This document shows, piece by piece, positions 1 through 64,000 of a stretch of DNA of 64,000 nucleotides. Origin of the DNA: Geminicoccaceae bacterium (lineage in GTDB: Bacteria > Pseudomonadota > Alphaproteobacteria > Geminicoccales > Geminicoccaceae); assembly GCA_025999455.1 (NCBI GenBank), contig AP024683.1, forward strand, positions 3,102,451 to 3,166,450. The letters run 5' to 3'. The notes beneath the pieces are model-generated. The model was not told the DNA's origin. It did not search any database and saw only the letters and a program-made list of their open reading frames with translations. Numbering within the stretch: the first letter of the stretch is position 1; each line of letters opens with the position of its first letter. The position numbers were made by a program, and so were the translations under genes.

Positions 1-1469
1 TGGCCGGGCTCGACACACCGTCCTCCGCCACCGTCGACAAGGACGGCAATCTCTGGGTCGCGATCTCGGGTAAGCTCCTGGGCGGTCCCGACGAGATCGA
101 CCCGCCGCACGTCAAGGTCTTCGACAAGACCGGCAAGCTCCTCAAGGAGATCGGCAAGGGCACCTTCACGACGGTGATGAACGAGATCTCCTACTGCGCC
201 GAGAACGACACGGTCTACATCCCGGAATATGGCGAGAAGATCTGGCAGCAGAAGGGGGTCGACGGGAAGCTCGAGCTGATCGTCAAGGACCTCTTCATCG
301 GTGACCACCGCAACGGCGGGATCACCTGCAAGGACGGGTACATCTACTTCGCGCTCGGCTTCCCCTCGAACACGGGCTTCGCCGACCCGGACAATCACGG
401 CTGGGTCGACATCCCGAACGACCCGTTCTGGGTCAAGCACGGCGACCCGAACCTGCCCAAGACCCCGCGCGATCCGGTCTGCCGCGACATCGTGCACACC
501 GGCCTCAACGTGAAGAGCGCCGACGGGCGGATGACCGGAGCACTCCTGCCCGCGGGCGTGCCGGCCAAGCCGGGTCAGATCATCAAGGCGACGGTGCCCT
601 GCGGTGGGTCGGTCATGCGGGTCAAGATGACCGACCGCGGCCCGGACGGCATCTATCCGCACGAGAAGATGGAAGTCTACGCGATGGGCTTCCGCAACCA
701 GGCCGGCATCGAGTTCGGCCCCAAGGGCACGAAGTGGGAGAACGCGCTCGCCGTCTCCGACAACGGCGCCAACGATCTGGGCCATCGCCGGGTCGCCAAC
801 GGGGCGGAGAAGCTCTTCATCGTCACCGCCAAGGGCCAGGACGCGGGCTTCCCGGACAAGGAGGGCTTCGGCTTCGTCTCGAACAAGCGCTTCGGCTGGA
901 CCGCCTATCGCGGCGCCAAGGTCGACCGGCCGCATCCCAACCTCTACATCGGCGACGAGCCCTTCGTGCCGAAGACGGTGCCCTACCGCTTCCAGCCGCA
1001 CCTCGACGGCGTGCGCGGGGTACCGTTGATCGTCGCCAACCCGAACCCGGACGGCTACATCAACCCGGTGCTCGAATGGGACACGAACAGCCCGATCGAC
1101 GGCATCGCCTGGGGTCCGGCCGGGTTCGCCGGCCCGAACAAGCTCTTCGGAGCGGTCTACGGGATCCTCGACACCGGGCCCGAGAGCTTGATCCCGACCT
1201 GGCCCGCCGTGCTCGAGGTCGAGTTCCTCGAGCCCACCGGTGTGAAATGGTCCTATTTCGCCCGCAACATCGAGATGGGCCCGAACGCCTACCAGAAGCC
1301 CGAGAACCGGGGCGGGCTCGAGCGGCCGAACGACGTGGTCTTCTCGAACGACGGGCGGACCATGTACATCGTCGACTACGGTGAAGTGTACACCGACTTC
1401 ACCATGCCCTCGCCCTTCTACACCGTGCCGAAGAGCGGGGTGATCTGGGCGGTCACGAAGAAGGGCTGA
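1..1469 (+). CDS. NHL/sorbosone-dehydrogenase-like beta-propeller protein (5' end missing)
   Basis: The reading frame is open from base 3 to the TGA at 1467-1469, so the gene starts to the left of the window; the in-frame ATG at 174 lies inside the protein (DKDGNLWVAISGKLLG precedes it). The visible ~488 residues have recurring propeller-blade strands such as DKDGNLWVAI, DGYIYFALGF and NDGRTMYIVDYGE, as in SGL/NHL and glucose/sorbosone dehydrogenase-like proteins. No catalytic site can be assigned. Such proteins are usually periplasmic, but the signal peptide would be outside the window. Its end overlaps the convergent amidohydrolase gene by 17 bases. Substrate unknown. Confidence 0.75.
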   Translation, partial: AGLDTPSSATVDKDGNLWVAISGKLLGGPDEIDPPHVKVFDKTGKLLKEIGKGTFTTVMNEISYCAENDTVYIPEYGEKIWQQKGVDGKLELIVKDLFIGDHRNGGITCKDGYIYFALGFPSNTGFADPDNHGWVDIPNDPFWVKHGDPNLPKTPRDPVCRDIVHTGLNVKSADGRMTGALLPAGVPAKPGQIIKATVPCGGSVMRVKMTDRGPDGIYPHEKMEVYAMGFRNQAGIEFGPKGTKWENALAVSDNGANDLGHRRVANGAEKLFIVTAKGQDAGFPDKEGFGFVSNKRFGWTAYRGAKVDRPHPNLYIGDEPFVPKTVPYRFQPHLDGVRGVPLIVANPNPDGYINPVLEWDTNSPIDGIAWGPAGFAGPNKLFGAVYGILDTGPESLIPTWPAVLEVEFLEPTGVKWSYFARNIEMGPNAYQKPENRGGLERPNDVVFSNDGRTMYIVDYGEVYTDFTMPSPFYTVPKSGVIWAVTKKG

Positions 1470-2457
1470 CCGGTCGATCGCGGCCCGGGGAGGTGGGTGC
1501 CGCACCCGCCTCCCCCTTCCGCGCGAGCGCCGCCGCGTCGATCCGGTAGATCCGGCAGGCGTTCTCGAAGAAGAGCTTTTTCCTGTCGGCGTCCGGAAGG
1601 TCGCGAGTGATCTCGAGGAAGCCCCCGAAAATCGTCCGGAATTCGGCGCACAGCGTGTCGACCGGCCAGTTCGAGGCGAACAGGCAGCGGTCCGTGCCGA
1701 AGAGCTCGAGGACGGTGCGGACGATCGGACCGTTGTCCGCGACCGTCCAGGGCCGGCCCGGGAGCCCGATCCCGCTGATCTTGACCGCGACCTGCGGCAG
1801 TTCGGAAAGCCGCGCCATGGCCGCCCGCCAGCCCTCGAGGCCTTCGTTCGAGCGGTCGGCCGGCAGGCCCGTGTGGTTCAAGATCACGGGGATTTCGGGA
1901 TGGCGCGCGAAGAGCTCGACCCCTTCGCCGAGATGCCACCAGGGGACCTGCAGATCGTAGGAGAGCCCGTAGCGGGCCAGGAGCGAAAAGCCGCGGGCGA
2001 AGCGTGGGCAGGAGAGCGAGCCCGGCCTTCCGCGCTCGACGGTCTCGGGCGAAGGCGCGGCCGCGGGCTTGTGGCGGATGCCCCGCACGAGCGGAAAGGC
2101 GGCCTGCGCGGCGAGCACCTCCTCCACGTCCTCGCGGTCGAGCCAAGCCTGGGCGACCATGGCCGACGGCAGCCCCTCGCGCGCCGCCACCTCGTGGACC
2201 CAGCGGGTCTCACCGAGCGGATCGGTCGGGTCCCATTCGGCCTCGACGTAGACCGTGCCCCGAACGTCGAAGCCGGCCGTGGCCTTTCGGTAGTCGGCGA
2301 CCGCGAACGTCCGGCGGATCGCCCCGTAATCGCCGTAGCGGAAGGGGATCGTCTCACGGCAGAGCCAGGGATGCTTGTCGAGCGCGAGGTCCCAGAGATG
2401 CATGTGCGCATCGAGGATCGGGACCGCCGCGCCTTCCGTCTCGCCGGTCGCGGTCAT
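1453..2457 (-). CDS. Amidohydrolase-2 family metal-dependent hydrolase
   Basis: A TIM-barrel amidohydrolase of the family that includes 2-pyrone-4,6-dicarboxylate lactonase and L-fuconolactonase. Visible metal and catalytic motifs are DAHMHLW near residues 16-22, the histidine of VILNHTGLP, and the terminal aspartate of FASNWPVD. The start chosen is the ATG at 2457, with a GGAAG about 8 bases upstream; extension to 2502 would add 15 residues overlapping the toxin gene. The protein is about 334 residues, normal for the family. It lies 19 bases downstream of the mazF-type gene and may be co-transcribed by read-through. The exact lactone or amide substrate cannot be read from the sequence. Confidence 0.8.
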   Translation of the reverse strand: MTATGETEGAAVPILDAHMHLWDLALDKHPWLCRETIPFRYGDYGAIRRTFAVADYRKATAGFDVRGTVYVEAEWDPTDPLGETRWVHEVAAREGLPSAMVAQAWLDREDVEEVLAAQAAFPLVRGIRHKPAAAPSPETVERGRPGSLSCPRFARGFSLLARYGLSYDLQVPWWHLGEGVELFARHPEIPVILNHTGLPADRSNEGLEGWRAAMARLSELPQVAVKISGIGLPGRPWTVADNGPIVRTVLELFGTDRCLFASNWPVDTLCAEFRTIFGGFLEITRDLPDADRKKLFFENACRIYRIDAAALARKGEAGAAPTSPGRDRPVSPSS

Positions 2458-2476
2458 CGAGGGGGCTTCCTTCGTC

Positions 2477-2797
2477 TCAGAGACCGAGCACGAGCCGAAC
2501 ACCCGCCTCGACCGCCCGCAGGTCGGTGTTCGCGACGCGGCCCGCCGCTTCGACGAGCCGCTCTTTGTCCACCGCGCGGATCTGGTCGCACACCGCTACC
2601 GATTTTTGCCCCATCGAGGGCACGGGGACGACGAGCGGAGGACGCGGCTCGGGCGAGCTCGACAACGGGACCACGATCACCGTCCGGCGGGCCCGGTTGA
2701 GCGAGTCGACACTCAAGATCAAGGCAGGGCGCCGTTTGCGGATTTCGCTGCCGCGGGTGGGATCGAGATCGACCCACCAGACCTCTCCGCGCCTCAA
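2477..2797 (-). CDS. PemK/MazF-type mRNA interferase toxin
   Basis: The N-terminal motif RRGEVWWVDLDPTRGSE followed by RKRRPALILS is the hallmark of the MazF/PemK fold; family members cleave mRNA at short sites. The start chosen is the TTG at 2797, whose TTGA overlaps the TGA stop of the upstream antitoxin (2794-2796), giving 106 residues with the conserved GEVWW motif at residue 4. A start at 2839 would add 14 basic residues of low quality and is less likely. The translational coupling and the order antitoxin then toxin fit a standard module. Target sequence unknown. Confidence 0.85.
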   Translation of the reverse strand: MRRGEVWWVDLDPTRGSEIRKRRPALILSVDSLNRARRTVIVVPLSSSPEPRPPLVVPVPSMGQKSVAVCDQIRAVDKERLVEAAGRVANTDLRAVEAGVRLVLGL

Positions 2798-3030
2798 GGC
2801 CGCGCGCCGAGTCCGTCGCCGAGCGTGGCTTCCTCCCACTCGGCCATTTCCGCGGCGAGTGCGGTGTCGCGCTCGACCTCGAGCGCGAGCCGGTAGAGCG
2901 GATCGTCCTGGTCGGGCGGCAAGGCCTGCTCCAGAAGACGTTCGACGAAGCGGCTACGCTCACGCGGCGGAACGGTCCGCTTGAGCCGCGCGACGAGCTC
3001 GTCGGGAAGATGGAGAAGCAGCTGGGCCAT
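2794..3030 (-). CDS. Antitoxin partner of the MazF-type toxin (MazE/RHH-like)
   Basis: A 78-residue protein with an N-terminal segment (LLLHLPDELVARLKRTVP, then SRFVERLLEQAL) resembling ribbon-helix-helix antitoxins, and an acidic C-terminal half (EVERDTALAAEMAEWEE) suited to masking a toxin. The start at the ATG at 3030 has a GGAGGA ribosome site 5 bases upstream. The gene overlaps the toxin by 4 bases. A strong promoter and a 12-bp palindrome lie directly upstream, consistent with autoregulation. Family assignment is by neighbourhood plus pattern, so the exact antitoxin class is uncertain. Confidence 0.75.
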   Translation of the reverse strand: MAQLLLHLPDELVARLKRTVPPRERSRFVERLLEQALPPDQDDPLYRLALEVERDTALAAEMAEWEEATLGDGLGARP

Positions 3031-3053
3031 GGCTTCCTCCGGCAACTTTTTCT

Positions 3054-3082
3054 TAGATATCGATATCACTATTTTCAGTCAA
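3054..3082 (-). promoter_or_regulatory. Promoter with palindromic operator of the mazEF-type module
   Basis: On the minus strand TTGACT (3082-3077) is separated by exactly 17 bases from TATCTA (3059-3054), a near-consensus sigma-70 promoter. A perfect 12-bp palindrome, GATATCGATATC at 3056-3067, overlaps the -10 box, where an antitoxin or toxin-antitoxin complex would block polymerase. The region is strikingly AT-rich for this genome. The promoter overlaps the last codons of hepT, so the two modules have separate promoters. Operator function is inferred. Confidence 0.7.
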
Positions 3083-3440
3083 GCCGGCCCGGTTCGGTCG
3101 AGCCGTCCCCGCCGCGCAAACGTGTCACGGCCTCGATCAGCGGGCGCAGATGTCGCGTCACGATGTCCCAAATCAGGTCGAGGTCCACCTCGAAGTAGGC
3201 GTGAGCGAGGACATGACGAAGGCCCGAAATTTGCCGCCAGGGTATCTCCGGCTCGCGGTCCCGCAGGTCCGCGGGCACGTGCTTCACGGCCTCGCCGATG
3301 ATTTCGAGATTGCGGAGGACCGCATCCACTGTTCGCCGATCCCTACGAAAGCTGTCCGCGGACATGCCGTCGGTCCGATCGAGCACGAGCTGCGCGCTCT
3401 CGAGGATGTCCTCGAGCCGAAGATCGGCCTCACGCGACAC
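3075..3440 (-). CDS. hepT: HepT-like HEPN-domain toxin ribonuclease
   Basis: A 121-residue all-helical HEPN protein. The segment RHVLAHAY at residues 75-82 matches the HepT RX4HXY motif: arginine and histidine form the RNase site, and the tyrosine is the residue AMPylated by the MntA partner in characterised systems. The GTG start at 3440 overlaps the end of mntA by 11 bases; a longer frame reading further upstream is low-complexity shadow of mntA. The motif NLEIIGEAVKHVP is also typical of the family (DUF86). The partner mntA is immediately upstream, so this is a HepT/MntA toxin-antitoxin pair. Confidence 0.88.
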   Translation of the reverse strand: MSREADLRLEDILESAQLVLDRTDGMSADSFRRDRRTVDAVLRNLEIIGEAVKHVPADLRDREPEIPWRQISGLRHVLAHAYFEVDLDLIWDIVTRHLRPLIEAVTRLRGGDGSTEPGRLD

Positions 3441-3735
3441 GCCGCAGCTCGCCCTCGATCCGCGCCCTGAGCCTCGGCCGTATCGCCTTGGCGGTGACGA
3501 GATCGACGCGCCGGCCGAGCCGTTCCTCGAGGAGCTCTTTGAGCCCCATGAACCGCTCGAGCGTTGCGGGCCCGTCGAATTCCACGAGCACGTCGACGTC
3601 GCTGTCGGCACCGAGCTCGTCGCGCGCCGCGGAGCCGAAGAGATGGAGCGAAACCACGCCGAGCCGGTCGAGCTCGGCGCGCACATCCGCGAGCCTCGCC
3701 TCGATCTCGGCCCGGTTCGCGCAAGCCGTCGTCAC
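3430..3735 (-). CDS. mntA: MntA-like minimal nucleotidyltransferase antitoxin
   Basis: A 101-residue minimal nucleotidyltransferase. The sequence GSAARDELGADSDVD fits GSX10DXD, the catalytic motif that binds Mg-ATP and transfers AMP; in known systems MntA adds AMP units to a HepT tyrosine and so neutralises it. The GTG start at 3735 is set by a GGAGG about 6 bases upstream and by the family's usual length. It overlaps hepT, which suggests translational coupling. A longer open frame continues upstream to 4287 but only as the complement of rimO. Confidence 0.87.
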   Translation of the reverse strand: MTTACANRAEIEARLADVRAELDRLGVVSLHLFGSAARDELGADSDVDVLVEFDGPATLERFMGLKELLEERLGRRVDLVTAKAIRPRLRARIEGELRRVA

Positions 3736-3820
3736 GCGCCGCCTCCGCTCGCACCCTCGCCACCTTCGCACCCGGTGTGAGCTCCCGCCAGGGCCCCCTC
3801 CCGCGCGGAACCCGCGCTCC

Positions 3821-3826
3821 CTATAT
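3821..3826 (+). promoter_or_regulatory. Candidate -10 box of rimO (possibly leaderless transcript)
   Basis: CTATAT at 3821-3826 is the only AT-rich hexamer between mntA and rimO. It lies 8 bases before the ATG, so a start 6-8 bases downstream would leave almost no 5' leader. No clear -35 box is visible 16-18 bases upstream. Assigned on position and composition only. Confidence 0.35.
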
Positions 3827-3834
3827 CGCGGCCC

Positions 3835-5208
3835 ATGCCCGCTCCGACCACCGCCACGACCGTCCCCGCCCGTCGCCGGCGCAAGAAGCCGCCCGCGATC
3901 GGCTTCGTCTCCTTGGGCTGCGCCAAGGCCCTCGTCGATTCCGAACGCATACTCACCCGGCTCAAAGCCGAAGGCTACGCGATCGCCCCCTCGTACGAGG
4001 GCGCCGACCTCGTCGTCGTCAACACCTGCGGCTTCCTCCTCTCCGCCCGCGCCGAGAGCCTCGAGGCGATCGGCGAAGCGCTCGCCGAGAACGGCAAGGT
4101 CGTCGTCACGGGCTGCCTGGGCGCCGAGCCCGAGCGCATCCTGGCCGAGCATCCCCAGGTCCTCGCGGTCACGGGGCCGCACCAGACGGACGCGGTCCTG
4201 GAGGCGATCCACGCGCACCTGCCGCCGCCGCACGCCCCCTTCCTCGAGCTCGTGCCGCCGCACGGGCTCAAGCTCACGCCGCGCCATTACGCCTATCTCA
4301 AGATCTCGGAGGGCTGCCGCAACCGCTGCAGCTTCTGCATCATCCCGAAGCTCCGGGGTGACCTCGTCTCGCGACCGCTCGCCGAGGTCCTGGCCGAGGC
4401 CGAGAGCCTCGTCGCGGCCGGCGTCCGAGAGATCCTCGTGATCTCACAGGACACCTCGGCCTACGGGCTCGACCGGCGCTTCGAGCCCACGAGCTGGCGG
4501 GGCCGCGCGCTCGAGACCCGCTTCCTCGATCTCTGCCGGGAGCTCGGCCGGCTCGGGGTCTGGGTCCGGCTGCACTACGTCTACCCCTACCCGCACGTCG
4601 ACCAGGTCGTCCCCTTGATGGCCGAGGGGAAGATCCTCCCTTATCTCGACATCCCCTTCCAGCATGCGAGCCCGCGGATCTTGAAGGCGATGCGCCGGCC
4701 GGCCGCGACCGAACGGACGCTCGAGCGGATCCGCACCTGGCGGGAGATCTGCCCCGAGCTCGCCATCCGCTCGACCTTCATCGTGGGTTTCCCGGGCGAA
4801 ACCGAGGGCGACTTCGAGGAGCTCTTGGCCTTCCTCGAGGAAGCCCGGCTCGATCGGGTGGGCTGCTTCGTCTTCGAGCCGGTCGAAGGGGCGGCGGCCA
4901 CGAACTTCCCCGATCCCGTCCCGGAAGAGCTCGCCGAAGAGCGGCGCGCCCGGCTCATGGCGCTCCAGGAAAAGATCTCGGCCGAGCGGCTCGCGGCCAA
5001 GGTCGGCCGGATCGAGCCCGTGCTGGTCGACGGGCTCGACGAGGAGGGTCGCACCGTGGCGCGCAGCCGCTTCGACGCCCCCGAGGTCGACGGCCGCGTC
5101 CTGATCGAAAGCGCCGCACCGATCCCGCCCGGCACGCTCCTCGAGGTCCGCATCACGGGCTCGGATGCGCACGATCTCGTTGCGATACCCATGGACGATC
5201 CTCCGTGA
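3835..5208 (+). CDS. rimO: Ribosomal protein S12 (aspartate) methylthiotransferase RimO
   Basis: RimO is a radical-SAM enzyme that adds a methylthio group to a conserved aspartate of ribosomal protein S12. The N-terminal UPF0004 domain carries the second-cluster cysteines in [17 protein letters not shown] and VTGCLGAEP. The radical-SAM motif CRNRCSFC ([14 protein letters not shown]) binds the catalytic 4Fe-4S cluster. The C-terminal ~65 residues form a TRAM domain ([27 protein letters not shown], read in pieces). At 457 residues it is normal length. The ALVDSE wording separates it from MiaB. The gene stands alone between mntA (divergent) and an unknown gene. Confidence 0.95.
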
Positions 5209-5210
5209 TC

Positions 5211-5250
5211 TTGACAAACTTCCTATAAGCTGACAGAAGAACGGCCACGG
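5211..5250 (+). promoter_or_regulatory. AT-rich leader element with repeated TGACA
   Basis: Directly after rimO the sequence TTGACA (5211-5216), TATAAG (5224-5229) and a second TGACA (5231-5235) lead into CAGAAGAACGG. The two TGACA copies are 19 bases apart. The spacing does not fit a normal -35/-10 pair, but composition and position suggest the promoter or a regulator site for the gene at 5272. A similar tail (ACAGGAAAACGG) occurs at 34958-34969. Confidence 0.4.
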
Positions 5251-5271
5251 TCCGGAGCCGGAGCCCCGCCC

Positions 5272-6075
5272 ATGGCCGACCCGTCCCCCGCCGCCGGCCC
5301 GCGCGGCGGGCCCCGAACCCCCGAAGGCAAAGCCAAGAGCGCCAGGAACGCGCTCCGCCACGGCCTGCGCGCCGCCCGCTTCTCGCTCCTCCCCCACGAG
5401 GACCCGGAAGAATTCCGTGCGCTCGTGGCGGAACTGCGCGCCCGCTACCGGCCGGCCGACGCCATCGAGCAGGAGCTCGTCGACGCGATCGCCGTCGCGA
5501 TGTGGCGCGAGGCGCGCGCCGACCGGCTCGAGGCCGAGCTCCTCGCCGACCTCCCGCCGGCCGACGAGACCCGCACCTGCGGCAGCGATCTCGGCAAGAG
5601 TGCCGCCCGCGCCGGGCTCGCGACGCTCGTCCGCTACCGCGCCGCCGCGCAGCTGGAGCATCGGCGGGCGTTGGCCCTGCTCGAGGCCCATCGCCGGCTC
5701 GCCGCGAGCCGCCCGGCCTCGCGCGACGAGGACGACGAAGCGCCGGCCGGGTCCGAACCGCCGCGGCCGTCCGTCGTGAGCCTACGGTTCGAGGTGCGCG
5801 AGAAGGAGAACCCGCTCGACACCCCGCTCCTGCGCCGGCTCGGCCGCGACCCCGACCTCGTGCTGCCGGTCCCCGGGGTCGAGCCGCGCTTCTGGCCCAA
5901 GGCGCAGGAGCGGGCCACGACCGGGCCCTTCCCGCCGGACGGGCCGCAGCCCTATCGGCGGGTGCCGGGGCTGCCCTGGCACATGTGGTGGGACCACCAA
6001 CATCTTTTGGCCGATCCGCCGGCCGGCGCCGAACCCGCGCCCCCCTCCCGCGACGAGCGCGCCCGCGCGGCCTAG
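5272..6075 (+). CDS. Conserved protein of unknown function with GPRTPEGKA...NALRHGL motif
   Basis: A 267-residue protein. The N terminus carries GGPRTPEGKAKSARNALRHG, a signature seen in widespread, often multi-copy proteins of no known function. The middle (residues ~60-150) is helical and charged, with EQELVDAIAVAMWREARADR and a run rich in arginine and alanine. The C terminus is proline-rich with a WHMWWDHQ aromatic cluster. There is no signal peptide or membrane segment. It has its own AT-rich leader and is followed by a hairpin, so it is probably a single-gene unit. Start at the ATG at 5272 puts the signature at residue 12. I do not assign a function. Confidence 0.7.
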   Translation: MADPSPAAGPRGGPRTPEGKAKSARNALRHGLRAARFSLLPHEDPEEFRALVAELRARYRPADAIEQELVDAIAVAMWREARADRLEAELLADLPPADETRTCGSDLGKSAARAGLATLVRYRAAAQLEHRRALALLEAHRRLAASRPASRDEDDEAPAGSEPPRPSVVSLRFEVREKENPLDTPLLRRLGRDPDLVLPVPGVEPRFWPKAQERATTGPFPPDGPQPYRRVPGLPWHMWWDHQHLLADPPAGAEPAPPSRDERARAA

Positions 6076-6090
6076 GCGAGCCGGAACGGA

Positions 6091-6111
6091 GGCCCGGTAT
6101 CCCGCCGGGCC
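6091..6111 (+). terminator. Hairpin after the GPRTPEGK gene
   Basis: GGCCCGG (6091-6097), loop TATCCCG, CCGGGCC (6105-6111) form a perfect 7-bp GC stem 16 bases after the stop codon. The following bases GCTTGTC are only weakly U-rich, so termination strength is uncertain. Confidence 0.45.
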
Positions 6112-6193
6112 GCTTGTCAGCACGGCTGCGGAGGACCACTCTGCGCGCCCGATCGGCCCCGGACGCGCGGGCCGGCCGGGCAGGGAGGCGCAC

Positions 6194-7399
6194 ATGGCCG
6201 AGGTCGGGGGTGAGCCGGGCGCGGGGACGGTCGCGACCGCGACCTATCTGCAGCGCTTCACCGTCGCCTACGAATATCCCGTCGTGTTCACCGAGGGCCT
6301 GTTCCGGCCCGACAATCCCGTGCTCGCCGACACGCTCCGCCGGCTCGAGCCCGATCGGCGGCATCGCTGCCTCGTCTTCGTGGACGAGGGACTCCTCGCC
6401 GTCCGCCCGGGCCTCGCCCGCGAGATCGAGGCCTATGCCCGCGCGCACGCGCGCACGATCGAACTCGTGGCCCCGCCGCTGACCGTGCCGGGCGGCGAGA
6501 AGATCAAGAACGACCTCTTCCACATCGAATGGATGATGGGGCTCGTCTACGACCACCGCCTCGACCGCCACTCCTTCATCCTGGCGGTGGGGGGCGGTGC
6601 CGTGCTCGACGCGGTCGGGCTCGTGGCGGCGACGAGCCACCGCGGCATCCGTCTCGTGCGGGTGCCGACCACCGTGCTGGCCCAGAACGATTCCGGGGTG
6701 GGGGTCAAGAACGCGGTCAATCTGCGCGGCTCGAAGAACTTCGTCGGCACCTTCGCGCCACCCTTCGCGGTCTTGAACGATCTCGACTTCGTCGACCTCT
6801 TGCCGCCTCGCGAGAAGATCGCCGGGATGGCGGAAGCGGTGAAGGTGGCCTTGATCCGCGACCGCGACTTCTTCCGCTGGCTCGAGCGCCACGCGCTCGC
6901 CCTCGCCGCCTTCGACCGGCCGGCCATGGCGTACATGATCCGCCGCTGCGCCGAGCTCCACATGCGGCAGATCGCGACCGGCGGCGACCCGTTCGAGACC
7001 GGCTCGGCCCGGCCGCTCGACTTCGGCCATTGGGCGGCGCACAAGCTCGAGAGCCTGACCCGCCACCATCTCCGCCACGGCGAGGCGGTGGCGATCGGCA
7101 TCGCCCTCGACACCCGCTATTCGGTCCTCGCGGGCCTGCTCGAGCCGGGTGCCGAGGAGCGGGTCTGCGCGCTCCTCGAACTCTTGGGTTTCCGGCTCTG
7201 GAGCCCGGCCCTCGAGGCGCGCACGGCCGAGGGCGGCTTCGCCGTCCTGCAGGGCCTGCAGGAGTTCCGCGAGCATCTGGGGGGCGAGCTCACCGTGACC
7301 TTGCTCCAGGAGATCGGCCGCGGCGTCGAGGTCCACGCGATCGACGAGGCGCTCGTCGTCGAGGCGATCCGCTGGCTCGCCGAGCGCGCCCGGCCTTGA
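6194..7399 (+). CDS. eboD: EboD-type sugar-phosphate-cyclase family protein (3-dehydroquinate synthase-like)
   Basis: A 401-residue member of the 3-dehydroquinate synthase/sugar phosphate cyclase superfamily. The NAD-binding segment ILAVGGGAVLDAVGLVAATSHRG lies in the middle, and the expected zinc ligands are in GMAEAVKVALIRD (Glu), DFGHWAAHKLE (His) and RHGEAVAIG (His). The opening YLQRFTVAYEYPVVFTEGLF is characteristic of EboD rather than AroB. Start ATG at 6194 has GGGAGG 7 bases upstream. It begins the run eboD-eboE-eboC. The reaction of EboD is not established; family membership suggests cyclisation of a sugar phosphate. Confidence 0.88.
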   Translation: MAEVGGEPGAGTVATATYLQRFTVAYEYPVVFTEGLFRPDNPVLADTLRRLEPDRRHRCLVFVDEGLLAVRPGLAREIEAYARAHARTIELVAPPLTVPGGEKIKNDLFHIEWMMGLVYDHRLDRHSFILAVGGGAVLDAVGLVAATSHRGIRLVRVPTTVLAQNDSGVGVKNAVNLRGSKNFVGTFAPPFAVLNDLDFVDLLPPREKIAGMAEAVKVALIRDRDFFRWLERHALALAAFDRPAMAYMIRRCAELHMRQIATGGDPFETGSARPLDFGHWAAHKLESLTRHHLRHGEAVAIGIALDTRYSVLAGLLEPGAEERVCALLELLGFRLWSPALEARTAEGGFAVLQGLQEFREHLGGELTVTLLQEIGRGVEVHAIDEALVVEAIRWLAERARP

Positions 7400-7409
7400 G
7401 GGAGGTGTC

Positions 7410-8621
7410 GTGCAGCTTTCCACCCCCGCCGGCCCCGTCCACCTGACCTACTGCACGAACATCCACCGGGGCGAGAGCTGGGCCGAGACCGAGGCGGCGC
7501 TGCGCACCCATCTGCCGGTCGTCAAGGCGAAGGTCTGCCCGCAGGCGCCCATGGGGGTGGGCCTCCGGCTTTCGGCCCGCGCCGCCGAGGAGCTCGCCGA
7601 GCCGGAAAAGCTCGAGGCGTTCCGCGCCTGGCTCGCGGCCGAAGGGCTCTACGTCTTCACGATCAACGGCTTCCCTTACGGCACCTTCCACGGCAGCCGG
7701 GTCAAGGAGCAGGTCTACCAGCCGGATTGGACGCGGCCCGAGCGGGTCGCCTACACGCGCCGGCTCGCCGAGCTCCTCGCCGCCCTCCTGCCCGACGAGC
7801 CCGGGCTCGAGGGCTCGATCAGCACCGTTCCGGGGACCTTCCGGCCGCTCGGGGCCGATCTCCGGGTGATCCCGGCGATCGTCGCGAACCTGCAGCGCGT
7901 GGCGGCCGACCTCGTCGCGATCGAACGGCGGACCGGCAAGCGGATCGCCCTCGCCCTCGAACCCGAACCCCACTGCCTGCTCGAGACGACCGAAGAGGCC
8001 GTCTCGTTCCTGGAGCGCCGGCTCTTCGCCGAGCGGGCGCTCGCGGTCTTCGCCCGCGAGGCCGATCTGCCCTTCGCCGAGGCCGAGCCGGCGCTCCGCC
8101 GCCATCTCGGCATCTGCCTCGACGCCTGCCACGCCGCGGTCGAGTTCGAGGACCTCGAAGCGAGCCTCGAGCGGCTGCGCGCGGCCGGGATCGCCGTGCC
8201 GAAGCTGCAGCTCTCGGCCGCCCTCGAGGTCCCGCGGGTCGGCCCCGACACGATGGCGCAGCTCACTCGCTTCGACGACGGCGTCTACCTGCACCAGGTC
8301 GTCGAGCGCGCGCCCGACGGCGTGCGCCGCCACTTCCTCGACCTCGACCGGGCCTTCGCCGAGCTCGCGAGTGCCCAGGGGCGGACCTGGCGGGTCCATT
8401 GCCACGTCCCGATCTTCGTCGACCGGATCGGTGACGGCCTCGCCTCGACCCGGCCGAGCCTGGAGCGGCTTTTGATGCTCCAGCGCGAGCGCCCGATCAG
8501 CCGGCACCTCGAGGTCGAGACCTACACCTTCGAGGTCCTGCCCGAGGAGCTCCGGGCGAGCGGGATGGACGAGGCGATCGCGCGCGAGCTCCTGTGGGCC
8601 CGGGAGCGGCTCGTCGGATGA
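7410..8621 (+). CDS. eboE: EboE-type TIM-barrel protein (xylose isomerase-like)
   Basis: A 403-residue protein of the xylose isomerase-like TIM-barrel group that belongs to the ebo gene set. Features are the opening LTYCTNIHRGESW, the metal-site-like LALEPEPHCLLE, CLDACHAAVEFED and RVHCHVPIFVD. The GTG start at 7410 has GGAGG at 7401-7405 and lies 10 bases after eboD. Its stop overlaps the ATG of eboC (ATGA, 8618-8621), so eboD-E-C form one transcription unit. Substrate unknown; related folds isomerise sugars or cleave phosphodiesters. Confidence 0.87.
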   Translation: MQLSTPAGPVHLTYCTNIHRGESWAETEAALRTHLPVVKAKVCPQAPMGVGLRLSARAAEELAEPEKLEAFRAWLAAEGLYVFTINGFPYGTFHGSRVKEQVYQPDWTRPERVAYTRRLAELLAALLPDEPGLEGSISTVPGTFRPLGADLRVIPAIVANLQRVAADLVAIERRTGKRIALALEPEPHCLLETTEEAVSFLERRLFAERALAVFAREADLPFAEAEPALRRHLGICLDACHAAVEFEDLEASLERLRAAGIAVPKLQLSAALEVPRVGPDTMAQLTRFDDGVYLHQVVERAPDGVRRHFLDLDRAFAELASAQGRTWRVHCHVPIFVDRIGDGLASTRPSLERLLMLQRERPISRHLEVETYTFEVLPEELRASGMDEAIARELLWARERLVG

Positions 8622-9502
8622 CCGCGACCGAGCCCCTGCCGGTCTGGCTGCGCCTCGGCCGGGTCTCCAACCTGCCGACGGTCTGGAGCAACGCCCTGGC
8701 CGGGGTGGCGGTGGCGGGCGGCGAGCCCTGGAGCCCGGTGACCTTCGTCGTGGGTGTCGCTTTGTCGCTCTTCTACGTGGGCGGGATGTATCTGAACGAC
8801 GCCTTCGACCACGCGATCGACGCCCGCGAGCGGCCGAGCCGGCCGATCCCCTCGGGGGAGGTCGCTCCCGAGACGGTCTTCGCCCTCGGTTTCGCCCTGC
8901 TCCTCGGGGGCCTCTCGGCTCTGGCGGCGGCCTTGGCGCTGCCGCCCACGGATTCGGGGCTCGGGGCGATGGTCGCAGGCGTGGGCCTCGCCGGGGCGAT
9001 CGTCCTCTACGATTGGCACCACAAGGCCAACCCGCTCTCCCCCGTCCTCATGGGTCTCTGCCGGGTCCTCGCCTACGTGACGGCCGGCCTCGCCGCGACC
9101 ACGAGCCCGGCATCCGGCTTGTGGATCCTCGCGATCGTGGGGCTCGGCTGGCTCGTGGGTCTCACCTGGGCCGCCAAGCAGGAGGCCTTCGACCGGCTGG
9201 AGCGGTTCTGGCCTCTCGCCTTCTTGGCAGCCCCCCTCCTCTACGGGCTCGCCCGGCTCGACGCCCGCCCGCTCGCCTGGCTCTTGCTCCTGGCGCTCGC
9301 GGCCTGGCTCGGCTTCGCCCTCTTCCTCTTGAACCGGCGGGACAAGGGCGACGTGCCGCGGGCGGTCGTGAGCTTGATCGCCGGGATCTCGCTCGTGGAC
9401 GCGCTCTTCCTCGCGGTCGCGGGCCAGCCTTCGGCGGCCTTCGCGGCGGTCGGCTGCTTCGGTCTCACCCTGCTCCTCCAGCGCTGGGTCGCTGGCACAT
9501 GA
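8618..9502 (+). CDS. eboC: EboC-type UbiA-family prenyltransferase
   Basis: An integral membrane UbiA-superfamily prenyltransferase of 294 residues with about eight hydrophobic segments. The first aspartate-rich motif NDAFDHAIDARERPSRPI (NDxxDxxxD) binds Mg-prenyl diphosphate. The second conserved region, YDWHHKANPLSP, differs from the usual form and is typical of the EboC branch. The start at ATG 8618 overlaps the eboE stop by 4 bases. In the ebo set this enzyme is thought to attach an isoprenoid to an unknown acceptor. An idi gene nearby would balance the prenyl precursors. Confidence 0.87.
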   Translation: MTATEPLPVWLRLGRVSNLPTVWSNALAGVAVAGGEPWSPVTFVVGVALSLFYVGGMYLNDAFDHAIDARERPSRPIPSGEVAPETVFALGFALLLGGLSALAAALALPPTDSGLGAMVAGVGLAGAIVLYDWHHKANPLSPVLMGLCRVLAYVTAGLAATTSPASGLWILAIVGLGWLVGLTWAAKQEAFDRLERFWPLAFLAAPLLYGLARLDARPLAWLLLLALAAWLGFALFLLNRRDKGDVPRAVVSLIAGISLVDALFLAVAGQPSAAFAAVGCFGLTLLLQRWVAGT

Positions 9503-9650
9503 TCGGAACCTTGGCAAAGGGCGGCGGAACGCCCCTGCCCCGCGACGGCCTCGATGGACAGTTCGTCGCAGCTTCGCTAATCCCATGGTCGCCTTCGCGC
9601 GAGGCGGGGGAGCCGGCGAGGCAGATCTTCAACAGGGAGGTTCCGAAAAC

Positions 9651-10952
9651 ATGCGCGCAACCCTGACGGGTCTCACCATGGCCGCGGCCGTCGCTCTGGC
9701 GGTCGGGACGGCCGGGCCGGCGCAAGCCGAGGTCAAGGTCAAGCTCGAGCCCTACGTGACGGGTGTGAACGCCCCGCTCGCCATGGTCTCGATCCCCGAC
9801 GGCAGCGGCCGCAAGGCGCTCATCGAGCAGACCGGCAAGGTCCGGATCATCGACGCCCGCGGGCGCCTCTTGCCCGAGCCCTTCTTGAACATCGAATCGA
9901 AGCTCGTCCACCTCGAGCCCTATTTCGACGAGCAGGGGCTCCTCGGCATCGCGTTCCACCCGAACTATCGCGAGAACGGCCGCTTCTACGTGGCCTACAG
10001 CGCGCCGCTCTCCTCGGGTGCGCCGCTCGACCGCAAGCTCTGGTGGGCGCACACCAACGTCGTGGCCGAGTACACCGTCTCCAAGGCCGACCCGAACAAG
10101 GCCGACGCCTCCAACGAGAAGATCATCTCGGCGATCGACTGGCCGCAGTTCAACCACAACGGCCACTGGATCGGCTTCGGGCCGGACGGCAAGCTCTACG
10201 TCTCGACCGGTGACGGCGGCTACGCCAACGACTGGGGCATCGGTCACAACGTCCAGATCGGCAACGGCCAGGACCTCTCGACGCCGCTCGGCAAGATGCT
10301 CCGGCTCGACGTCGACTCGCCGCAGACCAACTACGTCCCGGCCGACAATCCCTTCGTCGGCCGCAGCGACGCCGATCCGCGGATCTGGGCGCTCGGCTTG
10401 CGCAATCCTTGGCGCTGCTCGTTCGACATGGGTGGTGATCGGGCGCTCTATTGCGGCGACGTCCAGCAGAACAGCTTCGAAGAGGTCTCGATCATCACCA
10501 AGGGCGCCAATCTCGGCTGGCGACGGATGGAAGCCGACCGTTGCTTCGACTTCCTCGCGCCGAACAAGCACCCCGAGAACTGCGACAAGACCGGGCTCAC
10601 CCCGCCGATCCTCGTCTACAACAACTGCACGGCGATCCCGCAGAACTGCATGGGCATCTCGGTGACCGGCGGCTACGTCTACCGCGGGTCGCACAAGGCC
10701 TGGGACGGCAAGTACATCTTCGGTGACTGGTCGAAGTCGTTCAGCGAGATGGACGGCCAGCTGTTCTTCGCAACCAAGGGCGCCGACGGCAAGTGGACGA
10801 TGGAGAAGGCGACCGTCGTCAACATGCAAAAGCTGCCCTACATCCTCGCTTTCGCGCAGGACGATCAGGGTGAGGTCTACGCCTTGACCTCGATCACCAC
10901 GGGACCGGTCGGCAGCCTCGACACGGTCTACAAGATCGTCCCGGCCAACTGA
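9651..10952 (+). CDS. Secreted PQQ-type glucose/sorbosone dehydrogenase-like protein
   Basis: A 433-residue secreted beta-propeller of the glucose/sorbosone dehydrogenase family. Residues 1-26 form a signal peptide ending AGPAQA. Family motifs follow: DEQGLLGIAFHPNY, FNHNGHWIGFGPDGKLYVSTGDGG, GKMLRLDVDS, IWALGLRNPWRCSFD and ITGGYVYRG-like VTGGYVYRG. These contain the residues that hold PQQ in characterised members. Start ATG at 9651 is set by AGGGAGG 10 bases upstream and the signal peptide. It is followed by hairpins and then a cytochrome c that could accept electrons. Substrate is unknown; it sits inside the ebo gene set. Confidence 0.85.
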   Translation: MRATLTGLTMAAAVALAVGTAGPAQAEVKVKLEPYVTGVNAPLAMVSIPDGSGRKALIEQTGKVRIIDARGRLLPEPFLNIESKLVHLEPYFDEQGLLGIAFHPNYRENGRFYVAYSAPLSSGAPLDRKLWWAHTNVVAEYTVSKADPNKADASNEKIISAIDWPQFNHNGHWIGFGPDGKLYVSTGDGGYANDWGIGHNVQIGNGQDLSTPLGKMLRLDVDSPQTNYVPADNPFVGRSDADPRIWALGLRNPWRCSFDMGGDRALYCGDVQQNSFEEVSIITKGANLGWRRMEADRCFDFLAPNKHPENCDKTGLTPPILVYNNCTAIPQNCMGISVTGGYVYRGSHKAWDGKYIFGDWSKSFSEMDGQLFFATKGADGKWTMEKATVVNMQKLPYILAFAQDDQGEVYALTSITTGPVGSLDTVYKIVPAN

Positions 10953-10962
10953 TCGTGGGAGC

Positions 10963-10983
10963 GGGCCGCCCGTCGGGCGGTCC
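10963..10983 (+). terminator. Hairpin after the sugar dehydrogenase
   Basis: GGGCCGCCC (10963-10971), loop GTC, GGGCGGTCC (10975-10983) make a 9-bp stem with one G-U pair, 10 bases after the stop. No U-tract follows. Confidence 0.45.
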
Positions 10984-10998
10984 GCCCCGTCTTCCGAC

Positions 10999-11024
10999 AC
11001 GGCCGGTCCGGCGGGGCCGGCCGT
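10999..11024 (+). terminator. Second hairpin before the cytochrome c gene
   Basis: ACGGCCGG (10999-11006) and CCGGCCGT (11017-11024) form a perfect 8-bp stem with a 10-base loop, followed by TT. With the preceding hairpin it could reduce transcription from the dehydrogenase into the cytochrome gene. Confidence 0.35.
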
Positions 11025-11037
11025 TTCCACGTGGAGA

Positions 11038-11439
11038 GTGGGTTTGAAACCGCGTCGTGCATCCTCGCTCCTGCTCCTCTGCCTGTTGGTCGGGCTCGCG
11101 GGTCCGGGGTCGGGACCGAGCCGGGCGCAGCAGGCCGAGCCCTCCCCGGACAAGGTCTTCAACGACCCGCCGCCGCCCATGCCCAAGGAGCTCCTGCAGA
11201 AACCCGAGCTCATCGCGCGCGGCGACGCGATCTGGAAGGAGCAGTGCACCCACTGCCACGGCTCCAAGGCCTATCCCGGCAAGGCGCCGAAGCTCGTGCC
11301 GCGGCGCTACACGCCGGAATTCGTCTGGGACCGGGTGCACAACGGCTTCCGCGGCATGCCGCCCTGGAAGGAGGTTTATTCGGAAGAGGACATCGTCGCG
11401 GTCGTGGCCTACGTCCTGAGCGACGAGTTCTGGCCCTGA
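11038..11439 (+). CDS. Secreted class I cytochrome c
   Basis: A 133-residue mono-heme cytochrome c. A hydrophobic signal peptide (residues ~10-30, ending SRAQQA) directs export. The heme motif is CTHCH at residues 70-74, and M107 in FRGMPPW is the likely sixth ligand. The GTG start at 11038 has GGAG just upstream; TTG at 11044 is an alternative. The gene follows the sugar dehydrogenase, so a role as its electron acceptor is plausible but inferred. It ends 5 bases from the convergent subtilase. Confidence 0.88.
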   Translation: MGLKPRRASSLLLLCLLVGLAGPGSGPSRAQQAEPSPDKVFNDPPPPMPKELLQKPELIARGDAIWKEQCTHCHGSKAYPGKAPKLVPRRYTPEFVWDRVHNGFRGMPPWKEVYSEEDIVAVVAYVLSDEFWP

Positions 11440-11444
11440 GGCCC

Positions 11445-12689
11445 TCAATCCGCGGCCGGATCGGCGATCCAGCCGTGGCGCGCGAGGACCAGGCCCTGCG
11501 GGTGCGGCGGCATCGCCTCGGCACGGGCGAGGATCGCAGCCCGGAGCCCGGCCGCATCGAGGCTCGGATCCCGTGCCAGCAGCCGGGCGGCGAGGGCGGC
11601 GATCCGGGGGGCGGCGAAGCTCGTCCCGAAGCCCGGCCCGCGGCGGCCCTCGGCATCGGTGATCCACACCCCCTCGCCCGGGGCGAAGAGGTCGACCGTG
11701 CGCGCCCCCCAGTTCGAATCGGGCGCGATCCGGCCGTCGCCCGTGCAGGACCCGATCGTGAGCTGGTTCGGCAGACCGAAGGCCGCCGGATAGACCGGCC
11801 GGGCGTCGATGTCGCGGGCATCGTTGCCGGCCGAGACGACGAACAAGAGCTCGGGGTGGGCGGACGCCACCTCGCGGAACTCGGCCCAGTCCTCTTCGCT
11901 GCCGTTGCCGAGCGGCACGAGCACGATCTTGGCACCGTGGCGCTCGGCGTGGGCGACGATCCGGGCGAAGCCGCGGGCCCGCTCCAGGCCGAAGCGGTAG
12001 GGGAGGATGCGGGCCGCCGGGGCCTCGCGGGCGAGGATCGAGGCGACCGCGGTGCCGTGCCGGCGGGGGAAGAAGGCGTTGCGGCTCTGGTCGAGATCGA
12101 AGGGCCGTTCGTCCTCGTCGACCAGGTCCAGGCCCGCGAGCCGCCCGTCGGGCCCGTAGGCCAAGCGGGCCGCGATCTCCGGCAAGAGATAGTTGACCCC
12201 GGAATCGACCAGCGCCACGGCCACACCCGACGACGGCGCGCCTTCGGGCGGTGGCGGGTTGATCGCGATCCGCGCGCCGATCGGCCGGAGCTCGGCGTCG
12301 AGATCCTCGTAGAAGCGGTCGAGCCCCTCCTCGACGATCCGCCGGCCGCCCAGGATCCGGCAGGTCGCGTCGGTATGGAGGATGGCGATCCCACGCCCGT
12401 CGGCTCGCAGATGCTCGGCGACGACGCCCCGCACGCGCCCGGCATGGACCGCCCGACGGACCTGCAAGCGATCGCCGTCGGCCCGCTCGAAGACCAAAAG
12501 ATCGTTGCGCTGATGGTCGTTGGCGGCACTCAGGAGGCGCAGCCCCGGCACGGCCGGCAGCGACAGGGCCGGTGCGGCGCAGATCGCCCGGGCAGCACCG
12601 GCCAAGAAGTCCGGCTCGAAAGCGCCGGCCGACGGACCGCCGAGGGTGGCGGCGAGCGCGAGGGCCGGAACGAGCGGTCGAAGGGTCAC
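11445..12689 (-). CDS. Secreted subtilisin-like (S8) serine peptidase
   Basis: A 414-residue peptidase with a signal peptide (residues 1-23, LALAATLGGPSAGA). The S8 triad is visible as D162 (VALVDSG), H211 (RRHGTAVAS) and S357 (FGTSFAAPRIAA), with the oxyanion N289 (SAGND). The ~135 residues before the catalytic domain may act as a propeptide. The start is GTG at 12689, and a GCTAGGCT -10-like sequence lies 28 bases upstream. It separates the ebo genes on the plus strand, is divergent from eboA and convergent with the cytochrome. Substrate unknown. Confidence 0.87.
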   Translation of the reverse strand: MTLRPLVPALALAATLGGPSAGAFEPDFLAGAARAICAAPALSLPAVPGLRLLSAANDHQRNDLLVFERADGDRLQVRRAVHAGRVRGVVAEHLRADGRGIAILHTDATCRILGGRRIVEEGLDRFYEDLDAELRPIGARIAINPPPPEGAPSSGVAVALVDSGVNYLLPEIAARLAYGPDGRLAGLDLVDEDERPFDLDQSRNAFFPRRHGTAVASILAREAPAARILPYRFGLERARGFARIVAHAERHGAKIVLVPLGNGSEEDWAEFREVASAHPELLFVVSAGNDARDIDARPVYPAAFGLPNQLTIGSCTGDGRIAPDSNWGARTVDLFAPGEGVWITDAEGRRGPGFGTSFAAPRIAALAARLLARDPSLDAAGLRAAILARAEAMPPHPQGLVLARHGWIADPAAD

Positions 12690-12716
12690 GGCCGGGCTCC
12701 GCGATGCATGCGCCGA

Positions 12717-12724
12717 AGCCTAGC
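12717..12724 (-). promoter_or_regulatory. GCTAGGCT -10-like box of the subtilase gene
   Basis: On the minus strand GCTAGGCT occupies 12724-12717, 28 bases before the GTG start. The identical octamer occurs upstream of the genes at 32813 and 48478. No convincing -35 box is visible. Confidence 0.4.
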
Positions 12725-12758
12725 GCCGAAGCGGCCGGCTCGGCGAGGCCCGAGCGGA

Positions 12759-12787
12759 CTGGACGGGAGGGGAACCCGGTCGATAAT
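12759..12787 (+). promoter_or_regulatory. Candidate promoter of eboA
   Basis: CTGGAC (12759-12764), a 17-base spacer, and GATAAT (12782-12787) lie 21 bases before the eboA start. The -10 is good and the -35 weak. Confidence 0.4.
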
Positions 12788-12808
12788 GGCCGCACGGGGA
12801 GGAAACGG

Positions 12809-13681
12809 ATGAGCCCGAGCGAGCGCGCCTTGGATCTCTTGACCCGCTGGGTGGTGGCGAGGGTCCCGGCGGAGGCGGCCGAATGGTTCCGTGCCCAGCT
12901 CGCGGCCGTGGCCGGGGCGCGCGACGAGAAGCCCCTCTATCTGGCGCTCGGCTGGGCGCCGCGCCGGCTCGGCAAGGCGGACCTGCGGCTGTCGCCACGG
13001 GAGCTCGCCGAGGCGGCCGAGGTCCGGCCGGGCTTCGATCCGGTCGATTGGAGCGTCGACCAAGCGGCCCGGGTGGCCCTCGTCCTCGCGAGCTACGACG
13101 GCGACCCGCAGCGCTTCAAAGCCCGGCTCGAGACGCTTTTCCGCACGGCCGACATCGGCGAGACGATCGCCTTCTACCGAGGGCTTCCCCTCTACCCCGC
13201 GCCCGAGCTCCTGGTCGCCCGCGCCCGGGAAGGTGCGCGTTCGGGCATGCGCCCGGTGTTCGAGGCGGTGGCGCACCGCAACCCCTACCCCAAGGAGCGC
13301 TTCGACGAGAACGCTTGGAACCATCTCGTCTTGAAGGCCCTCTTCATCGGCACGTCACTCGATCCGATCCAGGGCCTCGACGAGCGGGCGAATCCGCGGC
13401 TCGTGCGGATGCTCTGCGACTACGCCCACGAGCGCTGGGCCGCCGGCCGGCCGGTGAGCCCCGAGCTCTGGCGCTGTGTGGGGCCGCACGCCGACGAGGC
13501 CGCCCTCGCCGACCTCGCCCGGGTCCTCGAGACCGGGGGCGGCGAGGAGCGCAAGGCGGCGGCCTTGGCCCTTTCGAGCTGCCCGCGGCCGGAAGCGAAG
13601 GCCCTTCTGGCCCGCCATCCCGAACTCGAAGGACCGATCGCGCGCGGTGAGATCCGCTGGGCCGCCTTCGCCCAGGCCTGA
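12809..13681 (+). CDS. eboA: EboA domain protein
   Basis: A 290-residue protein that matches the EboA family of unknown function: helical, with LGWAPRRLGKADLRLS near the start, FRTADIGETIAFYRGLPLYP in the middle, and KALFIGTSLDPIQGLDERANPRL. No catalytic motif is recognisable. ATG at 12809 follows GGGGAGGA. An open frame extends upstream to 12572 but is noncoding in character. It lies 20 bases before eboB, so the two form an operon separate from eboD-E-C. Confidence 0.85.
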   Translation: MSPSERALDLLTRWVVARVPAEAAEWFRAQLAAVAGARDEKPLYLALGWAPRRLGKADLRLSPRELAEAAEVRPGFDPVDWSVDQAARVALVLASYDGDPQRFKARLETLFRTADIGETIAFYRGLPLYPAPELLVARAREGARSGMRPVFEAVAHRNPYPKERFDENAWNHLVLKALFIGTSLDPIQGLDERANPRLVRMLCDYAHERWAAGRPVSPELWRCVGPHADEAALADLARVLETGGGEERKAAALALSSCPRPEAKALLARHPELEGPIARGEIRWAAFAQA

Positions 13682-13701
13682 GCCGCGCCGGGAGACGAGC
13701 C

Positions 13702-14622
13702 ATGTACCTCGATTCGCACACCCACATGATCTCGCGGACCACCGACGATTACGAGCGGATGGCCGCGGCCGGGGTGGTGGCCTGCATCGAGCCGGCGTTC
13801 TGGCTCGGCCAGCCGCGCACGAGTGTCGGGACCTACATCGACTATCTCTCGCTCATCTGCGGCTTCGAGCGGTTCCGCGCGGGCCAGTTCGGGCTCCGCC
13901 ACTACTGCACGGTCGGCCTCAATCCCAAGGAAGCCAACAACGAGGAGCTCGCCGAGGCGGTGATGGAGATCCTGCCGCGCTACGCGCTCAAGGAAGGCGT
14001 CGTCGCGATCGGCGAGATCGGCTACGACGAGCAGACCGAGCTCGAGGATCGCTATTTCCGCCGCCAGCTCGAGCTCGCCAAAGAATTGCAGCTCCCGGTC
14101 ATGATCCACACCCCCCACCGGGACAAGAAGAAGGGGACGCTCCGCTCGATGGACGTCGTCCGCGAGCACGGGCTCGACCCGTCCTGGGTGGTGATCGACC
14201 ACAACAACGAAGAGACCGTGCAGGAGGTTCTGGATCGCGGCTTCTGGGCGGCGTTCTCGATCTATCCGTTCACCAAGATGGGCAACGAGCGGATGGTCGA
14301 GATCGTCCGGCGCTACGGAGCCGAACGGATCTTCTGCGATTCGGCCTGCGATTGGGGGATCTCGGATCCGCTCGCCGTACCCAAGACGGCCGAGCTCATG
14401 CGCCGGGCCGGGATCCCCGAGGCCGACATCCGGAAAGTCACTTACGAGAACCCGCTCACCGCGTACGGCAAGTCCGGCCAGATCAAGGAAGAGGACTGGT
14501 TGAACCCGCCGCCGGTCGACCAGCGGCTCCTCTACATGGGCAACTCGATCCTGCGCGGTGGCCAGGAGCCTCGCATCGAGACGCGACGGCCCGGGCTCGA
14601 CGAGGATCTGCGGATCGTCTGA
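13702..14622 (+). CDS. eboB: EboB, TatD-family metal-dependent hydrolase
   Basis: A 306-residue TIM-barrel hydrolase of the TatD family. The metal site is visible as DSHTHM (residues 4-9), the glutamate of AIGEIGYDE, IHTPHRDKKKG, VIDHNNEE and the aspartate in CDSACDWG. The start ATG at 13702 has GGAG in GGGAGACGAGCC upstream. It follows eboA closely. EboB enzymes are assigned to the ebo set by conservation; the substrate is unknown. It is convergent with idi, with 27 bases between stops. Confidence 0.88.
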   Translation: MYLDSHTHMISRTTDDYERMAAAGVVACIEPAFWLGQPRTSVGTYIDYLSLICGFERFRAGQFGLRHYCTVGLNPKEANNEELAEAVMEILPRYALKEGVVAIGEIGYDEQTELEDRYFRRQLELAKELQLPVMIHTPHRDKKKGTLRSMDVVREHGLDPSWVVIDHNNEETVQEVLDRGFWAAFSIYPFTKMGNERMVEIVRRYGAERIFCDSACDWGISDPLAVPKTAELMRRAGIPEADIRKVTYENPLTAYGKSGQIKEEDWLNPPPVDQRLLYMGNSILRGGQEPRIETRRPGLDEDLRIV

Positions 14623-14649
14623 GCGAAGCCGACCGGACGGCGCCGGGCC

Positions 14650-15195
14650 TCAAGCGGCGCGGCGCAGCTCGAGCGCTGGTCGGTGCTCGCGCAGATAGAG
14701 GCGGAACCAGTAACTGTAGCGCTCGGGTCGGGCCCGCAGGTCGGCCTCGAGCTCTTCGGGGGTGACCCAGGCGAAGCCCTCGGCCTCCTCGGGATCGGGC
14801 CGGACCGGGCCCTCGTAGACCGCGCCGAAGACGTGGACGAGCTCGTGCTCGACGAGCCCGTTGTCGAGCTCGGCCCGGTAGATCGTCGTCAAGAGCGGCT
14901 CGAGCTCGGCGTCGATGCCCATCTCCTCGCGCAGCCGGCGCCGCGCGGCATCGAGGACCGGTTCGCCGGGCCGCGGGTGCGAGCAGCAGGTGTTCGTCCA
15001 GAGCCCGCCCGAATGGTACTTGGCCCGGTGCCGCTTCTGCAGCAGGAAGCGGCCGGCCGGGTCGCGGACCACGACCGAGAAGGCGCGGTGCAGCCGGCCC
15101 TCCCGATGGGCGGCGAGCTTGGGGGCGGTGCCGATCGGCCGATCCTCGCTGTCGACCAGCACGACCCGTTCTTCGTCCACCACGCCGCTCGTCAT
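14650..15195 (-). CDS. idi: Isopentenyl-diphosphate delta-isomerase type 1
   Basis: A 181-residue Nudix-fold IDI that interconverts isopentenyl and dimethylallyl diphosphate. Motifs: KYHSGGLWTNTCCSHPRPGE with the catalytic cysteine, RRRLREEMGI (Nudix-like helix), and VEHELVHVF with the catalytic glutamate region. The C-terminal SYWFRLYL contains the conserved tryptophan. It is the last gene of the operon GH31-lipocalin-eboF-idi, 72 bases after eboF, and its presence next to an ebo prenyltransferase suggests local supply of prenyl donors. Confidence 0.93.
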   Translation of the reverse strand: MTSGVVDEERVVLVDSEDRPIGTAPKLAAHREGRLHRAFSVVVRDPAGRFLLQKRHRAKYHSGGLWTNTCCSHPRPGEPVLDAARRRLREEMGIDAELEPLLTTIYRAELDNGLVEHELVHVFGAVYEGPVRPDPEEAEGFAWVTPEELEADLRARPERYSYWFRLYLREHRPALELRRAA

Positions 15196-15267
15196 GGCTC
15201 GTCCTCCCTTTCCGACAAGCTCGCACCGGTTCGCCCGTTCGACAAGCCCCGCCGACGCTACCGGCTG

Positions 15268-16653
15268 TCAAGGCTCGAAGACATGGGCGAGCACGAGGTC
15301 CTTGAACGCGGTCGCGGCGACCGGGCCGTCGGGCAAGAGCCGTGGCTCGGAGCTCGCGACGAGCGGTCCGTCCTCCTCCCGCTCGGTCAAAAGACCGTGC
15401 GAGCCTTTGACGAGCTCGACCCCGCGGATCGGGATCACGTCCAGGAGCGTGCGGAAGCCTAGCCTGCGCAAGGCGAGCTTGGCCGCGATCTTCGCCTTCA
15501 CGAAGGGCTGGGCCGGGTCGAGGAAGAGCTCCAGCGGATCGTAGCCCGGCTTGCGGTGGATGTCGACCGTGCGGGCGTAGTCCGGCGCGCGTGAATCGTC
15601 GAGCCACCAATAATAGGTGAACCAGCGGTCCGGTTCGGCCAACGCGACGAGCTCGCCCGAGCGGGGATGATCCAGCCCTTCTTTTTTCTTCCCTTCCTCG
15701 TCGAGCACCCGCGCGATGCCCGGTGTCTTTTCGAGGAGGGCTTTGACCCGGGCGGGATCGGTGCCGTGTTGGAGATAGACGTGGGCGACCTGGTGGTCGG
15801 CGAGCGCGAAGGCCCTGGATGCCCCGGCATCGAGCTGCTCGCGCCCGAGCTCCATGCGGACACGGACGAGCCCCGCCTCGCGCAGCACGCGGTTGACGTG
15901 GACGGCCCCGCGCACCGGCAGGATGCCGTATTCGGACACGAGCACGACCCGGTGGCCGCGGCCACGGGCGAACTCGATCAGCTCGCCCGCGACCGCGTCG
16001 ATCTCGCGGAGATCGGCGGCGATCCGCGGATCCTCGGGGTGGGGGCCCCATTTCTGCAGGCCGTAGTCGAGATGCGGCAGGTAGCAGAGTGTCAAGGTCG
16101 GGCGACGGGTCGCGAGCACGTGGGCGGTGGCGCGGGCGATCCAGCGCGAGGAGCCGATGTCGGTCGCCGGACCCCAGAACCGGAAGAGCGGGAAGCGACC
16201 GAGTAGCCGGTCGAGCTCGTCGTGGAGCTCGGGCGGTTCGGTGTAATGGTCCGGGATCTTGCGGCCGTCGGCCGGGTACATCGGGCGCGGCGTCGCCGAG
16301 ACGTCGACGCTCGAATACATGTTGTACCACCAGAACATGTTGGCGGCGGTGAAGGCCGGATCGCGCTTCTTGCCGGCTTCCCAGATCTTCTCGCCGGCCA
16401 CGAGCCGGTTCGATTGCCGCCAGAGCCAAACTTCGGCGAGGTCGCGGAAATACCAGCCGTTGGCGACGGCGCCGTGCCCGCGCGGCAGGAGGCCGGTCAG
16501 GAGCGTCGACTGGACGGTGCAGGTGACGGCGGGGAGCACGGTGCGCAACGGCCGCAGCCCGCCGTCCCGCACGAAGGCCGAGAGCCTCGGCGTGTTCGGG
16601 CCCAAAAGGCGCGGGGTGAGGCCCACGATCAACAAGACGAGGGTCGGGGTCAC
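15268..16653 (-). CDS. eboF: EboF-type phosphodiesterase/nucleotide pyrophosphatase (alkaline phosphatase fold)
   Basis: A 461-residue member of the type I phosphodiesterase/nucleotide pyrophosphatase family. The nucleophile region is AVTCTVQSTLLTGLLPRGHG with the threonine or serine acceptor. Metal ligands are expected in LCYLPHLDYGLQKWGPH, VVLVSEYGILPV and VKGSHG. The GTG start at 16653 overlaps the lipocalin stop (GTGA, 16650-16653) and removes 12 non-conserved residues. The tail carries a conserved YYWWLDD. It completes the ebo set but lies on the opposite strand. Substrate unknown. Confidence 0.86.
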   Translation of the reverse strand: MTPTLVLLIVGLTPRLLGPNTPRLSAFVRDGGLRPLRTVLPAVTCTVQSTLLTGLLPRGHGAVANGWYFRDLAEVWLWRQSNRLVAGEKIWEAGKKRDPAFTAANMFWWYNMYSSVDVSATPRPMYPADGRKIPDHYTEPPELHDELDRLLGRFPLFRFWGPATDIGSSRWIARATAHVLATRRPTLTLCYLPHLDYGLQKWGPHPEDPRIAADLREIDAVAGELIEFARGRGHRVVLVSEYGILPVRGAVHVNRVLREAGLVRVRMELGREQLDAGASRAFALADHQVAHVYLQHGTDPARVKALLEKTPGIARVLDEEGKKKEGLDHPRSGELVALAEPDRWFTYYWWLDDSRAPDYARTVDIHRKPGYDPLELFLDPAQPFVKAKIAAKLALRRLGFRTLLDVIPIRGVELVKGSHGLLTEREEDGPLVASSEPRLLPDGPVAATAFKDLVLAHVFEP

Positions 16654-17261
16654 GCGCCGCTCCCCCGCCCGGCGAGCGCGAGGTCGCACAAGCGCGCCCC
16701 GCGGCGCGGATCGGCCGAGGCGGTCAGCACGACCCGGCAGGGATCGTAGCCCGCGCGCGCGAGCGTGGCGCGCAATCGCGCGAGCACCTCGTCCTCGAGG
16801 CGCGGCTCGCGGGCGAGGATCCAGGCGTAGTCGCGGCTCGGATGGGCGACGAGCGACCAGCGATAGTCGGGGTCGAGGGCGATCACGACGTAGGCTCCGG
16901 CGGTCGCCCAGAGCCAGAAGCCCAGGGGCTCGAGGAAGGTGACCTCGAGGGCGCCACGATCGGCAGGGCCGGTGAGCCGTGCCCGACCGAAGGCGACCTT
17001 CTCCTCGCCCTCGGCGGTCCGGCAGGCGTTCCGCACCGCGATCCAGGCCGGGTCTTCGGGCGCCGGCGCGTAGGTGGCGGTCGTGTCGCGCGCACAGTCC
17101 CGCTGGAACCAGGCCGGGATCGTCGCGATCTCGTGCCAGGTGCCGAGATAGCGGTCGACCTCGAAGCCCGTGACGGGCTCGAGCGGCGGCCCCACGGCCG
17201 GCCGGCTACAGGCGGCCACGAAGAGAGCCGAGGCGAGCGCGAGGCTGCGGACGGGCGTCAT
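16650..17261 (-). CDS. blc: Bacterial lipocalin lipoprotein (Blc-like)
   Basis: A 203-residue outer-membrane-type lipocalin. The lipobox FVAAC at residue ~20 gives a lipidated cysteine. The lipocalin motif DRYLGTWHEIATIPAWFQRDC follows, and the typical late strand ending RDYAWILAREP is present. Such proteins bind fatty acids or other hydrophobic ligands. It overlaps the GH31 stop (ATGA, 17258-17261) and the eboF start by 4 bases, so all three are translationally coupled. A hydrophobic-ligand carrier coupled to a prenyl-related pathway is notable. Confidence 0.9.
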   Translation of the reverse strand: MTPVRSLALASALFVAACSRPAVGPPLEPVTGFEVDRYLGTWHEIATIPAWFQRDCARDTTATYAPAPEDPAWIAVRNACRTAEGEEKVAFGRARLTGPADRGALEVTFLEPLGFWLWATAGAYVVIALDPDYRWSLVAHPSRDYAWILAREPRLEDEVLARLRATLARAGYDPCRVVLTASADPRRGARLCDLALAGRGSGA

Positions 17262-19321
17262 CGGAACCTCCGGATCTCGGCGATCGGCACGGGTGCCGTC
17301 TCGCCCCAAGCGGCGACCCGCTCGGTCGGGGGTGCGAGCGGGATCGCGGCTCCGGCGCGGGCGAAGAGCGGGAACCGCTCGAGCGGCCAGGTGCCCTCGA
17401 GCCGCCGCGGTCCCGTGAAGCGCTCGCCCGTGAACCAATCGACCCATGCACCTTCGGGCAGCCAGACGAGCGCTCGACCGCCGGGGCGGACGATCGGGGC
17501 CACGAGGAGGTCGGGCCCGAAGAGATATTGGAGCTCGAAGGCCCAGCTCTCGGGCTCGCGCGGGAAGGCGAGCGGCATGGGCCGGCAGAGCGGCAGCCCG
17601 GTCGCCCCGGCCTCGGCGAGCGCGCGCTCGATGTAGGGGACGAGCCGCACGCGCAAGAGGAGCGCCTCGCGCACGTGCTCGAGCACCCTCTCGCCGAACG
17701 CCCAGGGCTCGCGCGGGCCGATGCCGTGGAAGCGCATGTGCGAGGCGAAGACGGCCGCCTGGGTCCAGCGGACGAAGAGCTCGGGATCGGGCGGGCCGCC
17801 GTAGAAGCCGCCGATGTCGGTCGCGTAGAAAGGATTGCCCGAGAGCGACCAGGAGAGCAGGCCGCGGATCGAGGCGGCGAGCCCGCCCCAATCGGCCTGC
17901 GGATCGCCGCCCCACGAGCCGGGCACGGTCTGGCTGCCGATCCAGCCCGAGCGGGCCAAGACGAAGCCCGTGCCGAAGCGGCGCGCCGAGGCCTCGTGGA
18001 CGCAGCGGTTGTAGAGGAGCGGGTAAACATTGTGCAGCTCGGGCCCGCGCGTGCCGTCGTGGGCGATACAGTTCGGATCGTCGGGCACCTGCTCGCCGAA
18101 GTCGGTCTTGAAGACGTCGACCCCGAGATCGAAGAGCGCCGCGTGCCGGTCACGCCACCAGGCCCGGGCCCCGGGATGGGTGAAATCCACGATCCCGGAG
18201 GGCGGCAGCGGGGTGAGCACGGCGCCGAAGGGTGCCGGATCCCATTCGTGCCGCCAGGGCTCGCCGGTCCGCGCATCCTTCAAGAGGAAGCCCGCGCGGG
18301 CGAGCTCGCGCCAGTGCGGGCCGTGCAGCGAGACGAGCGGATATTCCCAGCAGCAGAGCGCGAAGCCGAGCTCGTGGACGCGGCGGACCGTACCGGCCGG
18401 GTCGGGGTAACGGGCGGGGTCGAACGCGAAGTGGAAGCGCGTCGCGGTGTCCTGCCAGGCGCGGCCGTCGAGGGTGATCACGTCCATCGGCAGCCGCAGC
18501 TCGCGGCAACGGCGCGCGGCCGCGAGGAGCTCGCCCTCGTCACGGTAATAGGCGCGCGAGAGCCAGGGCCCGAGCGTCCAGCGCGGCACCCGGGCGGGCC
18601 GGCCGGTGAGGCGGGTGAAGGCGTCGAGCACCCCGGCCGCGCCGTCGGCGGCGAAGAGGAAGAGGTCGAGGGCCGGCTCTTCGACGCGGAGCGCGTAAGC
18701 GCGGTGCGAGAACGGGGCGAAGCCCACGCCGTGGAGGACCCGGGCGGTGGTGTGGGTGAGCAGCCCCCAGCCGCGCGGCGAGAGGGCGAAGGGAACGTTC
18801 TTGTAGGAAGCCTCCGCGTTGACCCCGAGCGCGTCCTCGTTCCAGGAGACGAGCAGCTGGCCGCGATGGTCGAGGCGGGTCCATTTCTCGCCGTGGCCGT
18901 AGACGGGTTCACCCTCTTCGAGGTCGAAGGCGGCGAACAGGCCCTCTTCGCCGCGGGCGAAGGGCGGCAGGCGGAAGCGGCGGCGGAAATGGGCGTCGGT
19001 CGGCGGACCCAGGAGCGGCCGGTCGCCGAGCCGGAGATGGATCGCGAGCGGCTCGGTCTCGACGAAAAGGCGCAAGCGGCCGCTCTCGAGGAGCCAGCCG
19101 CCTTCGGTTCGCGCGAGTGTCGCGGGCGGCCGCTCGACGGGCGGCTGGACGAGGCCGTGGTCGGGACCACGACGTTCGCCGATCCGCAGCCGAACCGTGT
19201 CGGCGGCCAGGATCTCGAGACGGAACGGGCCGGCCGAGGTCCGGCCGATCAGGACCCCTTCCCTTCCGTCCGCTCCCGGAGCGAGGGCGAGCTCGTCCAG
19301 GGATCCCGGATCGACGCGCAT
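17258..19321 (-). CDS. Glycoside hydrolase family 31 alpha-glycosidase
   Basis: A 687-residue GH31 enzyme. The nucleophile is D407 in DVFKTDFGEQVP and the acid/base candidate is D473 in GSWGGDPQADW. Other family motifs are PRWTLGPWLSRAYYRDE, LPMDVITLDGRAWQD and SLSGNPFYATDIGGF. The layout (N-terminal beta-sandwich, barrel from ~245, C-terminal sheets) resembles YicI-type alpha-xylosidases, but GH31 also includes alpha-glucosidases and others. There is no signal peptide, so it acts in the cytoplasm. First gene of the operon leading to lipocalin, eboF and idi. Confidence 0.9.
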   Translation of the reverse strand: MRVDPGSLDELALAPGADGREGVLIGRTSAGPFRLEILAADTVRLRIGERRGPDHGLVQPPVERPPATLARTEGGWLLESGRLRLFVETEPLAIHLRLGDRPLLGPPTDAHFRRRFRLPPFARGEEGLFAAFDLEEGEPVYGHGEKWTRLDHRGQLLVSWNEDALGVNAEASYKNVPFALSPRGWGLLTHTTARVLHGVGFAPFSHRAYALRVEEPALDLFLFAADGAAGVLDAFTRLTGRPARVPRWTLGPWLSRAYYRDEGELLAAARRCRELRLPMDVITLDGRAWQDTATRFHFAFDPARYPDPAGTVRRVHELGFALCCWEYPLVSLHGPHWRELARAGFLLKDARTGEPWRHEWDPAPFGAVLTPLPPSGIVDFTHPGARAWWRDRHAALFDLGVDVFKTDFGEQVPDDPNCIAHDGTRGPELHNVYPLLYNRCVHEASARRFGTGFVLARSGWIGSQTVPGSWGGDPQADWGGLAASIRGLLSWSLSGNPFYATDIGGFYGGPPDPELFVRWTQAAVFASHMRFHGIGPREPWAFGERVLEHVREALLLRVRLVPYIERALAEAGATGLPLCRPMPLAFPREPESWAFELQYLFGPDLLVAPIVRPGGRALVWLPEGAWVDWFTGERFTGPRRLEGTWPLERFPLFARAGAAIPLAPPTERVAAWGETAPVPIAEIRRFR

Positions 19322-19380
19322 GGGAGCCGCCCCTGGTTGCGGTGGCGGCGCGTCTTACGCCGGCCGGACCGCCGCGTCCA

Positions 19381-19409
19381 CCGCCGGCCGGGTTGGATCC
19401 GGCCGGCGG
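19381..19409 (-). terminator. Strong hairpin downstream of lon
   Basis: CCGCCGGCCGG (19381-19391), a 7-base loop, and CCGGCCGGCGG (19399-19409) form a perfect 11-bp GC stem 7 bases past the lon stop. No U-tract follows on the minus strand. It also lies just upstream of the GH31 gene. Confidence 0.6.
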
Positions 19410-19416
19410 TGACGGC

Positions 19417-21831
<2,415 letters not shown>

Positions 21832-21903
21832 GCTACCTCTCTGAGGCCGCGGCGGACCGCGGCCCAACTGGATACGGCCAGAAGGTGGCCCGCGAGGGGG
21901 CCG

Positions 21904-21911
21904 CTTTCAAG
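21904..21911 (-). promoter_or_regulatory. CTTGAAAG box upstream of lon (sigma-32-like -35)
   Basis: On the minus strand CTTGAAAG (21911-21904) matches the -35 half of heat-shock promoters. Sixteen bases further, CCACCTTC only loosely resembles the CCCCAT-type -10. lon is heat-shock controlled in many bacteria. Assignment is tentative. Confidence 0.35.
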
Positions 21912-21936
21912 GAACCGTCGCGGAAGACCGGTCCGC

Positions 21937-22899
21937 TCAGCCGAGCGCGCCGAACAGCCACCCGAGGTAGAGGAGATAACCCGCGAGGAGGGCGGCACCT
22001 TCCCGCCGGCCGATCCGCCAGCCGGTGAGCGCGAAGAGGATCAAGGCGGCGGTCGCCGCGAGCATGACCGGGAGGTCGACGCGCGGGAGCTCGGGCGGCA
22101 CGGGCAAGGGGCTCACGAGCGCGGTGACCCCGAGGATGCCCAAGAGATTGTAGATGTTGGAGCCGACCACGTTGCCGTAGGCGAGCTCGGTGTGACCGCG
22201 CCAGGCGGCGACCAGTGAGGTCGCGAGCTCGGGCAACGAGGTGCCGACCGCGACGAGCGTGAGGCCGATCACGAGCTCGCTCACGCCGAGCCCGCGGGCG
22301 ATCGTCACGGCCCCGTCGATCAGGAGCCCGGCGCCCACCACCACGCCGACGATGCCGCCCACGGCGAAGAGCGCCGCCCGCCCCGGCGCGAGCGGCCGGC
22401 TCCCTTCCTTGAGCTCGCCCTCGGCCTCGAGGATCGCGCCCCACTCGTCGGGTCGCGCCCGTTCCGCCCGGTAGGTCTCGAAGGTGTAGAGCGCGAGGAG
22501 ACCCACGAGCAGGAGCCCCGCGAGGCGGCCGACCTCGCCCGTCGCGGCGAGGGCCGTCGCCGCGAGCGCCGAGACCGTGAGCGCCACGGCGTCGCGGCGG
22601 AAGGCGCGCGGCTCGATCCGGACCGGCGAGAGGAGGACCGCCGCCCCCAGGATCAAGAGGACGTTGGCGATGTTCGAGCCCACGACGTTGCCGAGGGCGA
22701 CGTTCGGCACCCCGCCGATCGCCGCCTCGAGCGAGGCGACGAGCTCCGGCGTCGAGGTGCCGTAGCCGACGAGGGTGAGGCCGATCAGGAGCGGCGAGAC
22801 GCCGAGCCGGCGGGCGATCGCGACCGCGCCGCGCACGAGCGCCTCGCCACCGCCCAGGAGCAGGGCCATGCCCGCTCCGACCTCGAGGAGCGCGAGCAT
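21937..22899 (-). CDS. CaCA-family sodium/calcium exchanger-like antiporter
   Basis: A 320-residue membrane antiporter with about ten transmembrane segments in two inverted halves. Each half has the alpha-repeat motif: GYGTSTPELVASL with NVVGSNIANVLLILG in the first, and AVGTSLPELATSL with NVVGSNIYNLLGILG in the second. The acidic residue in (S/T)xPE coordinates the ion. It resembles YrbG-type exchangers. It is inserted between clpX (37 bases upstream) and lon, and may be co-transcribed with clpX. Ion specificity (Ca2+, Na+ or H+) cannot be read. Confidence 0.9.
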   Translation of the reverse strand: MLALLEVGAGMALLLGGGEALVRGAVAIARRLGVSPLLIGLTLVGYGTSTPELVASLEAAIGGVPNVALGNVVGSNIANVLLILGAAVLLSPVRIEPRAFRRDAVALTVSALAATALAATGEVGRLAGLLLVGLLALYTFETYRAERARPDEWGAILEAEGELKEGSRPLAPGRAALFAVGGIVGVVVGAGLLIDGAVTIARGLGVSELVIGLTLVAVGTSLPELATSLVAAWRGHTELAYGNVVGSNIYNLLGILGVTALVSPLPVPPELPRVDLPVMLAATAALILFALTGWRIGRREGAALLAGYLLYLGWLFGALG

Positions 22900-22936
22900 C
22901 CGGACGGGGCGAGCGCGAGGGCGCCGGGGCGGGCGG

Positions 22937-24196
22937 TCAGGAGGCGGCGCCGGCCTTGGCGTCGGCGTAGATCATCAAGGGCTTGGCCCGGCCCTCCGCG
23001 ACCTCGCGGTTGATGACGACCTCGTTCACGCCGACGAGCGAAGGCAGCTCGAACATGGTGTCCAAGAGGATCGCCTCCATGATCGAGCGCAGGCCGCGGG
23101 CCCCCGTCTTGCGCTGGATCGCGCGCTCGGCGATCGCCCGCAGGGCGTCCTCGGTGAAGGTGAGCTTCACCCCCTCCATCTCGAACAGGCGCTGATACTG
23201 CTTGACCAGCGCGTTCTTGGGCTCCTTCAAGATCTTGATGAGCGCCGGGATGTCGAGATCGTGGAGGGTCGCGATCACCGGCAAGCGGCCGATGAACTCC
23301 GGGATGAGCCCGAACTTCAACAGATCGTCGGGCTCCACGTCGCGCAAGATCTCACCGGTCCGACGATCGTCCGGGCCGGTGACCTCGGCGCCGAAGCCCA
23401 TCGATTTCTGCTTGCCGCGGGCGGCGATGATCTTTTCGAGGCCGGCGAAGGCACCACCGCAGATGAACAGGATGTTGGTCGTGTCGACCTGGAGGAACTC
23501 CTGCTGCGGGTGCTTGCGGCCGCCCTGCGGCGGGACGCTCGCGATCGTCCCCTCGATGATCTTCAAGAGCGCCTGCTGCACGCCCTCGCCCGAGACGTCG
23601 CGGGTGATCGAGGGGTTCTCGGACTTGCGGCTGATCTTGTCGACCTCGTCGATGTAGACGATGCCGCGCTGCGCCCGCTCGACGTTGTAGTCGGCGGCCT
23701 GCAGGAGCTTCAAGATGATGTTCTCGACGTCCTCGCCCACGTAGCCCGCCTCGGTGAGGGTGGTGGCGTCGGCCATCGTGAAGGGCACGTCGAGGATGCG
23801 GGCCAAGGTCTGCGCCAAGAGCGTCTTGCCGCAGCCGGTCGGGCCGATCAGCAGGATGTTGGACTTGGCGAGCTCGACGTCGCCGCCCTTGTTGCCGTGC
23901 GCCAGTCGCTTGTAGTGATTGTGCACGGCGACCGAGAGCACGCGCTTGGCGTACTCCTGGCCGATCACGTAATCGTCGAGCACACTCTTGATCTCGGCCG
24001 GGGTCGGAACCCCGGCACGGCTCTTGGCGACTGCGCTCTTGTTCTCCTCGCGGATGATATCCATGCACAGCTCGACGCATTCATCGCAGATGAACACGGT
24101 CGGGCCGGCGATCAGTTTCCTGACCTCGTGCTGGCTCTTGCCGCAGAAGGAACAATAGAGGGTGTTCTTGGAGTCGCCGCTGCCCTTGGACATCAT
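22937..24196 (-). CDS. clpX: ClpX, ATP-binding unfoldase of ClpXP
   Basis: A 419-residue AAA+ unfoldase that feeds substrates to ClpP. The N-terminal zinc domain has the four cysteines in [10 protein letters not shown] and [10 protein letters not shown]. Walker A is GPTGCGKT, Walker [11 protein letters not shown], sensor/pore region [24 protein letters not shown] in part, and the IGF-type ClpP loop is near [19 protein letters not shown]. The start is one of two adjacent ATGs at 24196/24193; extension to 24322 is not conserved. It is 202 bases downstream of clpP, with hairpins between, so it may have its own promoter. Confidence 0.97.
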
Positions 24197-24331
24197 CCAA
24201 CCGTCCCACGCGGTCCCGAAAAAGATGGTAGCGGCGCCCGGCGGGGTGCACAACCCGCGACGCGAGGGCGCAGCCCGCGGTTCGCGCGGGCCGGACGCGA
24301 ACGGATCGGCAACTTTTCCCACCGAGCCACC

Positions 24332-24359
24332 GTCGGGGCGGAAACCGGGCCGCCCCGAC
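24332..24359 (-). terminator. Hairpin between clpP and clpX (distal)
   Basis: GTCGGGGCGG (24332-24341), an 8-base loop, CCGCCCCGAC (24350-24359) form a perfect 10-bp stem. With the next hairpin it could attenuate transcription from clpP into clpX. Confidence 0.5.
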
Positions 24360-24372
24360 GCCCACCGGCCGG

Positions 24373-24391
24373 CCGACCGCCGATCGGTCGG
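24373..24391 (-). terminator. Hairpin directly after clpP
   Basis: CCGACCG (24373-24379), loop CCGAT, CGGTCGG (24385-24391) form a 7-bp stem 7 bases after the clpP stop. Confidence 0.45.
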
Positions 24392-24398
24392 TGCCCGC

Positions 24399-25013
<615 letters not shown>

Positions 25014-25054
25014 GGGTCGAACCTCGATCGGACCGGAAACGGGAGGATGCCGGC

Positions 25055-26428
25055 TCAACTCGCCGCCGTCGAGGCGGACGCGGCGGCGCTCTCGCCGCCG
25101 GCCGGCTCCTCCTCGTCCCCGCGCATGAGTTCTTGCGGGCTCACCTTCTTCTCGGTGACCTGGGCGAGCTGGAGGATGAAATCGACGACCTTGTCCTCGA
25201 AGATCGGCGCCCGCAGCGCCTCGAGGGCGGCGGCGTTGTTGCGGTAGTACTCGAACACCTGGCGTTCCTGGCCGGGGAAGCGCTGGGCCTGGGCGATCAC
25301 CGCCTGCTGCAGCTCCGAGCCCTCGACCTTGATGCCGTGGCGGGTGCCGATGTCGGAGAGGATGAGCCCGAGCCGGACCCGCCGCTCGGCGATCGCCCGG
25401 TATTCGGCCTTCATCTCCTCCTCGGTCTTGCCTTCGGCTTCGAAGGTGAGCCCACGCTCCTTCATCTCCCGCTCGACCTGCTCCCAGATCGCGCGGAACT
25501 CGATGTCGACCATCCCGGCCGGCACCTCGAAGCGGTATGTTGCGGCCAGATGGTCGAGCAGCTGGCGCTTGGCCTTGAGCCGCGAGGCGGCCTTGAAGTC
25601 GGCCTCGATGCGCTCGGCCACCGCCTTCTCGAGCGCCGCCAGATCGTCGAAGCCGAGCTCCTTGGCGAGCGCGTCGTCGACCGTGACGGGCAGCGGCTCC
25701 TCGACCGCCTTCACCTCGACCTCGAAGCGGGCGGGCTTGCCGCGCAGGCTCGCCTCGCCCCAGGTCTCGGGGAAGGTCACCTCGATCACCCGCCGCTCGC
25801 CGGGCACGGCACCGAGGAGCTGATCCTCGAAGCCCGGGATCGTGCCGCCGGCACCCAGCACGACCGCGAGGTCCTTGCCGGTCCCGCCCTCGAAGGGCTC
25901 GCCGTTCACGGTCCCCGCGTAATCGATCGTCACCCGATCACCGGCCCGGGCCGGGCGCGGCTCGGCCGGCGGCTGGAACTTCTGCCGCGAGCGGGCGATC
26001 CGCTCGAGCGCCTCGCGCCGCACGGTCTCGTCGACCTCGGCGACCGGCCGGACGATCGCGATCGCCTTCATGTCGACCTCGGGGACCTCGGGCAGGAGCT
26101 CGACCCGCATCGCGAATTCGAGGTCCTTGCCCTCGTCGAAGGCGGTGATCTCGATCTCGGGCCGGAGCGCCGGCTTGAGCCCGTGCTCGCCGATCGCCTT
26201 CTTGGTCCCCTCCTCCACCGCCTGTTCGACGACCTCGCCGAGCACGCCCTTGCCGTACTGCTTGCGCAACAGGCCGAGCGGCACCTTGCCCGGGCGGAAG
26301 CCCGGCATCCGCACCCGGCTCTTGAGATCCTCGAGGCGGGAGGTCACCCGGTCCTCGATCTCGGCGGCCGGGACGACGACCTTGAACTGGCGGACGAGAC
26401 CCTCGGCCGCGACTTGGGTGACCTGCAT
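25055..26428 (-). CDS. tig: Trigger factor, ribosome-associated chaperone
   Basis: A 457-residue trigger factor that binds nascent chains at the ribosome exit and has prolyl isomerase activity. The ribosome-binding signature [17 protein letters not shown] is at residues ~43-60. The PPIase (FKBP) domain is around 150-240 with [20 protein letters not shown]. The C-terminal helical arms follow, ending in an alanine/serine tail. Start ATG at 26428 ([15 protein letters not shown]). It lies 52 bases downstream of tRNA-Leu on the same strand. Confidence 0.96.
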
Positions 26429-26479
26429 CGCTTCGTCTCTTTCCCGTTCGACCCCGGACGGCCGCCCCCCGCGCCGGAC

Positions 26480-26564
26480 TGGTGCGGGCGGCGAGACTCG
26501 AACTCGCACGGCTCGCGCCACGGGAACCTAAATCCCGCGTGTCTACCGGTTCCACCACGCCCGC
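26480..26564 (-). tRNA. tRNA-Leu (anticodon UAG)
   Basis: On the minus strand GCGGGCG (26564-26558) pairs with CGCCCGC at 26490-26484, followed by A and an encoded CCA (26482-26480). The anticodon loop reads TTTAGGT between GGGA and TCCC, giving UAG for CUA codons. The D-arm GTGGAACCGGTAGACAC, a variable arm (TGGCGCGAGCCGT) and T-arm GTTCGAGTC are typical of leucine tRNAs. It precedes tig. Confidence 0.96.
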
Positions 26565-26611
26565 CGCGCGACCGGCCGCGGCGACGCCACACGCTCGCCG
26601 GCCGGGCGCTG

Positions 26612-26639
26612 CATATAGCACGCGGCCCTCGCCTGCCAA
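26612..26639 (-). promoter_or_regulatory. Promoter of tRNA-Leu (and possibly tig)
   Basis: TTGGCA (26639-26634), a 16-base spacer, and TATATG (26617-26612) on the minus strand, 48 bases before the tRNA. The rest of the leader is GC-rich. Confidence 0.6.
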
Positions 26640-26678
26640 CAGGCCGGACCGGCGCGGTGGAGCCGCACCCTCGCTCGT

Positions 26679-26686
26679 GCTATGCT
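26679..26686 (+). promoter_or_regulatory. GCTATGCT -10-like box of the CBS gene
   Basis: GCTATGCT, a one-base variant of the GCTAGGCT octamer seen before other genes, lies 69 bases upstream of the start. No clear -35 box. Confidence 0.4.
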
Positions 26687-26755
26687 GCAGCTGTTTTTCG
26701 AAAAAGGCGGACGGCGCGACCGGCCGTCCGCCCGGCGAGCCAAGGGAGGCCCGGG

Positions 26756-27184
26756 ATGACCACGGTCAAACAACTCCTCGCCGAGAAGGGTCACACGGTC
26801 TGGACGGTCGGTCCCGACCAGACGGTGCTCGAGGCGATCCGCATCCTCGCCGACAAGGACATCGGCGCGCTCGTGGTCGTCGAGGGCGAGCGACCGGTCG
26901 GGATCTTCTCCGAGCGCGACTACGTTCGCAAAGTGTTCATCAAGGGCAAGACCTCGCCCACCACCCTGGTCCGCGAGGTCATGTCGGCGCCGATCATCTC
27001 GGTCGGGCTCAACGCCACGGTCGAGCAGTGCATGGCGACGATGAGCAGCCGGCGGATCCGCCATCTCCCGGTCGTCGAGAACGGCCGGCTCGTCGGCATG
27101 CTCTCGATGAGCGATCTCGTCGACAACATCATCCGCGAGCAGCACCAGCTCATCGAGCAGCTCGAGAGCTACATCCACGGCTGA
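26756..27184 (+). CDS. CBS-domain pair protein
   Basis: A 142-residue protein made of two CBS domains: residues ~10-65 (VLEAIRILADKDIGALVVVEGERPVGIFSERDYVRK, in part) and ~75-130 (VEQCMATMSSRRIRHLPVVENGRLVGMLSMSDLV, in part). CBS pairs bind adenosine nucleotides and regulate partner proteins. Start ATG at 26756 is set by AGGGAGG 7 bases upstream. It is monocistronic, divergent from tRNA-Leu and convergent with the secretin, with 18 bases between stops. Its target is unknown. Confidence 0.92.
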   Translation: MTTVKQLLAEKGHTVWTVGPDQTVLEAIRILADKDIGALVVVEGERPVGIFSERDYVRKVFIKGKTSPTTLVREVMSAPIISVGLNATVEQCMATMSSRRIRHLPVVENGRLVGMLSMSDLVDNIIREQHQLIEQLESYIHG

Positions 27185-27202
27185 GGCGCGACGGCGCCGG
27201 CC

Positions 27203-29635
27203 TCAGCGGTCGGCGGCGCGCAGCGCGGCGAGGAAGGTATCGGGGCGCGCGGGCGGCGGGTCGAGCGCCGGCCGTTCGTAGGGTCGCGGCCGCGGAAGCG
27301 GCACGGGCTCGCCAGGGGTCGCGGCGAGGCGGGGAGCGGGAGGTGCCGGCGGGCGCTCCGCCGGCGGGTCGGCGGGGGCGATCTCCGGACGGGCGGGGAC
27401 CAGCGCGCTCGGCGCCGGCGCAGCGGCCGGCGGCGGAGGCGTCGGGAGTTCGGCGCGCGGCGGACGGCTCGGCTCGGCCGGCGGCACGCCCCCGAGCGTG
27501 CGGGCGCGCAGGGCCCGCATCCGCGCCCGGAGCTCCTCGGAGATGTCGCGCGCGTCCTCGGCGTTGCGCATGACCCGCGGCGTGATGAAGACGATGAGCT
27601 CGGTCCGCCGCTGCGCCGTGCGGGTCGAGCCGAACAGATTGCCGAGCACCGGGATGTCGCCGAGCACGGGCAGCCGCTCGCGACCGCGCTCCTCGCCCTC
27701 CTGGATGAGCCCGCCCAGGACCACGGTCTGGCCGTCGAGGACGTCGACCCGGCTCTTGATCCGCCGCTGCTGGATCGTCGGGGTCGGCGTCGTCGCGGCC
27801 GACTGACCCGTGTCGACCACCCGGCTCACCTCTTGGGCGATCTCGAGCGCCACCACACCCGCGGCGTTGATCCGCGGCTTGACCTGCAGGATCACGCCCG
27901 TGTCGCGGTATTCGATCGAGCTCACCGCGGGGGCCAAGGGGTTCTCCACACTCACCGCGGTGCGGGTCGTGATCGGCACTTCGTCACCCACGGTGAGCCG
28001 TGCCTCCGCGCCGTCGCGAACGACGACCGAGGGCGAGGAGAGGACGCGCACGTCGGTCACCTGCGAGAGCGCGTCGATCGTGACGTTGGTGTCGCCGCCC
28101 GTGAAGATGAAATTGAAGCCCGGCACGCGCGCCAAAGGCTCGAGGTTGCGGAAGTTCGTCGCACCGCTCGCACTGCCGGTCGTGTTGTTGAAGCCGAAGC
28201 GGAAATTCCCCGCTTCGATGAAATACTGCACGCCGTAGCGCAGCGCGTCGTTGAGCAGAACCTCGGCGATCGTCGCCTCGATGAGCACTTGCGGAGGAGC
28301 CGTGTCGATCCGCCGCAAGGTGGCCTCGACCTGCTCCCACACGGCCGGGGTGGCGCGCACCACGACCGCGTTCGTGGCCTTGTTGGCGACGACCTTGATG
28401 CCGCTCGAGCCGGTCGGACGCAGGAGCGAGGGGCGCGTCTCCTGGGCGGCGAGGGCGGCCGTGCCGGTCGGCGTCTCCTCGGCGGCCGGGCTCCCTTCGG
28501 GCGGGGCGCCCAGGCCCGCGAGCGAGGGTGGTGTGGCGGCCGGCGTCGGGCTCGGACCGACCGCCTCGCCGAAGAGCTCGCTCACGAGCTTGGCGGCGTC
28601 TTCGGCATTGGCGTGCTTGAGCTCGTAGACGAAGAATTGCGGTCCGGCCGTGCGGCCGCGGTCGAGCCGGCCGATCCACTGCTCGACCTGGAGCATCTGG
28701 GCGGGCGAGCCCGTCAGCGCGAGCACGGCGTTGAGCCGGGCGATCGGCAGGAACTGCACGGTCGGGCGCTGGCCGGTGCCCGCCGGCACGGGCTCGGCGA
28801 AGAGCGCTTCGAGCTCGGGGATCAGGGCTTCGGGGGTCGCATATTGCAGCGGGAAGATGCCGACCGAGCGGTTGGCGAGCCAATCGGCATCGAGGATCGC
28901 GAGCGTGTCGAGGGCCGCCTGCCGCTCGGCGGCGGTGCCGGTGATCAAGAGGAGGTTGCTCGCCGGGTCGACCCGGATGTCCTCGGGCTTGTTGAGGAGC
29001 GGCTGGACGAATTGGGCGGCGGTCGTGGCCGAGATGTGGCGCAACGGCACCACGGTCGCCCCGGTCCCGGGGGCGACGAGCGGCGGTTGGGTCCCGCCGA
29101 TCGGCCGGAGCTCGCTCTTGCCGACGAGCTCTTCGGCCGGGGCGACGACGAAGCCGGGTCCGCTCTCGGCGAGGCCGGCACCGACCATCCGCAGCGCCGT
29201 CTCGAGGACGAGCAGGAGGTCGCGCTCGGCGACCGGGCCCGCGGTGGAGAGTGTCACGGTGCCCGAGACCCGCGGGTCGATCGTGAAGGGGCGGCGCAGG
29301 ATGTCGCCCAGGACCACGCGCACCGCTTCCTTGACGTCGGCGCCGTCGAGATTGATCTGCACGCCGTCCGGGGTGCGCTGCACGCCGGGCGGGCGAGGTG
29401 CCAGCGCGGCGGCACCACGAGCGAGGAACACTTCCGGGCGCGGCCGAGCAGGCGGCCCGCCGGCCCGCGGACCCTCCTCGGCAGCACCGCGCGGCCGAGC
29501 GGGCGGCTCGAAGGACAGCGCGTCGATCGTCGGGCCGATCTCGGAGCGCCGCGTCGGATCGCCGCAGGCGGCGAGCAGGAAGGCTGCGACCAGGAGCAGG
29601 ATCCACCCGGTCGGAAAGCGCTCGAGGCGTCCCAT
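27203..29635 (-). CDS. gspD: Type II secretion-type secretin (GspD-like lipoprotein)
   Basis: An 810-residue outer membrane secretin. A lipobox LLAAC at residue 24 makes it a lipoprotein. N0/N1-N3 domains follow (INLDGADVKEAVRVVLGDIL; VVPLRHISATTAAQFVQPLL; FFVYELKHANAEDAAKLVSEL), then the secretin core with VRVLSSPSVVVRDG, DTGVILQVKPRI and the signature VPVLGDIPVLGNLFG-type LPVLGDIPVLGNLFG. The last ~120 residues are proline-rich and unusual. A long alanine/proline insert lies near 355-400. No other type II genes are near, so partners must be elsewhere. Confidence 0.92.
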   Translation of the reverse strand: MGRLERFPTGWILLLVAAFLLAACGDPTRRSEIGPTIDALSFEPPARPRGAAEEGPRAGGPPARPRPEVFLARGAAALAPRPPGVQRTPDGVQINLDGADVKEAVRVVLGDILRRPFTIDPRVSGTVTLSTAGPVAERDLLLVLETALRMVGAGLAESGPGFVVAPAEELVGKSELRPIGGTQPPLVAPGTGATVVPLRHISATTAAQFVQPLLNKPEDIRVDPASNLLLITGTAAERQAALDTLAILDADWLANRSVGIFPLQYATPEALIPELEALFAEPVPAGTGQRPTVQFLPIARLNAVLALTGSPAQMLQVEQWIGRLDRGRTAGPQFFVYELKHANAEDAAKLVSELFGEAVGPSPTPAATPPSLAGLGAPPEGSPAAEETPTGTAALAAQETRPSLLRPTGSSGIKVVANKATNAVVVRATPAVWEQVEATLRRIDTAPPQVLIEATIAEVLLNDALRYGVQYFIEAGNFRFGFNNTTGSASGATNFRNLEPLARVPGFNFIFTGGDTNVTIDALSQVTDVRVLSSPSVVVRDGAEARLTVGDEVPITTRTAVSVENPLAPAVSSIEYRDTGVILQVKPRINAAGVVALEIAQEVSRVVDTGQSAATTPTPTIQQRRIKSRVDVLDGQTVVLGGLIQEGEERGRERLPVLGDIPVLGNLFGSTRTAQRRTELIVFITPRVMRNAEDARDISEELRARMRALRARTLGGVPPAEPSRPPRAELPTPPPPAAAPAPSALVPARPEIAPADPPAERPPAPPAPRLAATPGEPVPLPRPRPYERPALDPPPARPDTFLAALRAADR

Positions 29636-29764
29636 GGTGCGACCTTCTGTCCGTGTCGCGTCCCCGGCGCGGCCGTCCCCGACCCGCCGGCTCGCCGCTC
29701 CTATCGGCCGCCCGCGCCGCGTGCAAGCCGTGCACCGCCCGGGAGCGGCCGCGACCGAACGACG

Positions 29765-30124
29765 TCAGAGCCCCGTGCGATATTCCGGATTGGAGAGCGC
29801 CAAGCGTTCGCGCACCCGGGGCCAGAGGACGTGCGCGGCGAGGTGCGCGCCCGCGCCGTCCATCCGCCCGGCCCGGATGTCGGCCACGAGCCGGCGGCGG
29901 AGCGCTTCGAGCCCGAGCTCGGCCGCCTCGGGATAGAGCCGGCGCAGCCCCTCCACCTCGGCCGCACCGGGCAGGCCGCGGGCGGCGCGGGCGGCGATCG
30001 CCATCGCGTTGGCGACCATCGCGGCGTCGAACCGGAGCTCGGCCGGAACCGCGGGGGCGATGCGCTCGCGCAGCACGGCGCGCGCGGTGAGGAGGAGGTC
30101 CGCGAGGTCGTCGGGCAGGCTCAT
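29765..30124 (-). CDS. DUF6285-type small protein of the acyl-CoA dehydrogenase operon
   Basis: A 119-residue helical protein, opening MSLPDDLADLLLTARAVLRERI and ending LSNPEYRTGL. It matches the DUF6285 pattern, found next to aminoglycoside-phosphotransferase-like kinases and acyl-CoA dehydrogenases. No catalytic motif is visible. Start ATG at 30124, 5 bases after the upstream kinase gene. Function unknown; likely a partner of the kinase/dehydrogenase pair. Confidence 0.8.
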   Translation of the reverse strand: MSLPDDLADLLLTARAVLRERIAPAVPAELRFDAAMVANAMAIAARAARGLPGAAEVEGLRRLYPEAAELGLEALRRRLVADIRAGRMDGAGAHLAAHVLWPRVRERLALSNPEYRTGL

Positions 30125-30129
30125 CCCCC

Positions 30130-31158
30130 TCACCCCTCGAGCAGGGTCAAGTAGTCGAGCACGTCGGCCTCGAGCTGGGGCACGAGGTGCGCGGTCAAGG
30201 CGAGCTCGAGCGAGCGCTCGCGGCCGCTCGTGTGGCGTTCGGCCTGGAGGAGCGCCACGACCGCCCAGCGGAGCGTCGCCAGGAGCTCGAACCACCGTAC
30301 CGCCCGCCGGTCGACCCGCCGCCCGGAGGCGCCTTCGTAGGCGGCGAGGAACGGCTCGCGCGGGCCGAGCCCGCCGCACTCCCGTTCGACCGCCCCGAAC
30401 CGCCAGCATTTGGCGAGCATCCACCCGAGATCCTCGAGCGGATCGGAGAGGCAGGCGAACTCCCAATCGAGCACGGCGACGAGCCGGCCCTCGCGGAGCA
30501 TGAGGTTGCCGGTGCGGAAATCGGCGTGGACGAGGGTGATCTCGCCCGAACCGGGGCGTGCCCGCTCGAGGCGGCGCAGGCCCCATTCGAGCACGGGCTG
30601 CGGCTCGCCGAGCCGGTCGAGATGGCCGCGCAGCTCGGCGATCCGCACGGCGAGCGGCTCGGCCGGGATCTCGAGGAACGGCAGGTCGGGCAGGGGCGGC
30701 CGGAGCCCGTGGATCCGGGCGAGCGCCCGGCCGAGCTCGGCGGCGAGCTCGGGCCCGCGCGCCGCCACGGCGGGATCCTTCACGAGCCGGGCGCCGCGCG
30801 CTTCGCCCTCGACCCGGGCCATGAGATAGAAGGGCTTGCCGAGGACGGCGGGGTCGGCACAGGCGCACCAGGGCTCGGGAACCGGAACGCCGGCCCGATG
30901 CGCGGCCTCGAGGAGCGCGAATTCCTCGAGCCGCGAGCGGCTCACCGCGACGGTCGACGGCGCGTCGCGGCGCAGGACGAGGGCGTGCCGGCCGGCTCGG
31001 GGACCGCCTTCGACCTCGAGCTCGAGCCCGACATTGTCTTGGATGGCGCCACCGGACAGCCGCCGCGCCGCGGCGATTCGCACGCTCCGGGCGTCGAGGG
31101 TGCGGGCGAGCCAGGCTTCGAGCCGGGCGCGTTCGTCGGGCGCGAAAGGCTCGCTCAC
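30130..31158 (-). CDS. Phosphotransferase of the APH family (ACAD10/11 kinase-domain-like)
   Basis: A 342-residue kinase-fold protein. Catalytic loop HADFRTGNLM (HxDxxxxN) at ~211-220 and the metal-binding DWE at ~231-233 are intact. The N lobe has SGGAIQDNVGL. The GTG start at 31158 overlaps the dehydrogenase stop (GTGA, 31155-31158). In eukaryotic ACAD10/ACAD11 a similar kinase domain is fused to an acyl-CoA dehydrogenase and phosphorylates 4-hydroxyacyl-CoA; the arrangement here suggests a split version, by inference. Confidence 0.88.
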   Translation of the reverse strand: MSEPFAPDERARLEAWLARTLDARSVRIAAARRLSGGAIQDNVGLELEVEGGPRAGRHALVLRRDAPSTVAVSRSRLEEFALLEAAHRAGVPVPEPWCACADPAVLGKPFYLMARVEGEARGARLVKDPAVAARGPELAAELGRALARIHGLRPPLPDLPFLEIPAEPLAVRIAELRGHLDRLGEPQPVLEWGLRRLERARPGSGEITLVHADFRTGNLMLREGRLVAVLDWEFACLSDPLEDLGWMLAKCWRFGAVERECGGLGPREPFLAAYEGASGRRVDRRAVRWFELLATLRWAVVALLQAERHTSGRERSLELALTAHLVPQLEADVLDYLTLLEG

Positions 31159-32354
31159 GGCCAGGCGAAGAAGCCGCGCGGATCGGCGAGGAGCGCGCGG
31201 GCCACGAGCATGCGGTGGACCTCGGAAGCACCGTCGACCAGCCGGGCTTGGCGGGCGTAACGGTACATCCACTCGAGCGGCGTGTCCTTGGAATAGCCTT
31301 TGGCGCCCAAGAGCTGGATCGCCGTGTCGATCGCCCGGTGCAGCGCGTCGGCCACTTGGATCTTGGCCATCGAGACCTCGGCTTGGGCCTTCTCGCCGGC
31401 GGCGATCTTGACCGCGGCCCGCATGACGAGGAGCCGGCCCGTGGCGATCCGCATCGCCGCCTCGCCGAGCATGTCCTGCACGCTCTCGAGCTCGGCGAGC
31501 GTCCGGCCGAAGGCGCGCCGCTCGCGGATCCAGGGGAGCGCGATCTCGAGGGCCCGGCGGGCCATGCCGAGCCAGCGCATGCAATGGGTGAGCCGCGCCA
31601 TGCCGAGGCGGATCTGCGTCACCTTCATGCCGAGCCCCTCGCCCAGGAGCACGTTCTCGAAGGGGACCTCGAGCCCGTCGAGCTCGAGCTCGCAATGGCC
31701 GCCGTGCTCCTCGGGCCCCATGATCGGGATGCGGCGGCGGATCCGCCAGCCGGGCTGGTCGGCGTGGAACAGCATGGCGGTGAGGCCGCGGCGCGGATCC
31801 TCGGAGGTGCGGGCGAGGAGGATGAAATGTTTCGCACCCTCCGCCCCGGTGATGAACCATTTGCGGCCGTGGACGAGGTAGCGGTCGTTCCGCTTCTCCG
31901 CCCGGGTCAGCATCATCCCGGCCGGATCCGAGCCCGAGCCCGGGTGCGGCTCGGTCATGACGATCGCCGAGCGCACCTCGCCGCGGACGATGGGGTCCAG
32001 CCAGCGGGCCTTCTGCTCGGGCGTGCCGACCTTCTCGAGCACCCACATGTTGCCGTCGTCGGGGGCGGCGCAGTTGAAGCAGACGGGGCCGAAGCGGCAG
32101 CGGCCCATCTCCTCGTAGAGCACCGCCATGCCGACCGGCCCGACGCCGAGCCCGCCCCGCTCCTCGGGCATCTGCGGGCACCAGAGCCCGCGCGCCTTGA
32201 TCTCGGCGCGCAGCCGCTCGACGAGCTCCCAGCGGATCTGCTCGCCCTCGCCCCAGGTCGCGGGGTCGTCCTCGAGCGGCAGGAGCCGGTCGTCGACGAA
32301 CGCCGCGACCTCGCGGCGGAGCGCTTCGAGTTCGGGCGAGAGCGACAGATCCAA
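31155..32354 (-). CDS. Acyl-CoA dehydrogenase
   Basis: A 399-residue FAD-dependent acyl-CoA dehydrogenase. N-terminal helices contain CPQMPEERGGLGVGPVGMAVL, the middle has the FAD-binding SAIVMTEPHPGSGSDPAG and RKWFITGAEGAKHFILLART, and the C-terminal half ends with YSKDTPLEWMYRYARQARLVDGASEVHRMLVAR (in pieces). The start is TTG at 32354, with GAGGG upstream and the NIPSNAP stop 10 bases away. It is coupled by overlap to the kinase. Likely substrate a hydroxy- or branched acyl-CoA, inferred from the operon. Confidence 0.92.
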   Translation of the reverse strand: MDLSLSPELEALRREVAAFVDDRLLPLEDDPATWGEGEQIRWELVERLRAEIKARGLWCPQMPEERGGLGVGPVGMAVLYEEMGRCRFGPVCFNCAAPDDGNMWVLEKVGTPEQKARWLDPIVRGEVRSAIVMTEPHPGSGSDPAGMMLTRAEKRNDRYLVHGRKWFITGAEGAKHFILLARTSEDPRRGLTAMLFHADQPGWRIRRRIPIMGPEEHGGHCELELDGLEVPFENVLLGEGLGMKVTQIRLGMARLTHCMRWLGMARRALEIALPWIRERRAFGRTLAELESVQDMLGEAAMRIATGRLLVMRAAVKIAAGEKAQAEVSMAKIQVADALHRAIDTAIQLLGAKGYSKDTPLEWMYRYARQARLVDGASEVHRMLVARALLADPRGFFAWP

Positions 32355-32364
32355 GGTCGGGCCC

Positions 32365-32685
32365 TCAGCGCTTCGGCACGAAGAACGGCGCCGGGGTCAA
32401 GATCTTGTTGACCATGTGCTGGATCAAGGGCGTGGCGGCGGCGAGATACTCGCCCCAAGCCGGGTCGGCCTGGAGCGCCGCGCGCCGCCTGGCCCGGTCG
32501 GCGAGGTCCTCGTAGGCCCACATGTGGACGACCTGGTTGAGCTCGCCGATGTCCATCGAGGTGAACCAGCCCCAAGGCTCGCCCAGATACTTGACCTGGA
32601 TCGGGTAGCCCTTGGTCTCGTAGACCTCGAGGAAGGCTTTGAGCTTGCCCGGATGGAGCGTGTAGGTGCGGTGGTCGATGATCAC
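32365..32685 (-). CDS. NIPSNAP-family protein
   Basis: A 106-residue ferredoxin-fold protein opening MIIDHRTYTLHPGKLKAFLEVYE, the classic NIPSNAP pattern, with GELNQVVHMWAYEDLADRARRRA. The GTG start at 32685 follows a GGGGAGG. First gene of the operon NIPSNAP-dehydrogenase-kinase-DUF6285. NIPSNAP proteins have no settled bacterial role. Confidence 0.88.
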   Translation of the reverse strand: MIIDHRTYTLHPGKLKAFLEVYETKGYPIQVKYLGEPWGWFTSMDIGELNQVVHMWAYEDLADRARRRAALQADPAWGEYLAAATPLIQHMVNKILTPAPFFVPKR

Positions 32686-32779
32686 GCGAGGTGCCTCCCC
32701 AGCGGGTTCGCTCGCCTTCCTCTAGCGCGCGGCGGAGGCGCCGCCCAGAGCGCCCGCGTCGACCCCGCCCCGCGCCCGT

Positions 32780-32787
32780 GCTAGGCT
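32780..32787 (+). promoter_or_regulatory. GCTAGGCT -10-like box of the Uma2 gene
   Basis: GCTAGGCT at 32780-32787, with TCGACC 16 bases upstream of TAGGCT (32760-32765), lies 25 bases before the ATG. Same octamer as before the subtilase and the gene at 48478. Confidence 0.45.
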
Positions 32788-32812
32788 CTGTGCGTTTCGC
32801 CGGAGGCGGGTG

Positions 32813-33352
32813 ATGGCGCGCGCGCTCGAGCGGATGACGGTCGAGGAGTTCGAGACCTGGGCCGAGCGCCGGCCCGAGCGCTACGAGCTCGTCGACGGGA
32901 TGCCGCGGATGATGGCCGGCCCCGCCGAGCCGCACGGCGAGATGCAGACCCGCCTCGCGGTGGAACTCGATCGGCGCATCCGCCCGCCCTGCCGGGTCCT
33001 GGGCTCGGTCGGGCTCGTGCTCGACCGCTGGAACGAGCGGATCCCCGACCTCGCGATCGTCTGCGGCGAGCGCAAGAGCGAACGGCTGCGGGAAGCGAAG
33101 GCCGTCGTCGAGATCCTCACCGAGGGTACCGCCGCCTACGATCTCGGCGAGAAACGGCTCCGGTACATGCAACTCGAGGGGCTCGAAGAGATCTGGATCG
33201 TCTGGCCCGGCCACCGCCAGGTCCAGCTCTGGCGGCGCGAGCCGGACGGCCGCTGGCGGGGCGAGGACGTGACGGGCGCGGACTCGATCCGCTCCGCCTT
33301 CCTCCGCGAGCCCCTGCCGCTCGACGCGCTCTACGGGCCCATGGGGCTCTGA
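32813..33352 (+). CDS. Uma2-family (DUF820) PD-(D/E)XK nuclease-like protein
   Basis: A 179-residue protein: MTVEEFETWAERRPERYELVDGMPRMM (in part), DLAIVCGE, then AKAVVEILTEGTAAYDLGEKRLRYMQLEGLEEIWIVWPG (in part). The D...ExL...K arrangement is the PD-(D/E)XK core seen in Uma2/DUF820. The ATG at 32813 is favoured over GTG at 32810 by GGAGG 6 bases upstream. Biological role is unknown; family members are often multi-copy in genomes. Its 3' end overlaps the convergent HMA gene by 22 bases. Confidence 0.88.
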   Translation: MARALERMTVEEFETWAERRPERYELVDGMPRMMAGPAEPHGEMQTRLAVELDRRIRPPCRVLGSVGLVLDRWNERIPDLAIVCGERKSERLREAKAVVEILTEGTAAYDLGEKRLRYMQLEGLEEIWIVWPGHRQVQLWRREPDGRWRGEDVTGADSIRSAFLREPLPLDALYGPMGL

Positions 33353-33570
33353 CCGCCGGGGCCGGCCGGGCGGGCGTCGTAGCCGGCCTTCTCGACCGCG
33401 CGGACGAGGGCCGTCGGGTCGGCGCCCTCGTGCTCGACGGTGGCGCGGCCGGCCTCGAGATCGACGGCCACGGCGCGGACCCCGGGCACGGCCCGCAGCG
33501 CCTTGTCGACCGCCGCGACACAGCCCTCGCAGCCCATCCCCTCGATCACGAGCTCGACCTTCTCGGCCAT
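33331..33570 (-). CDS. Heavy-metal-associated (HMA/CopZ-like) copper-binding protein
   Basis: A 79-residue ferredoxin-like HMA domain. Metal-binding GMGCEGC is at residues 11-17. The rest, VDKALRAVPGVRAVAVDLEAGRATVEHEG in pieces, is standard for copper chaperones or ATPase N-domains. ATG at 33570 lies inside the end of folD (25-base overlap), so it is the last gene of yggT-folD-HMA. A Cu(I) chaperone is likely, but no P-type ATPase is adjacent. Confidence 0.9.
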   Translation of the reverse strand: MAEKVELVIEGMGCEGCVAAVDKALRAVPGVRAVAVDLEAGRATVEHEGADPTALVRAVEKAGYDARPAGPGGQSPMGP

Positions 33571-34472
33571 CGGGAACCCCTCCCCTCCGCGGCGAGCCGC
33601 GCGCGACAGGCGCGCAGCGTGTTGTCGAGCAGGCAGGCGACGGTCATTGGGCCGACCCCACCCGGGACCGGCGTGATCGCCGCGACCCGGCCGAGGGCTT
33701 CGGCGAAGGCCACGTCGCCCACGAGCCGGCTCGTCCCGTCCGCCGCCCTGATGCGGTTGATGCCGACGTCGACGACCACGGCGCCGGCAGAAAGCCACGC
33801 GCCGCGCACGAGCCCGGGCCGGCCGACCGCCGCCACGAGGATCTCGGCGCGGCGACATTCCTCGGCGAGCTCGCGACTTTTGGAATGGGCGATCGTGACC
33901 GTGGCGTCGTGCGCGAGCAGGAGGGCCGCCATCGGCCGGCCGACGATCGTCGAGCGACCGAGCACGAGGGCGCGCTTGCCGCACAGCCCTCCCCGGCCGA
34001 GCACCTCCTCGAGCAGCAGGAGACAGCCGCGCGGCGTGCAGGGGACGAGCAGGTCTTCGGGCGGCGGGCCCGAAAGCGTGGCGAGCCGGCCGGCATTGAG
34101 CGGGTGGAAACCGTCGACGTCCTTGCCGGGGGCGATCGCCTCGAGCACGGCCGACGTCCGCACCTGCGGCGGCAAGGGGAGCTGAACCAGGATGCCGTGC
34201 ACGGCCGGATCGGCGTTCAGCTCGGCGATGCGGGCCACGAGCCGGGCTTCACCGATCGTGCCCGGGAAGCGCTCGAGCCGGCCGTCGATGCCGACCTCGC
34301 GAGCCATCTTCTCCTTGGTGCGGACGTAGGCGAGGCTCGCCGGGTCCTCGCCCACGAGCAGCACGTGCAGCCGCGGCCGGACCCCGGTCTCGGCCACGAG
34401 GTCGGCGACCTCGGCCGCGATCCGCGCGCGCAGCGTCGCGGCGATCGCCCGGCCGTCGATCACCCGGGTCAT
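33546..34472 (-). CDS. folD: FolD, methylenetetrahydrofolate dehydrogenase/cyclohydrolase
   Basis: A 308-residue bifunctional enzyme of one-carbon metabolism. The active lysine is in SLAYVRTKEKMA; other signatures are GILVQLPLP, DVDGFHPLNAG, the NADP loop VLGRSTIVGRPMA and PVPGGVGPMTVACLL. Slightly longer than usual because of a basic C-terminal tail that overlaps the HMA gene. It follows yggT by 49 bases, a neighbour pair common in alphaproteobacteria. Confidence 0.96.
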   Translation of the reverse strand: MTRVIDGRAIAATLRARIAAEVADLVAETGVRPRLHVLLVGEDPASLAYVRTKEKMAREVGIDGRLERFPGTIGEARLVARIAELNADPAVHGILVQLPLPPQVRTSAVLEAIAPGKDVDGFHPLNAGRLATLSGPPPEDLLVPCTPRGCLLLLEEVLGRGGLCGKRALVLGRSTIVGRPMAALLLAHDATVTIAHSKSRELAEECRRAEILVAAVGRPGLVRGAWLSAGAVVVDVGINRIRAADGTSRLVGDVAFAEALGRVAAITPVPGGVGPMTVACLLDNTLRACRARLAAEGRGSRWPRRSSS

Positions 34473-34521
34473 GCGGCCGCGGCCGTGCCGACGATCCCGC
34501 GTGCGCTCCCCCGCGGCGCGG

Positions 34522-34800
34522 TCATCTCAGATACTCGTTCACGAGGTCGCGCAAGAAATAGAGCGCCAAGATCAACACCACGGGCGAGACGTCGATCCCG
34601 CCGAAGGTGGGGATCATGTTGCGGAACGGGCGGAGCGCCGGCTCGGTGATCTGGCCCAAAAAGCCGCGCAATTGGTAGACGAAGCGGTTGCCGGTGTTCA
34701 CCACGCCGAAGGCGATGAGCCAGGACAGCACGACGGCGGCGATCAAGAGCCAGATGTAGAGTGTGATGACGGTGTCGATCAGGTTGGCGAGCGCGTTCAT
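34522..34800 (-). CDS. yggT: YggT-family integral membrane protein
   Basis: A 92-residue protein with two hydrophobic segments (ITLYIWLLIAAVVLSWLIAF and VSPVVLILALYFL) flanking the family motif ITEPALRPFRNMIPTFGGIDVSP (in pieces). YggT proteins are linked to osmotic shock and membrane organisation. The start ATG at 34800 matches family length. First gene of yggT-folD-HMA. Confidence 0.92.
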   Translation of the reverse strand: MNALANLIDTVITLYIWLLIAAVVLSWLIAFGVVNTGNRFVYQLRGFLGQITEPALRPFRNMIPTFGGIDVSPVVLILALYFLRDLVNEYLR

Positions 34801-35177
34801 CGGCGGTCCCGGTCGGGGTCGTGGCGGCTCCGTGGCGCGGCGGCGCGGATCATAGCGGGGGCGACGCGGGTGGCCAGAGCCGCCACGGCGTCGCGGCGTG
34901 GGCACGGATTCAGGACCGCGATCTTTACATCTGCGGCTGAAGAGGATAATAGTCTGTTTACAGGAAAACGGAGCGCGCCATGCCCGCGAACCGGTCTCCC
35001 GCCCGGCCCGGGGCCACCCCCGGCGCCGCCGCTCCGCGCCGCACCTCCACGTCCGGCCCGGCGCTCGCCCGCCTGCTCCGCCCGCCCGTGCCGAAGGCCC
35101 GCGGCCGCCGCCGCGTGCCCGCCGAGCCGGCCACGTCCTTGACGACCGGCCGCCGCGACCCCATAGGAAGCGCCGGC
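34801..35177. other. Intergenic region with an AT-rich element and a doubtful short reading frame
   Basis: Most of this stretch is GC-rich. At 34930-34970 an AT-rich island holds TTTACA, GATAAT and CTGTTTACAGGAAAACGG, and is followed by an ATG at 34980 opening a 75-codon frame rich in R, P, A and G. That frame runs into tRNA-Ala and crosses its promoter, so an intact gene is unlikely. The island resembles the leader of the gene at 5272. Confidence 0.4.
35139..35167 (+). promoter_or_regulatory. Promoter of tRNA-Ala
   Basis: TTGACG (35139-35144), a 17-base spacer and CATAGG (35162-35167), ending 10 bases before the tRNA 5' end. Confidence 0.7.
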
Positions 35178-35253
<76 letters not shown>

Positions 35254-35403
35254 TTCGCTTGGCACGGCCCGGTTGTGTCGTCGCCTGGGTTTGTCGGCGC
35301 AACGCCGGCAGCGGCTGCGTGTCGCAGTCGCCACGCGCGAGAGCCGGCTTCTTCCCTGTTGTCCACCACGGCTGACGAACCGGCGACGCCTCGTCAACGG
35401 CTC

Positions 35404-35432
35404 GTGACAGGCGAGGCCGTTCAAGCTAGGAT
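35404..35432 (+). promoter_or_regulatory. Promoter of the BLUF gene
   Basis: GTGACA (35404-35409), 17-base spacer, TAGGAT (35427-35432). The leader to the start codon is about 80 bases and contains GGGGGAGG at 35443-35450. Confidence 0.55.
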
Positions 35433-35521
35433 GCTCGATCAAGGGGGAGGAGATCGGAACGTGGTCGGCGAGCCGCGATCGCGGGCGTCGGTCCGCGTCC
35501 GGACGCCGGGGAGCGCCGGCC

Positions 35522-36751
35522 ATGATGGAAGGCGCGGGTTCTCTCGCTCACGTCGACACGTTCAGCTACGTGAGCCGCGTCCGCGGGGATTGGCCACGCT
35601 CCCGACCGCAGGATCTCGTGGCGCTCGTCCGCGAGGCAGCGGAACGCAACCACGACCGTGACGTCACCGGCCTCCTGATCCTCCACCGGGGTCGGTTCCG
35701 GCAGTGGCTCGAAGGCCCGCCGGCCGCTATCGGCCCGCTCCGTCGGGTGATCTTCGAGGACCCGCGGCACCATGTCCTCGCCGCGCAGGACACGGTCTCG
35801 ACCCGCCACCGACGCTTCCCGGACTGGCCGCTCCACCTCCTCTGCGCGCCCGAGGACGTCGACCTGCGGCGGAGCCCGGTGCTCGACCACGTCACCTTCG
35901 TGCCGAAGGCGCTGCTCGAGGCGCGCGGGCCGGCGCCGGTCTCGATCCCGCTCGCGGTCGCCAACTGTGCCGCCGCGACGCTCTGCCCGGCGCGCCAGGC
36001 CTGTGTGGGTGGCGGCCGGCCGGCGCCACGCCACTGTCCCGCCGAGAAGCCCATTTGCAGCGGCCGTGCTTTCGGTCTGCCCGACCCGCTCCTCTTGGCA
36101 TCCGCCGCGGTGCGCGGCCCGGCCGCCCTGCGCTCGTGGCTGCCGCGACCCGAGGACCGGTTCGATCGAGCCGCCCTCGCCGACGTCGTCGAGGCCGCGA
36201 TCGACCGTCTGGGCGAGGCGTGGCGCGCCGACCGACTGTCGGACGCCGAGGTCACCTTGGCCCTCGCCGAACTCTACCGCGTGCTCCGGCCGCTCTGCGA
36301 CGCGCGGCCGGTCTGGCGGTCCCGAGCCCGGGTGCTGATCGCGAGCTTGCGCGGCTCCTCGGCCGTGATCGGGCCGATGCTCGAGGCCGATCTCCTGATC
36401 CGTGCCGGGTTCGACGTGATCGTCCGCCACGGGCTCGACACGGCGGAGCTCGAAAGGTCGGTCGACGACCTCGCGGCCGACGTCCTCGTCGTCGCCGGCA
36501 GCCGACCGTTCGTGTCGCATGCCGAGCGGGTGGAGCTCGTCCGGGTGCGCGAGTCCCGAGGTCTCGCCCGTCGGGTCGGGCTCGTCGTCGACGAACCGTC
36601 CGGCGGTGCGGCGCGCCCCTGGAGCGGGATCGTGCGGGCCGTCGAGGCCGCGCTGGGCCGCGTGCCACTTTCGCAGCCGGTCACCGGAGCAGGTTCACCG
36701 GAAACCGCCACCCCCGCACCGTTCGACCGCCGGGTCGAAGCGCGCGCCTGA
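35522..36751 (+). CDS. BLUF blue-light sensor with cysteine cluster and B12-binding-like domain
   Basis: A 409-residue protein with three parts. Residues ~12-108 are a BLUF flavin domain: Y16 (TFSYVSRV), N43 (AERNHDRDVTGLLI) and Q61 (RFRQWLEGP) of the photocycle are present; W102 is kept but the usual Met two residues on is L104. Residues 149-179 hold five cysteines, C-x5-C-x5-C-x10-C-x6-C. Residues ~266-380 (RVLIASLRGSSAVIGPMLEADLLIRAGFDVI, in part) resemble a cobalamin-binding/SCHIC domain with GSSAVIG replacing DxHxxG. AppA of Rhodobacter, a BLUF-SCHIC antirepressor, is the nearest known architecture. Its partner is unknown. Confidence 0.85.
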   Translation: MMEGAGSLAHVDTFSYVSRVRGDWPRSRPQDLVALVREAAERNHDRDVTGLLILHRGRFRQWLEGPPAAIGPLRRVIFEDPRHHVLAAQDTVSTRHRRFPDWPLHLLCAPEDVDLRRSPVLDHVTFVPKALLEARGPAPVSIPLAVANCAAATLCPARQACVGGGRPAPRHCPAEKPICSGRAFGLPDPLLLASAAVRGPAALRSWLPRPEDRFDRAALADVVEAAIDRLGEAWRADRLSDAEVTLALAELYRVLRPLCDARPVWRSRARVLIASLRGSSAVIGPMLEADLLIRAGFDVIVRHGLDTAELERSVDDLAADVLVVAGSRPFVSHAERVELVRVRESRGLARRVGLVVDEPSGGAARPWSGIVRAVEAALGRVPLSQPVTGAGSPETATPAPFDRRVEARA

Positions 36752-36835
36752 GCGCCGGGACCATCGGTCGCGGCGGCTTGCCAGGGCCGCGCAACGCGCC
36801 ACTCTCGCCCGCGACGCGCGTCGCCGAGGGCCCCG

Positions 36836-38341
36836 ATGCCGTTCGATTCCTTGCGCGATTTCATGGATCTCCTGGAGCGGCGCGGCCGCCTCGTGCGGGT
36901 GAAGGCGCCGGTCTCGCCGGTCCTCGAGATGACCGAGATCCACACCCGGCTCTTGGCGGAGCGCGGGCCGGCCGTGCTCTTCGAGAACGTCCAGGGCTTC
37001 TCGATCCCCGTCCTCACGAACCTCTTCGGCACGGTCGAGCGGGTCGCCTGGGGGATGGACCGCGAGCCGCACGAGCTCGAAGAGCTCGGCCGCATGCTCG
37101 CCTTCTTCCGCCAGCCGCAGCCACCCGAGAGCATGGGCCAGGCGCTCGAACTCCTGCCCTACGTCAAGATCGCGCTCGCCATGAAGCCCAAGACCGTGGG
37201 CCGGGCTCCTTGCCAGGAGGTGGTCCTGCGCGGCGCGGAGATCGACCTCGGCCGATTGCCCATCCAGACCTGCTGGCCGGGCGAGCCCGCGCCCCTCATC
37301 ACCTGGCCGCTCGTCGTGACCAAAGGGCCCGGGGAGGCGCGCGAGGACAAGTTCAACCTCGGCATCTACCGGATGCAGGTGCTCGGCCGCGACCGCACGA
37401 TCATGCGCTGGCTCGCCCATCGCGGCGGCGCCCAGCACCATCGGCGCTGGAAAGCGGCGCGCAAGGAGCCCTTCCCGGCCGCGGCCGTGATCGGCGCCGA
37501 TCCGGGGGTGATCCTGGCCGCCGTCACCCCGGTGCCCGACACGCTCTCGGAATACCAGTTCGCGGGGCTGTTGCGCGGCAAGCGGGTCGAGCTCGTCGAT
37601 TGCGTCTCGGTCCCCTTGAAGGTCCCGGCCACGGCCGAGATCGTCCTCGAGGGCCACGTGAGCCTCGACGAGTACGCCGACGAAGGCCCCTACGGCGACC
37701 ACACGGGCTATTACAACGCCGTCGAGAAGTTCCCGGTCTTCCAGCTCACCGCGATCACGATGCGGCGGGACCCGATCTACCTCTCGACCTTCACGGGCCG
37801 ACCGCCGGACGAGCCCTCGATCCTGGGCGAGGCCTTGAACGACGTGTTCGTGCCGCTGCTCCGCCAGCAGTTCCCCGAGATCGTCGATTTCTGGCTGATC
37901 CCCGACGCCTGCTCCTATCGGATCGCCTGTGTGTCGATCAAGAAAGCCTATCCCGGCCACGCCAAGCGTGTGATGATGGGGGTCTGGTCCTATCTGCGCC
38001 AGTTCATGTACACGAAATTCGTGATCGTCACCGACGACGACATCGACGTGCGCGATTGGAAGGACGTGGTCTGGGCGCTCTCGACCCGGGTCGACCCGGC
38101 GCGCGACATGGTCGTGATCGAGAACACGCCGATCGACTATCTCGACTTCGCCTCGCCGGTCTCGGGCCTCGGCTCGAAGCTCGGCATCGACGCGACCGAC
38201 AAATGGCCCGGCGAGACGAGCCGCGAATGGGGCACCAAGATCCGCATGGACGAGGCGATCGTCGAGCTCGTCTCGCGGCGCTGGGCGGAGTACGGGCTGC
38301 CCGGCTCGGGCCGACCGATCTGGCGCCGGACCGACCGGTGA
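36836..38341 (+). CDS. ubiD: UbiD-family prenylated-FMN decarboxylase
   Basis: A 501-residue UbiD-family enzyme that removes or adds CO2 on aromatic or unsaturated acids using prenylated FMN. Motifs: [18 protein letters not shown] at the start, [20 protein letters not shown], and the active-site [14 protein letters not shown]-terminal [15 protein letters not shown] and DKWPGET are typical. Start ATG at 36836. Overlaps the next gene by GTGA. It could act in ubiquinone synthesis (4-hydroxy-3-polyprenylbenzoate) or on another acid; no ubiX is next to it. Confidence 0.93.
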
Positions 38342-39168
38342 GGTTCGAGGAGGCCGAACTCGACCGGGTGCGCGACGCGGTCCTGGAGGCCGGGCGGATC
38401 GCCATGCGCTTCTTCGGCAAGAAGCACGAGCGCTGGGAGAAGGGCCCGGGGCAGATCGTGACCGAGGCCGATCTGGCGATCGACCGCTACCTCCACGCCA
38501 CGCTTCGCCGGGAACGGGCCGAGGACGGTTGGCTCTCGGAAGAAACGGTCGACGATCGCCACCGGCTCGAGCGGCGGCGGGTCTGGGTGGTCGATCCGAT
38601 CGACGGCACCCGCTCCTTCGCCGAGGGCGTGCCGGAATTCGCCGTGAGCGTGGCACTTCTCGTCGAGAACCGGCCGGTCCTGGGCTTCGTCTACAACCCG
38701 GCCAAGGGCGAGCTGTTCGAGGCGGTGCGCGGCGCCGGGGCCCGGCTCCACGGCCGGTCGCTGCGGGCGCGCGGAGCCTCGAGCCTCGCCGGGGCCCGGA
38801 TCTGCGCCTCCCGCTCCGAGAGCCGGCGGCGGAACTTCGCCGCCCTCCTCCCGCAGGTCGAACTCGTCACGCTCGGCTCCCTGGCCTACAAGCTCGCCCT
38901 CGTCGCGGCCGGCCGGTTCGACGCCTACATGAGCTGGCGGCGGACCAACGATTGGGACATCGCAGCCGCCCTCCTGCTGCTCGAGGAGGCGGGCGCCGTG
39001 GCGAGCGACGCTTCCGGCGAGCCGCTCCTCCTCAACCGGCCGGAGCCGGTGCACGGCGGGATCCTGGCCGCCCCGCCGGCGCTCCACGCCGAACTGCTCG
39101 CCGCGACCGCCGGGGCTTACGCTTCGATGCGCGCGGGACTACCGGCGCTCGGGCCGTCGGGTGCGTGA
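38338..39168 (+). CDS. Inositol monophosphatase-family phosphatase (CysQ/ImpA-like)
   Basis: A 276-residue Mg-dependent phosphatase. Metal-site motifs [33 protein letters not shown] and the late [17 protein letters not shown] are intact. GTG start at 38338 overlaps the ubiD stop by 4 bases. Substrate could be inositol phosphate, PAP/PAPS or another sugar phosphate; the sequence does not decide. Confidence 0.9.
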
Positions 39169-39182
39169 AAGGACCGGACGAG

Positions 39183-39431
39183 ATGGCGGAACGCGAGGAC
39201 GGGCTACGGCGGCAGGCGACGCTCACTTGCCCCGCTTGTGGCCGGGCGACCGTCGCCGAGATGCCCGAGGATTTCTGCCTCTGGTTCTTCGAATGCCCGG
39301 GCTGCGCCACGCTCCTGCGGCCGAAGCCGGGGGATTGCTGCGTGTTCTGCTCCTGGGGCGACGCACCCTGCCCGCCCGTCCAGCGGGCGCGTACGGCCGG
39401 TGCCGCGGGCCGCGGCTGTTGTTCCGGCTGA
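39183..39431 (+). CDS. GDCCVxC-motif small cysteine-rich protein (putative zinc chaperone)
   Basis: An 82-residue protein with two CxxC pairs (LTCPACGRAT, FECPGCATLL) and the signature GDCCVFCSWGDAPCPPVQ, ending GRGCCSG. This family is annotated as putative zinc chaperone from motif and neighbours only. ATG at 39183 is preferred; a GTG at 39165 overlapping the phosphatase stop would give 88 residues. Last gene of ubiD-phosphatase-GDCCVxC. Confidence 0.8.
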   Translation: MAEREDGLRRQATLTCPACGRATVAEMPEDFCLWFFECPGCATLLRPKPGDCCVFCSWGDAPCPPVQRARTAGAAGRGCCSG

Positions 39432-39449
39432 GCCTCGGCGCGGTCGGCC

Positions 39450-40256
39450 TCACTCGCCCTTGCCGGTGCGCGCCAAGAAGCCCTTGACCGGGCTGTAGCC
39501 CCAAAGGGCCGCGGCGAGGAAGAGCACGGTCCAGCCGACTGTCCAGGCGAGCTCGGTCCAGGCGACCTGCAGATAGAGCGCGAAGCGGACGAGCTCGACC
39601 GCGTGGGTGAAGGGGTTGAAGGCGCAGATCTGGTAGAGGAGCTCGCTCGACTCGCGCATGCGCCACAAGGGATAGAGGGCCGAGCTCGCGAAGAACATCG
39701 GGAAGATGACGAAGTTCATCACACCCGCGAAGCTCTCGAGTTGTTGGATCAGCGAGGAGAGCAGGAGCCCGAGCGCGCCGAGCATCAAGCCCGCCGCCAA
39801 GAAGGCCGGAAGGGCGGCGAGATAGCCCCAAAGCGGCGGATCGACGTCCCAGAAGCGGGCGATCGCGAGGAAGACGTAGACCTGGAGGCAGGCCACGAAG
39901 ACGATCGCCACGAGCTTGCAGACCAAGAGGTACCAACGCGGCAGCGGGCTCACGAGCAAGACGCGCATCGAGCCCATCTCTTGGTCGTAGACCATGGCGA
40001 GTGCGCCCTGCATCGTCGAGAAGAGCAGGATCATCCCGCACAGACCCGGGGCGATGTAGACCTCGTAGAGGACGTAGGTGTCGTAAGGCGGCTGGATCGA
40101 GACACCGAGCACGGTGCGGAAACCGGCCGCGAAGACGAAGAGCCAGATCAAGGGCCGAACGAGCGCGGCCAGGAGTCGCTCGCGCTGGCCGAAGAAGCGC
40201 AACAGTTCGCGCGCGAGGATGCCCGCGAAGGCGAGCCGGGCGTGGCGCAGGTTCAT
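39450..40256 (-). CDS. ABC-2 permease, PedC-type (PQQ-dependent alcohol catabolism-associated)
   Basis: A 268-residue permease with six hydrophobic segments. Motifs ALVRPLIWLFVFAAGFRTVLG, QPPYDTYVLYEVYIAPGL, MVYDQEMGSMRVLLVSPLPRW and FAGVMNFVIFPMFFASSALYPLW agree with the PedC-type permease found with PQQ-dependent alcohol oxidation. It probably exports an unknown compound. Overlaps the ATPase stop by ATGA (40253-40256). Confidence 0.85.
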   Translation of the reverse strand: MNLRHARLAFAGILARELLRFFGQRERLLAALVRPLIWLFVFAAGFRTVLGVSIQPPYDTYVLYEVYIAPGLCGMILLFSTMQGALAMVYDQEMGSMRVLLVSPLPRWYLLVCKLVAIVFVACLQVYVFLAIARFWDVDPPLWGYLAALPAFLAAGLMLGALGLLLSSLIQQLESFAGVMNFVIFPMFFASSALYPLWRMRESSELLYQICAFNPFTHAVELVRFALYLQVAWTELAWTVGWTVLFLAAALWGYSPVKGFLARTGKGE

Positions 40257-40996
40257 GCCGGCACCGCCCGTTTCCCGGTGAGCCGGTGGTAGGCCTCGGC
40301 GAGGCTCGAACAGCCGGCCGTGCGCACGACTTCGTCCACCGTCCCTTCCGCCACCACCCGGCCGCGGTCGAGCACGACGACCCGATCTTCGGGGCGGATC
40401 TCGTCGACGAGGTGCGTCGTCCAGAGTGCCGCGAGGCTGCCCTCGCGGCAGAGCGCGTGCACGTGGTCGACGAGCGCCCGGCGGCTGTCGATGTCGAGGC
40501 CGACCGTGGGCTCGTCGAGGATCAAGAGGCTCGGGCGGTGGAGGAGGGCGCGGGCGAGCTCGACCCGCCGCCGGAGCCCGCCCGAGAGGGTCCGCACGAG
40601 GGCCTCGCGCCGATCGGCCACACCGAGCCGCTCGAGTACGGCCGAAATCCGTTCCTCCGCCTCGCGCCCGGCGAGCCCGTAGAGGGCGGCGGCGTAGCGG
40701 AGATTGCGCTCGACCGTGAGGTCGAGGTCGAGGGTCGGGCGCTGGAAGACGACTCCCATGGTGGCGAGCGCCGGGCCCGGATGGCGGGCGAGATCGCGGC
40801 CCGCCACCTCGATCGAGCCCTCACCCGAGAAGAGCCGGGTCACGAGCGCCATGAGCGTCGTTTTGCCGGCGCCGTTCGGGCCCAGAAGACCCGTGAAGCT
40901 CGCGGCCGGCACGGTGAAGGACACCGAATCGAGGGCTTTGCCACCCTTGCCGTAGGCGAAGGAGAGGTCGCGCACGCGCAAGGCCGGGGGGCTCAT
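40253..40996 (-). CDS. ABC transporter ATP-binding protein (partner of the PedC-type permease)
   Basis: A 247-residue ATPase with Walker A GPNGAGKTT (39-47), signature LSGGLRRRVELARALL (137-), Walker B LLILDEPTVGLD and H-loop TTHLVDE. The GLRRRVELARALLHRP wording is typical of ABC-2 exporters such as CcmA-like/NatA. Overlaps both neighbours by 4 bases. Confidence 0.92.
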   Translation of the reverse strand: MSPPALRVRDLSFAYGKGGKALDSVSFTVPAASFTGLLGPNGAGKTTLMALVTRLFSGEGSIEVAGRDLARHPGPALATMGVVFQRPTLDLDLTVERNLRYAAALYGLAGREAEERISAVLERLGVADRREALVRTLSGGLRRRVELARALLHRPSLLILDEPTVGLDIDSRRALVDHVHALCREGSLAALWTTHLVDEIRPEDRVVVLDRGRVVAEGTVDEVVRTAGCSSLAEAYHRLTGKRAVPA

Positions 40997-41739
40997 GCGG
41001 GCTGCTCCGCCGCCCGTTCGACGAGGGCACGCGCCGCTTCCCGCAGCTCGCGGTGGAGGGCGTCGACCTCGGCCGGGTCGCGCCGGGCCGCGGGCTCCAG
41101 GGCGACCGGCAGCTCGCCCAAGAGCCGGCCCGGCGAGGCGCTGAAGACGAGGATCCGTTCGGCGAGCATCACGGCCTCGCGCAGATCGTGGGTCACGAGG
41201 AGGGCCGTGATGCCGTGCTTCTCCAGAAGCTCGAGGACGAGGAGGCGCAGGCGCTCGCCGGTCGGCTGGTCGAGCGAGACGAAGGGCTCGTCGAGGAGCA
41301 CGAGGCTCGGCCGGACGACGACCGCCCGGGCGAGGGCCACGCGCCGGGCCATGCCGAGCGAGAGCCGCGAGGCGTAGACCGGTGCCACGTCGGGCAGCTC
41401 GACCTCGGCGAGCGCGCGGGCGATGCGCGCGTCGGCGTCGGGAACGTCGCCGAGCACGAAGCGGAGATTGTCCGCGACCGTCCGCCAGGGCAAAAGCCGC
41501 GGCTCCTGGAAGACGTAGCCGATCGGCGGCGCGGGCCGCTCGATCCGGCCCTCGAAATCGGGGTCGAGGCCGGCCACGAGGTTGAGCAAGGTGGTCTTGC
41601 CGCAGCCCGAGGGGCCGACGATCGCCACCCGCTCGCCGGCGCGGACCGAAAAGACGACCGAGCCCAGCGCACGGCGCGCAGGCGCCGCGCCGACCGGCGG
41701 GAAGACCTTGCCGCGCAGTTCGACGCGCAGCGCCGTCAC
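40993..41739 (-). CDS. ABC transporter ATPase, SsuB/TauB-like
   Basis: A 248-residue ATPase of the nitrate/sulfonate/taurine import class: Walker A GPSGCGKTT, QEPRLLPWRTVADNLRF, signature LSLGMARRVALARAVV (LSxG with M/A changes), Walker B LLDEPFVSLD and THDLREAVMLAERI. GTG start at 41739 (no in-frame ATG upstream within the intergenic gap). No periplasmic binding protein or SsuC permease is near, so it may serve a distant importer or add to the exporter. Confidence 0.88.
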   Translation of the reverse strand: MTALRVELRGKVFPPVGAAPARRALGSVVFSVRAGERVAIVGPSGCGKTTLLNLVAGLDPDFEGRIERPAPPIGYVFQEPRLLPWRTVADNLRFVLGDVPDADARIARALAEVELPDVAPVYASRLSLGMARRVALARAVVVRPSLVLLDEPFVSLDQPTGERLRLLVLELLEKHGITALLVTHDLREAVMLAERILVFSASPGRLLGELPVALEPAARRDPAEVDALHRELREAARALVERAAEQPA

Positions 41740-41915
41740 GCCGCGCGGACCTCCGCGGCGCCGAGCCTCGATCGCGCCCGCGCCGTCCGCCACGCCATCG
41801 ATCCGGCCTCCCCTGCCGTCGGGTGGCGGAATTCCCGACCCCGACCCGATCTCGCTCGCGCCACCTAGCCGTCCCCTGCCCGTTCCGACAAGAGCTCGCC
41901 GCGCCGGCCGGCTTT

Positions 41916-43163
41916 TCAGATGACCTCGGGGGGCGCGACGTGGCGCCGGTCGCGATGCGCACCCGCGCGCAGCACGGCTTCCATCCGCTCGACCGCGTCC
42001 AGGACGTCCACGAAGCGCAGGTAGAGGGGCGCGAAGCCGAAGCGGAGCAGGTTCGGGTGGCGCACGTCGCCGATCACCCCCCGCTCGACGAAGGCCTGCA
42101 TCAACGGCCGGGCCTCGGGATGGTGGAAGGCCAGATGGGCGCCGCGGGCTTCGGGGTCGCGGGGCGAGACGAGCTCGAGGCCGAAGCCCGTGAGCCGCTC
42201 CTCGACGAGCGCCAAGAACGCTTCGGAGAGAGCCACTGCCTTGGCGCGCATCGCGTTCGGGTCGGCCTCGGCCACGAGCTCGGCACCCACCCGGAGCGCT
42301 TCGAGGGCGAGGATCGAGGGGGTGCCCACGAGGAAGCGGCCGATCCCGGGCGCCGGCCCATGGCCGGACTCGAAGGCGAACGGGTCGGCATGGCCCATCC
42401 GGCCCGCAACGGGCGTGCGGATCGCCTCCAAATGCCGCTCGGCCACGAACAGGAAGGAGGGCGCGCCGGGGCCGCCGCAGAGATATCCGTGGCCGCTGCC
42501 GACCGCGAGATCGACCCGGGCGGCGCGCAGATCGACCGGCAGCACGCCGGCCGAATGGGCAAGATCGACGAGGAGCAGGGCACCCACTTCGTGCGCTTGC
42601 GCGGCGAGGGCCCGCAGATCGTGCAGCCGGCCCGTGCGGTCGTCGACGTGGCTCACGAAGAGGCAAGCGACGCGTTCGTCGAGCTTCTCGGCGAGCGGTT
42701 CGTCCTCCTCGAGCAGGCGGAGCTCGACCTCGCCGCGCGACAGTTCGACGAGCCCCTGGGCGACGTAGAGGTCGGTCGGGACGTTGGCGCGCTCGGAGAG
42801 CAGCACCGGCCGGTCGGGCCGCAGATCGAGGGCGGCGGCCAGGAGCTTGAAGAGGTTGACGGAGGTCGAGTCGGCGACCGCGATCTCGTGCGGCTCGGCA
42901 CCGACGATCCGGGCGATCACGGCCGCCACGCGCGCCGGCAGATCGCGCCAGCCGTGTCGGTTCCAGCTTCGGATCAGGTCGCGGCCCCATTCCCGCTCGA
43001 CGAGCCGGGCCACGGCCTCGGGCGTGGCCTTCGGGAGCGCGCCGAGAGAATGGCCGGCGAGGTGGACGATCCCCTCGGGCAAGACGAACCGGTCGCGAAA
43101 GGCGGCGAGCGGGTCCCGGGCGTCGTGTGCGCGGAGCGCCTCCGCGGTCCAAGGGCTCGTCAC
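41916..43163 (-). CDS. Kynureninase homologue lacking the PLP-binding lysine
   Basis: A 415-residue protein clearly of the kynureninase family: SWNRHGWRDLPARV, AVADSTSVNLFKLLAAAL, SERANVPTDLYVAQGL, SHVDDRTGRLHDLRAL and LLLVDLAHSAGVLPVDL. At the position of the Schiff-base lysine (family GxxYKYLNGGPGAP) it reads GSGHGYLCGGPGAP; the codon for residue 226 is GGA (Gly) and the preceding residue is H225. It should not form the internal aldimine. GTG start at 43163 overlaps the sufU stop. Last of mobA-like-sufS-sufU-kynU-like. Role unknown. Confidence 0.82.
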   Translation of the reverse strand: MTSPWTAEALRAHDARDPLAAFRDRFVLPEGIVHLAGHSLGALPKATPEAVARLVEREWGRDLIRSWNRHGWRDLPARVAAVIARIVGAEPHEIAVADSTSVNLFKLLAAALDLRPDRPVLLSERANVPTDLYVAQGLVELSRGEVELRLLEEDEPLAEKLDERVACLFVSHVDDRTGRLHDLRALAAQAHEVGALLLVDLAHSAGVLPVDLRAARVDLAVGSGHGYLCGGPGAPSFLFVAERHLEAIRTPVAGRMGHADPFAFESGHGPAPGIGRFLVGTPSILALEALRVGAELVAEADPNAMRAKAVALSEAFLALVEERLTGFGLELVSPRDPEARGAHLAFHHPEARPLMQAFVERGVIGDVRHPNLLRFGFAPLYLRFVDVLDAVERMEAVLRAGAHRDRRHVAPPEVI

Positions 43164-43588
43164 GGCCGCTCGCGCTCCCGGCGCTCCAGCGCCACCTCGA
43201 GGGCGCGGAAGGGCAGGAGCACGCAATCGTGGCGGCTCGCGACGGCACGGACCGGCTCGAACATCGAGAGCTCGGGCCAGAGGGGCGCTTCCTCCCGCCC
43301 GGCGAGGAGGGCGCGGAGGCTCACGATCGCCCGCCGAAGCTCCGCCGCGTCGGCGCCCGGCGCCCGCCGCGCCAGCAGGACGGCCGCCGCCCGGGTCAAG
43401 AGGCAGCCGCGGGTCTTGTGGCCGACCGCCGCCACCCGGCCATCGTCGAAGGCGAGGTCGAGGGTGATCCGGTCGCCACAGAGCGGATTGTCCTCCTCGA
43501 CCGTGAGGTCGGGCGCGGCGAGCCGTTCGGCGCGCGCCGTTTCCTTGGCGGTCGCGACGATCGCTTCGTCGTAGAGGGCGGTGCTCAT
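43160..43588 (-). CDS. sufU: SufU-type iron-sulfur scaffold/sulfurtransfer protein
   Basis: A 142-residue SufU/IscU-fold protein. Metal ligands are C37 and D39 (NPLCGDR), C62 (TRGCLLTRAAA) and C122 (RHDCVLL). It carries the extra ~18-residue insertion between 2nd and 3rd cysteines that marks SufU. It accepts sulfur from SufS in known systems. ATG at 43588 overlaps the sufS stop; the downstream gene overlaps its stop. Confidence 0.92.
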   Translation of the reverse strand: MSTALYDEAIVATAKETARAERLAAPDLTVEEDNPLCGDRITLDLAFDDGRVAAVGHKTRGCLLTRAAAVLLARRAPGADAAELRRAIVSLRALLAGREEAPLWPELSMFEPVRAVASRHDCVLLPFRALEVALERRERERP

Positions 43589-44835
43589 GCGAGCCTCCGC
43601 ACCACCTCCTCGAGGCCCTCGAGCAGGGCGTCGACGTCGGCGGCGTCGTTGTAGAGGGCGATCGAAGCGCGCGTGCTCGCCTCGAGGCCGAGGGTGTCGT
43701 GGAGCGGCTGGGCGCAGTGATGGCCGCCGCGGGTGCACACGCCGCGCGCGTCGAGGAGCTGGCAGACGTCGTGCGGGTGGACGCCGTCGACGACGAACGA
43801 GACGAGGGGTGCCCGGGCCTGGAGGCCCGCGGGGCCGATCGGCCGCACCCCGCGGATCGTCCCGAGGCCGGAAAGGAGCCGGTCGAGGAGGGCGGTCTCG
43901 TGGGCGTGGATCCGCGCCCAATCGAGCCCGGCGAGCCAGGCGCAGGCCGCCCCCAGCGCGATCGCCGGGCCGATCGGCGGCGTCCCGGCCTCGAACCGGT
44001 GCGGCGGGGCGGCGAAGGTCGACCCCTCGATCGTCACCCGGCGGATCATCTCCCCGCCGCCCAGGAAGGGTGGCAGCTCCTCGGCGAGCTCGCGCCGGAT
44101 CCAGAGCGCTCCCGCCCCGGTCGAGGCGAAGAGCTTGTGGCCCGAGAAAGCGTAGAGGTCGCAATCCAGGGCCTGCACGTCCACGGGTCCGTGCGGCACC
44201 CGCTGCGCCCCGTCGACGACGAGCACGGCGCCCACCGATCGCGCCGCCTCGCCGAGTTTGCCGAGGTCGGTCACCGCCCCGGTCACGTTCGAGCAGTGCG
44301 TGACGGCGATCACCTTGGTCCGGCGGGTGACGAGCGCGTCGAGCCGGTCGAGGTCGAGCCGGCCCTCGTCGTCGAGCGGGATCGCGCGGATCACCGCGCC
44401 CACTCGCGCGCCCGCGAGCTGCCAGGGCACGATGTTCGAATGGTGCTCGGCGCGCGAGAGCAGGATCTCGTCGCCCGGCCGGAGCCGCGCGCAGAGGCTG
44501 TGGGCGGCGATGTTGAGGGCGTGCGTGGTACCGCTCGTGATCACGACTTCGCGGGCCTCGCGCGCGCCGAGATAGGCGGCGATCTCGGCGCGGGCCCGCT
44601 CGAAGGCCTGGGTCGCCTCGTCGGCGAGCCGGTAGACGCCGCGTTTGACGTTGGCGCGCGCCCGGGTCTCGAAGGCGAGGAGTGCCTCCGCGGCGGCCCG
44701 GCAGATCTGCCCCGTGGCGGCGTTGTCGAGATAGTGGAAGCCCGCCCCGCGGGCCGCGAAGATCGGGAATTCGGCGCGCAGCCCAGCGAGATCGAGCCGT
44801 TCCGGGGCCGGCTTCGGGGCCGGTGCGGCGCTCAC
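43585..44835 (-). CDS. sufS: Cysteine desulfurase SufS
   Basis: A 416-residue PLP enzyme. Schiff-base lysine K234 in AFSGHKLFASTGAGALW, PLP ligands in SRAEHHSNIVPW and VLVVDGAQRVPH, active-site cysteine C374 in GVCTRGGHHCAQPLH. GTG start at 44835 overlaps the upstream gene (GTGA, 44832-44835). Paired with SufU, it supplies sulfur for clusters. No sufBCD genes are in the window. Confidence 0.94.
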   Translation of the reverse strand: MSAAPAPKPAPERLDLAGLRAEFPIFAARGAGFHYLDNAATGQICRAAAEALLAFETRARANVKRGVYRLADEATQAFERARAEIAAYLGAREAREVVITSGTTHALNIAAHSLCARLRPGDEILLSRAEHHSNIVPWQLAGARVGAVIRAIPLDDEGRLDLDRLDALVTRRTKVIAVTHCSNVTGAVTDLGKLGEAARSVGAVLVVDGAQRVPHGPVDVQALDCDLYAFSGHKLFASTGAGALWIRRELAEELPPFLGGGEMIRRVTIEGSTFAAPPHRFEAGTPPIGPAIALGAACAWLAGLDWARIHAHETALLDRLLSGLGTIRGVRPIGPAGLQARAPLVSFVVDGVHPHDVCQLLDARGVCTRGGHHCAQPLHDTLGLEASTRASIALYNDAADVDALLEGLEEVVRRLA

Positions 44836-46448
44836 GAGGCCGCTCCCGCGAGCTCGGCCAGGGCTTCGGGCGTGTCGACGTCGACCAGGCTCGCCCGATC
44901 CGGCATGACGACCTCGGCCACGGCTTCGGGGAACTGGTCGATGAGGTGACGGGCCCCCGTGTCGCCCTCGAGGCCGGCGAAGGTCGCGAAGAAGGCGCGG
45001 CCCCAGAGCACGGGGTTGCCCCGCCTCCCGTCGCGGACCGGCACGACGATGCCGCGGCCGGCGGCCGGATCGAAGGCGGCGGCGAGCGCGCGCAGATGCT
45101 CGGGCCCGATCCGCGGCATGTCGCCCAAGAGCACGAAAGCGCCGTCGATCTCGGGCGAGAGCGCCGCCACGCCCGCTTTGAGCGAGGTCGAGAGCCCTTC
45201 CGCGAAGCGCGGATTGTGGACGAAGCGGACCGGCAGGCCGGCGAGCGCGGCCTCGACCTCCTCGCGCATGTGGCCCGTCACGACGACGATCTCGGCGAGA
45301 CCCGCCGCCTCGGCCGCTCGGACCGCGTGGTGGACCATGGGCTCGCCGTCGATCGGGACGAGCAGCTTGTTGGGGCCGCCCATCCGCGTCGACCGGCCGG
45401 CGGCGAGCACGATCGCCGCCAGACGCGGCGGTCCCGCGGGCCGCGGTGGTTCGGCCCGCGGCTGCGGCCGGCTCGGGATCTCCATCAAAAGCCCTCCCAC
45501 CCCCATGGCGCGGATGTCGGACGCGCGGACGGGCAGATCGGCCGCGAGCCGCTCCAGCACCCAATCGAAGCCGTTGAGCTTGGGCGAGCGGGCGCAGCCC
45601 GGCAGGCCGAGCACGGGCCGACCCCCGAGTTCGGCCAGCAGCAGGAGATTGCCCGGGTCGACCGGCATGCCGAACTGCTCGATCCGCCCGCCCACGGCCT
45701 CGATCGCCGCCGGCAGGACGTCGCGCCGGTCGGTGATCGCCGACGCCCCGGCGATCAAGAGGATGTCGAAGCCGGCCCGGTCCTGGCGGCGGATCTCGTG
45801 GGCCAAGGCTTCGAGCTCGTGCGGGCAGCGGCTCTCGGAGAGCAGCGTGCCGCCCACCGCCCGCACCCGCGCTTCGGTGACGCGCACGGTCTTGTCGAGG
45901 ACCTTCGCGGCGAGGCCCGGAAGGGTGGTCTGCACGAGCCGCACGCCCTTGGCGCGGAAGGGGTGGAGGCGCAGGAGGGGTGCTTCGGCCGCGACCGCGA
46001 GCGCGGCGTCGAGCACGGCCTCGGGGACGGCGAAGGGGATGATCTTGGCCGTGGCGACCATCTCCTCCGGCCGCACGGCGGCGAAGCGCGGCAGCGTCGC
46101 GAGCGTGATCCGCTCGTCGAGGGCGTTGAGTCGGTCGACCCGTTCGGCGTCGACCTCGAGCACCCCGGCCCGCGTCGCGAAGAGGTTGACGCGGCCCGTG
46201 AAGGGCGGCTCGGCGCGGATCCCGGGCCCCACGAGACGGGCCGCCAAGCGTGCCGCGGCCTCGTTCTCCTCGACGTCGCCGGCCTCCAGGAGGGCGACCG
46301 TGGCGCGGTCCACGCCCCGGGCGCGAAGCGCTTCGATCCGCGCGCGGTCGAGCCGCTCGCCCTTGGCGAGGACGAGGTCGCCCGCGACCAGGCGGTGGGC
46401 GAGGATCCCGCCCGCAGCCTCGTCGAGTGGCAGCGACCCGAAGCGCAT
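44832..46448 (-). CDS. Molybdopterin-binding domain fused to MobA/MocA-like nucleotidyltransferase
   Basis: A 538-residue fusion. Residues ~1-335 are MoeA/MogA-like with ILLIAGASAITDRRDVLPAAIE and VDPGNLLLLAELGGRPVLGLPGCARSPKLNGFDWVL (in pieces). Residues ~345-535 are a MocA-type nucleotidyltransferase: IVLAAGRSTRMGGPNKLLVPIDG, VVTGHMREEV, FVLLGDMPRI, GNPVLW and GDTGARHL. It should transfer CMP or another nucleotide to molybdenum cofactor. ATG at 46448 with GGGAGGAAC upstream. First of the operon with sufS-sufU-kynU-like. Confidence 0.88.
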   Translation of the reverse strand: MRFGSLPLDEAAGGILAHRLVAGDLVLAKGERLDRARIEALRARGVDRATVALLEAGDVEENEAAARLAARLVGPGIRAEPPFTGRVNLFATRAGVLEVDAERVDRLNALDERITLATLPRFAAVRPEEMVATAKIIPFAVPEAVLDAALAVAAEAPLLRLHPFRAKGVRLVQTTLPGLAAKVLDKTVRVTEARVRAVGGTLLSESRCPHELEALAHEIRRQDRAGFDILLIAGASAITDRRDVLPAAIEAVGGRIEQFGMPVDPGNLLLLAELGGRPVLGLPGCARSPKLNGFDWVLERLAADLPVRASDIRAMGVGGLLMEIPSRPQPRAEPPRPAGPPRLAAIVLAAGRSTRMGGPNKLLVPIDGEPMVHHAVRAAEAAGLAEIVVVTGHMREEVEAALAGLPVRFVHNPRFAEGLSTSLKAGVAALSPEIDGAFVLLGDMPRIGPEHLRALAAAFDPAAGRGIVVPVRDGRRGNPVLWGRAFFATFAGLEGDTGARHLIDQFPEAVAEVVMPDRASLVDVDTPEALAELAGAAS

Positions 46449-46475
46449 CCGTTCCTCCCGGCCTCGCCCGACGAG

Positions 46476-46481
46476 ATATAG
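46476..46481 (-). promoter_or_regulatory. CTATAT -10-like box of the molybdenum-cofactor/suf operon
   Basis: CTATAT on the minus strand (46481-46476), 27 bases before the start codon, the only AT-rich hexamer in this gap. -35 not clear. Confidence 0.4.
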
Positions 46482-46520
46482 GGGGTGCGGCGAACCGCGG
46501 GAACCGTGACGGGCGCGATC

Positions 46521-48293
46521 TCAGTTCGGCGCGAACGGCCAGACGATCGGCAAGAGCAGGAGCGCGAGCGCGAAGGTGAGGAGCGAGAGCGGCAGGCCGA
46601 GCCGGGCGTAATCGGCGAAGCGGTAGCCGCCCGGGCCGAAGACGAGCGTGTTCGATTGGTGGCCCACGGGCGTGAGGAAGTCGCAGGAGGCGCCGATCGC
46701 CACGGCCATGAGGAAGGGGTCGACGGAGAGCCCGGCGTTCCGCGCATAGGCGGCCGCGATCGGGCCCACGAGAAGGACCGTGGCGGCGTTGTTGAGGACG
46801 GGCGTGATCGCCATCGTGGCGAGGAGCACGAGGGCGAGCGCCCAGATCGGCTCGGCCCCGGCCGTGGCACGCGCCAAGAGGCCGGCCAAGAGGTCGGCCG
46901 CCCCGGTCGTGCCGAGCGCTTGGGCGAGCGGGATGAAGGCGCCCAGGAGCAGGATCACCGAGCCGTCGATCGCCCGGAAGGCGGCATCCGGCTCCATGAC
47001 GCGCAGGACCAGGAGGGCCAGCACGGCGAGCGAGAAGGCGATGGCGGCGGGCAGGAGCCCGGCCGTGACGAGGGCCACCGCCGCGAGCAGGACGAGCGCC
47101 GGCCGCCAGGCGATCTCGGGCCGCTCGAGCTTGAGCCCGCGGTCGACGATCGGCAGGCAGCCGAGCTCGACGAGCTCTTCGACCGCGAGCTCGGGCGGGC
47201 CCTCGAGCATGAGCGTGTCGCCGGCTTGGATCGGGACCAGGGCGAGGCGCGCTTGGGGCGGGTCCCCACCGCGGCGGATCGCCAAGAGGTTCAAAGCGTA
47301 ACGTTCGCGCAGGCCGAGCTCGGCGGCGGTCCGGCCGACGAGCGGCGAGCCGGCCGTCACGACCGCCTCGACGACGGTCAGGCCCTTGGCACTCTCGCTC
47401 CCGGCGCGACCGGCGAGCTCGAGCCCGGCCCGGGCGAGGAGCTCCTGCAAGGCCGCGGGTTCCGCCTCGACCTGCAGGACGTCGCCCGGGAAGAGGCGCC
47501 GGAAGCGCGAGGCGATGTTGCGCGGCCGGTCCTGGCGGAGGAGCGCCAGGACCCGGAGCCGACCTTCGAGGGCGGTCTCGAGCTCCTCGATCGAGCGGCC
47601 GCGGAAGGGCGAGCCTTCGCCGATCACGACCTCGACGATGTAGTCCTCGATGCGGAAGGGCGGCTCGTCCTCCTCGCGCGGGGTCCGGCGGCGCGGCAGG
47701 AGTCGCCAGGCGACGGCGAGATAGGCGAGCCCCGCGAGGGTGAGCGGCAGGCCCACCGGCGCGAAGTCGAACATCGCGTACTCGGCCCCGAGCTCCTGGC
47801 GCCGGAGCGCCGAGATCAAGAGATTGGGCGGGGTGCCGATCAGGGTGACGAGGCCGCCCAGGAGCGACATGGCGGCCAAGGGCATCAAGAGCTGGGCGGG
47901 CGAGGTGCCGGTGCGGCGGGCGAGCCGGATCGCCGCCGGCATGACGAGGGCGAGCGCGCCCACATTGTTCATGAACATCGAAAGGAAGCCCGTGAGGCCG
48001 CCCAGGGCCGCGACCTGGCGCGTCGTCGTCCCGAGCCGGCTCGCGAGCGGCTCGAGCAGACGATCCAAGAGGCCCGAATCGCGGATCGCCCGGGACAAGA
48101 CGAGAACGGCCGCGACCGTGATCACGGCCGGGTCGGCGAAGCCCGAGAACGCCTCGTTCGCCGGGACGAGCCCCAGGAGCACGGCCAGGAGCAGGGCCCC
48201 GAGTGCCACGACGTCGTGCCGCCAGCGACCCCAGAGGAAGAGGAGGAGGGCGCCCGCGAGGAGCGCGAAGAGCAGGAGCTGCGGCGTTGTCAT
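46521..48293 (-). CDS. SLC13/DASS-type transporter with two TrkA-C domains (leftward copy)
   Basis: A 590-residue membrane protein. The first membrane half (MFMNNVGALALVMPAAI, GGLVTLIGTPPNLLISALRR) and second half (PVLNNAATVLLVGPIAA, DFLTPVGHQSNTLVFGPGGYRFADY) are the inverted SLC13 repeats. Between them two cytosolic TrkA-C (RCK-C) domains occupy ~205-295 and ~305-390. Likely transports an anion such as sulfate or a dicarboxylate with sodium or protons. Paralogue of the divergent gene at 48616. Confidence 0.92.
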   Translation of the reverse strand: MTTPQLLLFALLAGALLLFLWGRWRHDVVALGALLLAVLLGLVPANEAFSGFADPAVITVAAVLVLSRAIRDSGLLDRLLEPLASRLGTTTRQVAALGGLTGFLSMFMNNVGALALVMPAAIRLARRTGTSPAQLLMPLAAMSLLGGLVTLIGTPPNLLISALRRQELGAEYAMFDFAPVGLPLTLAGLAYLAVAWRLLPRRRTPREEDEPPFRIEDYIVEVVIGEGSPFRGRSIEELETALEGRLRVLALLRQDRPRNIASRFRRLFPGDVLQVEAEPAALQELLARAGLELAGRAGSESAKGLTVVEAVVTAGSPLVGRTAAELGLRERYALNLLAIRRGGDPPQARLALVPIQAGDTLMLEGPPELAVEELVELGCLPIVDRGLKLERPEIAWRPALVLLAAVALVTAGLLPAAIAFSLAVLALLVLRVMEPDAAFRAIDGSVILLLGAFIPLAQALGTTGAADLLAGLLARATAGAEPIWALALVLLATMAITPVLNNAATVLLVGPIAAAYARNAGLSVDPFLMAVAIGASCDFLTPVGHQSNTLVFGPGGYRFADYARLGLPLSLLTFALALLLLPIVWPFAPN

Positions 48294-48413
48294 TCCGTCG
48301 GGTCGGTTCCGAGATCGTCCGGGTTCGGTGGCGCGCGAGCGCGGATGCTGCCCGCCGGCGGCCGCGGACGCCAGAGGCCCGGCCGTCGCGTGCTGGAAGT
48401 CGCCCGTGCGGGT

Positions 48414-48421
48414 GCTAGGCT
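48414..48421 (+). promoter_or_regulatory. GCTAGGCT -10-like box
   Basis: GCTAGGCT at 48414-48421, 56 bases before the short frame at 48478. Weak CTGGAA 17 bases upstream of TAGGCT. Confidence 0.4.
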
Positions 48422-48477
48422 CCGCGGGCCGGCCGTGCGCGCCGAGGGCGATCGACCGACCGATCGGAGCGAACTCC

Positions 48478-48585
48478 ATGGCGGATGTCGAGCACCCGAC
48501 CCTGGCCGAGCTCGTGCGGGGAAGAGGCGAGGACGTCGCGGAGCGCGCCTCGCTCGCGGCGATCCTGCGCGACCCCGCGGGCTGA
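48478..48585 (+). CDS. Possible 35-residue small protein or leader peptide
   Basis: ATG at 48478 opens a 35-codon frame (MADVEHPTLAELVRGRG..., ending AILRDPAG) between a -10-like box and the SLC13 gene 30 bases on. It is amphipathic, with no membrane segment. A GGAG lies 8 bases before the ATG. No family recognised; it could be a leader peptide or chance. Confidence 0.35.
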   Translation: MADVEHPTLAELVRGRGEDVAERASLAAILRDPAG

Positions 48586-48615
48586 CGGTCCGCACCGGCC
48601 GGCGAGGCTCGGGGC

Positions 48616-50427
48616 GTGAGCGGCGCGCAGGCGACGACGCTCGCGATCCTCGGCCTCACGGTCGCCCTCTTCCTCTGGGGCCGGCTGCGGCACGACCTGG
48701 TCGCGACCGCCGCCCTCGTCGCCTGCGTGGCGGCGGGCCTCGTGCCGGGCGAGACGGCCTTCGCGGGCTTCGCCAAGCCCGCCGTCGTCACGGTAGCGGC
48801 GGTCCTCGTGCTGAGCCGCGGGTTCGAAACCTCGGGGGCGGTCGACCGGCTCGCCCGGCTCTTGGTCCCCTCGGGCGCCGGGCCCACGGCCGTGCGGACG
48901 ATCCTCTGCGCGCTCGCGGCCCTCCTTTCCGCCTTCATGAACAACGTGGGAGCGCTCGCGCTGTTGATGCCGGTCGCGGTCCAGGAAGCGCGCCGACTCG
49001 AGCTGCCGCCCGGCCAGCTCCTCATGCCGTTGGCGTTCGCCTCGATCCTGGGTGGGATGACGACCCTGATCGGGACACCGCCGAACCTGATCGTCGCGAC
49101 GGTCCGGGCGCAGGCGGTCGGCGCCCCCTTCGGCCTGCTCGATTTCGCCCCGGTCGGGATCGCCGTCGCGGCCGCCGGGCTTTTCCTCCTGATCGCGCTC
49201 GGCCCCCGGCTCGTGCCGGTGCGCGAACCGTCGGATGCGACCGGGTTCGACGTCGGGGCCTATCTCACCGAAGCGCGGGTGCGCGAGAACAGCCCGCTCG
49301 TCGGCACCACCCTCGAGCGCGCGGAAGAGCGGCTCGTCGAGCTCGACGCCCAGATCCTGGGGCTCGTGCGGGGTGGCGAACGCCTGTTCGCGCCTTCGCC
49401 GCGCCGGCGGCTCGCCGCGGGCGACGTCCTCGTGATCGAGGCCGAGCCCGAAGCGCTGGCCCGCGCCCTGGACGGGCTCGGTCTCGAGCTCGCCGAGGCG
49501 GGGCAGGAGGGAGCGCGGCAGCCGGAAAGCGCGGGGAAGGACGGAGCGGAGAGCGAGCCGGATCGGCAGGAGGAGGTCGCGCTCGGCGAGCTCGTCGTCC
49601 TGCCGGCCTCGCCGCTCGTCGGCCGCAGCGTGCGGGAGGTCCGGCTGCGCAGCCGCTATCGGGTGAGCCTCCTGGCGATCGCGCGCGAGGGTCGGCACAG
49701 CATCCGCCGGCTGCACGGCACGCCCCTGCGCAGCGGCGACGTCCTCTTGGTCCAAGGCGCGCCCGAGGCGATCGCCGAGGTCGCCCGCGAGCAGGCCTGC
49801 GTGCCCTTGGCCGAGCGCGGGCTGCGGCTGCCCGAGCCGCGGCGGGCCCTGCTCGCGACGGCGATCCTCGCCGGGGCGGTGTCGGCGGCGGCGAGCGGGC
49901 TCCTCCCCCCGGCGGTCGCCTTCGTGGCCGGGGCGCTGCTGGCCATGCTCACGGGCGTGGTGCCACCGCGCACCGCCTATCAGGCGATCGACTGGCCGGT
50001 CGTCGTGCTGCTGGGCGCCATGGCCCCGCTCGGCCAGGCCATGGCGACGACCGGCACGGCCGATCTCTTGGCCCGTCTCCTGCTCGACGCGGTCGCCGGT
50101 GCGCCCGTCTGGCTCGTGCTCCTCGTCCTGCTCGTCGTGACGATGACGCTCTCGGACTTCATGAACAATGCCGCGACCGCCGCGGTCGCGGCACCGATCG
50201 CCCTCGGCATAGCCGATCGCCTCGGCGCGAGTGCGGACCCCTTCTTGATGGCGGTCGCGGTCGGTGCGGCCTGCGCGTTCCTGACCCCGATCGGCCACCA
50301 GAACAACACCTTGATCCTGGGGCCGGGCGGCTTCCGCTTCGCCGATTATTGGCGGCTCGGCCTGCCGCTCGAGGTCCTGGTCGCCGCGGTGGCGACACCG
50401 ACGATCCTCGTGATCTGGCCGCCCTGA
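48616..50427 (+). CDS. SLC13/DASS-type transporter with two TrkA-C domains (rightward copy)
   Basis: A 603-residue paralogue of the gene at 46521: AFMNNVGALALLMPVAV, GGMTTLIGTPPNLIVATVRAQ and FLTPIGHQNNTLILGPGGFRFADYW. Two TrkA-C domains lie at ~212-300 and ~330-415, separated by an acidic stretch (EEGARQPESAGKDGAESEPD-like). GTG start at 48616 with a weak ribosome site. The two copies are divergent with 322 bases between. Confidence 0.92.
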   Translation: MSGAQATTLAILGLTVALFLWGRLRHDLVATAALVACVAAGLVPGETAFAGFAKPAVVTVAAVLVLSRGFETSGAVDRLARLLVPSGAGPTAVRTILCALAALLSAFMNNVGALALLMPVAVQEARRLELPPGQLLMPLAFASILGGMTTLIGTPPNLIVATVRAQAVGAPFGLLDFAPVGIAVAAAGLFLLIALGPRLVPVREPSDATGFDVGAYLTEARVRENSPLVGTTLERAEERLVELDAQILGLVRGGERLFAPSPRRRLAAGDVLVIEAEPEALARALDGLGLELAEAGQEGARQPESAGKDGAESEPDRQEEVALGELVVLPASPLVGRSVREVRLRSRYRVSLLAIAREGRHSIRRLHGTPLRSGDVLLVQGAPEAIAEVAREQACVPLAERGLRLPEPRRALLATAILAGAVSAAASGLLPPAVAFVAGALLAMLTGVVPPRTAYQAIDWPVVVLLGAMAPLGQAMATTGTADLLARLLLDAVAGAPVWLVLLVLLVVTMTLSDFMNNAATAAVAAPIALGIADRLGASADPFLMAVAVGAACAFLTPIGHQNNTLILGPGGFRFADYWRLGLPLEVLVAAVATPTILVIWPP

Positions 50428-50435
50428 AGGGGACC

Positions 50436-51569
50436 TCAGCCGATCGGCAGGACCTCGCCGATCGCCGGGACGAGGGCGCGACGGTCGACCTCGAGGCCGG
50501 CCGCGTAGGCGGCGCGGCGGAAGCGTTCGGGCGGCTCGAAGGGCGGCTCGTCGGTCAAGACGATCGTGCCCCAGTGCATGGCGACGAGCCGCTCCGCGCC
50601 CAAGGTCGTGGCGATCGCGACCGCCTCTTCGGGCGTGCAGTGCGAGCCCTTCATGAGCTCGCGCGGCTCGTAGGCGCCGATCGGCACCAGGAGGAGGTCG
50701 GGCGGCGGGTAGCGGCGGGCGAGCTCGGCGAACACCGGCCCGAAGGCCGTGTCACCCGCGGTCTGCACGATCCGTCGGCCGTCCTCGACCCGGAAGCCGC
50801 ACCAGAGCGAGCGGTTGCGGTCGAAGAGCGTGCGCTTGGAGAAATGGATCGCGGGCAGTGCCGTGATCCCGAGACCCGCGATCTCGATCCGCTCGTGCCA
50901 GTCGAGCTCGTGCACGGCACGCCAAGGCAGGCCGCGGACGTAGGCCGAGACGCCGAGGGTCGTGACGAGCACCGGCCGGTCCCGCGCCGCCACCGCTTCC
51001 AGGGCCGGCAGGTCGAGATGGTCGTAGTGGTTGTGGGTCAAGAGGACGAGGTCGATCGTCGGCAGCGCCGCGGTGCCGAGCGGCGGCGGGGCGAACCGCC
51101 GTGGCCCGAGGGGCGGCACGGGCGAGGCCCAATCCGAGAGGAACGGATCGATCAGAACGGTCCGCCCCGAAAGGCGCAACAGGAACGCCGCGTGGCCGAG
51201 CCAGACCAGCGCGTCGGGCCGCTCCGGCCGCTCGAAGGCCGCCAAGGCCTCCCCCGCCGGACGGACGTGGCCCGGCGGCAGAGCCGGCGGCGGCTCGCGG
51301 CGGCCGAGCCGGCGCCAGAAGAAATCCGCCCAATCCGCGAACGAGCCGCCGCGCTCGGGGCTGCCCGGCGGGTTGCGGAAGCCCTCCGGACCGTGGTGCC
51401 AGGGCCGTTCCGTGCCCGGGGTCGGCTCCGGGCTCGTGCAGCTCGCCGCAGCGAAGCCGAGGAGGCTCGCGAGCAGCCGGCGCCGGCCCGAGCCCCGGTG
51501 GGTGAGCTCAAGGGACCGGATGGTGCTTGCCGACCGGGGTGACGGTGGTCGCTTGGGGGCCTGCCGCAC
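50436..51569 (-). CDS. MBL-fold metallohydrolase lipoprotein (UlaG/NAPE-PLD-like)
   Basis: A 377-residue protein. An arginine-rich start and LLASLLGFAAASC give a lipobox. Metallo-beta-lactamase motifs: THNHYDHLD (HxHxDH), AIHFSKR, TAGDTAFG, and a late AMHWGTIVLTDEPP. The family includes phospholipase D-like NAPE-PLD and UlaG. GTG at 51569 is the only plausible start and overlaps the upstream gene by 62 bases, which is unusual. Substrate unknown. Confidence 0.83.
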   Translation of the reverse strand: MRQAPKRPPSPRSASTIRSLELTHRGSGRRRLLASLLGFAAASCTSPEPTPGTERPWHHGPEGFRNPPGSPERGGSFADWADFFWRRLGRREPPPALPPGHVRPAGEALAAFERPERPDALVWLGHAAFLLRLSGRTVLIDPFLSDWASPVPPLGPRRFAPPPLGTAALPTIDLVLLTHNHYDHLDLPALEAVAARDRPVLVTTLGVSAYVRGLPWRAVHELDWHERIEIAGLGITALPAIHFSKRTLFDRNRSLWCGFRVEDGRRIVQTAGDTAFGPVFAELARRYPPPDLLLVPIGAYEPRELMKGSHCTPEEAVAIATTLGAERLVAMHWGTIVLTDEPPFEPPERFRRAAYAAGLEVDRRALVPAIGEVLPIG

Positions 51570-52074
51570 TCTCGCCCTCGACCAGGACGACCCGGACCTC
51601 GTCGCCGATCTCGAGCTTGTCGAAGCCGCCGTTCACCACGGCGTTGCGGTGGAAATAGACCTCCTGGCCGTCCGACATGAGGACGAAGCCGTGGTCGGGG
51701 AAGAGGCTCTTGACCCGGCCGTGCGGCGGCGGCTCGTGGACCTTGACGTCGCCGCGGTGCTTGCGGACGTGGTCCTGCAGCTTGCGCCGGGCGGCGTCGA
51801 ACGCGTCGCGGATCGCGACGTAGATGTCCTCGTGGGCGTGGCTGTTCGGGTTGGCGCGGTTGATCGCGATCTCGCCGCCGGGCACCAGGATCAGGATCCG
51901 GCACTGGTAGAGATTGCCCTTGTGCTGGCCCTGGGTGATCTTGGCGAGCACCACGCGGCAGGCGGTGATCCGATCGTAATAGCGCTCGAGCTCGGCGATG
52001 TGCTCGCGCACCCGCGCCTCGACCGCATCCGAATGCGGCACGTCCTTGAAGGTGATCTCTGGCTCTTGCTGCAT
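51508..52074 (-). CDS. Ribosome hibernation factor (HPF/RaiA) domain fused to a cold-shock domain
   Basis: A 188-residue fusion. Residues ~1-108 are an S30AE/HPF domain (ITFKDVPHSDAVEARVREHIAELERYYDRI; EDIYVAIRDAFDAARRKLQDHVRKHRG in pieces). Residues ~118-185 are a cold-shock OB fold: GRVKSLFPDHGFVLMSDGQEVYFHRNAV in pieces, with RNP-like HGFVLM and VYFHRN. It should bind the ribosome or RNA under stress. ATG at 52074, 24 bases after rtcB. Confidence 0.87.
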   Translation of the reverse strand: MQQEPEITFKDVPHSDAVEARVREHIAELERYYDRITACRVVLAKITQGQHKGNLYQCRILILVPGGEIAINRANPNSHAHEDIYVAIRDAFDAARRKLQDHVRKHRGDVKVHEPPPHGRVKSLFPDHGFVLMSDGQEVYFHRNAVVNGGFDKLEIGDEVRVVLVEGESAAGPQATTVTPVGKHHPVP

Positions 52075-52098
52075 GTCCGGCCCTGTCGGCGTTGACGA

Positions 52099-53529
52099 TC
52101 AGCCCTTGATGCAAAGGAGCGGCCGCAGATGCGCCACCCGCCGGGCGAGGCCCGCCCGTTCGGCGGCGGCGACGACCGCATCGACGTCCTTGTAGGCGGC
52201 CGGCGCCTCTTCCGCGACCCCGCGCATCGAGGGGGCACGGACCACCACGCCGCGGCTCTTGAGCTCGGCCACGATCCGGTCGCCGCGATATTGCCGGGTC
52301 GCCTCGTGCCGGCTCATCGCCCGACCGGCGCCGTGGACGGCGGACGCGAAGCTCTTCTCCTCGCTCGTCGCCGCCCCGGCCAGGACCCAGGAGCCCGTGC
52401 CCATGCTGCCGCCGATCAGCACGGGCTGACCGACCGCGCGCAAGGGCTCCGGCACGTCCGGATGGCCGGGACCGAAGGCTCGGGTCGCGCCTTTGCGGTG
52501 GACGAAGACCGCCTTCTCCTCGCCGTCGATCCGGTGCCGCTCGAGCTTGCAGGTGTTGTGCGAGACGTCGAACAGGAGGGCGAGCCGGGCCTGCGGGAAC
52601 ATCCGGCGGAGCACGCCACGCGCGAGATGGTCGATGATCTCGCGGTTGGCGAGCGCGCAGTTGATCGCCGCGCGCATGGCACCGAGATAGCGCTGGCCGA
52701 GCGCCGAGCGCAGCGGCGCGCAGGCGAGCTCGCGATCCGGGAGCTCGATCCCGTGCGCCGGCGCGGCGAGCGCCATCTCACGCAGGAACTCGGTGCCGAT
52801 CTGGTGGCCGAGCCCGCGCGAGCCGCAATGAATCGTGACGACGACCTGCCCCAGGACGAGGCCGTAGACCCGCGCCGCCTCCGGATCGAGGATCTCGGCG
52901 ACTTCCTGGATCTCGAGGTAATGGTTGCCGGAGCCGAGCGTGCCCATCTCGGCGCGCTGGCGTTCCTTCGCCTTCCTCGAGACGGCGGCCGGATCGGCAC
53001 CGGCCATCTGGCCCTTCTCTTCGATCCGCTCGAGGTCGGCCGGATCGCCCCAGCCCATCGAGACCGCCCAGCGGGCACCGCCTTCGAGCATGGCGTCGAG
53101 CTCGGCGTCGCTGAGCTTGATCTTGCCGGTCCGGCCGAGGCCGACCGGCACGGCGGCGTAGAGCGCATCGGCGAGCTTCTCGACGACCGGGAGGATCTCC
53201 GAACGGTCGAGCCCGGTCGTGATCGTCCGCACGCCACAAGAGATGTCGAAGCCGACCCCACCGGCCGAGACGACGCCGCCGGCATCCGGATCGAAGGCCG
53301 CCACCCCACCGATCGGGAAGCCGTAGCCCCAATGCGCATCGGGGAGCGCGTAGGCCGCCTTCACGATGCCGGGCAGGCAGGCGACGTTGCGGGTCTGCTC
53401 GAGGACCTTGTCGTCCATCCCGCGCACGAGATCCTCGGTGCCGTAGATGATCGCCGGCACGCGCATCGGCCCCTCGGGCTCGAGCCGCCAGGTCGCTTCG
53501 TCGACCCGAACGAGACGCGACGTGTCCAA
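52099..53529 (-). CDS. rtcB: RNA-splicing ligase RtcB
   Basis: A 476-residue RtcB that joins 2',3'-cyclic phosphate or 3'-phosphate RNA ends to 5'-OH using GTP and Mn2+. Motifs: LPDAHWGYGFPIGGVAAFD, GGVGFDISCGVR (metal cysteine), GSGNHYLEIQEV, IHCGSRGLGHQIG and DVSHNTCKLERH; SMGTGSWVLAG and HGAGRAMSR carry the guanylylated histidine (H in VHGAGR). TTG start at 53529 with GAGAGG upstream. Coupled to archease. Confidence 0.95.
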   Translation of the reverse strand: MDTSRLVRVDEATWRLEPEGPMRVPAIIYGTEDLVRGMDDKVLEQTRNVACLPGIVKAAYALPDAHWGYGFPIGGVAAFDPDAGGVVSAGGVGFDISCGVRTITTGLDRSEILPVVEKLADALYAAVPVGLGRTGKIKLSDAELDAMLEGGARWAVSMGWGDPADLERIEEKGQMAGADPAAVSRKAKERQRAEMGTLGSGNHYLEIQEVAEILDPEAARVYGLVLGQVVVTIHCGSRGLGHQIGTEFLREMALAAPAHGIELPDRELACAPLRSALGQRYLGAMRAAINCALANREIIDHLARGVLRRMFPQARLALLFDVSHNTCKLERHRIDGEEKAVFVHRKGATRAFGPGHPDVPEPLRAVGQPVLIGGSMGTGSWVLAGAATSEEKSFASAVHGAGRAMSRHEATRQYRGDRIVAELKSRGVVVRAPSMRGVAEEAPAAYKDVDAVVAAAERAGLARRVAHLRPLLCIKG

Positions 53530-53588
53530 AGTACCTCTCCCCCACCCGCTCGCCCGCGGCCGATGTCACCGGCCGGTGGCGGGCGGGC

Positions 53589-54014
53589 TCAGACGTCGAC
53601 CACGCACTGGGCGAGCCAACCGCCGCCTGGCAGGGGCCGGACCGACAGTTCGGTCATCGTCGCCCCTTTGACCTCGACGGCCGGCTCGTGGCGGGCCGGA
53701 TCGATCGGCTCGCCCCAGGCGGTGGCTTCGAGCCGATCGCCCTCGAGCCGCACCTCGAAGCGGCCGAACAGCATGTGGCGTGTCGCGGTCTCGAAGAGAA
53801 GAGCGTTGAGCCAATCGACCAGGAGCGTCTCGCGGTCGGGGGCGCTGCAGCGGATCGGGACCGCTTCGCGCGGGGCGATCCGGTCCGGGTCGACCATGAC
53901 CGCGGTGAGCGCTCGGGCGGCCTGGGCGAAGGCGTCGGCGAGCGTCGGGCCGATGCCGCGCACGCCGATGTCGGCACCGTGCACGAAATGCTCGAAGCGC
54001 GCGGCCTCCGCCAC
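53589..54014 (-). CDS. Archease, RtcB activator
   Basis: A 141-residue SHS2-fold archease: EHFVHGADIGVRGIGPTLADAFAQAARAL at the start (in pieces), LLVDWLNALLFETATRHMLFGRFEV and a C-terminal EVKGATMTELSVR. Archease speeds RtcB guanylylation. GTG at 54014 lies 4 bases after the SDR stop; rtcB starts 59 bases on. The conserved acidic residues D and E are present. Confidence 0.92.
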   Translation of the reverse strand: MAEAARFEHFVHGADIGVRGIGPTLADAFAQAARALTAVMVDPDRIAPREAVPIRCSAPDRETLLVDWLNALLFETATRHMLFGRFEVRLEGDRLEATAWGEPIDPARHEPAVEVKGATMTELSVRPLPGGGWLAQCVVDV

Positions 54015-54018
54015 CGTC

Positions 54019-54774
54019 TCAGCCTTCCATGATGCCGGTGACGGTGAGCCCGCCGTCGACCCCGAGCGTGTGGCCCGTGGTGAAGCTGCAGGCATCGGAG
54101 GCGAGCCAGACCACCGCCCGGCCGACCTCGATCGGCTCGCCGAAGCGCGGCAGCGCCATGCGGCTCGTGAACGCCTCGCTCGGCCGCTCGGTCGTCGTCT
54201 TCTCGGTGCGGATCGGCCCCGGACAGACGCAATTGACGAGGATCCCGTAGGGCGCGAGCTCGATCGCCATGGTCTGCGTGAGGGCGATGATGCCGGCCTT
54301 GGAGGCGCTGTAGGCGGCCCGGCCGCGGCCACCGAATTTGCCCGAGTTCGAGCTGATCGTGACGATCCGCCAGCCGCGGCCGCGCGCCACCATCACCTTC
54401 GCCGCCGCCTGGCAACAGACGAAGGTGCCGCCGAGATTGAGCGCCAAGAGGTCGTCGAAGAAGCGCTTCGACATCTCGAGGAAGGGCGCGCGGGCCGTCG
54501 AACCGGCATTGGCGACGAGGATGTCGAGCCCGCCGAGCCGCTCGACCGCCGCCGCGCAGGCGGCTTCGGCCTCGGCCGGCTCGCGCACGTCGAGGCGCAA
54601 GGGCAGCGCTCGGCTACCGGCACCTTCGAGCTCGGCCGCGACGCGCCGCGCCGCCTCGAGGTCGATGTCGGTGACGAGCACCGCGGCCCCGGCCTCGGCG
54701 AGCGCGCGGGCGATGCCGCGGCCGACGCCGGCACCCGCGCCGGTGACGATCGCCACCTTGCCGTTCAACTGCAC
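54019..54774 (-). CDS. Short-chain dehydrogenase/reductase
   Basis: A 251-residue SDR. Cofactor motif TGAGAGVGRG at the N terminus, NAGS, catalytic serine in TISSNSG and YSASK. VCPGPIRTE and the C-terminal GVDGGLTVTG are typical. D at the end of beta-2 (VTDID) suggests NAD. GTG at 54774 gives a normal N terminus; ATG at 54813 is possible. First gene of the SDR-archease-rtcB-HPF-CSD-MBL unit. Substrate unknown. Confidence 0.9.
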   Translation of the reverse strand: MQLNGKVAIVTGAGAGVGRGIARALAEAGAAVLVTDIDLEAARRVAAELEGAGSRALPLRLDVREPAEAEAACAAAVERLGGLDILVANAGSTARAPFLEMSKRFFDDLLALNLGGTFVCCQAAAKVMVARGRGWRIVTISSNSGKFGGRGRAAYSASKAGIIALTQTMAIELAPYGILVNCVCPGPIRTEKTTTERPSEAFTSRMALPRFGEPIEVGRAVVWLASDACSFTTGHTLGVDGGLTVTGIMEG

Positions 54775-54903
54775 GTCTCGAAGGCCCTCCCCCCGAGCGA
54801 ACATCGGCGCCACACGGGGCGCGCAACGACGCAGCGCTGTAGACTTTTCGCTTAAGGTCCACCAAGTTTCGCGTCAACGCCAACACCACACGGGGAGGTG
54901 GGG

Positions 54904-56058
54904 ATGAGCGAGACCCGGGTTGTCGTGCAGGAGCGGGACGCGGACCAGTGCAAGACGCGCCGCCGCTTCCTCAAAGCCGGGGCGGTGGTCGCGGCCGGTG
55001 GTGCCGCCACGATCGCGATGCCGAACGTGAGCCGCGCCCAGACCGTCGTGCTCAAGATGCAGGGTGCGTGGGCGGCGACCGACATCTTGAACGACATGGC
55101 GATGGAGTACGTCGACCGCGTCAACAAGATGTCCGGCAATCGCCTGCGGATCGAGTACCTCTTGGCCGGTGCGGTCGTGAAGCCGTTCTCGATCATGGAC
55201 GCGGTCCACGACGGCGTGCTCGACGCGGGCCACCACGTCACGGTCTATTGGTACGGTAAGCACAAGGCCGCGTCGCTCTTCGGCACCGGGCCCTATCTCG
55301 GCTGGAACGCCGCGCAGGGCCTCGCCTGGATCCACAAGGGCGGCGGCAAGGAGCTCTACAACGAGCTCGTCCACGACATCTTGAAGCTCAACGTCGTGGG
55401 CTTCTTCGCCACGCCGATGCCGACCCAGCCGCTGGGTTGGTTCAAGAAGCCGATCCGCAGCGTCGCCGACCTCAAGGGGCTCAAATATCGGACGGTCGGC
55501 CTCGCCGCCGACCTCTTCCAGAAGATGGGCCTGTCGGTGGCGCAGCTGCCCGGCGGCGAGATCCTGCCCGCCATGGAGCGCGGCGTGATCGACGCCTTCG
55601 AGTTCAACAACCCGACCTCGGACAGCCGGTTCGGGGCCCAGGACGTCGCCAAGAACTACATGATGGGCAGCTACCATCAGGCGACCGAGTATTTCGAGAT
55701 CATCTTCAACAAGACCAAGTTCGACGCGCTGCCGGCCGAGCACAAGGCGATCCTCGAGCACGCCGCGGAAGCCGCGAGCACGGCCAATTACGCGACCGCG
55801 ATGGACAATTATTCGCGGGACTTCTTCGTCCTCCAGGAGAAGCACGGGGTGAAGGTCTACCGCACCCCGCAGGACATCCTGGACGCGCAGATGAAGGCCT
55901 GGGACGAACTCCTGACCGACCTCTTGAAGGATCCGTTCTTCAAGAAAGTGGTCGACAGCCAGAAGGCCTGGGTCAAGCGCGTCGTGGCCTACGATCTGTT
56001 CAACGCTGCCGATCAGCGGCTCGCCTACGAGCACCATTTCGGCAAGTTGGCGCTCTGA
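54904..56058 (+). CDS. dctP: TRAP transporter substrate-binding protein (DctP family)
   Basis: A 384-residue periplasmic receptor. The Tat signal KTRRRFLKAGAVVAAGGAA is at residues ~18-36, cleaved near NVSRAQ. The body has ADLKGLKYRTVGLAADLFQKMG and GGEILPAMERGVIDAFEFNNP, typical of DctP/TAXI-like binding of carboxylates, often keto acids. ATG at 54904 with GGGGAGG 6 bases before. Followed by two hairpins and then dctQ and dctM. Confidence 0.92.
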   Translation: MSETRVVVQERDADQCKTRRRFLKAGAVVAAGGAATIAMPNVSRAQTVVLKMQGAWAATDILNDMAMEYVDRVNKMSGNRLRIEYLLAGAVVKPFSIMDAVHDGVLDAGHHVTVYWYGKHKAASLFGTGPYLGWNAAQGLAWIHKGGGKELYNELVHDILKLNVVGFFATPMPTQPLGWFKKPIRSVADLKGLKYRTVGLAADLFQKMGLSVAQLPGGEILPAMERGVIDAFEFNNPTSDSRFGAQDVAKNYMMGSYHQATEYFEIIFNKTKFDALPAEHKAILEHAAEAASTANYATAMDNYSRDFFVLQEKHGVKVYRTPQDILDAQMKAWDELLTDLLKDPFFKKVVDSQKAWVKRVVAYDLFNAADQRLAYEHHFGKLAL

Positions 56059-56066
56059 TCACGGGG

Positions 56067-56087
56067 TCGGAGGGCGCCTCCCTCCGA
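56067..56087 (+). terminator. First hairpin after dctP
   Basis: TCGGAGGG (56067-56074), loop CGCCT, CCCTCCGA (56080-56087), 8 bases after the stop, followed by TCCTTCGTCTT. Confidence 0.5.
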
Positions 56088-56108
56088 TCCTTCGTCTTCG
56101 AGGCTCGG

Positions 56109-56134
56109 AGCGGGGCGGCGGCGGCCGCCCCGCT
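56109..56134 (+). terminator. Second, stronger hairpin before dctQ
   Basis: AGCGGGGCGGC (56109-56119), loop GGCG, GCCGCCCCGCT (56124-56134), a perfect 11-bp stem followed by TCCTGTGT. Likely lowers dctQM relative to dctP or stabilises the dctP 3' end. Confidence 0.6.
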
Positions 56135-56182
56135 TCCTGTGTAACCCCCGGCCCGGCCAACGAAAACGACGAGGTCACACCC

Positions 56183-56773
56183 GTGGAGCGCTTCGTCCGC
56201 ACGGTCGACAAGCTCAATCTGTGGGTCGGCCACAGCTTCGCCTGGGTGATCCTGATCCTGACCTTCGGTGGCGCTTACGAAGTCTTCGTGCGCTACCTGT
56301 TGCGGGCGCCCACGACCTGGGCGTTCGACATGAGCTACATGATGTACGGCGCGTTGTTCTTGATGGCCGGTGCCTACACGCTGTCACGCAACGGCCACGT
56401 CCGCGGTGACGTGATCTACCGGCTCTGGCCGCCGCGGGTCCAGGCCGCCGTCGACCTCGTCCTCTACGTGCTCTTCCTCCTGCCCGGCTCCGCGGCCCTC
56501 CTCTATTCGGGCTGGACCTTCGCGCGCCGCTCCTGGCAGCAGTGGGAGGTCAGCATCTACAGCCCGGCCGGCATGCCGGTCTATCCCATGAAAACCTTGA
56601 TCCCGATCGCCGGGTTCCTGCTCGTGCTGCAGGGGCTTGCCGAGATCTGCCGCTGCCTGATCTGCCTGCGCGACGGTCGGTGGCCGCGCCGGCTGCACGA
56701 CGTCGAAGAGCTCGAAAGCGCCATCCTCCACGAGCAAGAAGCCATGCGGGCCCGCGGGGAGGCCGTCCGATGA
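56183..56773 (+). CDS. dctQ: TRAP transporter small permease (DctQ)
   Basis: A 196-residue protein with four membrane segments; GGAYEVFVRYLLRAPTTWAFDMSYMMYG matches the DctQ motif in pieces. GTG at 56183 with GAGG upstream. Overlaps dctM by ATGA. Confidence 0.92.
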   Translation: MERFVRTVDKLNLWVGHSFAWVILILTFGGAYEVFVRYLLRAPTTWAFDMSYMMYGALFLMAGAYTLSRNGHVRGDVIYRLWPPRVQAAVDLVLYVLFLLPGSAALLYSGWTFARRSWQQWEVSIYSPAGMPVYPMKTLIPIAGFLLVLQGLAEICRCLICLRDGRWPRRLHDVEELESAILHEQEAMRARGEAVR

Positions 56774-58095
56774 CCGACCCGCAGGTCGCCATCCTCCAGA
56801 TGGTTCTGTTCATTCTCGCGATCTTCTTAGGCTTTCCGATCGCGTTCACGCTCCTGGCCCTGGCGGTGTTCTTCGGCTTCTACGCCATGGGGCCGAGGAT
56901 CTTCAGCCTCCTGGTCCAGAACACGTTCGACATCATGTCGAACGACGTGCTCGTCGCCGTGCCCCTGTTCCTCTTCATGGGCTACGTCGTCGAGCGCGCC
57001 AACATCCTCGACCGGCTCTTCCACGCGATCCAGCTCGCGATGCGCCGGGTACCGGGCTCGCTCGCGGTCGCCACGCTCATCACCTGCGCGCTCTTCGCCA
57101 CCGCGACCGGTATCGTCGGCGCGGTCGTGACCTTGATGGGGCTCCTCGCCTTCCCGGCCATGCTGCGCGCCGGCTACGACGTCCGGCTCTCCTCGGGCGT
57201 GGTCGCCGCGGGCGGGACGCTCGGCATCCTCATCCCGCCCTCGATCATGCTCATCGTCTACGGCGCCGCGGCCGGCGTCTCGGTCGTCAAGCTCTACGCC
57301 GCGGCTCTCCTGCCGGGCTTCCTCCTGGCCGGTCTCTATCTCCTCTACGTCGTCGGCCGGGCGACCTTGCAGCCGCATCTCGCCCCCAAGCTCGCCGATC
57401 ACGAGACCGCGCACGTGTCCGCCGGGCAGGTCTGGCTCGCGCTCCTCACCTCCTTCTTCCCGCTCGCCTTCTTGATCCTCTCGGTCCTGGGGGCGATCCT
57501 CTTCGGCCTCGCCACGCCGACCGAAGCCGCCTCGATCGGCGCCTTGGGCTCGCTGCTCCTCGCCGCCGCCTACCGCTCGCTCGATTGGGGCCGGCTCAAG
57601 GAGGCGGTGTTCCTCACCGCCCGTACCTCGGCGATGGTCTGCTTCCTCTTCATCGGCTCGTGGAACTTCTCGAGCGTCTTCTCCTATCTCGGCGGCGAGA
57701 AGGTCATCGAGCACTTCATCCTCGGGCTCGACCTCGACACGGTCACCTTCCTCTTGCTCACCCAGTTCATCATCTTCCTTTTGGGCTGGCCGCTCGAATG
57801 GTCGGAGATCATCATCATCTTCGTCCCGATCTTCCTGCCGCTCCTCAAACACTTCAACGTCGATCCCTTGTTCTTCGGCGTGCTGGTCGCCCTCAACCTC
57901 CAGACATCGTTCCTCACCCCACCCATGGCCATGTCGGCTTATTACCTCAAGGGTGTCGCACCACCGCACGTGCAACTGACCCAGATCTTCGGTGGCTGCA
58001 TGCCTTTCCTCGTCATGGTGTTCCTGTCCATGGCGCTCGTCTACCTGTTCCCGCAGATCGTCTTCTGGTTGCCCGACATGCTCTACAACCGTTGA
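56770..58095 (+). CDS. dctM: TRAP transporter large permease (DctM)
   Basis: A 441-residue permease with about 12 membrane segments; FLGFPIAFTLLALAVFFGF, VPLFLFMGYVVERA, GTLGILIPPSIMLIVYG and LATPTEAASIGALGSL are typical. Uses a sodium gradient in known systems. ATG overlaps dctQ. Downstream amidase starts 4 bases after its stop. Confidence 0.94.
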   Translation: MTDPQVAILQMVLFILAIFLGFPIAFTLLALAVFFGFYAMGPRIFSLLVQNTFDIMSNDVLVAVPLFLFMGYVVERANILDRLFHAIQLAMRRVPGSLAVATLITCALFATATGIVGAVVTLMGLLAFPAMLRAGYDVRLSSGVVAAGGTLGILIPPSIMLIVYGAAAGVSVVKLYAAALLPGFLLAGLYLLYVVGRATLQPHLAPKLADHETAHVSAGQVWLALLTSFFPLAFLILSVLGAILFGLATPTEAASIGALGSLLLAAAYRSLDWGRLKEAVFLTARTSAMVCFLFIGSWNFSSVFSYLGGEKVIEHFILGLDLDTVTFLLLTQFIIFLLGWPLEWSEIIIIFVPIFLPLLKHFNVDPLFFGVLVALNLQTSFLTPPMAMSAYYLKGVAPPHVQLTQIFGGCMPFLVMVFLSMALVYLFPQIVFWLPDMLYNR

Positions 58096-58099
58096 ACCG

Positions 58100-59434
58100 A
58101 TGGCCCCGGAACCCACCGCCCGCGCCCTGCGCGCCGCCCTCGAGGAGGGTCGGATCACCGTCCGTGAACTGATCGAGGCCTGCCTCGCGCGGATCGAAGT
58201 GGACGAGCCGAGGCTCCGCGCCTGGGCGCATCTCGACCGCGACTACGCCCTCGCTCAGGCCGACGCCCTCGACGAGGCGCGCCGGCGCGGCCGACCCACG
58301 GGGCCGCTCTTCGGCCTCCCCGTCGGGGTCAAGGACATCGTCGACACCGCCGATCTCCCGACCGAGCACGGCTCGCCGATCTTCGTGGGGCGGCGGCCGG
58401 CGCGGGACGCCTGGCTCGTCGAACGCCTGCGCGCCGCCGGGGCGGTGATCCTCGGCAAGACCGTGACGACCGAGTTCGCGGCCTTCACCCCCGGTCCCAC
58501 TCGCAACCCCCACGATCCGGCACGCACACCCGGCGGCTCCTCCTCGGGCTCGGCCGCCGCGGTGGCGGCCGGCATGGTCCCGCTCGCGATCGGCTCGCAG
58601 ACGAACGGCTCGGTGATCCGCCCGGCCGCCTTCTGCGGCGTCGTCGGCTTCAAGCCAACCTACGGGGCGATCCCGCGCACGGGCATGCTCGAGCAATCGC
58701 CGACCCTCGACCATGTCGGCGTCTTCGCCCGCGATCTCGCGGATGCGGCCCTCCTCGCCGAAACCCTCGTGGGCTTCGATCCGGAGGATGCCGCGACCCG
58801 GCCGCAGGCCCCACCACGGCTCGTGCGCGCCGCCGCCGAGGGACTGCCGGTCCGGCCGCGGCTCGCGATCCTGCGAAGCCCCACCGACGATCGGGCCGAG
58901 CCAGCCATGCGGGAGGCCTTGGCCGAACTCGCCGAGAGCCTCGGCGACGCCGCCGTGCCGCTCGAGCTGCCCGAGGCCTTCGGTCGGGCGCACGCCGTGC
59001 ATCGGACGATCTGGACGGCCGAGCTCGCCTTCCGCTTCGGCCGCCTCGTCGCCGAGCGGGGCGAGCTCGTGAGCGACCGTTTCCGAGAGCTCGTGCGCGC
59101 GGGCGAGCGGGTCGACGCCGTGGCCTATCAGCGCGCGCTCGCCGAGCGCCGGTTCCTGCAGCGCGAGCTCGCCGGTCTGTTCCACGAGATCGACGCGTTC
59201 TTGACCCCGGCGGCACCCGGCGAGGCGCCGCTCGGGCTCGAGAGCACGGGCGATCCGAGCTTCTGCACGATCTGGACGCTCTGCGGGACGCCGGCCCTCG
59301 GCTTGCCGCTCTTCACCGGCCCCTCGGGCCTGCCGATGGGGCTCCAGCTCGTCGCCGACCTCGGCGACGACGAGCGGCTCTTCCGGGTCGCCGCCTGGCT
59401 GACCGCCACCCTCGCCTCGGAGACGATGCCGTGA
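58100..59434 (+). CDS. Amidase-signature family amidase
   Basis: A 444-residue amidase. Triad Lys78 (PVGVKDIVD), Ser147 (TPGGSSSGSAAA) and Ser171 (GSQTNGSVIRPA) has the usual spacing of 69 and 24. ATG at 58100, close to dctM, suggests the transporter brings its substrate or product. Not GatA: no gatB/C and length is shorter. Amide substrate unknown. Confidence 0.92.
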   Translation: MAPEPTARALRAALEEGRITVRELIEACLARIEVDEPRLRAWAHLDRDYALAQADALDEARRRGRPTGPLFGLPVGVKDIVDTADLPTEHGSPIFVGRRPARDAWLVERLRAAGAVILGKTVTTEFAAFTPGPTRNPHDPARTPGGSSSGSAAAVAAGMVPLAIGSQTNGSVIRPAAFCGVVGFKPTYGAIPRTGMLEQSPTLDHVGVFARDLADAALLAETLVGFDPEDAATRPQAPPRLVRAAAEGLPVRPRLAILRSPTDDRAEPAMREALAELAESLGDAAVPLELPEAFGRAHAVHRTIWTAELAFRFGRLVAERGELVSDRFRELVRAGERVDAVAYQRALAERRFLQRELAGLFHEIDAFLTPAAPGEAPLGLESTGDPSFCTIWTLCGTPALGLPLFTGPSGLPMGLQLVADLGDDERLFRVAAWLTATLASETMP

Positions 59435-59595
59435 CCGAGAAGATCGCCGCGCTCTTGGGGCTCCTCTTGTTGGCCGCCTATGTGGGGCTCATCGCCTTCA
59501 AGGTGATGGCCTGGCCCTTGATCGTGATCGGCGCCGTCGTCGTCGCGATGGCCGCTTGGCACGCCGTCGAAGAAGAGTGGCTCGGTCGCGGCTGA
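59431..59595 (+). CDS. Small membrane protein at the end of the TRAP-amidase operon
   Basis: A 54-residue frame opened by a GTG at 59431 that overlaps the amidase stop (GTGA). Two hydrophobic segments: IAALLGLLLLAAYVGLIAF and WPLIVIGAVVVAMAAW, ending HAVEEEWLGRG. The exact overlap and hydrophobic pattern support a real gene. No family recognised. Confidence 0.7.
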   Translation: MTEKIAALLGLLLLAAYVGLIAFKVMAWPLIVIGAVVVAMAAWHAVEEEWLGRG

Positions 59596-59604
59596 GCGGC
59601 CGCC

Positions 59605-60573
59605 TCAGCGCGCCCGCCGCTCGACCGCACGAGCGAGCACGCACAAGAGCTCGAAGATCAGGTTGACCGCGGTCCAGGCCGTGAGCCCGCTCGGGTCGAA
59701 GGGCGGGGAGACCTCGACGAGATCGGCGCCCACGAGGTCGAGGCCGTCCAGGGCGCGGATCATTCGCTGCGCTTCACGGGTCGTGATCCCGCCGATCTCG
59801 GGCGTACCGGTGCCCGGCGCGAAGGCCGGATCGAGCCCGTCGATGTCGAAGCTCACATAGACCGGCCCGTCGCCGACGATCGCCCGCGCTTCGGCCATCA
59901 CCGCCTCGGGCCCGCGATCGGCGAGTTCCTCGACGAAGACGATCCGGACCCCCTGCGCGCGGGCCCAGGCCACGTCCTCGCCGTCGTAGGCCGAGCCGCG
60001 GATGCCGATCTGCACGACCCGGCGCAGGTCGAGCAGGCCCTCCTCGGCGGCCCGGCGGAAGGGCGTGCCGTGGGTGTAGCGGAAGCCGCCGAAATAGCTG
60101 TCGTAGAAATCGGTGTGCGCGTCGAAGTGGATCATCCCGACCGGTCTCTCCCTGGCCAGTGCGCGCAGGATCGGTAGCGAGACGAGATGATCCCCGCCCA
60201 AGCTCATCGGCACGATGCCGCGTTCGACGACTTTGCGTAAAAAGCCCTCGATGCGCTCGAGACAGTCGCGGACGTCGGCCGGGTTGACCGGGCTGTCGCC
60301 GAGATCGGCGCAGCGCGCGAGGTGGAAGGGTCGAACGCCGGTCGCCTGGTTGATCAGCCGGATCTGGGTCGACGCGTCGCGCAGCTGGCGCGGGCCGTGC
60401 CGGGCGCCCGGTCGGTTGGTCGTGCCGACGTCCATCGGGATCCCGACGATGCCGATCTGTACGTCACGGGCCTCCTCGACCGGGATCCAGGGGAGGCGGG
60501 CGAAGGTCGGGATGCCCGCGAAGCGCGGAAGCTCCATACCCGACACGGGGAGGAAGGAGCGGATCGAACTCAT
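59605..60573 (-). CDS. Ureohydrolase of the agmatinase/guanidinobutyrase family
   Basis: A 322-residue Mn-dependent ureohydrolase: SLGGDHLVSLP, IHFDAHTDFYD, and SFDIDGLDPAFAPGTGTPE hold the metal ligands. It hydrolyses a guanidino compound to urea. GxxDxxxT-like wording at the start (VGIPMDVGTTNRPGARHGP) is agmatinase-like. Convergent to the TRAP-amidase operon. Could act on agmatine, guanidinobutyrate or a related compound. Confidence 0.9.
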   Translation of the reverse strand: MSSIRSFLPVSGMELPRFAGIPTFARLPWIPVEEARDVQIGIVGIPMDVGTTNRPGARHGPRQLRDASTQIRLINQATGVRPFHLARCADLGDSPVNPADVRDCLERIEGFLRKVVERGIVPMSLGGDHLVSLPILRALARERPVGMIHFDAHTDFYDSYFGGFRYTHGTPFRRAAEEGLLDLRRVVQIGIRGSAYDGEDVAWARAQGVRIVFVEELADRGPEAVMAEARAIVGDGPVYVSFDIDGLDPAFAPGTGTPEIGGITTREAQRMIRALDGLDLVGADLVEVSPPFDPSGLTAWTAVNLIFELLCVLARAVERRAR

Positions 60574-60791
60574 GCGACACCCCGCTGCGACCGGCGCGCG
60601 GCGATGGTCGTGGCCGCGTTCGCACGTGTAAAGGTGGCCGCCGACCGTCGGGGAACGAGGCCCGTCCGGCGCGACGCCGACGGTCGGGCCGCACCGGCCC
60701 CTGTCACGTGCCTTTCATGCCCGGGTCGCACAGTCGTGGTCCGGTGCGCCGATCCTCCCCTCGGCGCCGGGTCACGAGCCTGCGAGCGGTG

Positions 60792-61733
60792 ATGCAGCTT
60801 CCCGATCCACCGGCGAGCGGGCCGGGCCGCGACATCGTCGACCAGCTGATCGCCGAGCGGGCGCCGAAATTGGTCGCGAGCCCTTTCGGCCGCTGGCTGC
60901 TCCGACGGGTCCTGTGTCCGATCCTCGCCTACCGCGAGGCGGTGGCGCTCGCCGAGCTGGTCCGATCGATGCCCGGCCGGGCGATCTTCCGGCTGCTCGA
61001 AGAGCTGCTCGAGATCCGCACCCGGGTGAGCGGCCTGGAGCACGTCCCGGCGAAGGGCCCCGTGATCCTGGTCGGCAACCATCCGACCGGTCTCGCCGAC
61101 GGCATCGCGGTCGCCGCCGCCCTGCGCGACCGGCGCGACGACCTCTGGTTCCTCGCCGACGCCGACGCGCTCCGGGTCGCGCCGGGGCTCGCCCAGATCG
61201 TCGTGCCGGTCGAGTGGGTGCAGGCCGAACGCAGCCGCGCCGAGGCGCGCGAGCTCCTGGCCGCGGTCGGCCGGTTGCTGGACGAAGGCCGCGCCCTCGT
61301 CATCTTCCCCGCCGGCCGCATTTCCTATCCGACCTGGCGCGGTCTCACCGAACGGCCTCGGCAACCGGCCGCGGTCGGCCTCGCCCGGCGGTTCTCCGTG
61401 CCGATCGTGTCGATGCGGTTGCGGGCCCGGAATTCGACGCTGTTCCACCTCTTTTCGCAGGTGAGCCGAGAGCTGCGCGACATTACCCTGTTCCACGAGC
61501 TCCTCGACAAGCGCGGGCGCACCTTCGACCTGCAGCTCGCGGCCCCGCTCGACCGGACCGAAACTGCGGGCGAGCCGCTCGAGGTGGCGGTTCGTTTGCA
61601 ACGCTTCGTCGAACGCAGCCTGCGCGATCGGGGGCTCCTCCGCCCTCCACCCTCCGGACCGAGCAACCGCGGCGGCGCCCGTGCAGCCGCGGTCGAGCCG
61701 CCGGCGACCGCCCTCCGGCCCGGGGCGCTCTGA
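60792..61733 (+). CDS. PlsC-like glycerolipid acyltransferase
   Basis: A 313-residue acyltransferase: the substrate motif VGNHPTGLADGIAV (NHPxG..DG), and later FPAGRISYPTWRG (catalytic-fold motif FPxGR). This variant is found in hemolysin/OlsA-like enzymes. ATG at 60792 chosen; earlier starts at 60708 lack conservation. A tail of ~25 residues is proline- and alanine-rich. Acceptor lipid unknown. Confidence 0.82.
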   Translation: MQLPDPPASGPGRDIVDQLIAERAPKLVASPFGRWLLRRVLCPILAYREAVALAELVRSMPGRAIFRLLEELLEIRTRVSGLEHVPAKGPVILVGNHPTGLADGIAVAAALRDRRDDLWFLADADALRVAPGLAQIVVPVEWVQAERSRAEARELLAAVGRLLDEGRALVIFPAGRISYPTWRGLTERPRQPAAVGLARRFSVPIVSMRLRARNSTLFHLFSQVSRELRDITLFHELLDKRGRTFDLQLAAPLDRTETAGEPLEVAVRLQRFVERSLRDRGLLRPPPSGPSNRGGARAAAVEPPATALRPGAL

Positions 61734-62340
61734 AAACCGAGCCCGGGTCCGAACGGGCAGCGACCTGCCTCCCGCCCCCGGGCCGCCGCGCCGTGCCCCG
61801 GCGAGACCGGCGAGCCGGCCCGACCGATCGAGCGCGTCCGCGGCGACTCGCGCGCGTTTTTCGGGTCTCATGCGAGCGAGACCAGCTATCGTCGACCGGC
61901 CGAGGCTCGCCGGCTCGGTCTCGACGCGGGGTCGGCGTCCCGCGGGACGAAGGTGGGGCAGCCGGCCACCACCCTCGAGGGTCGGCGGGCGGTATCCCGC
62001 CCGGTTCGAAGACGCGTGGGCGCAAGTCCCGAGCACGACGCGCCGCCGACGAGGATCGGTGTTGCGGCCCGCATCTCGGGAACGACGCACGACGCTCGCC
62101 CCGAGACGGCGTGCGGCGAGCCGCATGGCGGCGCCGAAGCGCGGGGCGAGCGAGGTAGCCGGGTTGCGGCCACGCCGCTCGTACCGGAACGCCACGAACG
62201 AGCGCGGTCGGTCAAGTTGCGACGAATCTTCGTCGACATCGCCGCGTTTCCCTCGTCGAGCCACGCGCGCCCGTCCCGCCTCGGCGGTCCCGATCGTCTC
62301 GCCGCCGACGCGACCCGCCCACTCGCCACGCCCTTCTCGC
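61734..62340. other. 607-base stretch without a recognisable gene
   Basis: Open frames exist on both strands because of high GC, but none has a recognised family, a good ribosome site or a coherent composition. GC-rich inverted repeats such as GGGCGGTATCCCGCCC (61987-62002) could fold. Either a noncoding RNA, a decayed gene or plain spacer; I see nothing decisive. Confidence 0.5.
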
Positions 62341-63930
62341 TCACCGGCGCCGCCAGGCCTGAACGAGCGCGTCGAGGAGGGCCGTTGGGTCGGCCTGCTC
62401 TCGCCACGCGGCGCTGAAGGACGGTGTGGCGCCGCGCGGTCGACGCTCGGGTGGGAGTTCGGGAAAGCGCACGCGGAGCGGGATCGGTACGGCTTGGCCG
62501 AGGACGATCGCCTCGCCGTCACCGAGCGAGGGCAAGAAGTCGAGCAGACCGTTGGCGTCGTCGCGCAGGAGTGCTTGCACGAGATCTTGGTCCTGCGGGC
62601 TCGTGATCCGGAACGCGAAGACCGTGTTGCACTGGGAAAGAACGGAAGGCTCGAGATCGCTCGGCCGCTGAGTCACGACCCCGAGGGCCACGCCGTGCTT
62701 GCGGCCCTCCTTCGCGATCCGCCCCATGGCGATGCGGGTAGGCAAAAAGCCGCGGCCGGCATCGGCCGGGGCGTAGCGGTGCGCCTCTTCGCAGACGATC
62801 AGGATCGGCAGCCGACCGCCGCTCCAATAAGCCAGATCGAAGGCGAGCCGCAGGACCAAGGAGACGACGACGCTCAACACCTCGTTCGGGATGCCCGACA
62901 GGTCGAGGATCGTCACGGGACGCCCCGCCGCCGGGATGCGGAACAAGGCGGCCAGGGTCTTGGCCATCGTGTCGTGCACGGCGATGCCACCGAACATGAA
63001 GGCGAAGCGCGGGTCGCGGGCGAGCGCGGTGAGCCGCGCCCGCAGCCAGCGATAGGGCGCGGAGCTTTCGGTCTTGTCGAGCCGGCCCTGGGCCTCGTCG
63101 ATGACCCGCTCGAGATCGGCCAGGCGGTAGGGAACCGGGGTGTCGATCGTCGCGACGACGTCGCCGCCCCGGGGATCGCGGTAGAGCCGCTTGGCCTTCG
63201 GCACGAGGTCGACCAAGAGCTCGGCCGCCTGCCGCGCCGGCCCCTCGGCGTGCCCGCCACACACCACCTCGACGAGCTCGTCGCCGGTCAAGAGCCAATG
63301 AGGCAGATGGAGGGTCTCGGGACCGAGCAGGACGGCTTCCCGCGCGAAAGCGGCGCCGTATTCGCCGTGTGGGTCGAGGATCAGCACGTGCGCCTCGGGA
63401 TGGGCGGCGACGAGTCCGTGCAACAGCGCCGCGACGGCACAGGACTTGCCGCAGCCGGTCGAGCCGATGACGGCGAAATGGCGGCCGAGCAGCGCATCGG
63501 GATCGATCTCGACGGCCACCGGCCGGTCCTCGGCGGTCGGGTGGAGCCGGCCGATCGCCAGACCCCGGTCGCGGGCGGCGCCGTAGAGGCGCTCGAGATC
63601 GTCGCCGCCGGCCGCCACGACCTCGTCACCGAGCGCCGGATAAGCGCTGAGCCCACGACGGAAGGGGCCTACGCTGCCGTCGGGCCGGCGGGCACATTCG
63701 CCCAGGAGCACGAGCTCGAGGAGCCGGATCTCGTCTTCGCTCCCCGGGAGAGGTACCGATAGCCCGGAGACGAGCCCGAAAGCCAGCGTCCGCGGCAAAC
63801 GGATCTTGACGAGGTGACCTTTCTCGACCCGCGCTTCGCCCGTGTCCCCGGCGGACGCGCGATCGAGCGTTGCCACGACCTGCGCGCCCGACACCGCGAC
63901 GACCTTGCCGATCACCGGACCGCTCGGCAC
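62341..63930 (-). CDS. HerA-like ATPase (DUF87/HAS-barrel)
   Basis: A 529-residue protein. An N-terminal HAS-barrel (residues ~1-140) precedes the HerA-FtsK ATPase: Walker A GSTGCGKS (156-163), Walker B LPILIVCEEAH, and arginine-finger region in HGVALGVVTQRPSDLEPSVLSQ. HerA forms a hexameric DNA translocase, usually with NurA nuclease or a Sir2-like partner. GTG at 63930. No partner is visible downstream, and upstream is outside the window after 64000. Confidence 0.88.
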   Translation of the reverse strand: MPSGPVIGKVVAVSGAQVVATLDRASAGDTGEARVEKGHLVKIRLPRTLAFGLVSGLSVPLPGSEDEIRLLELVLLGECARRPDGSVGPFRRGLSAYPALGDEVVAAGGDDLERLYGAARDRGLAIGRLHPTAEDRPVAVEIDPDALLGRHFAVIGSTGCGKSCAVAALLHGLVAAHPEAHVLILDPHGEYGAAFAREAVLLGPETLHLPHWLLTGDELVEVVCGGHAEGPARQAAELLVDLVPKAKRLYRDPRGGDVVATIDTPVPYRLADLERVIDEAQGRLDKTESSAPYRWLRARLTALARDPRFAFMFGGIAVHDTMAKTLAALFRIPAAGRPVTILDLSGIPNEVLSVVVSLVLRLAFDLAYWSGGRLPILIVCEEAHRYAPADAGRGFLPTRIAMGRIAKEGRKHGVALGVVTQRPSDLEPSVLSQCNTVFAFRITSPQDQDLVQALLRDDANGLLDFLPSLGDGEAIVLGQAVPIPLRVRFPELPPERRPRGATPSFSAAWREQADPTALLDALVQAWRRR

Positions 63931-63962
63931 GACGACCTCCGCCTCGCACTCGCGTTTCCCCG

Positions 63963-63970
63963 CTCCTAGC
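63963..63970 (-). promoter_or_regulatory. GCTAGGAG -10-like box of the HerA gene
   Basis: GCTAGGAG on the minus strand (63970-63963), 32 bases before the GTG. Part of the GCTAGG-type boxes seen before other genes. GTCAAC upstream is a weak candidate -35. Confidence 0.35.
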
Positions 63971-64000
63971 AGGCGAAAGTTGACGGAGGGTTAAGGAAAC

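Follow-up and report, generated by a model that had tools for sequence, protein, structure and literature searches.

The ebo cluster, comprising eboA to eboF, is distributed over many phyla (PMC6282210), and the following is known of it from the sections of the published reports considered here. On the basis of eboC and eboD, the product was earlier proposed to be a prenyl compound derived from a sugar (cyclitol), and cluster variants with one reversed gene were described (Yurchenko et al. 2016, PMC5133447); those sections make no mention of GSDH, cytochrome c, subtilase or GH31-lipocalin companions. In Nostoc punctiforme, a role of ebo in metabolite transfer to the periplasm was proposed, ebo mutants being unable to bring the scytonemin monomer, a precursor of a sunscreen, into this compartment (Klicki et al. 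2018, PMC6282210). Pseudomonas ebo has been linked to nematode repulsion (PMC6282210), and EboC homologues farnesylate quinolines (PMC9235831).

According to our analysis, the window, i.e., the whole 64,000-nucleotide stretch of Geminicoccaceae DNA under study, carries all six genes eboA to eboF close together, near the DECABF arrangement reported in PMC5133447. The features of this island are as follows.

5272-6075: hypothetical gene
6194-7399, plus strand: eboD, sugar phosphate cyclase-type (NF004852)
7410-8621, plus strand: eboE, TIM barrel (NF035939, over cut-off)
8594-9502, plus strand: eboC, UbiA-type prenyltransferase (PF01040); the true start may lie slightly downstream
9585-10952, plus strand: GSDH, secreted glucose/sorbosone-dehydrogenase-type beta-propeller (PF07995)
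11038-11439, plus strand: cytochrome c, secreted, single-haem (CTHCH)
11445-12689, minus strand: subtilase (S8) insertion
12809-13681, plus strand: eboA (EboA domain NF035938, over cut-off); 12800-13681 served as the search query
13702-14622, plus strand: eboB, TatD-type hydrolase (PF01026), convergent with idi
14650-15195, minus strand: idi, type-1 (NUDIX) isopentenyl-diphosphate isomerase (NF002995, TIGR02150)
15268-16653, minus strand: eboF, GTG start, 461 aa (PF01663, 199.8 bits)
16650-16653, minus strand: GTGA overlap of lipocalin stop and eboF start
16650-17261, minus strand: Blc-type bacterial lipocalin, lipoprotein, 203 aa (PF08212, 133 bits; lipobox FVAAC by eye)
17258-17261, minus strand: ATGA overlap of GH31 stop and lipocalin start
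17258-19321, minus strand: GH31 glycosidase, YicI-like, 687 aa (PF01055, 266 bits)

The EboE, EboA-domain and EboD models are over their cut-offs, EboB and EboF match PF01026 and PF01663, and EboC exceeds the PF01040 cut-off while falling below that of the ebo-specific model NF035940 (107 versus 250). The island is not one co-directional operon: on the plus strand the order is D-E-C-[GSDH-cytochrome c]-A-B, and the arm formed by eboF and idi runs in the opposite direction. Since published variants also have one reversed gene, this inversion is compatible with ebo membership.

The initial annotation described GH31, lipocalin and eboF as overlapping by ATGA and GTGA, which is exact. The genes lie on the minus strand, and idi, located downstream of eboF, is separated from it by 72 nt without any overlap. 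The four-base overlap of GH31 and lipocalin is kept in all four genomes of the genus that have both genes (ATGA, TTGA, TTGA, ATGA) and that of lipocalin and eboF in three of five, with short gaps in G003 and G005; the packing is thus conserved and no accident. Four-base overlaps are frequent in bacterial operons; our window-wide count of them, made from longest-start gene calls, comes out too low, and no rate is taken from it. A promoter scan returned a single promoter-like site, located within eboF, and a terminator scan stayed at chance level. The four genes may be co-transcribed.

The distribution of these genes was followed in 72 distinct ebo loci from outside the genus with at least three ebo genes (41 proteobacterial, 31 other), drawn from a scan that retained the best 80 of 580 loci, which favours similarity to the window's EboF. 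Duplicates (L085, L094 and L098, equal to L057, L076 and L053) were dropped, the contig pairs of G011, G013 and G017 were merged, five GH31/lipocalin context loci (L055, L058, L062, L063, L064) were left out of the counts and 18 loci with fewer than three ebo genes were excluded. Loci were sorted manually into proteobacterial and other ones, on the basis of record titles and the class search. The genomes compared below are not phylogenetically independent, and Fisher values were computed regardless of kinship.

The window's GH31 protein has the domain of its family and both catalytic Asp residues, the nucleophile in KTDFGE (aa 405 to 410) and the acid/base in WGGD (aa 470 to 473). It shares these motifs with the Escherichia coli alpha-xylosidase YicI (310 bits to 1we5) but remains short of the YicI-type equivalog cut-off (PRK10658, 396 versus 606 bits). 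The lipocalin, with its PF08212 domain and lipoprotein signal, passes as a Blc-type protein. Purifying selection acts on both genes, with NG86 dN/dS values of 0.18 to 0.31 for GH31 and 0.17 to 0.29 for the lipocalin. According to the initial annotation, a glycosidase, a hydrophobic-ligand carrier, a phosphodiesterase and an isoprenoid isomerase pointed to a glycosylated or sugar-derived prenyl product handled at the membrane, a proposal that it would have held refuted if these genes did not co-occur with ebo elsewhere. Neither GH31 nor lipocalin was found at any of the 72 non-genus loci, and purpose-built HMMs likewise gave no hit at ebo loci outside the genus. By this criterion the two fail, and we reject them as general ebo partners. 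The search of 19 ebo-positive genomes returned a GH31 domain in 5, one of these being unlinked to ebo. The family's unlinked homologue, which is in G011 and has 66% identity, has DctP, DctM and DctQ as neighbours in a TRAP-transporter locus.

Within the genus, GH31 adjoins ebo in four of six genomes and the lipocalin in five, while ebo is retained in all six. GH31 is absent from G001 and G003, in which all ebo genes remain, and the 0.7-kb gap between lon and eboF in G001 gave no lipocalin remnant in tblastn at 1e-6. In G005, which also retains its ebo genes, GH31 has an in-frame deletion of about 55 residues between the catalytic motifs, possibly an assembly error of this draft genome. The genus tree is weakly supported (0.372) at the branch on which its rooting depends, so we describe GH31 only as absent (G001, G003) or damaged (G005). 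The subtilase and the hypothetical gene at 5272-6075 have the same presence pattern as GH31 (four of six genomes), so that this pattern marks a clade rather than ebo.

It could still be argued that in this genus GH31 and lipocalin genuinely belong to ebo as accessories, with GH31 trimming or transferring a sugar on the prenyl compound and the lipocalin carrying this compound at the outer membrane. The retained overlaps, the purifying selection on both genes and the proximity of the lipocalin to eboF in five of six genomes speak for such a role, and on the strength of coupling and selection the pair could serve ebo within the genus. Against it stand the empty count at the other 72 loci, the loss or deletion of GH31 in half of the genus genomes with every ebo gene in place, the TRAP-transporter context of the family's other homologue and the clade-marking pattern shared with the subtilase and the 5272-6075 gene. 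Moreover, GH31 is without a signal peptide by eye whereas the lipocalin is exported, so the membrane would probably separate the two and keep them from a common substrate. We regard this alternative as quite improbable. GH31 and lipocalin look like a coupled, genus-restricted passenger cassette, which lies between lon and eboF and is probably translationally coupled to eboF; GH31 itself is most likely a conventional alpha-glycosidase that works on scavenged sugars in the cytoplasm. Setting both genes aside removes a false lead to a glycosylated product.

What holds of the earlier interpretation, besides the close packing, is idi as a recurrent neighbour of ebo. The window's protein passes the type-1 IPP isomerase equivalog cut-offs (NF002995, 173 versus 127; TIGR02150, 119 versus 105.8), and idi lies at 8 of the 72 non-genus loci, in 6 of these over an NCBIfam cut-off, with an eboF-idi tandem in two Hyphomicrobium loci. 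Among relatives, it is present in 9 of 12 ebo-positive versus 3 of 28 ebo-negative genomes.

The strongest companions of ebo are GSDH and cytochrome c, both located outside the interval initially annotated (14650-19321), and neighbour clustering ranks them as the most frequent ones. The GSDH, whose likely start is an ATG near 9651 followed by a signal peptide recognized by eye, passes the domain test (PF07995, 120 bits versus a cut-off of 25) and is far below the cut-off of TIGR03606. Its closest solved relatives are hedgehog-interacting proteins (HHIP), which are not known to be enzymes, ahead of soluble glucose dehydrogenase. PqqE exceeds its cut-off in the window's genome. Among relatives it does so in 9 of the 12 with ebo, being missing at that level from the other 3, and in 8 of the 28 without. 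The GSDH may use PQQ. Of the 41 proteobacterial loci, 20 carry GSDH and 16 cytochrome c; within the available flanks they were not found at 21 and 25, respectively, and since many loci are incomplete in their flanks, these counts are lower bounds. Being missing from many ebo loci, the pair is no universal part of ebo. Across genomes, GSDH (at least 57% identity) is present in 11 of 12 ebo-positive and none of 28 ebo-negative relatives, and in the class sample it occurs in 9 of the 10 genomes with ebo and in none of the 375 without, which gives a direct handle on a putative periplasmic oxidation of the ebo product.

These genes might likewise be bystanders, idi, GSDH and cytochrome c having been moved with ebo by horizontal transfer as one ancestral block. 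All linked copies are indeed proteobacterial (0 of 31 other loci), related loci have a common history and the loci used are biased to likeness with the window's EboF. However, gene order varies among ebo loci, GSDH is lacking from all 375 ebo-negative genomes, and retention without linkage is seen for GSDH in G017 (C5:91352, far from eboE at C5:23739) and for idi in G011, G016 and G017, so that co-occurrence outlives linkage. A loose neighbourhood of this kind appears unlikely to us. Accompanying ebo in distant bacteria, idi and, more strikingly, GSDH and cytochrome c are better clues to ebo function than GH31 and lipocalin.

A further element of the initial annotation, a phosphodiesterase step by EboF, is doubtful. 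A structure model built from 81 sequences (pLDDT 96), which replaces a 12-sequence model (pLDDT 68) and its Foldseek result, has the NPP/alkaline-phosphatase fold (Z 32.8, rmsd 2.9, 332 aligned), and across the PF01663 family (Xac NPP, ENPP4/5, phosphonoacetate hydrolase; Z 30.9 to 32.8) EboF shares both fold and Thr nucleophile position. The canonical two-metal ligand set of NPPs is D, T, D, H and D, H, H. In profile alignments, V10, Q200, E241 and Y242 of EboF occupy the positions at which the Xanthomonas NPP has its ligand motifs D, H, D and H, so four of the seven canonical ligands are replaced, invariantly in 99 EboF rows (for V10, in all 98 rows without a gap there). T44, D196 and H419 are kept, the equivalence of H419 coming from a weak GSHG alignment. 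That EboF is an ordinary two-metal phosphodiesterase or pyrophosphatase with residues misaligned here, as the literature annotation would have it, would agree with its fold, its PF01663 score and the three kept ligands; yet the replacements are invariant, and FDGL/FDSL, D..YH and SDHG are retained in two PF01663 relatives outside ebo, taken from the family and the class. We give this explanation little credence. With four of seven ligands replaced, the label phosphodiesterase is unsafe, a caution against pathways built upon it.

Our best reading is that ebo makes a prenylated compound whose oxidation, in many Proteobacteria, falls to a dehydrogenase and a cytochrome dedicated to it in the periplasm. 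In such a scheme, idi would balance IPP and DMAPP for EboC, which, as a UbiA-type enzyme, would attach a prenyl group to a polar head that EboD, EboE and EboB help to make. EboF, with its changed metal centre, may bind or process an intermediate that carries phosphate, either in the cytoplasm or on the inner membrane. Once in the periplasm, the prenylated product or its cargo would be oxidised by the ebo-linked GSDH, with electrons passing to the ebo-linked cytochrome c. Gene content, packing, co-occurrence, the EboF fold and its altered ligands are observed, and the substrates, the sequence of reactions, co-transcription and a use of PQQ are inferred. The model as a whole, a complete ebo island with an eboF-idi arm, GH31-lipocalin passengers and periplasmic oxidation by GSDH and cytochrome c, is in our judgment probable, with considerable room for doubt. 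Only tentatively would we extend it to proteobacterial ebo at large as half of a two-compartment system, in which the ebo genes would build a prenylated carrier or metabolite, a dedicated secreted GSDH with its own cytochrome c would oxidise it in the periplasm, and ebo would thereby connect the isoprenoid supply from idi with periplasmic electron transfer. In this reading EboF would be a repurposed enzyme of the alkaline-phosphatase fold, with a new, strictly conserved active site, and no phosphodiesterase.

In the papers searched, we found no link between GSDH/cytochrome c and ebo. The scytonemin-associated cluster of N. punctiforme has homologues of EboA, B, C, E and F in common with the window, and an L-sorbosone dehydrogenase is named, in the sections considered, merely as a periplasmic marker protein (PMC6282210). 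Relative to the cluster of PMC5133447, the window has eboF inverted together with idi, the GH31-lipocalin pair ahead of eboF, and GSDH, cytochrome c and subtilase between eboC and eboA.

All six ebo genes are located inside the window. The plus-strand arm, which converges with idi, comprises eboD, eboE, eboC, GSDH (a glucose/sorbosone dehydrogenase-type beta-propeller, 9585-10952), a cytochrome c gene (11038-11439), eboA, and eboB; a subtilase gene lies on the opposite strand between the cytochrome c gene and eboA. The minus-strand arm follows lon in this order:

17258-19321, minus strand: GH31, first gene after lon
16650-17261, minus strand: Blc-type lipocalin lipoprotein, after GH31
15268-16653, minus strand: eboF, after the lipocalin
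14650-15195, minus strand: type-1 idi, after eboF

The initial annotation read this interval as one ebo-related operon making a glycosylated or sugar-derived prenyl compound. The overlaps that it described are present, ATGA between GH31 and the lipocalin and GTGA between the lipocalin and eboF, and idi follows eboF after a gap of 72 nt.

We searched 40 relatives (EboE in 12), a 385-genome sample of the class (EboF in 10), and the species contigs of GTDB, from which the best 80 of 580 confirmed loci were taken; after duplicate removal this gave 72 distinct non-genus loci or genomes with at least three ebo genes. In this set, its scan part being the best 80 of 580 loci, neither GH31 nor the lipocalin was found beside ebo (0/72 each, in flanks of unequal length), and their proposed membership in the ebo pathway, for which co-occurrence elsewhere had been named as the test, was not borne out. 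Among the relatives, GH31 over the cut-off occurs in 5/12 ebo-positive versus 2/28 ebo-negative genomes and lipocalins in 6/12 versus 5/28, both excesses coming mostly from the window's genus. All six genomes of the genus (G000-G005) retain the ebo genes, with idi next to eboF, and four of them retain GH31 with the lipocalin; G003 has the lipocalin alone and G001 neither. The GH31/lipocalin overlap of four bases is kept in 4/4 genomes with both genes, and that of lipocalin and eboF in three of the five with the lipocalin. Both are maintained genes according to their NG86 dN/dS values (0.18 to 0.31 for GH31, 0.17 to 0.29 for the lipocalin). In the GH31 of the draft assembly G005 (L050 3941-5875), the stretch from the nucleophile to the acid/base motif is too short by about 55 residues, with the frame still open, which may be a real lesion or an assembly artefact. 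Since the subtilase (11445-12689) and a hypothetical gene (5272-6075) of the ebo island show the same 4/6 pattern (G000, G002, G004, and G005), the presence of GH31 follows clade. No signal peptide is apparent by eye in GH31. Both of its catalytic Asp motifs are conserved, and its nearest matches are YicI-type enzymes (5f7c, 328 bits; 1we5, 310 bits), but its score falls short of the alpha-xylosidase equivalog cut-off. The one homologue in the family that was found away from ebo (G011, 66% identity) adjoins DctP, DctM, and DctQ genes, which suggests a role in the breakdown of an imported glycoside.

GSDH and cytochrome c, just outside the interval 14650-19321, are a better lead than GH31 and the lipocalin. 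With the scan part again the best 80 of 580 loci, GSDH is beside ebo in at least 20/41 proteobacterial and 0/31 other non-genus loci, cytochrome c in at least 16/41 and 0/31, and idi in at least 8/72, two of these eight (L089 and L093) scoring under the NCBIfam idi cut-offs; all are lower bounds, as flanks are unequal and some contigs end early. GSDH (28 loci) headed the ranking when neighbouring ORFs were clustered over 83 loci, genus and duplicates included; cytochrome c (21) and idi (14) came next among real genes, and the remaining high-ranked clusters were antisense or out-of-frame shadows of the three. At the genome level, GSDH (at least 57% identity) occurs in 11/12 ebo-positive versus 0/28 ebo-negative relatives, the exception being G016, an 86% complete draft. 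Fisher values for these co-occurrence counts take no account of common descent; counted by genus among the relatives, the GSDH figures are 6/7 versus 0/25. The class sample gave 9/10 ebo-positive (at least 50% identity; exception G305) versus 0/375 ebo-negative genomes (E 1e-80), where three of the nine matches contain one in-frame TGA and may reflect end effects or damaged genes. The case for idi as an ebo partner was strengthened by its presence in 9/12 ebo-positive versus 3/28 ebo-negative relatives. The association with ebo outlasts linkage, since GSDH is kept about 68 kb from eboE in G017 and idi away from ebo in G011, G016, and G017. Our literature search found no published report of a link between GSDH/cytochrome c and ebo.

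Other neighbours were also observed. Two kinds of membrane protein recur near ebo, small TMEM220-type ones in eight loci and VTT-domain ones in seven (L093:15571-15945 and L097:3869-4510, with relatives). In the Hyphomicrobium ebo loci (L102:7985-9972, L105:7680-9206), a more distant GSDH lies with a different cytochrome c directly upstream of eboF-idi and may represent this pairing in parallel form. The 431-amino-acid protein at 174-1469 (plus strand), with no Pfam match, has a 76% identical copy between eboA and cytochrome c in the G007 ebo cluster (L051:3226-4515) and may be a further ebo companion.

The AlphaFold model of EboF, built from 81 sequences (pLDDT 96.2), matches NPP-family structures (ENPP5, Z 32.8, rmsd 2.9, 332 aligned; Xanthomonas Xac NPP, Z 32.5). 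In profile alignment to Xac NPP, V10 occupies the first ligand Asp position, Q200 a metal His position four residues past D196, and E241-Y242 the DH of the SDHG motif, positions that hold metal ligands in NPPs. V10 (98/98 ungapped), Q200, E241, and Y242, and likewise T44, N65, D196, and H419, are invariant over 99 EboF rows (19 from genome searches and 80 scan loci, the best 80 of 580, with three genomes entering twice; an 81-row set was also examined). Two non-ebo PF01663 relatives retain the canonical motifs. A site that is changed throughout yet strictly conserved points to altered chemistry rather than decay. Deleting eboF in Nostoc abolishes scytonemin (PMC6282210). EboE (7410-8621), with a dN/dS of 0.25 to 0.44, is the fastest-evolving of the ebo proteins tested in the genus, and its identity is 69% in G002 versus 83 to 84% in G004 and G005; this fast evolution suggests allele replacement or changing specificity.

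The ebo product is probably a prenylated, possibly cyclitol-based compound needed for metabolite movement to the periplasm. Such a compound was proposed earlier (PMC5133447), EboC homologues farnesylate quinolines (PMC9235831), and scytonemin monomer does not reach the periplasm in ebo mutants (PMC6282210). Idi would supply its precursor. By eye, export signals are present on GSDH and on cytochrome c, and PqqE is encoded in the window's genome; the two secreted proteins would form a natural dehydrogenase/electron-acceptor pair, which is proposed to oxidise the exported ebo product or its cargo. Counting against catalysis by the putative GSDH, its closest solved relatives are hedgehog-interacting proteins, and the lack of GSDH within the examined flanks at half of the proteobacterial loci counts against the oxidation role. 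The ebo order in the window resembles the published DECABF type (PMC5133447), with eboF reversed.

Follow-up and report, generated by a model that had tools for sequence, protein, structure and literature searches.

What light-sensing protein of photosynthesis control could a bacterium keep when it has no reaction centre, and what would such a protein do? The question is raised by a gene in a 64,000-nucleotide stretch of DNA (the window) from a member of the Geminicoccaceae (Alphaproteobacteria), whose genome, G000, is a single contig of 3.76 Mb and 99.7% complete. The gene is one open frame at window positions 35522-36751 (+ strand), exactly as originally predicted, and encodes a 409-residue protein, P0001, with a BLUF domain, a linker containing four conserved cysteines, a four-helix bundle and a SCHIC domain. 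By analogy with AppA, we lean towards reading P0001 as an AppA-type light-controlled protein-interaction switch, with a metal or redox cysteine site in its linker and a partner other than PpsR in this host.

The BLUF domain (residues 14-103; 35561-35830, + strand) is the only one in the G000 genome and the only Pfam match in P0001 above the cut-off (PF04940, 63.2 bits against a cut-off of 25, E = 2.5e-17); AppA_4HB matched weakly. The photocycle residues Tyr16, Asn43, Gln61 and Trp102 are all present, as had been predicted, and together with the BLUF profile they indicate that P0001 probably binds a flavin. Among 48 BLUF domains that we compared, the Asn and Gln occur in all 48, the Tyr in all those covering the position and the Trp in 45. 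The original prediction also singled out Leu104, at the position of the semi-conserved Met. The substitution is real, but it is a common natural variant (nine of the 48 domains, three of them P0001 and its orthologues), also found in the BLUF-SCHIC fusions of genomes G352 and G174, and we rejected it as a special feature. Since the Met is important to how AppA and PixD signal (PMC4630285), the Leu may nevertheless affect the output of P0001.

The C-terminal part comprises a four-helix-bundle cap (residues ~186-256; 36077-36289, + strand) and a SCHIC/B12-binding-like Rossmann domain (residues ~266-385; 36317-36676, + strand). Residues 30-328 align to full-length AppA with phmmer (E = 4.6e-14). 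A profile of residues ~212-382 from two orthologous sequences retrieved AppA (4heh, E = 6.7e-8) and AerR (E = 3.2e-4) from the PDB, and hhalign matched the C-terminal profile to 22 SCHIC/PpaA proteins (97.4%, E = 9.5e-12). Structure prediction of the full-length protein from a three-row alignment was too poor for use (pLDDT 39.8), while a model of the C-terminal domain from a two-row alignment was of moderate quality (pLDDT 61.5, pTM 0.54). This model shows two helices followed by four beta-alpha units. Foldseek ranked the AppA-PpsR2 core complex first and AerR second, followed closely by further AppA entries, CarH and photocobilins, and VIA-align gave Z scores of 10-13 to many B12-binding domains, including that of AppA. 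As judged from these profiles and the predicted structure, the C-terminal part adopts a diverged form of the four-helix-bundle/SCHIC (B12-binding) fold. The predicted combination of BLUF and SCHIC/cobalamin-like domains and its likeness to AppA are thus borne out by sequence, by profile and by predicted fold, with a clear match of residues 266-380 to B12-binding domains.

AppA of Rhodobacter (Cereibacter) sphaeroides (PDB 4hh0, 4hh1, 4hh3, 4heh) has the same order of BLUF, linker, four-helix bundle and SCHIC, and it too lacks the canonical cobalamin His. P0001 differs from it in having Ser at the heme ligand His284 and Leu for Met106. The Cys-rich region of AppA is C-terminal (PMC4844311; it is also named in the PDB titles), whereas P0001, with its last cysteine at residue 259, has no such tail and carries four conserved linker cysteines instead; its host, moreover, has neither PpsR nor reaction-centre genes. 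P0001 is AppA-like in layout, yet we do not class it as AppA, because P0001 was checked for the heme ligand and the Cys-rich tail, and G000 for a PpsR partner, and all three are lacking. PpaA/AerR and CarH also share the four-helix cap and the Rossmann B12-binding-like fold, but P0001 has a BLUF domain in front and Ala281 in place of the cobalamin His (GExHxxG-type loop), and, unlike CarH, it has no DNA-binding domain.

What is new in P0001 relative to AppA-type sensors is a four-thiol site in the linker. The cysteines of the protein are residues 108, 149, 155, 161, 172, 179 and 259, and the stretch from 149 to 179 has exactly the spacing C-x5-C-x5-C-x10-C-x6-C that was originally described as a cluster of five. 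Only its first four members are conserved: residues 149, 155, 161 and 172 are exactly in register in both orthologues (G004 and G005), but C179 (36056-36058, + strand) is Gly in G004 and not Cys in G005, so the actual conserved motif is C-x5-C-x5-C-x10-C (35966-36037, + strand). C108 is also missing from the G005 orthologue. When P0001 was shuffled with its composition preserved, C-x5-C-x5-C arose in 22 of 20000 sequences and the four-cysteine motif in none. The block is otherwise variable (45-58% identity), with 12 of its 31 columns invariant, the four cysteines among them; the chance of all four falling in invariant columns is ~0.016, a hand estimate from three sequences. AppA has no central cluster of this kind, as the original prediction held, nor have the BLUF-SCHIC fusions of G352, G174 and G426, which contain zero cysteines between the two domains.

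The spacing of C149, C155 and C161 is that of Cys93/99/105 in NsrR and Cys92/98/104 in IscR, which are Fe-S ligands (PMC5411485). In contrast to these Rrf2 regulators, P0001 has a fourth cysteine ten residues further on and no sequence similarity to them, and no winged-helix domain was found among Pfam matches above the cut-off. On these comparisons P0001 is not an Rrf2 protein and has the ligand spacing alone in common with the family, a lead on chemistry rather than a sign of homology. Searched by itself, the cysteine block gave no credible chain in the PDB (best E = 1.1, chance-like), no match in Pfam, Fe-S families included, and nothing in viral contigs. We infer that the linker cysteines are best read as a metal or redox site; it is their spacing and number that point to an Fe-S cluster. 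Four cysteines would also suffice for a tetrahedral zinc, and the block could be a structural zinc site or a set of disulfides that stiffens the linker, with light as the sole input, a reading that overlaps ours in overall function. The variability of the rest of the block and its failure to match an Fe-S family would suit such a site, but the block lacks the CxxC pair typical of structural zinc sites, and the x5-x5 spacing is the one seen in the Fe-S regulators of the Rrf2 family. We therefore regard a purely structural role as possible, though not as the probable one.

P0001 has two orthologues, both from the same genus (G004, 64% identity; G005, 55%), and scans of genome contigs with single sequences and with profiles returned these two alone. 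The comparison thus covers three sequences, two of them from metagenome bins; the G005 orthologue stops at residue 205 at a contig end, and that of G004 also ends at a contig end. Beyond the genus, none of the genomes sampled (385 from the class and 398 from the phylum) encodes the same protein. A plasmid search gave partial matches only, mostly to BLUF domains, and the longest (Sphingobium, to residue 174) overlies a short BLUF protein.

The three species differ in their photosynthesis genes. PufL/M-type genes are present in G004, together with two PpsR-CrtJ proteins and, close to the PpsR genes, an ordinary PpaA, while the other five genus members have no reaction-centre genes. A search for PpsR-like repressors, suggested with the original prediction, came out differently by species: G000 (best TIGR02040 match 34 bits against a cut-off of 275) and G005 have neither PpsR nor reaction-centre genes (Photo_RC), whereas their phototrophic sister has two copies of PpsR. 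Reaction-centre genes occur in nine of the 31 family genomes, and the GC content of the photosynthesis contigs of G004 showed no foreign sign; loss in G000 and G005 seems likelier than gain in G004. PpsR is also present in G352, G174 and G426, and reaction-centre genes in the first two. Because G004, G352, G174 and G426 carry PpsR and G000 and G005 do not, P0001 belongs to a sensor lineage that is found with PpsR and has been kept in at least two species without PpsR or the photosynthetic apparatus. In G004 (L114, G004:C97:56000-75000), the two PpsR-CrtJ genes lie ~5 kb apart with the PpaA homologue near, an arrangement typical of a photosynthesis gene cluster.

This distribution would also be expected of a relic, an AppA-like antirepressor left without purpose once the reaction centre and PpsR had gone from its lineage, and now drifting. 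The absence of both from G000 and G005 and their presence in G004, the presence of reaction-centre genes in nine family genomes and the absence of the BLUF gene at the same site in two further genus members (G001 and G003) all agree with this, as does a dN/dS near 0.4. Between G000 and G004 the ratio is ~0.41 for the whole gene and ~0.36 when the bundle and SCHIC core are taken alone, which indicates constraint on the gene, although not a strong one. However, the frame and all BLUF photocycle residues are intact in both non-phototrophs, the four cysteines and a promoter-like element have been kept, and the bundle and SCHIC core is 74% identical between G000 and G004. A drifting remnant is, in our judgement, rather unlikely, and the best reading is that a BLUF-SCHIC protein of this type was kept after photosynthesis was lost.

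The axial ligands of the tetrapyrroles are His284 for heme in AppA and His145 for cobalamin in AerR (PMC9144470). In the alignment these positions are occupied by Ser279 and Ala281, in G000 as well as in G004, the two sequences that cover them, which agrees with the predicted absence of the His ligand motif. In the cap, the Trp is kept (Trp234) and the Phe (AerR Phe101) is replaced by Asp241. Beyond residue ~347 the alignment with PpaA proteins is lost. With substitutions at both known axial-ligand positions in both species, a cobalamin or heme input to P0001, originally proposed to converge with the others, is unlikely. That a different ligand, such as the conserved His in VRHGLD, lets the SCHIC domain bind cobalamin or heme, so that three inputs converge, is improbable: the B12-binding-like fold, the retained Trp234 and the conservation of the His-Gly-Leu-Asp stretch in G004 would permit it, but Ser279 and Ala281 in both species, Asp241 in the cap and the lost alignment to PpaA proteins all speak against it. 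Having lost the tetrapyrrole ligands, the SCHIC module is, by analogy, most readily understood as a docking domain. A degenerate PpaA/AerR-like protein in Rhodospirillum rubrum still regulates (PMC10734443).

Under the preferred reading of P0001 as a light-controlled interaction switch, blue light would excite FAD in the BLUF domain and, as in AppA, switch the hydrogen bonds of Tyr16, Gln61 and Trp102. The signal would then travel via beta5 and the C-terminal helices of the BLUF domain to the linker, whose four cysteines may hold a metal or an Fe-S cluster, or serve as a thiol switch, and could thereby gate its passage to the four-helix-bundle/SCHIC module. A transcription regulator would dock on this module, much as PpsR is bound by the SCHIC domain of AppA. 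The partner in G004 is probably PpsR, and a different one is expected in G000 because neither reaction centre nor PpsR is present there; the metal or redox chemistry, the partner and the output are what we infer for P0001. A narrower version, which we put forward tentatively and consider doubtful, places an Fe-S cluster in the hinge that joins the flavin domain to a docking domain derived from SCHIC and free of tetrapyrrole; the light signal would then be relayed only under a particular redox, iron or NO condition, in a sensor whose target has changed from PpsR to one outside photosynthesis.

AppA is the textbook example of light and redox signals being integrated by a single protein, and the coupling of its parts is still debated. 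If our reading is right, P0001 would be a natural variant with redox-type cysteines in the coupling element, a dismantled tetrapyrrole site and no usual target, so that light, redox and docking would be separable; it would also reveal how a photosynthesis regulator fares once photosynthesis has gone. Should the linker cysteines carry an Fe-S cluster, P0001 would be, to our knowledge, the first such BLUF protein, and a search of open-access papers revealed no such protein among those listed.

The BLUF-SCHIC fusions of G352 and G174 (another alphaproteobacterial family) and G426 (another class) have the same architecture as P0001. They differ from it in keeping a ligand motif (PGEAH, PGEPH or PGEQH), in having no linker cysteines and in coming from genomes with PpsR. 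Those at L049 (G352) and L056 (G174) are ~350 residues long (frames of 391 and 370 residues), carry PGEAH and PGEPH and belong to phototrophs with PpsR; they are AppA-type proteins that retain the cobalamin-type His. In a tree of SCHIC domains, P0001 and its G004 orthologue group with AppA (95/85), with all branches long, and in a BLUF tree the P0001 group lies beside G352 and G174 (80/79). G042 (L059, 1282-2193 and 2889-3431) and G540 (L099, 2521-3309 and 1390-2217) each have separate SCHIC (PpaA-like) and BLUF genes, near one another and on the same strand, a natural two-piece version of the fusion, as if AppA had been split. This neighbourhood fits a functional tie of both domains.

At its own locus, the BLUF gene follows tRNA-Ala(CGC) (35178-35253, + strand) in G000, G004 and G005; in G001 and G003 this tRNA gene is followed directly by ubiD, and in G002 the locus is interrupted by a contig end. 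On the right lies a ubiD-family decarboxylase gene (36836-38341, + strand). Adjacency to ubiD says little, because all six genus members have ubiD, whether or not the BLUF gene is present, and we rejected a functional link between the two as unsupported. A defence role of the locus was likewise rejected, as PADLOC gave no match. Upstream of the gene, no PpsR box (TGT-N12-ACA) was found in any of the three species. A promoter-like element, GTGACA-N17-TAGGAT, is present at 35404-35432 (+ strand), and its core TGACA-N17-TAG also precedes both orthologues; its distance to the start codon is 92 nt in G000 and G004 and larger in G005. Support for it is modest, as some common word of such form appeared in one third of shuffles. 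Three independent assemblies break at or near the BLUF-ubiD junction (G004:C175/C181, G005:C59/C70 and G002:C15), which may be hard to assemble. Between the promoter-like element and the BLUF gene, window positions 35443-35463 contain a strong Shine-Dalgarno-like sequence, GGGGGAGGAGAT, with a GTG (35461) after it in a different frame from the gene. In G004 and G005, too, there are short leader frames downstream of the element; the one in G004 comprises 22 codons, and its terminal GTGA overlaps the start of the BLUF gene. Such frames could possibly encode a leader peptide or provide translational coupling.
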